From the IMG/VR virus record IMGVR_UViG_3300023301_000098, positions 1 through 24,303 of that record: 24,303 nucleotides of DNA; one strand, written 5' to 3'. How positions within the stretch are numbered: the stretch's first letter is position 1; each line of letters opens with the position of its first letter. The stretch comes from a virus. The position numbers were made by a program, and so were the translations under genes. Positions 1 through 24,303 of the stretch are shown in pieces. The notes under the pieces are model-generated. The model was given only the letters and a program-made list of their open reading frames with translations. It was not told where the DNA came from and searched no databases.

Positions 1-364
1 TGATTTTTGCGTGCTTACCTTGCCACCAGCGATCCGCTAGCTTCTTATTGCCAATCTCATTTGCAAACTGAGTCTTGGTGTATTCAATCTTTTGCTCAGT
101 GTCGTAAACTTTATTCGTTACTTTGCCAATATCTGTAATTTGCGCATAACGCTTGAGCATGTGATATAAGCGCATGTCCTGTTCGATATTTGCGGGTATG
201 ATGCCGTCGGTTTCGATAGGAGCAGTGATAGGGTTAAGCGCATCGTTTGCCGCGTCAGTGATGATGGTTTGATGCTCTAACGCATATTTAATCTGACGTG
301 ATACTTCGTTAAGTCCGGCAGCAGCAGCAAGGTCGTTAAAGTCAGTGTATTTTTTATTACTCAT
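1..364 (-). CDS. Partial replication protein, probable helicase/DUF5906-like N-terminus
   Basis: The frame is open from an ATG at 364-362 to the left edge, giving the first 121 residues; the C-terminus lies outside the window. The start overlaps the stop of the upstream gene by one base (TAATG), so the two are translationally coupled. No catalytic motif is in the visible part. The last stretch (VYDTEQKIEYTK followed by a FANEIG...ADRWW segment) resembles the pre-helicase region of phage DUF5906/D5-type primase-helicases, where a 'VYD' strand is followed by an aromatic 'W' motif. Position fits: it directly follows a zinc-ribbon/Toprim primase, so it is probably the helicase half of a split primase-helicase. 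The family name is inference from weak similarity; the coding call is firm. Confidence 0.6.
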   Translation of the reverse strand, partial: MSNKKYTDFNDLAAAAGLNEVSRQIKYALEHQTIITDAANDALNPITAPIETDGIIPANIEQDMRLYHMLKRYAQITDIGKVTNKVYDTEQKIEYTKTQFANEIGNKKLADRWWQGKHAKI

Positions 365-561
365 TATTTTAAGACCTCATCAAAAAGTAAACTAGCTAAT
401 AATATCGCGGTGGCTGTAGTGACTGCATAGACCTCATAGCGATACCATTTGCCAACCCTAATTTGCTTTGCGCTGGTTGCAAAAAAATGGGCTTGCATTC
501 CAACTATGTGTAGGATGCCGACTAGATATAGATAAGTGCATATAAATCCAAATAAAGGCAT
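364..561 (-). CDS. Small two-helix membrane protein, unknown function
   Basis: This encodes 65 residues with two likely transmembrane segments, about residues 4-24 (LFGFICTYLYLVGILHIVG) and 43-60 (VYAVTTATAILLASLLF), separated by a short basic loop (KQIRVGKWYR). It is wedged between the primase gene (start/stop overlap at 561) and the partial replication gene (overlap at 364), so it is clearly translated as part of that operon. I do not recognise a family. The basic loop between two helices suggests a small inner-membrane protein. Its place inside a replication operon is odd and could mean membrane tethering of the replication proteins, or an unrelated accessory function. Confidence 0.6.
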   Translation of the reverse strand: MPLFGFICTYLYLVGILHIVGMQAHFFATSAKQIRVGKWYRYEVYAVTTATAILLASLLFDEVLK

Positions 562-1577
562 TATGCTGCATCCTTGCTGTCTAATAAATCAAAGTTCGGG
601 GTGATAACCTCACCGCCAATACTACTGGCAGCAAGCCGAGCATCACGAATACCTGCGTTATACTCGACCAGCGCCTTGGGTTCTTTGCCTTTCTCAATAT
701 CTATATCGCGTAGCTTGATAGCCGTGGCGCTATCGTCATCAGCGCAGATGATAATCCGATGATCGGGATATTGGGCGCGGATAGACTGAGTGACAGGCAG
801 TAAGTTACCAGCGTCAAATGCAACAACAACCGGTAAGCTGTAACCCATCGCATCAAATACAGTAGCGCCGGTTGCATAGCCTTCACATATCAGTACCACA
901 CCACCTGCGAACATCGCAGCACTACCAATGGTGAAGTAAGCGCCTTTCTTTAAGCCGCCTTTTAGGTACTTCTTTTCATTGTCCGGTGCAATCTTTTGCA
1001 CGTTGACTAGGGTAGTCAGCTGCGTTTCGACATTGTAGTAATACATCGGAATGATGAGCTGATCAGCGCTGTCCTGGCGAATACCCAATGCGGTCACATT
1101 CTTACGTGATAGATAAGGATGGGTGGCATCTTCTAATACTTTTGCATTATCCCAGATGCCTTGTGCTACCTTGGCAGCTTCGATACGAGCTTCGCGCTTT
1201 TCTGCCAGTTCAGTGGTTTCGCGCTTGACCTGTTCGGCTTGCCATTTTCCCCTTTGCTCATCGGTCACTTCACTGGTTGCATCTAATCCGATAGCGCCGG
1301 CTATCAAAGCATTGGTGTCATACACGTCTAAGTTGGTGTATTGCTTGACTAGCAAGAAGCCGTTACCCGCACCGCACTGTGAGCATATCCAAGTGCCTTC
1401 ACCGCGCTTGTCATCACAGCGGAATCTATCATTGCCACCGCACATCGGACAGGCTTGATGTTGATGAGCAGCCTTGCTAAAAGTAATGCCAGCAGCGGGG
1501 AAAATGGTCGAGACATAATTGCCGACAGCCCCAGCGCGTATTGCTTCAAAGTCTAGTGGGGTACGTTTATCTGACAT
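561..1577 (-). CDS. Phage DNA primase (zinc-ribbon plus Toprim)
   Basis: This 338-residue protein should make RNA primers for phage DNA replication. It has an N-terminal zinc ribbon, CPMCGG at about residues 43-48 paired with CSQC at 65-68, of the P4/T7-type primase-helicase class. A charged linker follows (about 105-140), and then a Toprim domain: ICEGYATGATV at about 230-240 supplies the catalytic glutamate, and the acidic cluster ICADDDSA at about 277-284 matches the DxD motif that binds metal. There is no helicase Walker box, so it is the primase half only; the helicase function probably sits in the gene at the left edge. It overlaps the upstream CII-like gene by 11 bases. Confident on the domain level; the exact subfamily is inference. 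Confidence 0.88.
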   Translation of the reverse strand: MSDKRTPLDFEAIRAGAVGNYVSTIFPAAGITFSKAAHQHQACPMCGGNDRFRCDDKRGEGTWICSQCGAGNGFLLVKQYTNLDVYDTNALIAGAIGLDATSEVTDEQRGKWQAEQVKRETTELAEKREARIEAAKVAQGIWDNAKVLEDATHPYLSRKNVTALGIRQDSADQLIIPMYYYNVETQLTTLVNVQKIAPDNEKKYLKGGLKKGAYFTIGSAAMFAGGVVLICEGYATGATVFDAMGYSLPVVVAFDAGNLLPVTQSIRAQYPDHRIIICADDDSATAIKLRDIDIEKGKEPKALVEYNAGIRDARLAASSIGGEVITPNFDLLDSKDAA

Positions 1578-2067
1578 TATTCTTCTCCATATTTATCCGG
1601 GCGGTTTCTCTGATAGTTTGAATATGGCGTAATAGCGCTTGGCAGTCTTTTTGAATGCTTGCGTATTCATCGGCCTCAATAATCTTGTCAGCATAAGCGT
1701 CCAATGCGGTGCTATTAAGATCCGCAAACTTTTGACCAAGCAGTGCAATATCAATTATCTCATCGCACTGGTTGTCATGATCTGGTAGCAAAAACCATCC
1801 GGCATTGCCATGAGCGCAGCAGATAGCATCCATAATCGCGGGCGACTGAGTGTGCTCAAGCACTAGCTCAATGGTCTCTGGCGCCAGTGTGTGGCATGAG
1901 CGATTGGGATTCGTTTGCAATGCGAGCGTGTTGTAATTAACGCCATAAATTTCGGCTATCTTGCCTAGTGTCCCGCGTTCTTTTTTGCATGCCTGGTAGA
2001 CCGCTTGGTCAAGTGATAAGACGCAGCGTTCGGCGCGCTCTGCTGCTGTAAATAGTGATGTCGACAT
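1567..2067 (-). CDS. Phage regulatory protein CII-like (CP76 family)
   Basis: This 166-residue protein resembles the P2-like phage regulatory CII (CP76) family. Its signs are the pattern LDQAVYQACKKERGTLGKIA followed by a helix-turn-helix-like 'YGVNYNTLALQTNPN', then a conserved-looking 'H.L.PETIELVLEHT' stretch. The first ~75 residues would be the DNA-binding part and the rest is helical. It lies directly after cro and before the primase, which is the usual slot for a CII-like regulator or replication-control protein. The start at 2067 gives full family length and no better RBS is evident. The alternative is a replication-associated DNA-binding protein without lysogeny function. Confidence 0.7.
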   Translation of the reverse strand: MSTSLFTAAERAERCVLSLDQAVYQACKKERGTLGKIAEIYGVNYNTLALQTNPNRSCHTLAPETIELVLEHTQSPAIMDAICCAHGNAGWFLLPDHDNQCDEIIDIALLGQKFADLNSTALDAYADKIIEADEYASIQKDCQALLRHIQTIRETARINMEKNNVR

Positions 2068-2108
2068 ATTGCCCCCGTTATTGTCGTTCTGTTATTGATC
2101 GCGATTCG

Positions 2109-2357
2109 TTATGCTAGGTCTTGTTGATTACTACAGTCATTAGCAGGTTCGGGGAATACATCAGGACGTAGCTCGTGACATGGCACACCCGTTACTTGCG
2201 ATACTTTCACTACGTACTTAGTACTACATTTGCCATCACGGTTTAGCATTGAAGAAATTTGGGAGGCATTTCTTAACCCTAGTAGCTTTGCAAGCTTTGT
2301 CTGTGAGCCAGCATTATCGATTGCTTTTTCTAATGCGTGCTTTGGTGAGATAGTCAT
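2109..2357 (-). CDS. Cro/YdaS-like transcriptional regulator
   Basis: This 82-residue single helix-turn-helix protein resembles the YdaS/Cro family: ALEKAIDNAGSQTKLAKLLG (about 9-28) is the first part of the HTH, the recognition region follows (NASQISSMLNRDGK), and the typical family ending is V..VTGVPCHELRPDVFPEP. It is divergent from the CI-like gene, with about 155 bp of operator-rich sequence between them, so it should act as Cro, opposing the repressor. It heads the leftward replication operon. A canonical promoter (TTGCAT / 17 nt / TATATT on the minus strand) lies 31 bases upstream of its start. Confidence 0.85.
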   Translation of the reverse strand: MTISPKHALEKAIDNAGSQTKLAKLLGLRNASQISSMLNRDGKCSTKYVVKVSQVTGVPCHELRPDVFPEPANDCSNQQDLA

Positions 2358-2387
2358 TATTTAACTCCAATTGCGTTTGATTGCCCT

Positions 2388-2416
2388 AATATAATGCAAT
2401 TGCTTTAAATATGCAA
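2388..2416 (-). promoter_or_regulatory. Leftward early promoter (cro operon)
   Basis: On the minus strand the -35 box TTGCAT (2416-2411) is followed by a 17-nt spacer and the -10 box TATATT (2393-2388). A perfect GCAATTGC palindrome (2396-2403) sits in the spacer, so a repressor bound there would block RNA polymerase. The rightward early promoter at 3265-3293 has the same arrangement. Confidence 0.7.
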
Positions 2417-2428
2417 ATGCAAAATGGA

Positions 2429-2458
2429 TTATCTTATAAAAGCATTTGCTTTTAATAT
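2429..2458 (+). promoter_or_regulatory. Possible repressor-maintenance promoter
   Basis: A weak plus-strand candidate: TTATCT (2429-2434), 18-nt spacer, TAATAT (2453-2458), with the GCATTTGC operator variant inside the spacer. It would place the transcript start about 45 bases before the repressor ATG. The -35 match is poor, which would fit a promoter that needs activation. Confidence 0.4.
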
Positions 2459-2512
2459 GACCTATGTAAGGCAATTGCCTACATTCTACTAATTAAATTA
2501 AGAAGGTGAGTT

Positions 2513-3226
2513 ATGGCATTCGGTCATAGAGTACGCGACGTGCGTATTGAAAAAGGTCTAACTCAACAGCAATTGGCGGACGGCATAAGCGTTAATCAGC
2601 CGGTCATTGGAAGTATTGAGTCGCGTGATAGTGAAACGTCCAAGCACGCGTCTAGGATAGCCGCTGAGCTATCAGTAAATCTAGATTGGTTGCTCACAGG
2701 TAAAGGTAACAAGGCCCCGCTAAAGGTTGCTAGTAACAAGGCCACATATGATTCTGGGCTATCTCTTTGGGATGATGAAACGCCGATGTCTGATGATGAT
2801 GTCGAGCTGCCTTTTTATAGTAAAGTTCAGATTGCAGCCGGACAAGGTTTGGCTAATGATGATACAAAATCTCACCGTAACTTGAGATTCAGTAAGCGAT
2901 CTCTTAGAGATGCAAATGTAAACTCTGAAGATGCCATCGTCGTAAAGGTGACGGGTGACAGCATGGAACGCCTGATTTTAGACGGCGCAACTATTGCGGT
3001 GGACACTAGCAAGGCTGGACTGCCTATAAAAGACAATAGAATTTATGCGCTGGAGACTGATGGGGATTTGCGCTGTAAGTACATCCAACGCGTTCCGGGC
3101 GGTAAAATTAAGCTGATAAGCGAAAACACTATGTATGCTGATGAGGTATATGATATGGCGGAATTTTCAAAGCTTTATCGTATCGTCGGTTGGGTGTTCT
3201 GGTGGTCAACACTAGCTAAATGGTAA
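2513..3226 (+). CDS. CI/LexA-like phage repressor (HTH_XRE plus S24 peptidase)
   Basis: This 237-residue protein is the lysogeny repressor. The N-terminal XRE-type HTH is at about residues 5-62 (VRDVRIEKGLTQQQLADGI ... LSVNLDWLLTG). A hinge rich in acidic residues follows (about 85-98). The C-terminal S24 self-cleavage domain has a likely Ala-Gly cleavage site at 109-110 (QIAAGQG), the nucleophile Ser150 in TGDSMERLI, and the general-base Lys189 in DLRCKYIQR. All catalytic elements are present, so the repressor should be inducible by RecA-stimulated autocleavage. The RBS is AAGAAGGTGAG, just upstream of the ATG. It is monocistronic and divergent from cro, with operator copies on both sides, so it probably represses both early operons and controls its own expression. 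Confidence 0.92.
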   Translation: MAFGHRVRDVRIEKGLTQQQLADGISVNQPVIGSIESRDSETSKHASRIAAELSVNLDWLLTGKGNKAPLKVASNKATYDSGLSLWDDETPMSDDDVELPFYSKVQIAAGQGLANDDTKSHRNLRFSKRSLRDANVNSEDAIVVKVTGDSMERLILDGATIAVDTSKAGLPIKDNRIYALETDGDLRCKYIQRVPGGKIKLISENTMYADEVYDMAEFSKLYRIVGWVFWWSTLAKW

Positions 3227-3255
3227 TTATTTAACTAAAAATATAAATAAATATC

Positions 3256-3293
3256 GCAATTGCATTGACAAGTCTTAATGCAATTGCTTTAAT
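3256..3293 (+). promoter_or_regulatory. Rightward early promoter with two repressor operators
   Basis: TTGACA (3265-3270), a 17-nt spacer and TTTAAT (3288-3293) form a strong promoter. One GCAATTGC palindrome (3256-3263) abuts the -35 box and another (3280-3287) fills the end of the spacer up to the -10. The centres are 24 bases apart. It would drive the operon starting at 3325 and be silenced by the same repressor that acts at the cro promoter. Confidence 0.78.
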
Positions 3294-3324
3294 ATACCTG
3301 TAATCAACAAACGGGTATATCGTC

Positions 3325-3561
3325 ATGTCACACTCTAATAGTCCAGACATTCTCCAATCCCCACGCGTTCAAGCCGAACTTGAGCGTATCAGAAAGACCC
3401 TAGCGTGGCGCAATAGACAACTCCACGCAACCGAGCAGCAGCTCACTGATTTCGAGCAACAACTCAAAATCACAGTCCGTGGCTACCGCCAAGTGCTGGG
3501 TCTTGTCGTGCTCGCATTGATTGTTCTCATCGCTATTTTGGCGATGGGAGGTTTCGCATGA
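3325..3561 (+). CDS. Small coiled-coil, tail-anchored membrane protein
   Basis: This 78-residue protein has a helical, Gln/Glu-rich part (about residues 10-50, LERIRKTLAWRNRQLHATEQ and on) likely to form a coiled coil. A single C-terminal transmembrane segment follows (VLGLVVLALIVLIAILAMGG, about 57-76). The topology is a cytoplasmic coiled coil with a C-terminal membrane anchor. It is the first gene after the repressor-controlled rightward promoter, so it is among the earliest phage proteins made. No family recognised. An early membrane protein of this kind might act in superinfection exclusion or host takeover, but nothing in the sequence proves that. It overlaps the next gene by 4 bases (ATGA). 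Confidence 0.65.
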   Translation: MSHSNSPDILQSPRVQAELERIRKTLAWRNRQLHATEQQLTDFEQQLKITVRGYRQVLGLVVLALIVLIAILAMGGFA

Positions 3562-4439
3562 GCAACTTACCTAAAAAGCATAAAGTGATTAGTCGCTTTG
3601 AAATGGGCATGACTAGTGAACTAAAAGACGCAATGTCCAATGTGCAAGCAGATATGCGTAAGACTAGAGAAGCCATTGCCGACTTTGTTATTAGTAATGG
3701 CGTAGGTGGCTTACTTAAAGCGATGCAAAGCGTACCCGCTGCGAATGATGCTGAAAACGTTAATCCTGCGCTTAAGCATCTGGGGCAGTGGGTGTTTGAG
3801 GGTCGTGATCAGAAGTGGGCGAGTGCTGCTATCAATACTGATGGTAGAGCTTATCTACACAACATGCCTAAAGGTATGATGTATTTTAATCATGACTCTT
3901 ATGGATGGTGCTCAAAGCGTTTCGAGCTACACGAAATGCAATTAATTGAAGGCTCTTTTGATCCCAGTGGATTTGCAGTGGGATTTATCGAACGTCAATC
4001 CGTCAACGATGTCGAGTATCTAAGCGAAACAGTTCCTTATATTGATGAGTCAGATTTAGTTGAAGCCATGGCTGAAGATGGTGCTCATTCAGGATTTATT
4101 AAAAGTTTGGCTTCACTTTTAATTCTTCGAATGCATGGTATGGCCCGCTTTAGTGAAGATGACTGGCGGACTGGCGGTCAAGACTTGCAGCCGTGGGATA
4201 TTGTTGTTTGTAATTACAGTGATTTTTTTGGCGTCATAGTTGGCCAGGTTTGTGTTGACATGATTAAACCGCACACCAGTCAAATTATTTCTATCAGAAA
4301 GCATCAGAGAGGTCTTGCTACTCATATTACGAATGGTGAAACTGATTGGTCAAATGATAGTAATGAAAGAAGCTGGCGCACCATCACCCAAGGCGAGCTA
4401 GAAAGCTTTCGTCACGCGTTGGAGGCTTGCTATGTTTGA
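3558..4439 (+). CDS. Hypothetical early phage protein with a C-terminal domain shared with its neighbour
   Basis: This 293-residue soluble protein has no family I recognise. The N-terminal ~45 residues are charged and helical. The C-terminal ~100 residues (from about 190) contain GGQDLQPWDIVVCNY and end TITQGELESFRHALEACYV. The downstream protein has the same plan (IRGADLRLWDIVIGR ... TIEVSELPAFWAALEACYA), so the two share a paralogous domain. Both genes also end in the same 18-base string (GCGTTGGAGGCTTGCTAT), in which the 3' codons overlap the next start and probably include its ribosome-binding site (GGAGG). It sits in the overlapped early operon. Function unknown. Confidence 0.7.
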   Translation: MSNLPKKHKVISRFEMGMTSELKDAMSNVQADMRKTREAIADFVISNGVGGLLKAMQSVPAANDAENVNPALKHLGQWVFEGRDQKWASAAINTDGRAYLHNMPKGMMYFNHDSYGWCSKRFELHEMQLIEGSFDPSGFAVGFIERQSVNDVEYLSETVPYIDESDLVEAMAEDGAHSGFIKSLASLLILRMHGMARFSEDDWRTGGQDLQPWDIVVCNYSDFFGVIVGQVCVDMIKPHTSQIISIRKHQRGLATHITNGETDWSNDSNERSWRTITQGELESFRHALEACYV

Positions 4440-4866
4440 TCCAAGCGTACCAAAACGTTTAACGTCAAAGAAAATAGCCACTATCTTCAACCAAAAAATG
4501 TATGAAAGCTTAGTCTGGCGTATGCAACAAGCCGAACGCTTTAGCAATCATATTGAGGGTCCTGATATTCGCGGGGCAGACCTGCGACTTTGGGACATCG
4601 TGATAGGCAGAAGATGTGCTGAATATGCAAATTCTCCTAATGTAGATACGGAATCATTCGAAATCGTTATCGGTATCGAATCGACAGAAGATCATGCTTA
4701 TGACCATGTGTGCTTAATGACTTTAGATGAAGCGTTTGAGTCTGAACATACAACAAGCATTGGTGGTAAAGGTACTGCTTATTTTCGTACAAACAACACA
4801 TTTCGAACGATTGAAGTAAGCGAATTGCCTGCCTTTTGGGCAGCGTTGGAGGCTTGCTATGCGTAA
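4432..4866 (+). CDS. Hypothetical protein, paralogue of the upstream gene's C-terminal domain
   Basis: This 144-residue protein overlaps the previous gene by 8 bases and the next by 8. The middle and end (DLRLWDIVIGR at about 50-60 and a terminal ...AALEACYA) match the pattern of the preceding protein, suggesting tandem duplication of a domain followed by divergence. The segment in between is Asp/Glu-rich and predicted beta-rich (FEIVIGIESTEDHAYDHVCL). No catalytic motif or known family is visible. Confidence 0.68.
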   Translation: MFDPSVPKRLTSKKIATIFNQKMYESLVWRMQQAERFSNHIEGPDIRGADLRLWDIVIGRRCAEYANSPNVDTESFEIVIGIESTEDHAYDHVCLMTLDEAFESEHTTSIGGKGTAYFRTNNTFRTIEVSELPAFWAALEACYA

Positions 4867-5224
4867 TATTCATGCCTTTAGCGTCACCGCACAACTTCAG
4901 CTTATCAAATCCAAATCTCAACTGAGTAACAGCGTCAGTGCTCAAGCATTGGCGGCTGCTAGTGCTGCGTGGGCTCATTATCAAAGCCGATATGACCATA
5001 TGCGTACTAATAACATGCTGGTCGCTATTCGCAGAAATCTCGCATTAATCATTGCTCAAGTTATCGGACGAGTGTGTCGTATCAATCCGCTGATGTGGTC
5101 TGAGCTGCACAAACTGGACGCGGTATTAAAGTACGCGCTCGAGCACGGCATCAACTTAGAGCCAAATCCATTCCCAATCGCAGCAAATGACGACAACAAC
5201 TTAGATGAGGTGAGCAATGCGTGA
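4859..5224 (+). CDS. Hypothetical helical protein
   Basis: This 121-residue protein is mostly alpha-helical, with an Ala/Ser-rich region (SAQALAAASAAWAHYQSRY, about 27-45) and a basic hydrophobic helix (VAIRRNLALIIAQVIGRV, about 55-72) that could be amphipathic rather than membrane-spanning. The C-terminus is Asn/Asp-rich and polar. The start overlaps the upstream gene by 8 bases, using the GGAGG in the end of that gene. Function not recognised. Confidence 0.62.
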   Translation: MRNIHAFSVTAQLQLIKSKSQLSNSVSAQALAAASAAWAHYQSRYDHMRTNNMLVAIRRNLALIIAQVIGRVCRINPLMWSELHKLDAVLKYALEHGINLEPNPFPIAANDDNNLDEVSNA

Positions 5225-5723
5225 TTCTAAAAAACCATTGATTGTCAGCGTATCGGGCGCGCCCTATAGCGGCGTGACTACTGCACTTGGTCGGGTTGCG
5301 CGATGCCTCACCTCACAAGGAATAACGACTAGCGTGGTCGAGCTAAACACCCGCTATGAGGTGCTTCGGTTTGAAGACGATTACGTTATGAATCGATATA
5401 ACGCTGTCGATGTGGTTTTGTTTGATAAGCACCGAAATACCGAGTCAGCAGCTAAACAACGGCGCATAAAGTCGCTTTGGGAAGAAGACAGCGTCGTCCC
5501 CGATTTAAGCGTGCTTATGAGTTGCAAGCTTAAAAGCTATAAACAATATATTGCCCAGCGGCCAAAAAGCATCAACATGACTCATCGCCATGAATCATAT
5601 ATTGGCTTAAGTGATGAGCATCACGGAACGCTGAATCATTGCGTTGTCCCAACTGACGGCAAGCTTGGTCGCTTGTATGCGGCAGGCATAATAAAGACGT
5701 TAATATTGCAGGAGTTAAAATAA
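5217..5723 (+). CDS. P-loop-like protein with a degenerate Walker A
   Basis: This 168-residue protein opens with a beta strand and a loop, LIVSVSGAPYSGVTTALGRV (about residues 8-27). It looks like a Walker A motif (GxxxxGKT/S), but the lysine is replaced by valine (GAPYSGVTT). Later, VDVVLFDKHR (about 64-73) could be the Walker B strand with an Asp. The fold is plausibly that of small nucleotide kinases or P-loop ATPases, but loss of the lysine argues for altered or no catalysis. It overlaps its upstream neighbour by 8 bases and the next start by one. Family assignment is inference. Confidence 0.6.
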   Translation: MRDSKKPLIVSVSGAPYSGVTTALGRVARCLTSQGITTSVVELNTRYEVLRFEDDYVMNRYNAVDVVLFDKHRNTESAAKQRRIKSLWEEDSVVPDLSVLMSCKLKSYKQYIAQRPKSINMTHRHESYIGLSDEHHGTLNHCVVPTDGKLGRLYAAGIIKTLILQELK

Positions 5724-5965
5724 TGAGAGTTTCTTTTTTATCGACAACCGACCAAGATATTAAAAATAATGTCGCTGCGAGAATCCGTACTATTGAAAGA
5801 GTTTTTGGTATGGAAATAAAAAGCGTTGCTATAAAGCAGATGAACCCCAGCGATTTTGGCTGTGATTTTGAGTCGTTAAGTTCAGAGGAAGTTAAACAAG
5901 CTTTAGATGGGTGGGAGTGCGAGCAAAGCTTTGAAGTTCGGCTAGAATTCAAAGGAGGTAGATGA
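5723..5965 (+). CDS. Hypothetical small early protein
   Basis: This encodes 80 residues and overlaps the upstream stop by one base (TAATG). The sequence alternates charged helices (IKNNVAARIRTIERVFGMEI) and a Trp/Cys-containing middle (ALDGWECEQSFEVRLEFKGG). There is no membrane segment, zinc motif or family I recognise. Translation is supported by tight packing between genes on both sides. Confidence 0.55.
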   Translation: MRVSFLSTTDQDIKNNVAARIRTIERVFGMEIKSVAIKQMNPSDFGCDFESLSSEEVKQALDGWECEQSFEVRLEFKGGR

Positions 5966-5967
5966 AC

Positions 5968-6165
5968 ATGCAAAAAACACTATCGCTAAGCCCACGCACG
6001 CATCTATTTATCAAAGATGGCGCGCTCTTTATCAAGTTACAACGTCCGCATAATTTGAACCCAGCAAAGGCTGATTATTTTATTATTAAAAAATTCAGCA
6101 TTAACCGCCTAAAAGAGATCCGCGATTGGGCGGACGAAATAATAAACGAGAGCGAGATTAAGTAA
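5968..6165 (+). CDS. Hypothetical small early protein
   Basis: There are two candidate starts: ATG at 5962 (overlapping the upstream stop) and ATG at 5968. The perfect Shine-Dalgarno AGGAGG at 5953-5958 is only 3 bases from the first but 9 from the second, so 5968 is preferred, giving 65 residues. The protein is basic, with the pattern HLFIKDGALFIKLQRPHNLN followed by a helical KEIRDWADEIINE end. No family recognised. Confidence 0.58.
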   Translation: MQKTLSLSPRTHLFIKDGALFIKLQRPHNLNPAKADYFIIKKFSINRLKEIRDWADEIINESEIK

Positions 6166-6383
6166 TGGCCAAACAAATTAAAAGAATTGAGTTTGCAAGC
6201 AATGGCTACGGCTTGAGCTGGTTGGAAGTAGACACGCGCTGCTGGGAAATCGTTGATGCTTGCGGTGCCGGTCGCCACTTAATCGGTCGGGCATGTCGCC
6301 TGGCTGACCGTGGGATGAAAATAGAATATCGCGATGGCTCAAGCTATACGCGTATTAACGCTAATGTTGAGATGATGGGGTAG
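6165..6383 (+). CDS. Hypothetical small early protein
   Basis: This encodes 72 residues, coupled to the previous gene by a TAATG overlap. A pair of cysteines (TRCWEIVDACGAG, about 25-37) and another Cys further on (GRACRLADRG) are seen, but not in a CxxC pattern, so a zinc finger is not supported. The predicted structure is a small alpha/beta domain. Function not recognised. Confidence 0.55.
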   Translation: MAKQIKRIEFASNGYGLSWLEVDTRCWEIVDACGAGRHLIGRACRLADRGMKIEYRDGSSYTRINANVEMMG

Positions 6384-6386
6384 GTT

Positions 6387-6919
6387 ATGGGTATTGAGAT
6401 TGGTAGTTATTGGGTTTGGACAGACGGCAGTAGAATTGAGGTAGACAGCATCATAGATAACGACATTTGTTTTTATGATGACAAGGGTAGATACGGAGAA
6501 GTTGAAAAGAGCAGGTTTTTAGGTGTTTTTAAACCGTTTGAGCAAGGCTGTAATGAAAGTGCCGACATGGTAAATCATCCGCCTCATTATAAAGATACCA
6601 GTGGTATTGAATGCATCGAAGTGACGCGTCATATGCGGTTTTTGGTGGTAATTGTTTTAAGTATATTTATCGAGCAGGCCAAAAAGGCAGTCAGATTGAA
6701 GATTTGGAAAAAGCCGTTTGGTATGCAGAACAAGCTAATAATCTTGAAGAAATTGTGCGTCTATTAGTAAGAAGTAAAATCACAAAGATAGCGAGTTATC
6801 ACAATGATTATATTAAAAATGCTATGCATGCTATGAGATTTGGGGCTTGGCGAGATGTTGATAGATGGCTTACATTTGAAATTCAAAGACTGAAAGGTGA
6901 GGAGTGTAATAATGGCTGA
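6387..6919 (+). pseudogene. DUF3310-domain gene split by a one-base frameshift
   Basis: Two overlapping frames carry the halves of one conserved phage domain. The first frame (6387 onward) encodes an N-terminal ~55-residue beta-rich region (GSYWVWTDGSRIEVDSI) and then the DUF3310 hallmark NHPPHYKDTSGIECIEVTRHM. It then turns into a basic tail and stops at 6767. The other frame supplies the missing continuation, GNCFKYIYRAGQKG ... DLEKAVWYAEQANN, and runs to 6919. DUF3310 proteins normally have these parts in one frame. The switch falls at the T5 run near 6639-6646 (CGGTTTTTGG); one extra T would join them. It is either a real broken gene, a recoding site, or a sequencing/assembly indel. Upstream, a GGGGTAGG ribosome site precedes the 6387 ATG. 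Confidence 0.75.
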
Positions 6920-7112
6920 TGATGCGGATCGCGCAAACGACTATGTTGATTTAACAATGTCTCATTATATAAATCGTGCGCCTAAATTTGACAGACCCTC
7001 ACTCGCGGAATGTCAAGAATGTAGCGAAGACATACCGATTAAACGCCAAGTGATGGGTGGGGTGACTCTTTGTATTGATTGCCAAACGGTTTTTGAGAAA
7101 AGGGGACGGTGA
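6912..7112 (+). CDS. DksA/TraR-like C4 zinc-finger protein
   Basis: This 66-residue protein has a C-terminal four-cysteine finger, CQEC (about 33-36) and CIDC (about 54-57), preceded by PSLAE and followed by ...FEKRGR, as in short phage/plasmid TraR-like DksA-family proteins. Such proteins bind RNA polymerase in the secondary channel and shift promoter choice. The ATG at 6912 is chosen over an in-frame GTG at 6897 because AGGTGAGGAG ends 7 bases before it. It overlaps the end of the DUF3310 gene. Family call is fairly confident; an effect on host transcription is inference. Confidence 0.75.
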   Translation: MADDADRANDYVDLTMSHYINRAPKFDRPSLAECQECSEDIPIKRQVMGGVTLCIDCQTVFEKRGR

Positions 7113-7114
7113 TT

Positions 7115-7285
7115 ATGGAAAGCGAATGTGCAGGATGTGGCTGGATTGGGCCGGCTGTTGATAAGGTGGCAGTATCTATTAATAGACATGGCGTTAAAAC
7201 CTTAGAGCATATGTGTCCAAACGACAACGTTGAAGATGCTGATTTTTGCGGCAGTGTTGAGTTTTATGATGTTGAAGAGGAGTAG
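7115..7285 (+). CDS. Small zinc-ribbon-like protein
   Basis: A 56-residue gene, last in the early operon. The sequence begins MESECAGCGWIGPAVDKV with a CxxC pair (residues 5 and 8), and Cys34 (HMCPND) and Cys45 (DFCGSV) could complete a metal site. The C-terminus is strongly acidic. It starts 2 bases after the stop of the preceding finger protein and has a GGGGACGG ribosome site. It ends about 37 bases before a strong terminator. Such small Cys-rich proteins are common in phage early operons, usually with unknown function. Confidence 0.6.
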   Translation: MESECAGCGWIGPAVDKVAVSINRHGVKTLEHMCPNDNVEDADFCGSVEFYDVEEE

Positions 7286-7322
7286 GTTAAACGGCTAATA
7301 CAACTTATTTATCATAAAATAT

Positions 7323-7357
7323 AAAAGAGCGCCACTCATATCGAATGGCGCTCTTTT
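7323..7357. terminator. Intrinsic terminator ending the early operon
   Basis: A perfect 12-bp stem, AAAAGAGCGCCA (7323-7334) paired with TGGCGCTCTTTT (7346-7357), with an 11-nt loop and a T run on the plus strand. The matching A run upstream makes it able to work in both directions, so it could also end minus-strand transcription coming through rep and the 7367-7666 gene. Confidence 0.88.
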
Positions 7358-7366
7358 TGAGTTACG

Positions 7367-7666
7367 CTATACAAATCTTAAAGTTTCGTATTTGTCAAAA
7401 ATATCCCTAGTGTAACCATGCATTTCAAATTTATGATCCGGTATTTCAGTCCCTACCAGCGATTGAAAAATACGCTCATAGGACCGCAGATTATCGACAC
7501 ACTCACGAAGCACAAAGCCCCATTCCTCCTGCTCTTTATCTGTTTCGTCTGGGCCCCTAGTTTCATAAGATTCAATTAATTGTAGCTCTTTAGATATTGA
7601 GCCATAAGTCATGTCTCTAAGGACTTCGGAATCTTGATAATGCATGTTAGTTAAAGTGATGTTCAT
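7367..7666 (-). CDS. Hypothetical protein co-translated with rep
   Basis: This 99-residue, acidic, helix-rich protein contains LQLIESYETRGPDETDKEQE and a C-terminal DIFDKYETLRFV. The ATG overlaps the TGA of rep (ATGA) with an AAGGA ribosome site inside the end of rep, so it is translated with the initiator. No family recognised. The position suggests a copy-number or replication-accessory role, or an unrelated passenger, but the sequence does not decide. It ends just before the bidirectional terminator. Confidence 0.62.
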   Translation of the reverse strand: MNITLTNMHYQDSEVLRDMTYGSISKELQLIESYETRGPDETDKEQEEWGFVLRECVDNLRSYERIFQSLVGTEIPDHKFEMHGYTRDIFDKYETLRFV

Positions 7667-8634
7667 AATGTTCCTTTGGTTGTGGTGGTGGGTAGCTGGA
7701 AGCCTAATTTCTTAAGATAAGGCAAATAAAAAGCTTGTTTGCTTTCGTCCATTAGCTCAATCTCAATGCGTGACGCAAATTCCTGATAATTTTCGCCTTG
7801 TTTGCCACGGCTTGATAGGTCACTCATGCGTGACAGCTTGGCTGCAAACGTGCCGCGTTGCTTGTCAGTCATCTTCATTGAAGTAATTGCATCAAGGGTG
7901 TCAGAATCCTTATCAACCGCAACAGGGTTTTTAGTTTTTGTCTTAGACTTTTCTGATATCTTAAACTTAAAACCGGTGATCTTACGGCCTTTTTTCACTT
8001 GCTCATAACTGATTTTAAGGTCTGACTTTTCGTTAATTTCATCGACTGCTAATTGTAAGACGCGCTTTTTAAAATCACTCATAACAGTATATTCATCGGC
8101 ATCTAAGCCCATTTGCTGTCTAAAGCACTCCAAATCAAACAATGGGGTATTTTTGGCGGTCTTCCACTGCGTCAGTAATTCGTAAAGCCGGACTGAATAG
8201 CGGCTTTGCAGCATCGCGGTTTGCTCTATCAAGTATTTAGTAAAGAATGTTTCATAGCCATTAATGCGAGTAATTTCATTGACCACGTCATAAGTCAGCA
8301 TAACTTCTATTCCGGCTTCGTCGCCTAAGTACCTGACTCGTTGCACCCAACGCGACTTAACCACCTTATCCTGGTCATCTAAAAACGAGAATCGGCGCTC
8401 AAACAAGTTCTTTTCAGCGGTTAAAATGGCTTCAGTGGCGGTTTGGCGGCTGACATCGAATACCTCAGCATAGCGTGCTGCTGATATAAGTAACGGTTTG
8501 TCAGTCGCTAAGCCGTTGCCCGTTTCTCTTGAATCAACGATTGCCAACTGAATGATGCGGACTTCAGATAATGATAAGTTTTGAATAGCGGTGTTTAAGC
8601 GATTTGACTTGACGACTAAATCTGACTTTTTCAT
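7663..8634 (-). CDS. Rep_3-family plasmid replication initiator
   Basis: This 323-residue protein is of the Rep_3/RepB initiator type. The N-terminus SDLVVKSNRLNTAIQNLSL with 'SEVRIIQLAIV' opens the first winged-helix domain. A signature follows around 'RYAEVFDVSRQTATEAIL' and 'SRWVQRVRYLGDEAGIEV', and then the second winged helix: FFTKYLIEQTAMLQSRYSVR, LYELLTQWK, and 'FKKRVLQLAVDEINEKSDL'. These proteins bind iterons and melt the origin. Tandem iterons lie directly upstream (8713-8800), exactly where they should be. The protein looks intact. This is a plasmid-type replicon inside a phage genome, in addition to the phage primase operon. It heads a two-gene operon. Confidence 0.93.
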   Translation of the reverse strand: MKKSDLVVKSNRLNTAIQNLSLSEVRIIQLAIVDSRETGNGLATDKPLLISAARYAEVFDVSRQTATEAILTAEKNLFERRFSFLDDQDKVVKSRWVQRVRYLGDEAGIEVMLTYDVVNEITRINGYETFFTKYLIEQTAMLQSRYSVRLYELLTQWKTAKNTPLFDLECFRQQMGLDADEYTVMSDFKKRVLQLAVDEINEKSDLKISYEQVKKGRKITGFKFKISEKSKTKTKNPVAVDKDSDTLDAITSMKMTDKQRGTFAAKLSRMSDLSSRGKQGENYQEFASRIEIELMDESKQAFYLPYLKKLGFQLPTTTTKGTL

Positions 8635-8639
8635 TAACT

Positions 8640-8662
8640 TTCTCTGCTTTATTTATAGAGAA
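8640..8662 (-). promoter_or_regulatory. Leader hairpin covering the rep ribosome-binding site
   Basis: A 6-bp inverted repeat, TTCTCT (8640-8645) and AGAGAA (8657-8662), with an 11-nt loop. In the rep mRNA the 3' arm, AGAGAA, is the Shine-Dalgarno of rep (AGAGAAAGTTA then ATG). Pairing would hide the site, so translation of the initiator may be controlled. The stem is short and A/U-rich; this is inference. Confidence 0.35.
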
Positions 8663-8712
8663 ATAATAATAACACGCCCTTATATATATGTATAGTTATT
8701 TGTCCCTATAAA

Positions 8713-8800
8713 GCAGGGAAACGTCCTTATATGAGCAGGGAAACGTCCTTATATGAGCAGGGAAACGTCCTTATATGAGCAGGGAAACGTCCTTATATGG
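8713..8800 (+). repeat. Four tandem 22-bp iterons (plasmid origin)
   Basis: Four head-to-tail copies of a 22-bp unit starting GCAGGGAAACGTCC and ending TTATATGA, at 8713-8734, 8735-8756, 8757-8778 and 8779-8800. They are identical except that the last base of the fourth is G. Degenerate half-copies precede them (GTCCCTATA at 8702 and ACGCCCTTATAT at 8674), nearer the rep gene. 22 bp is two helical turns, so the Rep protein would bind one face. These lie about 80-165 bases upstream of the Rep_3 gene and should serve as origin and autoregulatory/incompatibility sites. Confidence 0.92.
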
Positions 8801-8838
8801 AGATTGTAACCCTTGCTGCCATTGACCTGTAGAAGGCT

Positions 8839-8874
8839 TAAAAGCATTAAAAGCTATAAAAGCTATAAAAGCAT
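8839..8874. repeat. Four tandem 9-bp A/T-rich repeats beside the iterons
   Basis: TAAAAGCAT, TAAAAGCTA, TAAAAGCTA, TAAAAGCAT follow one another with no gap. The outer units are the same and the inner two are the same. The block sits 38 bases beyond the last iteron and is A/T-rich, the usual setting of a DNA-unwinding element in an iteron origin. I found no clear DnaA box nearby. The unwinding role is inference. Confidence 0.65.
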
Positions 8875-8984
8875 AAGAAGGATTAATTTCAACTAAGTTA
8901 ACTAAGGTTTAAAAACAAGGTAGCAGTGAGTAATAAAATCAGTCATTAAATGATTTCTAATAACTCAAAATTTAGACAAATAAA

Positions 8985-9011
8985 AAAGCCCTACCAATAA
9001 GGCAGGGCTTT
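8985..9011 (-). terminator. Terminator of the late (tail-DGR-lysis) operon
   Basis: The stem is AAAGCCCTACC (8985-8995) with GGCAGGGCTTT (9001-9011), one A-C mismatch and a 5-nt loop. On the minus strand it is followed by TTTTTT (from the A run at 8982-8987). It stands between the last lysis gene and the origin, so it would protect the iterons from late transcription. Confidence 0.78.
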
Positions 9012-9060
9012 GATAATTATTCTATACTGTTAACTACAGATACGGCTAAGGTTTATAATT

Positions 9061-9249
9061 ATGCTACTAGATAACACTGACTATAAATTAATATTAGAAG
9101 CCCTTTATCAAATCGCAATCATTGATGATCTAAACATAGTAGATAATGATTTATTAGCGTTGGATGATGATCAGCTTGAAAGTCGACTGTTAAGCTTACG
9201 TCAGAAAATTAGCAGACTTCAAAAACAGGCTGCTAATAGGAATAACTAA
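9061..9249 (+). CDS. Small acidic coiled-coil protein near the origin
   Basis: This 62-residue protein opens MLLDNTDYKLILEALYQIAI, has a very acidic middle (DDLNIVDNDLLALDDDQLES) and a basic helical end (LRQKISRLQKQAANRNN) likely to form a coiled coil. It is the only plus-strand gene in this stretch and runs convergent to the spanin genes. The ribosome site is modest (TAAGG, 9 bases before ATG). TATAAT at 9054-9059 lies too close to the start to serve it as a promoter. It might be a small replication or regulatory protein. No family recognised. Confidence 0.45.
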   Translation: MLLDNTDYKLILEALYQIAIIDDLNIVDNDLLALDDDQLESRLLSLRQKISRLQKQAANRNN

Positions 9250-9288
9250 ATATGTCCTAGATGTGCAGGTTTTAGCTTAGCATCAAAG

Positions 9289-9768
9289 TCATCTTTCAGG
9301 CCAAGCGTCTTGCATCATTCTGATGTCTGCGACGTGTCCGTCAGATACTCTTGCCATTGCTGTAATCTCAGCGATACACTGCTTTGATACGTCTGCGAGG
9401 GCAACGGCGTACTTAGCGTCGGCAGCGGCAGCGGTTTTGGTATAGGCGGCAGTGCTTTTGTCGATTGTGTCTGACAAGCTGTCAACGATAACGCTATTAG
9501 CGGTATAACTATCGGCCATTTTTTGTTGCGCTTGGGTGTTTTCATTAACAGCATTTTGCCACCTTTGGTTGTTTGCGCGTTCAATTTGCCGTGCCTGGGC
9601 TTGGTATTTGGCTTGCTCAGTGATTTGTTGTATCTTATGCTTGGCATTGATACGATCGATGTTGTTACCGCGCTCATAGTAAAGCGCACCTACTGCAACT
9701 ATTACGATTAGCAGTAGACCTATTATTGACTCGCGCCAATGCTTTATTAATAGTGATAGATAGGTCAT
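9289..9768 (-). CDS. Inner-membrane spanin (Rz-like)
   Basis: This 159-residue protein has an N-terminal transmembrane anchor (IIGLLLIVIVAVGALYYERG, about residues 15-34). A long periplasmic helical domain rich in Gln/Ala/Lys follows (KIQQITEQAKYQAQARQIER ...), with a conserved-like Cys near the end (VSKQCIAEITAMA). This is the i-spanin plan: an inner-membrane anchor whose coiled-coil region binds the outer-membrane partner and fuses the membranes at the end of lysis. Rz1 is nested within it in another frame. It follows the muramidase gene (gap 9 bases), the usual order in a lysis cassette. Confidence 0.82.
   Translation of the reverse strand: MTYLSLLIKHWRESIIGLLLIVIVAVGALYYERGNNIDRINAKHKIQQITEQAKYQAQARQIERANNQRWQNAVNENTQAQQKMADSYTANSVIVDSLSDTIDKSTAAYTKTAAAADAKYAVALADVSKQCIAEITAMARVSDGHVADIRMMQDAWPER
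9315..9554 (-). CDS. Outer-membrane spanin lipoprotein (Rz1-like), nested inside Rz
   Basis: This 79-residue lipoprotein lies in a different frame, wholly inside the i-spanin gene. The start at 9554 (MLLMKTPKRNKK) has AAAGGTGG just upstream; a second ATG at 9545 is possible. The signal peptide (WPIVIPLIALSLTAC) ends in the lipobox LTAC, with Cys27 as the lipidated residue. The mature part is proline-rich (ALPPIPKPLPLPTLSTPLP), as expected of Rz1. An alternative start far upstream in the same frame lacks a signal peptide and is rejected. The pair bridges inner and outer membranes, implying a Gram-negative host. Confidence 0.88.
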   Translation of the reverse strand: MLLMKTPKRNKKWPIVIPLIALSLTACQTQSTKALPPIPKPLPLPTLSTPLPSQTYQSSVSLRLQQWQEYLTDTSQTSE

Positions 9769-9777
9769 ATCAACTCC

Positions 9778-10359
9778 TTATGCGTACTTGCGATAAGCCT
9801 GTTTTAGCTTCTCATCATAATTATTCTTTTTATATTTGGGCCCGTTATAACCATAAGCGAATCCTGCCCAGTCAAGCCGCTGTAATTTACCGACTAGGTT
9901 GTTCACTTTTATATAACGCAGCATCGCTGTAAGCTGTTTGCATTCGCTCTCATACATATCATTAATAAACGCTTGCAATGATGAATAGCCAAGCGCTTGC
10001 CAATGATAGCCCATCACTTGGCCGATACCATAGCTTGCTGATTCTAATGCGACATCACGGTTATAGCTGACTGCGATTGCCATCTTTTTGTGCTGCTCAC
10101 TGAAACGACCATACCCACCAGAATAGGGGTTACAGATTCGTGGATGCTGGGCTAAAATGCGTAAGCGCCAGGTGAACCAGTTAATTTTACCAAGGCGCTG
10201 CCAAAATACGTGACGCTCAAATAATATGGCAGGCTCACCAGTGCTGAAAAATCCGCTTGAGCGACACTCAACCTCAATGACTGCTTTTAATGTGGCATAC
10301 GGTACGCCAAGATTGCGTGCTGCGGTCTTAATCTGCTGTTCTTTTAATACCTTGCTCAT
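9778..10359 (-). CDS. Endolysin, N-acetylmuramidase family
   Basis: This 193-residue endolysin resembles the phage N-acetylmuramidase (DUF3380) family. The catalytic-type glutamate region is TLKAVIEVECRSSGFF near the N-terminus. Then come family-like stretches: PAILFERHVFWQRL, NPYSGGYGRFSEQHKKM, ALESASYGIGQVMGYHW, and a C-terminal LDWAGFAYGYNGPKYKKN. It should cut glycan strands after the holin opens the membrane. There is no signal sequence, so it depends on the holin. Start: ATG 10359 with GGAGTAAAGTG upstream; an in-frame extension to 10389 would begin inside a terminator and is rejected. Confidence 0.9.
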   Translation of the reverse strand: MSKVLKEQQIKTAARNLGVPYATLKAVIEVECRSSGFFSTGEPAILFERHVFWQRLGKINWFTWRLRILAQHPRICNPYSGGYGRFSEQHKKMAIAVSYNRDVALESASYGIGQVMGYHWQALGYSSLQAFINDMYESECKQLTAMLRYIKVNNLVGKLQRLDWAGFAYGYNGPKYKKNNYDEKLKQAYRKYA

Positions 10360-10376
10360 CACTTTACTCCAGACGT

Positions 10377-10399
10377 AAAAAAGCCCCATATTTTGGGGC
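10377..10399 (-). terminator. Terminator/attenuator between holin and endolysin
   Basis: GCCCC (10383-10387) pairs with GGGGC (10395-10399) over a 7-nt loop, followed on the minus strand by six T (10382-10377). The stem is short. Since the endolysin has no promoter that I can see nearby, partial readthrough or antitermination would be needed to express it. Confidence 0.55.
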
Positions 10400-10404
10400 G
10401 GTAT

Positions 10405-10788
10405 TTATTTACCTAAGATAGCAGCTAATGCGGCTTTCATCTCTCTTATAATTTCCGATACAGTCTTGTCGGTAAAGGTTAGTTGTAGGCTGCGATAAAC
10501 CATACCTAATACCAACATGCCCAGTGCTGACGATACTAAGAACACAATACCAATGGTCATCACCGGATGGTCTGTCCAGCCGTAGTAATAAATGACTGTC
10601 TCACCAATGGATAAGCCTAGCGTAATAGAGACTGCCAGCTTAACGATAATGCCCCATCCTATCTTGACTGATCCATCAGACTTAATATCACCACTAAAAA
10701 TCAAGGCTATGATAGCGCCAATAACCGCAAACAATATTTTAGGCAAGTAAACTATCAGCTTTAATAGTAATGCCTCTGCGCTTCCCAT
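10405..10788 (-). CDS. Holin-like multi-pass membrane protein
   Basis: This 127-residue protein has three likely transmembrane helices: about residues 10-32 (KLIVYLPKILFAVIGAIIAL...), 43-63 (IGWGIIVKLAVSITLGLSIG) and 76-97 (VMTIGIVFLVSSALGMLVLG). A cytoplasmic helical tail with basic residues follows (TVSEIIREMKAALAAILGK). Size, topology and location directly before an endolysin and spanin pair indicate a phage holin that times lysis. The start at 10788 has a GGAGAGG-type ribosome site (from CCTCTCC). Exact holin family not identified. Confidence 0.78.
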   Translation of the reverse strand: MGSAEALLLKLIVYLPKILFAVIGAIIALIFSGDIKSDGSVKIGWGIIVKLAVSITLGLSIGETVIYYYGWTDHPVMTIGIVFLVSSALGMLVLGMVYRSLQLTFTDKTVSEIIREMKAALAAILGK

Positions 10789-10810
10789 ATCCTCTCCTAA
10801 TTTTTTTGCA

Positions 10811-10835
10811 ATAAAAAACCCCGATTAAGGGGTTT
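10811..10835 (-). terminator. Terminator between the DGR/tail region and the holin
   Basis: AAACCCC (10816-10822) and GGGGTTT (10829-10835) form a perfect 7-bp stem with a 6-nt loop. On the minus strand it is followed by a T run (10818-10813). It separates the gene at 10870 from the lysis cassette, so lysis genes need readthrough or antitermination. Confidence 0.7.
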
Positions 10836-10869
10836 ATAGCTATGCACTTCATTTACTGCGATTAATAAC

Positions 10870-11526
10870 TTAAAGCGCCAGTGCTTGAGACCACATAGCA
10901 TCTAGCTGCTCGTTAGTTAACCCGAGTAGTGCGCTCATGTAAGAGACACTCGTGCTTGTACGCACAAAAGCTGTCGCTTCGGTGTACTCAATTTCAATAC
11001 GAGCTTTTAATGCTGCGTCTTTAATATTTGATATCGCTGTTTCGATAACAGTAAGCAAGTCGTTCTCCATCAGAATGAGTTTGAACTGTCTACGAGTTAG
11101 CGCTCGTAAGTAACCATCGCTATTAAAAGATAATCCTAGCAACGCTTTTTGTTCACGTCCCCAGGCTCGACACTCTTCAACATAGTTTGCATAAATACTA
11201 AATGATTCTGATGACGAGCTGCGTATCTCTTTAAGCTCGTCAGTGATACTGTATTTCTCTGCAATCATGTCGCGAACGCGTTGGTCTATTAGCCAGACGT
11301 GGCTTGAGTGCTCGCTGAGTGATTTACGTAAATCATCAGTCATGACGACTGTTTCTATTGTGTCGATTATTTCGTCGGGCTGATCGGTTGATAGTTGTAT
11401 ATCGTCAGGCAAACTAACATACGTCACCCCATTGATTGTACATAACTCCGTTGATTCCTCTGGAAAATCCAGCTGCTTGGTGATGTTTCTTGTGATAAAT
11501 TTTTGGTAGCTGACGATATAAGGCAT
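10870..11526 (-). CDS. Tail-associated phage protein downstream of the DGR, function unknown
   Basis: This 218-residue protein starts MPYIVSYQKFITRNITKQLD with GGAG 10 bases before the ATG at 11526; an in-frame ATG at 11544 (MRSIQT) is possible. The C-terminal ~75 residues (LTRRQFKLILMENDLLTVIE ... LLGLTNEQLDAMWSQA) follow the common phage tail pattern of an LTRRQ-type helix, an 'IEIEY.EA' helix and a final 'LGLT..QLD.LW'. Proteins with that ending are usually encoded beside tail fibre genes. The start lies about 113 bases inside the RT gene, an unusually long overlap. It might help assemble or cap the variable tail protein, but this is inference from position. Confidence 0.65.
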   Translation of the reverse strand: MPYIVSYQKFITRNITKQLDFPEESTELCTINGVTYVSLPDDIQLSTDQPDEIIDTIETVVMTDDLRKSLSEHSSHVWLIDQRVRDMIAEKYSITDELKEIRSSSSESFSIYANYVEECRAWGREQKALLGLSFNSDGYLRALTRRQFKLILMENDLLTVIETAISNIKDAALKARIEIEYTEATAFVRTSTSVSYMSALLGLTNEQLDAMWSQALAL

Positions 11527-12481
11527 TGTTTGTATGCTCCGCATAAGTTAGTAAGTGTTGAAGCGAATGAGTTTTTGATGCGTGGGCTAAATGGGATATA
11601 AAAGAGTCGAGCTTATTGTTTCTAACGGCGCGCCTTGATTTATATAAGCTATATTTTCTGATAAATCGTTTTGAGCGCCAGGTTCGGTAGCCGCAAAAAT
11701 TAACGCCTCGTTTTGTGTTAGCGATAGTCGAACGTGAAAGAGTTAGTTTTAGCTCTTCATTCACAAATCTCGTTATCTTTTCGCGATAGTCCAGCGCTTC
11801 AGCGCGGGTTAATCCAAATAATAAAAAGTCATCGACATACCGGCAATATCCGGCGCGGGGTTTCAACTTTCTTGTAATGTAGTGATCAACCGAATTCATA
11901 TAAATCAAGGCGTACATTTGCGATAACAGGTTGCCGATTGGTATCCCTGTCGGTTCTGGGTAGTCGGCAAACATCATCATGAGATCAACCAATTTTTTAT
12001 CTTTAACTTTTTTCTCTAATAATATTTTGAGTATTGGCCGGTCGATACTGTAAAAGAACTTTTTGATATCTAATTGCAAGGTGTAGCTATCCGGTCCCGC
12101 TCTTGTTAGTGCTTTTTGTGCATAATCGGCAGCAGCGTGTGTACCCAGTCCGACACGGCAAGCGAACGATTGGTCTATAAATGTCTTTTCAAATATCGGC
12201 ATCATTTTGTTATATATCGCATATTGAACGACGCAGTCTCTAAATGCGGGTGCGTAAATGTCCCTTATTTTGGGCTCATAAACGACAAACTTAAAATAGG
12301 GTCGGGGCTTATATGTGCCCATCTCTAACTCATCTTGTAATGTTTTTAATTCATAACCTAGTTTTCTCTCAAACTGAAAGCATGCGCGTTTGCCGCCCTT
12401 ACTTTTCTTAGCACATAAAAATGCTTCCCATAAGGACTCCTCTGATATGATATCTTCGTATAAATTCCCAACTCTTTTCAT
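11414..12481 (-). CDS. DGR reverse transcriptase
   Basis: This 355-residue RT has all core motifs. LQLDIKKFFYSID (about 135-147) carries the first catalytic Asp138. GIPIGNLLSQMYA (about 179-191) has the SQ ending (S187-Q188) that separates DGR RTs from the QG of group II intron and retron RTs. CRYVDDFLLFG (213-223) carries Asp217-Asp218, and KRGVNFCGYRTW (about 258-269) follows in the thumb-side motif. The N-terminal part (KPRPYFKFVVYEPKIRDIYA) is the usual RT finger region. It should copy the TR RNA with errors opposite adenines, together with Avd. It lies directly after Avd and TR, and its 3' end overlaps the next gene. The sequence appears intact. Confidence 0.96.
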   Translation of the reverse strand: MKRVGNLYEDIISEESLWEAFLCAKKSKGGKRACFQFERKLGYELKTLQDELEMGTYKPRPYFKFVVYEPKIRDIYAPAFRDCVVQYAIYNKMMPIFEKTFIDQSFACRVGLGTHAAADYAQKALTRAGPDSYTLQLDIKKFFYSIDRPILKILLEKKVKDKKLVDLMMMFADYPEPTGIPIGNLLSQMYALIYMNSVDHYITRKLKPRAGYCRYVDDFLLFGLTRAEALDYREKITRFVNEELKLTLSRSTIANTKRGVNFCGYRTWRSKRFIRKYSLYKSRRAVRNNKLDSFISHLAHASKTHSLQHLLTYAEHTNNALYRQLPKIYHKKHHQAAGFSRGINGVMYNQWGDVC

Positions 12482-12493
12482 AACATCCTTAAA

Positions 12494-12536
12494 AAAGAAA
12501 CGCGCTTGACTTTCGATGGTCTACTAGAAAAGCGCG
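12494..12536 (-). promoter_or_regulatory. Hairpin with T run between TR and RT
   Basis: CGCGCTT (12501-12507) pairs with AAGCGCG (12530-12536) over a 22-nt loop; TTTC/GAAA inside may extend it. On the minus strand the hairpin is followed by GTTTCTTTTTT (12500-12490). It sits after the TR and just before the RT start, so it could set the 3' end of the TR RNA or lower RT expression. The function is inference. Confidence 0.55.
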
Positions 12537-12613
12537 CCTAGTCCGATTTCGCTTAAAGCAGGAAAATGTCTCCCTTGGCACCAGACAATATATCATTGCT
12601 TAAGGTGATGCCG

Positions 12614-12730
12614 AGTCCGCCCGGCAGCCAACGTTGTTGTTGCTGTTAGACCGAGAGTTGTTGCAGTTGACAAACCAGACGCCCGCGTTCGAGCTGTTGT
12701 TCCAGTTGCCGCCCAGAATCGGGCACATTT
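12614..12730 (-). repeat. DGR template repeat (TR)
   Basis: About 115 bases lie between avd and RT and are nearly identical to the end of the target gene at an offset of 559 bases. Across 12617-12728 there are nine mismatches (12635, 12637, 12640, 12647, 12688, 12689, 12698, 12701, 12707), each a T on the plus strand here, hence A in the sense strand. No other base type differs (26 of the 112 positions are A). The matching edge at 12616 and 12729 also differs at an A. In the frame of the target it reads with 11 AAC codons, the classic design for diversification. Its RNA should be the template for RT. Confidence 0.96.
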
Positions 12731-12750
12731 TAAGACATCTCCCTTTAGGG

Positions 12751-13134
12751 TTACGCTTTGGTTGATTTTATCCAGCCGCCGATGATTTTACCGATCTCAT
12801 CGATGTTTACGGATATAGAGAGATATCTTTTAGCATTTAGATTTTGTACTGATATCTTCTCAGTTTTTGGATGACCAAAGTATGACAGCTCGAAAGCTAG
12901 CCTGACCTGCATCCTTAGCTGCTCATGCTTGATGTCTAGATTTATAAGGGTAGTTTTCTTGTGATAGCGCTTTTGTGCTTCGACAATGTAATCGTACATC
13001 TCATATGCGGTTGTCCTTATCCTTAATGCCAAGCCATGCTTTTCATGGCCTGGGAAATGATTGAGATAGACGTTTAACAACTTCATGGTTTGTATAAACT
13101 TTCTATCTAGATTTGATTCGCTGTCTACGGCCAA
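12751..13134 (-). CDS. avd: DGR accessory variability determinant (Avd)
   Basis: This 127-residue basic helical protein sits between the target gene and TR, the usual Avd slot. The pattern FIQTMKLLNVYLNHFPGHEK, then 'LALRIRTTAYEMYDYIVEAQ' and 'LRMQVRLAFELSYFG' fits the S23-like four-helix bundle of Avd, which forms a pentameric barrel that binds RT and TR RNA. The chosen start is the rare codon TTG at 13134, because GAGGG lies 7 bases upstream; a downstream ATG (residue 17) would cut the first helix. It begins 24 bases after the target's stop. Confident from context and fold. Confidence 0.9.
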   Translation of the reverse strand: MAVDSESNLDRKFIQTMKLLNVYLNHFPGHEKHGLALRIRTTAYEMYDYIVEAQKRYHKKTTLINLDIKHEQLRMQVRLAFELSYFGHPKTEKISVQNLNAKRYLSISVNIDEIGKIIGGWIKSTKA

Positions 13135-13158
13135 ACTAATACCCTCGCTATCGCTCAG

Positions 13159-15033
13159 TTATGCAAAATACAAGGCCGCCCGGCAGCCAACGTAGCTGCT
13201 GCTGTGAGACCGAGAGTTGTTGCAGTTGACAAACCAGACGCCCGCGCGCGAGCTGTAGTACCAGTAGCCGCCCAGAATCGGGCACATGTCTTCTACTCTG
13301 TTATCATAAAATCGGTCGTTGCCGAAATCATTGGTGCCACCTGCGCTGCCAAGCAATGGGATGCCTGCGCATGACGCAAGCCAAGCCGCACCGGTGAATT
13401 CACTAGAAAATACTTGCTTGGTGGTCGATCCGACATAAAAACTTCGCTGTTCGCCTGTCAATTCGCCATAGCTTACGCCCAACGACTCATAGTTTTTAAC
13501 CATGCTAGGCATGCCCCACGCATCATCGTCGAGGGTTTTACCGCTGGTTAATGCAGCGGCTTTAGCAGATGGCTTTAAAACGTAGAAATCACCATCGGTT
13601 TGGGTTAAGCCTAAGCATATTTCATACATGTTGCCGTTTAAGTCAGCGACCCCGCTTGACTGTCCATTATGTGTGGTTTTGGCGAATGGCTGGGCTGAAC
13701 CGGTCTTACCTGCGTTTGAGTAACCGGTCGCATCATATAATACACTGGTGTCGTTAACATCACGCAAAGCATTGTTATTGCAGCCTTTTGGAAAGTTGTT
13801 GACGCCCGCCGCATCATACCAAGCGCACGCAGCTGAGCTAGTTGCTGCTTGTGCATGAGCCATACTTAGTAGTGAGAGTGCGCGTTGAATAAACACGGTT
13901 GTCGGGAAAAAATCAGCACCACGGGTTTTTGCCGAGTCAATAGCACTTGCATAGTTATTCCCTGGCGATCCCGTCAAACCGCTGAATGGGTTGTTAGCAC
14001 CGCTTGATGAAAGTGGATTGCCATTCTTGATTGACGATGCGGTGCCGTTGTTATTACTGCACTGATATTTGTCTACAAAAAAACCGTCTTTTAGTTTACC
14101 GTCGTCATAAAAGGCACGGTGTACAGCATAGCCTGCAGCGTTTGCGGCGGCAACATCTACAAAGTCGTTCATTGACTTTACGTCGCACGCATTAGGACCA
14201 TAGTCAGCAAATCGTGGACTGTCTGCATGGCCCCAGCGGTAGTAAAACATCGGCACATAGCACATCACTGAGCCATCACTGTATTGATAATTACCCCAGT
14301 TTTGGTGGCCTTTTATAGCCGTGCCTTGCATTTGCGACATGCCGGGTGGTAGATCGTTAGTAACCCCGACGCCAAAGCTGATTGCGCCAGGCTCTCCAAT
14401 GTCATTGAATGCAGGTGTAACTGTGTCAGTAAATAGTTTTTGTGATACTGCTTGAGTAGTTGATTGCCCGAAAGTATTTGCTAGTTGTACAGCGGGACCT
14501 ACCTCTCCTTTGTCGCCTCGTGGCAAAGTTAAAGCAATAGCGCGGTTTTCGGGTGTACCGGTCAACGCAACACTGGCTGTAGAACCTGCTGCGCCTGTAA
14601 TAACGGTTACGCCTGTAATAGTTCCTGATGCGCCTTTGTCGCCGCGAGGGATACCTAGCGCTATTGTGCGGTTGCCTGGTGTGCCGCCCATAGTTGCAGT
14701 AGAAGCGGTGCCGGGGCTGAGCGTGCTTGCTGCAATACTGCTGATCACTGCCGCAGTGCCCGTATCGCCCTTGTATGCTTTCGACGCCAGTGCGTCACTT
14801 ATCGCTTGGGTAACTGTCTTTGTCTGTATACCATTTACAGTGACTGAGCCTGACTGTTGACTATAAACAAGCTCTAAGCCGTGAAAATAATCCAAATAGT
14901 ATGCAAGTGGCTGGGTAGGGGCCGCAAGGCGTCTGGTAACCATTTCGTTTGCTGGTAGATGAGCAAAGTCATCAATCGTTTTTAAATCTAAAGATCCGTC
15001 AGTTAAATCTTGCAGCGTAATTGGCATTTCCAC
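13159..15033 (-). CDS. DGR target: variable tail protein with C-type-lectin-like end
   Basis: This 624-residue tail protein has its diversified part at the C-terminus. The N-terminus (PITLQDLTDGSLDLKTIDDF, LPANEMVTRRLAAPTQPLAY) is a typical phage tail-fibre attachment region. Residues about 87-180 hold two collagen-like/repeat units ending IPRGDKG and LPRGDKG. Residues ~215-624 resemble the formylglycine-generating-enzyme/CLec fold used by DGR targets (GDGSVMCYVPMFYYRW-type region, DLNGNMYEICLGL, and the final GGYWYYSSRAGVWF). The start codon is GTG at 15033, 6 bases after AGGAG; ATG at 15027 is possible. It lies directly after the tail tip gene, so it probably binds the host receptor. Confidence 0.93.
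   Translation of the reverse strand: MEMPITLQDLTDGSLDLKTIDDFAHLPANEMVTRRLAAPTQPLAYYLDYFHGLELVYSQQSGSVTVNGIQTKTVTQAISDALASKAYKGDTGTAAVISSIAASTLSPGTASTATMGGTPGNRTIALGIPRGDKGASGTITGVTVITGAAGSTASVALTGTPENRAIALTLPRGDKGEVGPAVQLANTFGQSTTQAVSQKLFTDTVTPAFNDIGEPGAISFGVGVTNDLPPGMSQMQGTAIKGHQNWGNYQYSDGSVMCYVPMFYYRWGHADSPRFADYGPNACDVKSMNDFVDVAAANAAGYAVHRAFYDDGKLKDGFFVDKYQCSNNNGTASSIKNGNPLSSSGANNPFSGLTGSPGNNYASAIDSAKTRGADFFPTTVFIQRALSLLSMAHAQAATSSAACAWYDAAGVNNFPKGCNNNALRDVNDTSVLYDATGYSNAGKTGSAQPFAKTTHNGQSSGVADLNGNMYEICLGLTQTDGDFYVLKPSAKAAALTSGKTLDDDAWGMPSMVKNYESLGVSYGELTGEQRSFYVGSTTKQVFSSEFTGAAWLASCAGIPLLGSAGGTNDFGNDRFYDNRVEDMCPILGGYWYYSSRAGVWFVNCNNSRSHSSSYVGCRAALYFA
13173..13288 (-). repeat. DGR variable repeat (VR) at the 3' end of the target gene
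   Basis: This is the copy of the TR that has been diversified. Target residues encoded are about 583-621 (from MCPILGG to the end). Compared with TR, Asn is replaced at 590, 592, 593, 614 (Tyr), 596 (Arg, both first bases changed), 610 (His), and 612, 613 (Ser); all are AAC codons whose A bases changed while the C stayed. AAC at 603, 605 and 606 is unchanged. The 3' end of the repeat, next to the stop codon, is G/C-rich and A-poor (TGCCGGGCGG on the minus strand), as expected of the site where copying starts. Confidence 0.96.
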
Positions 15034-15046
15034 ATTACTCTCCTTT

Positions 15047-17992
15047 TTAAGTGTCTAAGCGCACGTTGTTTTTAATAAAGTCGCGGTCGTTTTGGTAGTA
15101 TTTGTCGGTGTAATTTACGCAAGTTAAGCGATGAGTGAATGGGTTATCGCCAGGCTCTTTTGCTGTGACTAGGTAGCTGTCTTTGTTAGAGTTGAGCGCA
15201 TCGCCGGGCACAAATTGATAGGTTGATCTTACTGCGTCTGAATTTGATAGACTCAGCGACTGGGAGGGGGGCCTAAATAACACAACTTCCGTGTCTTTAT
15301 TGCCGCTATTTTGATAACAAATTATACGCTCGACGGTGGCGGCTTCAGTTTGTATAAATATTGTGCCATTGCCGCTGGTGCCAAAATCCACGGGGTCACT
15401 TAGTGTTAGTAAGGTTTCGTTATTACTATCTAAATGCATAGACATAACAACGCCTTGCTGGGTATCGGCGCGGGTTTGGTTAGCTACACTAATGCGGTTG
15501 GTTGGTATCACGATAGCGGATTCATCTGCACCAGTGAAAGCGCAAGTGCTATAGCTCAGCATGTCTTTGTGATAAGCGCGCATCATTTGCATGTGTGCTT
15601 GGACATTATTTCGCACGCCCACAAGCTCTATTTTTTGCGGATTAACACCGCCAGCGCTGGGGTACGACAATGTTACTTTTGCATCGTCCTTTGGATCTGT
15701 ATATGTGACCTCAACACCATCATATTCAGCTCGCGCGCCAAACGACTCAGCATATTCAAAGCTGTCAGGCGTGATGTTGTGACTGTTAAAAGTGACAACA
15801 GAGCTTGGCTCTGCGCGCTCAAAGTGCAGATGTATTTTATTGTTAATACGATAAGCGGTAAAAAACCCAGCGCTTGCGACAGTCTGTATCATCTCTTCGG
15901 TCGATATATCGACGTTATCAAATGTGCCGCAAAACTTCGCGCATAGATCAGTGCCAAAATAAGCGATTTGAGCATCAACTTCGTCGGTTATTTGCGTCAT
16001 GTTTAAATCAGCGCTGGTTAATCCGCCTGTTGTTTCGCCAGTTGCGATGTGGTAGATAATATCGTCGATTCGGTTTGATGGGCGTAGAATTTGGTTCTCT
16101 AGTTTTTCGGTAGGTATTCCTGGTGCAAAATAATAAGCGGCACCGCGCTTGTTTTGGCTCGCACTAGGCAAAAATGGGAAATCCGGTAGCTGCGGTACAC
16201 TAACTTCTTGGTTTGTATTTTCTACTGGGTAGCATGTAGTCTCAAACAGTCCTTCATACGTTTTCAGTAAAATAACACCTTGATTCGCTCCTTTAAAATC
16301 TACCGACTCTGTTAAGAGTAAATTATTTCTGCTGTCGCCAGATTTACCCAAAACATAACCTTGCCATACGCTTAAGTCTTTGATGCGTCGCTGCGCTAAC
16401 AATGTCAGCTTACGCTCTTTTAAAGACGTGGCACCTCCGGTTGCTTTTGTTTTGGTTTTAACTAAGGTGGCATTGACGTTGTGCGCAAAGGGGCTATTTT
16501 GTGCTTTTATAGCGCTATACAAATCAACAAACTTTACTTCATCTGCAACATATTGTTTGCCAAGTTTTTGTCGCCGACTATCGCGCCTCACTCGTATTCT
16601 GCTGCCTCCTGGATTTTTAAATAAACCGATAGTTTGAGTTAGTGCAGCAGTTTGGCGGGCTTCTTCTGAGCTTGTAAAAGTATAAGCGGTGCCTTGGGCG
16701 TTTAGCTTAGCGGTTCTGCCAGAAATAAAAAAACGATAATCAAACTTAGCTACGTTAGCACCAGGATAGGGCTGTGAGTTGCTATCCAACCCTTGTACTT
16801 CGACAATAAGCGCGATATCAAAAGCGGCAAATTTGTCGCCATCAAGATGCGTTGTATATATACCTTGCGGGGCGACAAAATTAATAATCGCGATATCAAG
16901 ATCGTTTTCTGTGATGTAGTGCCAACCCTGCCATAATGGGCGACTTTCTGTGCTGAGCACAGCGCTTGCATTATTCGTCTGAGTATCATTCGCGGATAAC
17001 GTTGCCCACGCCGTGTTGACGAGTTCAGGGCTATTTAAAGTGAGCTGAGTGCTTGATGAAGATGTGATCGTATAAAATCCAGATAAGTTATACACCATGC
17101 TACTTGGTGAGTATATTGAGTCTGCATCTTCTACTTGTAGGGTTTCTCCGACTGTAAAAATAGAGGTATCAAACCCTGTGCCGCTGGTAATTTTCACAAT
17201 ATTTGGCGGCTCAAATACGACATTATTATTGCAAATCAAATAGTTCTCGGGTACTGCTAGAACTTGTCCGTTTACCGATGAGTAGCGGCGCGTTAAGTAA
17301 CTATCATATTGCTGCTCAGCGGCCGTGAGCGAGTTACCAAACTCTAGTGTCGGCAATTGAGTGTGCGCGTTAACACCAGGGTTATAAGTCCTGACGTTAG
17401 CGCCTCCTATCAATCCGATTGCAGTAGTCTCATCTTTTGCAGCAGTAATATCGTAATAACCTTCTCCGATGCACATATCGCTATATTCTATTTGCTCATG
17501 ATTAATGTACACGCTATAAGTTTGTGCAGTGAGGTCTGGCACTGCCCAAACGTCGCCAAATATCGCTGGCACACGACCACCGAGCCGTGGCCGGTTAGTA
17601 CGTTGCGATAGTGCGTTATTAGGACTCGGCGGCGCGGATGGTGAACCTGCACCCGGCACTGTTGGCATCGGCATTAAAAAAGCTACTGCGACTGAAACGA
17701 CAATGCTAATAGCAATATAAACAGCGGTTATAGGGTCGCCTGGGTAGGTGACAATGTAGATTGTACCGCCCTGTGCATTTAACGCTGCAATATCCTCAGA
17801 ATTAATTGGGGTGACATCGTTATAAGTATCCCAGGTGTTTTGATACCAATTAGTGTTTTTTGGTGGACCATTCGGGTATACGTCGCTGACCATATCAAAC
17901 AAATCTGAGCCTAGGCGCGTGTGGGTTGGGATGTCTGTTTGCACATAGTCGAGCGGGTCATCGACGATAATTAATTTAATATTAGATTGCAT
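15047..17992 (-). CDS. Tail tip/host specificity protein (TipJ/J-like)
   Basis: This 981-residue protein is a tail tip attachment protein. After ~90 residues there is a hydrophobic segment (AVYIAISIVVSVAVAFLMPM, about 89-108) and a Pro/Ser-rich link (SAPPSPNNALSQRTNRPRLG), then GGRVPAIFGDVWAVPDL, the opening typical of TipJ-type proteins. The rest has repeated beta-sandwich-like stretches and ATVERIICYQ-like sections. It should form the tail hub and tip with the downstream DGR target attached, and it may contact the host. It overlaps the peptidase gene by 11 bases. Length agrees with the family. The receptor-binding role is shared with, or passed to, the variable protein. Confidence 0.85.
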   Translation of the reverse strand: MQSNIKLIIVDDPLDYVQTDIPTHTRLGSDLFDMVSDVYPNGPPKNTNWYQNTWDTYNDVTPINSEDIAALNAQGGTIYIVTYPGDPITAVYIAISIVVSVAVAFLMPMPTVPGAGSPSAPPSPNNALSQRTNRPRLGGRVPAIFGDVWAVPDLTAQTYSVYINHEQIEYSDMCIGEGYYDITAAKDETTAIGLIGGANVRTYNPGVNAHTQLPTLEFGNSLTAAEQQYDSYLTRRYSSVNGQVLAVPENYLICNNNVVFEPPNIVKITSGTGFDTSIFTVGETLQVEDADSIYSPSSMVYNLSGFYTITSSSSTQLTLNSPELVNTAWATLSANDTQTNNASAVLSTESRPLWQGWHYITENDLDIAIINFVAPQGIYTTHLDGDKFAAFDIALIVEVQGLDSNSQPYPGANVAKFDYRFFISGRTAKLNAQGTAYTFTSSEEARQTAALTQTIGLFKNPGGSRIRVRRDSRRQKLGKQYVADEVKFVDLYSAIKAQNSPFAHNVNATLVKTKTKATGGATSLKERKLTLLAQRRIKDLSVWQGYVLGKSGDSRNNLLLTESVDFKGANQGVILLKTYEGLFETTCYPVENTNQEVSVPQLPDFPFLPSASQNKRGAAYYFAPGIPTEKLENQILRPSNRIDDIIYHIATGETTGGLTSADLNMTQITDEVDAQIAYFGTDLCAKFCGTFDNVDISTEEMIQTVASAGFFTAYRINNKIHLHFERAEPSSVVTFNSHNITPDSFEYAESFGARAEYDGVEVTYTDPKDDAKVTLSYPSAGGVNPQKIELVGVRNNVQAHMQMMRAYHKDMLSYSTCAFTGADESAIVIPTNRISVANQTRADTQQGVVMSMHLDSNNETLLTLSDPVDFGTSGNGTIFIQTEAATVERIICYQNSGNKDTEVVLFRPPSQSLSLSNSDAVRSTYQFVPGDALNSNKDSYLVTAKEPGDNPFTHRLTCVNYTDKYYQNDRDFIKNNVRLDT

Positions 17993-18335
17993 AGTATTTT
18001 ATGTATCCGTGTCTAATTTCTGCGATATGCGGTGCCATACTTTGCACGCCCGACTCAGTGATGTGGATTATTTTGTTTTTATGGTAGATGCCAGCATGCA
18101 TCGCGTCGCCATGCATTATTGCCAGGCAAGGTGCGTTTGGCAGGATTAAGCGTTCGAAGCGTTTTAACTTTGCGATGTCTATTTTTCGATGAGCACGACC
18201 AGTTAATAAGCCGCTGACATAAACGGACATATCATCACCCGTCAAGTCGTGATAAATATCTACAGCAAAGTGTAGGCAGTTATAATCAGTATCGTGATAG
18301 TGTTTATCGTCGTATTTCGACAAGTCTAAAATCAT
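17982..18335 (-). CDS. NlpC/P60-like tail assembly peptidase
   Basis: This 117-residue protein has the catalytic layout of small phage NlpC/P60-like tail proteins: a Cys in DTDYNCLHFAVDIYHDL (about 16-32), a His in DAMHAGIYHKNKI (about 77-89) and a further His in IIHITESGVQS. The segment 'GDAMHAGIYHKN' is a strong family marker. It may cut peptidoglycan during DNA entry or assist tail tip assembly. It is coupled to the DUF1833 gene by ATGA overlap and to the tip gene by an 11-base overlap, the standard order in this module. Confidence 0.82.
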   Translation of the reverse strand: MILDLSKYDDKHYHDTDYNCLHFAVDIYHDLTGDDMSVYVSGLLTGRAHRKIDIAKLKRFERLILPNAPCLAIMHGDAMHAGIYHKNKIIHITESGVQSMAPHIAEIRHGYIKYYAI

Positions 18336-18838
18336 AGCAAGCCGCGCAATGATGGGAAGTCTTTTAGCGTATAAACAATCCCCGTCGCCAGCTTGTTAAG
18401 GTCGCGGGCCTTACAGACAAATACCGCGCCGCGCTTTTGTGGTTGATTGTCTGTGATTTCAAGATCTAAAACGCTCATGCTTGGCTTGGTCAAGTCGTCA
18501 GATAAATACACACGGTAGTTGACCGTTGGTCGTATATTTGGGTATTGCCCATTTCGTAAGCGGTCAATCTCTTTCGGCATAACCTCGCCGACATCACCAA
18601 TGCCGATAGTAAATCCTTGCTCTAAGTCGCTTGCTGATCTAGATGCGCGAATATCAATCGGCAAGTATTCATAATCAAGCCAATACCCCACCTCATTTTT
18701 TGCGCGAATGCCTTGCATGGCATTGCGTGTAAATCGATAATTTTTAGTAAATGAAGGGTGTTTGATTTCTATACATTCAATTCGTACTTGGCCCCGCGTT
18801 CCTTTTAGCCAGTAATTAATTTCATCGGCCGTGGTCAT
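18332..18838 (-). CDS. DUF1833 phage tail protein
   Basis: This 168-residue protein matches the DUF1833 family of tail proteins encoded before the peptidase and tip genes. Support comes from the family-like stretches YRFTRNAMQGIRAKNEVGYW, PIDIRASRSASDLEQGFTI, GIGDVGEVMPKEIDRL and MSVLDLEITDNQP. It probably forms part of the distal tail complex. Ribosome site GGAGGCG at 18840-18846. It follows the minor tail protein with a 13-base gap. Confidence 0.85.
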   Translation of the reverse strand: MTTADEINYWLKGTRGQVRIECIEIKHPSFTKNYRFTRNAMQGIRAKNEVGYWLDYEYLPIDIRASRSASDLEQGFTIGIGDVGEVMPKEIDRLRNGQYPNIRPTVNYRVYLSDDLTKPSMSVLDLEITDNQPQKRGAVFVCKARDLNKLATGIVYTLKDFPSLRGLL

Positions 18839-18851
18839 ATCGCCTCCTTTA

Positions 18852-19319
18852 TTATGGCAGCTGGAAGTTAGCCAGATTTTCGAGTAATTTAAACCAGATA
18901 CTGGGTTTGCCGCCGGTCATGTCGTAAGCCTGTATGTTTCGAGAGTCTGCCGTTGAATCAACGGGCATTGGTAAAGCTTCCAGTGTGAGCTGCGCTGTAA
19001 AAGTCTGATCGCCATTGGTGGTTACTGGGATGCCGTCATCATCTAGGCATTGGCATTGATACCAACGGTGCTCAGTGTCATCTAATAGTAGGTACGCCAA
19101 GAACGGTTTTGCTTCGTACTTGCGTAAAAAAGCGGTTAAGTACTGCCACATGAGCGGTGTGCATTTATAAGTTGCGTTGAGTCGGTGCGGAGTGCCAATG
19201 CGATCCAAGCGCTGTCGTGATCGGCCTGATTTAGTATTGGTGCTGACAGTATTGCGACCCAACGTAAACCCGTAACCCTCGCGGAACGGCTTTAGCATGA
19301 ACCTAGGCAAATCAGTCAT
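18852..19319 (-). CDS. Minor tail protein
   Basis: This 155-residue protein, with no membrane segment, resembles the minor tail (M-like/distal tail) protein of siphoviruses by position between tape measure and DUF1833 proteins. A typical beta-rich end is 'FTAQLTLEALPMP'. The segment 'YEAKPFLAYLLLDDTEHRWY' reads like the conserved core of that group. It starts 2 bases after the tape measure stop. The family call rests on neighbourhood more than motif. Confidence 0.7.
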   Translation of the reverse strand: MTDLPRFMLKPFREGYGFTLGRNTVSTNTKSGRSRQRLDRIGTPHRLNATYKCTPLMWQYLTAFLRKYEAKPFLAYLLLDDTEHRWYQCQCLDDDGIPVTTNGDQTFTAQLTLEALPMPVDSTADSRNIQAYDMTGGKPSIWFKLLENLANFQLP

Positions 19320-19321
19320 AA

Positions 19322-22300
19322 TTAAAGATCCCTCTGCATGTGATAGTTTTGTTTTAGCGATTTATTGAAGGGTGACGATGGCGTGCTTACTTGCTGCGAC
19401 ATGGCTTGCGGCAAGCGTTGACTCAAACGCTTGTCAATACGCATGTCTATATCACCGTCGCTATTTACATTGGTGGTAACATCAACAGCAGCGTTATTAG
19501 TGACGTTAACAGTTACCTTGCTTGCGGTGGTTTTATTGTCTTTGTTATTTAAAAAATCGCTGAGCTTGCGGTTATCGTCAGGCTTAACAACGCGCTCACC
19601 TTCGTCAAGAAAGTAAGTGCCTTCTTTTGGAATATAATCAGCGCCATCATGTGCTTGGCCTTGGACCGGATTACGAACTGCTTGAATGTTGCCAATGATG
19701 CCCGCCACGTTGGTTGCGACAGTGACCATCGCACCTAAGTTTGCCGGAAACGGCAGCGAGGCGGCAGCCGATGACAGTGCAGTCTGGATGTTCATGATAG
19801 ACCTGGCGATAGCGATGCCTTTTTCTACAGCGAACATCACTTTAAAGGCGGCTGACTGTTCACCCATCGTGGCTTTTGCAATAGACGATAAGCTGCCAGC
19901 GATATCTTGAGCGTTGCCGATTGCGAGCTGATTTGATGCGGTTTCATATTCTGTTTTGGCAGCAAGCTTGGCTTGCTGGGCCTCTGCTTCAACGATCACT
20001 TCAGCATCGAGTGCCGCCTTTGTCGTCTCTAAGCGTTTTTTATATTTTTGCTCAAGTGCATAGTTTTCGCTATAACCGCCCATGTCCGCTTGTTGCGCAT
20101 TAAATCCATCGCGGGCGTTGGATTGTAAGTTATTGGTGTCTTGTGTTTGAGCACCGGCCAGTGCATTGCGTAGCCCCGACTTTTGGCGTGGGTTAATATC
20201 AGTGCGGCGGTCAAGCTCAGTGCGCTGATTCTTATAGGACTGACGTAATATATCAAGCTGGGTTTTGCCGATATTGGCCAGTTGCTGCAACTCCCGCTCA
20301 TGGGCAAAACGTAGTTCGGCAAGGGCAGATTGCTCAGCCATATTTAACGATTTTATCTTTGCGGTGCGTAGCGCTTTGTCCATGTTGATGGTTGATGATA
20401 TTTCGCGGCGCTCAAGCGCATACTGATTGGTGATGCGCTCAGATTCAGTTTGGTCGATTTGGTTTGCAAACTGCATTTTCTGATCATGATTGAGGGTTAA
20501 CTGCGCCGACTTAATATTTGCCCGGTCTATCGCGTCAGCAATAAAAGTGTCACGCTCATCATCACTAAACTCGCTTGCGCTAATCTTCAGAATGTCATTT
20601 TTTAGTTTGGTTTCGATTTGGGTGGCTTCGTCTGCATAATCTCTGCGGATGGCGGCGCGTTGGTGTGATTGTTGCTCTAGTAAACGCGTTTGTTCTGCCA
20701 TATGCTGCTTAATTATTTGGTCAGCTTGCCCGGTTGATTGGGTATAAGTGTTGCTTTCGGTGCCGGACGCGCCGCCTTTGATGGATTTTGAGGCAGGCAT
20801 CTGATGTAATATGCTAAATTTAACCCCATCCGCAAAGTTAACATCTGATACATAGCCACCGCCTTTTTCGTCATACCATGTTTTTACGTCTGTTACTGCG
20901 ACTTTGGTAGTGATTTTTGTGCCCATTGGGGTCGCATAGTCAGTGCCTAAATGATATTTTGATGCGCCAGGTATGCCAGTGTTTCGTGGACCAAAGCCGC
21001 TGGTTTTCTCGTAGTTAGTGACAGCCTTGCCATCCGCTTGAAACCGCGAAAGATGTTCTGGCCGTACTTCTTTACCGTACAAATCAGAACCGCGTGCATA
21101 TCTAAAATCGACATGCGCTTTGCCAACGCCTGAATCGCCCGTGATAGCGACAAGCCGAGCTTGTGCTTCTATTGCCTTGCCAGATGCTTTTGCGGCTGAT
21201 TCGGCGGCGGCGGCATTGTTTTTTTGCTGGGTGCCGGTAAGCCCTAGCGTATTGTTTAGCGTGTCTTGTGCTGAATTTAACTTGACCACCTCCGCTACGG
21301 TGCCTGAATAAACACCCGTTCCCAGGCTATCGATGAACGCCATTTTATCTGCGTAGTTATCTAGCGACGCTATGATATCTTCTTCAGCTATTTTTGCCAC
21401 TTCATCCGCTGTTGTAAAGTTTTTAGCAAGCTTCAACGTCATGACAACTGCGTTATCATTTAAGTTTATACCTTGCATCAAGGTCGATATCGTAGCAGCG
21501 ACGCCGCCAATCGTACTTCCCACTGCGTCAAACACAGCCGTCACACCTATCCCTACTTTTGCCAATCCTTTTAGCCCTGATGCTAAATCTTCCCCAGCGG
21601 CACGCGCCAGGTTTGAGGCGTTTGCATCGTCAACTAGCGCACCAGAAAGGTCGGATAATACCGGTAATATGCCCTTCGTTAATTGTATTTTAGCGCCATC
21701 ATAAGATAGCGCCATCAAGTCATTTGCGGCTCTTAGCTCTTGAGTGGCGCGAATGGTTTCTTCATCCATGACCGCCCCAGCGTTTTCGGCAGCGCTTGCC
21801 CACACATCAAAACCTTTCCCTGCATCGTGTAACAAAGGGATAAGCAGGGATGCATCTGAAGCGATGCCTTCCATATAGAACATCAGCTCAGACTGACTTA
21901 AATTAGCTTCTTGCAGACCGTTATAGTAAAGCTGAAGCGCGTCGGGACCGGATAGTTCGCGGAATTGTTCGGCAGTGTAGCCAACTTGGGGTGCGATGTT
22001 TTCAAAAAAGTCGGCCATTGCACCGCCGCCACTACTTAAAAAGTCGCCGATTTTATCTTGAGTGTCTTTGTATATATCGCCTAGGGTGTCTTGCTCAACG
22101 CCCACCGCTTTGGCTGCGATAGCGAGCTTTTGCATGGACTCAACGCCCGTATTGGATATCCGCGCAAGCTTAACTATTTCAGTGCCAAGCTCTATTTGCT
22201 CTTTAATCAAAACCCCGACAGCTACTGTTCCAGCTGCGGCCATTCCCGCTAAAGCTGCGGCACCAACTTTGCCTAACTTGACGGCGTCAGCCCGCATTGC

Positions 22301-22405
22301 TCCAAACATAGTGGTAGTGCTGTCTTGCGTATCACGCATTTCGCGGCGGTACTGTGCGGTGTTCGCAAACAGTAAGATATCAAGCCGTTGTAATACTTTT
22401 GCCAT
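19322..22405 (-). CDS. Tail tape measure protein with an M23-like insert
   Basis: This 1027-residue protein sets tail length. The start is ATG 22405 (MAKVLQRLDILL) with GGAGTG upstream; an extension to 22441 begins inside a terminator. The N-terminal part has Ala/Gly-rich helices (AALAGMAAAGTVAVGVLI), then long coiled coils (about 560-860 in this numbering) and a hydrophobic Ala-rich region near the end. About residues 440-540 look like an M23 (lysostaphin-type) peptidase: SGFGPRNTGI, HLGTDYATPMGTKI with His ~485 and Asp ~489, and FSILHQM with His ~534. The final HxH zinc motif is not found, so activity is uncertain. The length suggests a tail of about 150 nm by the usual rule of thumb. Confidence 0.9.
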   Translation of the reverse strand: MAKVLQRLDILLFANTAQYRREMRDTQDSTTTMFGAMRADAVKLGKVGAAALAGMAAAGTVAVGVLIKEQIELGTEIVKLARISNTGVESMQKLAIAAKAVGVEQDTLGDIYKDTQDKIGDFLSSGGGAMADFFENIAPQVGYTAEQFRELSGPDALQLYYNGLQEANLSQSELMFYMEGIASDASLLIPLLHDAGKGFDVWASAAENAGAVMDEETIRATQELRAANDLMALSYDGAKIQLTKGILPVLSDLSGALVDDANASNLARAAGEDLASGLKGLAKVGIGVTAVFDAVGSTIGGVAATISTLMQGINLNDNAVVMTLKLAKNFTTADEVAKIAEEDIIASLDNYADKMAFIDSLGTGVYSGTVAEVVKLNSAQDTLNNTLGLTGTQQKNNAAAAESAAKASGKAIEAQARLVAITGDSGVGKAHVDFRYARGSDLYGKEVRPEHLSRFQADGKAVTNYEKTSGFGPRNTGIPGASKYHLGTDYATPMGTKITTKVAVTDVKTWYDEKGGGYVSDVNFADGVKFSILHQMPASKSIKGGASGTESNTYTQSTGQADQIIKQHMAEQTRLLEQQSHQRAAIRRDYADEATQIETKLKNDILKISASEFSDDERDTFIADAIDRANIKSAQLTLNHDQKMQFANQIDQTESERITNQYALERREISSTINMDKALRTAKIKSLNMAEQSALAELRFAHERELQQLANIGKTQLDILRQSYKNQRTELDRRTDINPRQKSGLRNALAGAQTQDTNNLQSNARDGFNAQQADMGGYSENYALEQKYKKRLETTKAALDAEVIVEAEAQQAKLAAKTEYETASNQLAIGNAQDIAGSLSSIAKATMGEQSAAFKVMFAVEKGIAIARSIMNIQTALSSAAASLPFPANLGAMVTVATNVAGIIGNIQAVRNPVQGQAHDGADYIPKEGTYFLDEGERVVKPDDNRKLSDFLNNKDNKTTASKVTVNVTNNAAVDVTTNVNSDGDIDMRIDKRLSQRLPQAMSQQVSTPSSPFNKSLKQNYHMQRDL

Positions 22406-22426
22406 GCCGCACTCCGAATTTTGGGC

Positions 22427-22453
22427 AATAAAAAACCCCATCGGATGACGGGG
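22427..22453 (-). terminator. Terminator after the moron gene, before the tape measure
   Basis: CCCC (22436-22439) pairs with GGGG (22450-22453), extended by TC/GA inside, with a GGAT loop and one mismatch. On the minus strand a T-rich tract follows (22435-22425). It separates the moron from the tape measure gene and would limit transcription unless there is readthrough. Confidence 0.6.
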
Positions 22454-22498
22454 CTTTATACTGCTAAGGCGCTTATTTATTAATGTCGTGCTACTGCT

Positions 22499-22981
22499 TT
22501 AGTTAAGCCTTAATTTTGTATTGTTAAGCGGGTTATTAGGCTTAAATTCAAACTGTAACATATCTCCTCTAGCTGACTTGGTCGCTATCTTAATGCTTTG
22601 GGCGTTCTCAATTTTCTTAATAAAGCCGCGTGAGCTTGAAACCGCATATGCTGATTTATTGGGACTGCGTGCCTCAAGCGGCTCTTGCACCTTGCCGTCT
22701 ATGTTTAGCAGAACGCTGCAATATTTATAACAGGGGCTGGCGTAATCGTTATACAAAAGTATGTTTACTCGTGGTTGAAACTTAAGCGGGTCTTTTTTAT
22801 CAACAGATATAACAATAGCCGCCTGGGATTTTTCTCCGGTTGCTAATACTTCCCCTGAATCAGAATCCAAATAAGCTTGTATTCTGGTGGGTGCAAAGTC
22901 GCTTGTCTGTTCTTCATAGGCCCAGTCATTGGCCATTGCGGTGCAAGGTAATAATATGGCTGCTAGTAAGAGTCGCTTCAT
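22499..22981 (-). CDS. Secreted protein, probable moron, unknown function
   Basis: This 160-residue protein starts at ATG 22981 (MKRLLLAAILLPCTAMANDW) after AGGGAAG; an extension to 23023 lacks a ribosome site. A Sec signal peptide ends at about residue 18 (AMA-ND). The mature part is ~140 residues with a Cys pair (ASPCYKYCSVLLN) that could form a disulfide, which fits a periplasmic location. It is set between the tail chaperone and tape measure genes, has its own promoter (23012-23040) and its own terminator (22427-22453), and looks unlike tail proteins. Such morons often alter the host envelope or block rival phages; that is inference. No family recognised. Confidence 0.78.
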   Translation of the reverse strand: MKRLLLAAILLPCTAMANDWAYEEQTSDFAPTRIQAYLDSDSGEVLATGEKSQAAIVISVDKKDPLKFQPRVNILLYNDYASPCYKYCSVLLNIDGKVQEPLEARSPNKSAYAVSSSRGFIKKIENAQSIKIATKSARGDMLQFEFKPNNPLNNTKLRLN

Positions 22982-23011
22982 AGTCTTCCCTAGTAATGCA
23001 AACAAAGAACA

Positions 23012-23040
23012 ACTATAACGCACACTTAGTGTTTCAGCAA
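23012..23040 (-). promoter_or_regulatory. Promoter of the moron, with an internal palindrome
   Basis: On the minus strand TTGCTG (23040-23035), a 17-nt spacer and TATAGT (23017-23012) form a strong promoter ending 31 bases before the moron start. An 11-bp inverted repeat ACACT-T-AGTGT (23022-23032) fills the spacer and could be an operator for a host or phage regulator. This would allow expression in the lysogen. Confidence 0.65.
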
Positions 23041-23051
23041 CATAACAGCAA

Positions 23052-23399
23052 TTATTTAGTTTTTACGCGGCTTTGCAACGTAGAAACAAGGTTTTGGACA
23101 TAAGCCTCACTACGAGCGGTAGCGTTTCTTTTATCAATAACAGCTTTTTGTTTAGCTGTCATTGGCGTTCGGTCAAATAGTATAAAGTCGGATAGCGTGG
23201 ATTCCTTGCCCCCAGAATTTGATAGCGCGATCATTGCCGCTTGCACATCTTGACGATAAGCGCCAATTGGACTTACTCGGTCAAATGCTTGCCACTCTCT
23301 TAATTCATCAATAGTCATCATCTCGTTGATTTCAGCCACGGTTTTACCAAGATGGCCAGCCAGTTTGAATTTAAAAAATCTATCTGGCTGGCTTAAGAG
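23052..23399 (-). CDS. Tail assembly chaperone T part, expressed by -1 frameshift from G
   Basis: The frame is open from the slippery site at 23399-23405 to the stop at 23052 and has no ATG near its true beginning; a GTG at 23339 falls mid-domain. Read through the frameshift, the first residues are LLSQPDRFFKFKLAGHLGKT followed by VAEINEMMTIDELREWQAF. This is the pattern of lambda-T-like (DUF4035) proteins: 'LA..LG.TVAE....', then 'ELREWQAF'. The shift would add 115 residues to 145 of G, giving a GT protein of about 260 residues. GT helps load tail tube subunits on the tape measure. Confidence 0.88.
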   Translation of the reverse strand, partial: LLSQPDRFFKFKLAGHLGKTVAEINEMMTIDELREWQAFDRVSPIGAYRQDVQAAMIALSNSGGKESTLSDFILFDRTPMTAKQKAVIDKRNATARSEAYVQNLVSTLQSRVKTK

Positions 23400-23405
23400 T
23401 TTTTT
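23355..23405 (-). other. Programmed -1 ribosomal frameshift site (G-GT)
   Basis: The slippery heptamer A AAA AAC (23405-23399, minus strand) is in the proper codon phase (CTA AAA AAC). Six bases later a perfect 9-bp stem begins, GCCAGCCAG (23392-23384) with CTGGCTGGC (23363-23355) and a 20-nt loop, which fits a stimulatory structure. The zero frame stops 3 codons after the start of the slip (AAC TCT TAA); the -1 frame leads into the T domain. Confidence 0.9.
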
Positions 23406-23833
23406 AGGTCACCATCTTCGTTTTCGTCAGCACCTTCATCGCCATCATCACGGTTGATAAATCGGTTGATAATATTAAATTCATTAATAACACTGAGTGT
23501 TAGCACTGGTGGCAATGATTTTACCTCCTCAATATCTGCCAGGGTAAACATGGGCTCACCATCTTCAGTGGCGATAGCATAAATAAAGGCTTGAGCGTTA
23601 CCGTTACCACCAGCTTTGGTAACTTCTTTCATATCTTCAAAATACTGGTCACGTTCGCCTAATGTCATTCGTTTGACAAAAACATCACCGTTAAGCTCTG
23701 GAATAGGTAGGCGTTCAGGCTTGAGCATAGCTGATGACGTTATCGCAGAAAGTAGCGTCATCTTAGTTAGTGCGCTCGACTTGGATGCGGTCGGCTTACG
23801 TGTTGCTGGTTTGCGGGTTTTTGGTGTGGCCAT
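23393..23833 (-). CDS. Tail assembly chaperone G
   Basis: This 146-residue protein is in the gpG position (between tail tube and T). The N-terminus is Lys/Thr/Ser-rich (about 1-25). A beta strand region follows (IPELNGDVFVKRMTLGERDQ), then 'FIYAIATEDGEPMFTLADIE' as in gpG-like chaperones. The acidic end (DDGDEGADENEDGD) lies just before the frameshift site. It binds tail tube protein and, as GT, the tape measure. G should be made in excess, with GT by occasional slip. The start is ATG 23833. A terminator separates it from the tail tube gene. Confidence 0.82.
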   Translation of the reverse strand: MATPKTRKPATRKPTASKSSALTKMTLLSAITSSAMLKPERLPIPELNGDVFVKRMTLGERDQYFEDMKEVTKAGGNGNAQAFIYAIATEDGEPMFTLADIEEVKSLPPVLTLSVINEFNIINRFINRDDGDEGADENEDGDLKNS

Positions 23834-23866
23834 AATGATAATCTCGAATAAAATTAGAAATAGAGA

Positions 23867-23886
23867 AGCCCACGTTTAAGTGGGCT
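23867..23886 (-). terminator. Terminator after the tail tube gene
   Basis: AGCCCAC (23867-23873) pairs perfectly with GTGGGCT (23880-23886) with a 6-nt loop. On the minus strand it is followed by the T-rich tract TCTCTATTTCTAATTTT (23866-23850). It would lower transcription of the chaperone genes relative to the major tail protein, a sensible dosage control. Confidence 0.75.
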
Positions 23887-23909
23887 AAGTAAGCGGTGAC
23901 CGGCTTGGA

Positions 23910-24303
23910 TTAAGGTGCTGACGTAATAGACTCGACGTTGCTGCCTATAACGATTGAGCCTTTTGCACGTAATTTTTTCTTGATGTCAGGAACAAGGGTA
24001 AATTCTGAAATCTGACCCTGGAACTTAAAGCCGTCAACGGCGATATCATCGAAATGAATCTCACAGTGGACCACTTCATTGGAGTCAAAAGCGTCTTTAA
24101 TCGCAATATGTTGGGGGTCGGTTGGTTTATAGGCCAGCTCGAATGCGGGGTCATTGACTTCAATGAAGTTAACGACAGCTTGCTGCTTGTTGCGAGCGTC
24201 CGTAGTTGTGATTTCATCGAGGGTTTTTTTCATTTCCGGTAAGTCAATGTTGGTCAGCAGCGGTACTTTGGTAAAAGAGGTGCCGCTATCAGTGCTGATT
24301 TTT
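23910..24303 (-). CDS. Major tail tube protein, C-terminal part (partial)
   Basis: The frame is open through the right edge; 130 residues are visible, and the N-terminus is missing. The ATG at 24233 is internal: the upstream codons (KISTDSGTSFTKVPLLTNID, LPEMKK) continue the same frame and form the beta-rich start of a lambda gpV-like tail tube protein. The stretch ending in FQGQISEFTLVPDIKKKLRA has the typical alternating beta pattern. Its place before the G/GT pair is the usual order. The product forms the tail tube rings. Confidence 0.8.
   Translation of the reverse strand, partial: KISTDSGTSFTKVPLLTNIDLPEMKKTLDEITTTDARNKQQAVVNFIEVNDPAFELAYKPTDPQHIAIKDAFDSNEVVHCEIHFDDIAVDGFKFQGQISEFTLVPDIKKKLRAKGSIVIGSNVESITSAP

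Follow-up and report, generated by a model that had tools for sequence, protein, structure and literature searches.

Genes and repeats of the retroelement

The window, by which we mean the whole analysed stretch of 24,303 nucleotides, comes from a temperate siphophage of a Psychrobacter lineage. A target gene, an accessory gene (avd), a template repeat (TR) and a reverse transcriptase (RT) gene were located on its minus strand in the order that is canonical for a diversity-generating retroelement (DGR), and this order, proposed in an earlier note, was recovered from the open reading frames and the repeat coordinates. The target gene (positions 13159 to 15033, minus strand) starts with GTG, with an in-frame ATG at 15027, and encodes a tail-associated protein of 624 amino acids that matched phrog_2889 (E 8.1e-25). 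The N-terminus of the AF2 model was disordered or of low confidence, and pLDDT was mostly above 90 from residue 211, except at about 401 to 470. The C-terminal domain of about 400 residues (about 226 to 624) is of the TaqVP/CLec type, and comparison of the predicted model with known structures, including the Mtd/TvpA-type CLec folds, revealed a TaqVP/Mtd/TvpA/FGE fold, with the best match to TaqVP (PDB 5vf4; Foldseek E 3.7e-13; Z 29, rmsd 3.3 over 297 residues). The CLec/FGE-like C-terminus that the earlier note had suspected in a tail-fibre protein was thereby confirmed.

The variable repeat (VR; 13176 to 13287, minus strand) lies at the 3' end of the target gene, which ends 17 nt past it. 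Its final stretch, GGCTGCCGGGCGG, is GC-rich and IMH-like. The TR (12617 to 12728, minus strand) was identified by repeat comparison with the VR. Over 112 aligned bases at an offset of 559, 9 of the 26 TR adenines were changed in the VR and none of the 86 other positions, which reproduces base for base the count first made from the letters alone. The full 115-base direct repeat (12614 to 12728 and 13173 to 13287, spacing 559) contained 10 changes, all at A (hypergeometric p = 1.1e-7).

The avd gene (12751 to 13134, minus strand) has a TTG start and encodes an accessory variability determinant of 127 amino acids. The protein matched PF22296 (bAvd, E 1.1e-18) and phrog_3206 ("Avd protein of DGR", E 2.4e-20), scored 75.8 bits against NF033474, slightly under the cut-off of 80, and was 61% to 89% identical to its relatives. 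The RT gene (11414 to 12481, minus strand; 355 amino acids) gave profile matches to RVT_1 (E 1.6e-15) and phrog_1423 ("Reverse transcriptase", E 1.4e-91). The RT contains the motif YVDD and, as previously noted, SQ in place of the usual QG (IGNLLSQ). A phylogeny placed it with the DGR RTs, including that of BPP-1, and apart from the group II RTs with a support of 100/100. Its best solved relative was 8ub7 (E 8.4e-81), listed only as "Reverse transcriptase", which we take to be the DGR RT of BPP-1.

The spacer between the TR and the RT gene (12501 to 12618, minus strand) contains a conserved structured RNA with helices at 12573 to 12618 and 12501 to 12537. A comparative test over relatives showed changes on both sides in 13 of 35 pairs, and 98.2% of the cells were paired, compared with 88.8% when shuffled and about 40% when slid. 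Judged from these alignments, the spacer is a covarying RNA, and by analogy it is likely to correspond to the "sp" RNA by which RT-Avd is recruited in BPP-1. Folding the TR-spacer transcript as a single sequence gave no informative result (z -0.12). The spacer RNA (about 12500 to 12618) and the hairpin downstream of the VR described below are additions to the earlier observations.

A conserved open reading frame (10870 to 11544, minus strand; phrog_14311) overlaps the 3' end of the RT gene by 131 bp. It was 69% to 71% identical over all 224 amino acids in loci L002, L006, L019, and L022 and is kept in the Psychrobacter relatives. A phage-plasmid would be expected to combine phage genes with a plasmid replication initiator and iterons; the window, a contig fragment of 24 kb, contains a RepM replication gene (NF038290, 345.8 bits; cut-off 250) and four 22-bp repeats. 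No RepM relatives were found in IMG/VR, no close DNA relatives of the window in phage or plasmid records, and no Rfam family or tRNA in the window. The nearest relatives (L019 to L022) lie in genomes of Psychrobacter (Moraxellaceae).

The hairpin downstream of the variable repeat

Directly 3' of the VR, between the target stop and the avd start, is a target-site hairpin, CTGAGC-GATA-GCGAGG (13143 to 13158, minus strand), which consists of a GRNA tetraloop, two inner pairs, a tandem G.A, and then T.G and C-G. It is among the weaker hairpins, with a value of -0.8 kcal/mol in folding software. The class described by Guo et al. (2011) is a GC-rich inverted repeat of 7 to 10 bp; the window hairpin falls outside this Watson-Crick class, as its stem is broken by the tandem G.A and only two Watson-Crick pairs adjoin the loop. 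Target-site hairpins with a 5'-GRNA loop are already known, and the tandem G.A stem is the less ordinary part. No DGR paper turned up when the literature, the NAR 2018 DGR survey apart, was searched for the motif letters.

The tandem G.A form (YGAGC-GRTA-GCGA) was present in 36 of the 60 unique flanks of the window clade and in 5 of 49 in the BPP-1-like clade. Tandem G.A was found in 38 of 63 VR flanks, compared with 0.155 in shuffles and 0 in the TR flank control. The usual hairpin of the clade has two loop-side pairs, an invariant tandem G.A and an outer stem, and the pairs on both sides of the G.A covary. Scanning IMG/VR with a 17-mer recovered 80 loci, 74 of which had an Avd match downstream, starting 13 nt on in 73 cases. 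RT, Avd or TR/VR were present at 76 of the 80 loci, and the G.A hairpin can be used as a sequence tag in searches for DGR targets. A mirror-repeat or triplex reading of GAGCGATAGCGAG was dropped because the letters are palindromic only through the tandem G.A.

On balance, we favour the interpretation that the G.A hairpin is a second, widespread form of the target-site hairpin, with G.A pairs that are probably sheared, which alternates along the RT tree with the Watson-Crick form and is selected on the sense strand rather than as a cruciform. Tandem G.A outnumbered the reciprocal T.C by 41 to 0 on the sense strand, and GRNA loops were found in 54 cases on the sense strand and 0 on the antisense strand. 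Since the opposite strand would carry a tandem T.C at this site, the constant placement of G.A argues for selection on a single-stranded hairpin of the sense strand, and we consider it somewhat probable from these sequence patterns that the hairpin works in this form. The excess of G.T over A.C in the stems was left out as evidence because a ratio of 44:9 in one model fell to 17:12 and 9:6 when the scoring was changed or another clade was used. A sense-strand hairpin also fits a mechanism in which the lagging-strand template is invaded by the cDNA.

A symmetric cruciform in double-stranded DNA, in which the G.A pairs are merely tolerated, appears unlikely. In supercoiled DNA, the BPP-1 hairpin is cleaved on both strands by T7 endonuclease I, and the action of the required hairpin was left as "hairpin/cruciform" in that study (PMC3240598). 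However, a cruciform accounts poorly for a G.A core that is invariant while the flanking pairs covary and for the one-sided counts of G.A and GRNA loops, and in E. coli homing proceeds more readily if the strand complementary to the cDNA serves as lagging-strand template (PMC12875486).

We also regard it as doubtful that the G.A hairpin acts in the mRNA on the translation of avd, coupled to the target stop codon, instead of being a homing site. Such a role may apply because the hairpin lies in the avd leader, and in many relatives the motif includes the avd ATG. Against this, the core is fixed in the Psychrobacter group although avd starts further downstream, which was also the reason for rejecting a Shine-Dalgarno or coding constraint as the main cause of the motif. 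Plain Watson-Crick hairpins occur in phage Bise (L017) and in L007, in Bise more than 100 nt from avd, and the BPP-1 hairpin is needed for homing even when placed in another gene (PMC3240598).

The hairpin carries more weight than the element itself, as the route of the cDNA into the VR is at issue, and with naturally occurring hairpins of which only one strand can fold well, the choice among cruciform, single-strand hairpin and RNA becomes directly testable.

Activity in relatives and proposed mode of action

Across 85 loci of the clade, 1384 of 2428 TR adenines (57%) were changed in the VR, compared with 83 of 7302 other bases (1.1%); the corresponding numbers for the BPP-1-like clade were 902 of 1693 and 101 of 5754. 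The earlier claim of adenine-specific retrohoming is supported by these values, in which changes at other bases are far from equally frequent. Near-identical loci (L029-L032, L036/38/39, L060-62, L012/13, L091/92, and L094/96), which were free of mismatches over as much as 500 bp upstream, the roughly 420 to 460 bp that separate VR and TR, and 995 bp downstream, differed at 6 to 21 of 100 VR sites; in each pair, at most one of these differences lay outside the TR adenines. Because these otherwise identical phages differ at VR adenines, the relatives are active. One contig holds one VR, and for this reason it is from the relatives that we infer activity of the element in the window. In two Psychrobacter genomes, the tested TR had no additional VR.

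A decayed relic, in which the TR and VR differ from past mutagenic homing and the cassette is now dead, is improbable: only 9 of 26 adenines differ (35%), which is under the clade mean, and there is a single VR copy, but the RT, Avd and target frames are open, the SQ and YVDD motifs are intact, non-adenine differences are absent, the spacer RNA pairs are kept, and the relatives are active. Despite weak matches to DRT and group II models, an RT of another class (retron, DRT defence or group II) beside a fortuitous repeat can be dismissed, as the NCBIfam matches are far under the curated cut-offs, avd and TR/VR accompany the RT, and the adenine-only changes, the RT tree and the activity in relatives all contradict it.

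The features by which we recognize a DGR were thus found in the window: a TR/VR pair that differs (almost) only at TR adenines, a target gene with a C-type-lectin-like variable domain and the VR at its 3' end, a DGR-clade RT with SQ replacing QG (by motif, tree and 8ub7), Avd (or HRDC), a structured spacer RNA between TR and RT, here by covariation, and a GRNA-tetraloop hairpin 4 to 34 bp 3' of the VR. From the adenine pattern, RT, Avd, target fold, spacer RNA and relatives, we therefore conclude, with a probability of about 95%, that the window holds a complete DGR of a known kind. The element is an ordinary one, as phage DGRs of such layout are already a known class.

By comparison with BPP-1, the avd-TR-spacer transcript would bind RT and Avd, and the RT would make from the TR a cDNA that receives a random base wherever the template has an adenine. 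This cDNA is complementary to the sense strand, which the hairpin would hold open; it would anneal to the IMH end of the VR and replace the VR. With each round, the CLec surface of the tail protein would acquire another combination of residues, mostly derived from Asn, and so a new binding specificity. The predicted fold, the position among tail genes and the BPP-1 precedent suggest that the phage changes its receptor-binding face, as the earlier note had proposed, and the extra N-terminal part of the target may serve for virion attachment. A Psychrobacter (Moraxellaceae) phage lineage is hereby added to the hosts of a known mutator; a literature search gave no text that connects DGRs with Psychrobacter.

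Comparison with known systems

The BPP-1 DGR (mtd-avd-TR-brt) shares with the window the gene order, the adenine changes between TR and VR, Avd, the SQ-motif RT, the GC-rich IMH end, the TR-RT spacer, the GRNA-loop hairpin 3' of the VR and a tail-protein target. However, the RTs are about 35% identical, the offset is 559 in the window and 556 in BPP-1, and by fold score the target domain of the window resembles TaqVP rather than Mtd. The BPP-1 hairpin has an 8-bp GC-rich Watson-Crick stem, whereas that of the window has the tandem G.A core.

Closer similarity was observed to the DGRs of Psychrobacter faecalis DSM 14664 (L019) and Psychrobacter sp. 72-O-c (L020 to L022), with RTs that are 78% to 83% identical to that of the window, the same order, the G.A hairpin class and a similar target C-terminus (66% to 69%). 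L019 and L022 also contain the downstream reading frame that overlaps the RT gene, but these genomes have no match to the RepM gene of the window.

The DGR of Pseudomonas phage Bise (OR683401) likewise has avd, a tail target, an RT that is 55.5% identical and 9 TR/VR changes, all at A. In contrast to the window, Bise is a contractile-tail phage with a longer VR-TR distance (714) and a fully Watson-Crick hairpin (GGGTGC-GGTA-GCACCC). Finally, TaqVP, the variable protein of the Thermus aquaticus DGR, shares the variable-domain fold at a sequence identity of about 17% to 23%, although the window protein has an extra N-terminal part of about 200 residues.

Layout of the retroelement and its adenine-confined variation

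The diversity-generating retroelement (DGR) occupies the minus strand throughout. Its target gene (15033-13159) carries the variable repeat (VR) at the 3' end and is followed by the hairpin, avd (13134-12751), the template repeat (TR), the spacer and the reverse transcriptase (RT) gene (12481-11414), in agreement with the gene order proposed in the earlier note. The 2 repeats, located at 12614-12728 and 13173-13287, are offset by 559 nucleotides from start to start, and over the 112 core bases the VR differed from the TR at 9 of 26 adenines and at none of the 86 other positions, exactly as had been claimed. Across the 115-base span, all 10 differences were located at adenines (p = 1.1e-7 under random placement). 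The observation made from the sequence is correct and its interpretation is supported: this is a system of a well-known kind, a DGR.

The RT contained an RVT_1 domain and matched the phage RT family phrog_1423 (1.4e-91), with YVDD present and the SQ replacement described in the earlier note found as IGNLLSQ at the site of the group II QG motif. A maximum-likelihood tree of 61 RTs grouped it with those of 3 Psychrobacter DGRs and other DGRs, and separated all DGR RTs, including that of the Bordetella phage BPP-1, from the group II RTs with 100/100 support, which places the window RT where the earlier note expected it. The nearest solved chain was 8ub7, entitled just "Reverse transcriptase" in the database, which we take to be the BPP-1 DGR RT. 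The Avd protein was recognized by Pfam and PHROGs models, with an NCBIfam score slightly below the cut-off.

No match to the target protein was obtained in a Pfam search, and its C-terminus matched phrog_2889. An AF2 model, based on an alignment of 32 natural sequences, was confident for most of residues 211-624, and the structure closest to it was that of TaqVP, a DGR variable protein (Foldseek E 3.7e-13; Z 29, 297 residues); Mtd, TvpA and FGE-type folds ranked next, with Z values of about 11-13. TaqVP was also identified by sequence with the target profile (E 1.7e-7), and the suggestion of a CLec/FGE-like C-terminus is borne out by this predicted fold.

In the spacer (about 12501-12618), a structure of 35 pairs was common to 8 relatives, with 98.2% of the cells paired and both-sided changes in 13 pairs; none of 500 shuffles reached the observed values, and pairing with slid partners was about 40%. 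PMC12875486, citing earlier work, describes the BPP-1 spacer at the same location as recruiting RT-Avd and priming cDNA synthesis, and by analogy we infer that the window spacer RNA would have the same role.

Among 85 related loci, including the window, the VR differed from the TR at 1384 of 2428 TR adenines, as compared to 83 of 7302 positions with another TR base; for the BPP-1-like clade (61 loci) the values were 902/1693 versus 101/5754, both sets being somewhat enriched by retaining only pairs with at least 75% of mismatches at adenines. An unfiltered set of 15 pairs gave 220/400 versus 9/1247. Furthermore, within several groups of related contigs (L029-L032, L036/L038/L039, L060-L062, L012/L013, L091/L092 and L094/L096) there was no difference in up to 500 bp upstream of the VR, in the stretch of about 420-460 bp that separates VR from TR or in the 995 bp past the TR, while their VRs differed at 6-21 of 100 sites, of which at most one lay outside the TR adenines. 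This is the population variation that the earlier note proposed to look for, here seen in relatives, and the DGRs of these contigs are active.

Carrier phage and neighboring reading frames

The genomes with the closest RTs, 78-83% identical to that of the window, were those of Psychrobacter faecalis and Psychrobacter sp. 72-O-c. On the contig, a virus record of 24,303 bases, the genes for CI/Cro/CII-like regulators, primase, muramidase, spanin, tape measure and tail proteins point to a temperate siphophage. A RepM/Rep_3 plasmid replication initiator was encoded at 7663-8634 on the minus strand (NF038290, 345.8 bits; cut-off 250), about 60% identical to RepM of Psychrobacter and Moraxella plasmids. 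Because this gene adjoins iterons consisting of 4 exact 22-bp direct repeats (8712-8799), the carrier may be a phage-plasmid bearing a DGR. No RepM match was found in the DGR relatives tested. In Psychrobacter sp. 72-O-c, 2 identical stretches of 21,002 bases (0 mismatches, identical VRs) were located 34,795 bp apart on contig NZ_CAJHBI010000012.1, like a tandem lysogen or concatemer, and a third, different DGR phage was present on NZ_CAJHBI010000009.1.

A conserved ORF of 224 amino acids (10870-11544, minus strand) starts inside the RT gene, with a 131-bp overlap in a different frame; it was 69-71% identical to relatives over the full length, and its C-terminus is common to phrog_14311/6034. 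Another minus-strand ORF (9315-9689) was embedded out of frame in a spanin-like gene (9289-9768) in an Rz/Rz1-like pair, and contained a lipoprotein-like LTACQTQ motif.

A target-site hairpin with tandem G.A mismatches

Homing in BPP-1 requires a hairpin 3' of the VR, and the phage DGR hairpins compared had a GC-rich stem of 7-10 bp and a sense-strand 5'-GRNA loop and lay 4-34 bp from the VR (PMC3240598). The window hairpin (13143-13158, minus strand; CTGAGC-GATA-GCGAGG) has the expected loop type and position, with only 2 Watson-Crick pairs adjacent to the loop, followed outward by A.G/G.A, T.G and C-G. It is this hairpin that raises the DGR above routine, and no mention of a tandem G.A form was found in the running text of those papers that were covered by the search.

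The tandem G.A form was present in 38 of 63 unique VR flanks in the RT clade of the window, and a plain stem was present in 13, as compared to 0.155 and 0.085 in shuffled versions and to 0 and 1 in the TR flanks; the other 12, as judged by eye, were mostly plain stems with one G.T or another mismatch. The G.A form was present in several of the active relatives. It was rarer in the BPP-1-like clade (5/49), where plain stems were the rule, and on the RT tree the 2 forms interchanged at least 11 times, 6 of which were forced by well-supported branches. A variant, GCCGTAAC-GAGA-GTGGAGGC, with G.A, T.G and A.G in the stem center rather than plain tandem G.A, was noted in 3 related loci (L012, L013 and L014).

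A scan of IMG/VR with a 17-mer containing the core identified 80 loci, and at just 4 of these neither an RT nor Avd nor TR/VR was seen. An Avd match was found at 74, and 73 of these began exactly 13 nt downstream, a distance partly built in by the avd ATG within the pattern. Pairs inside the core varied together (GC/GC, GT/AC and AC/GT), and covariation was observed inside and outside the core in 2 subsets, with far lower values in shuffle and slide controls; the G.A pairs were constant across these sets, which had been selected by those pairs.

Strand asymmetry of the hairpin

Tandem G.A on one strand corresponds to tandem T.C on the opposite strand. Within 5'-Py-GA-Pu-3', G.A forms stable sheared pairs, which T.C is not known to do. 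The hairpins across both clades comprised 41 with G.A and none with T.C, and the plain stems contained 54 GRNA loops and no complement of GRNA, which argues from sequence that it is the sense strand that is under selection to fold. Counts of G.T versus A.C were considered as a further asymmetry measure and dropped as not robust. The hairpin could also be an RNA element in the avd leader. A symmetric cruciform is disfavored, since the natural series of G.A hairpins counts against it.

In E. coli, homing of the BPP-1 DGR was strongly favored if the sense strand, to which the cDNA is complementary, served as the lagging-strand template, and the stem-loop was proposed to hold this strand open (PMC12875486). 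The natural series of G.A hairpins fits this proposal. The window hairpin resembles that of BPP-1 in its GRNA loop and location, but differs in that its stem is interrupted by tandem G.A mismatches.
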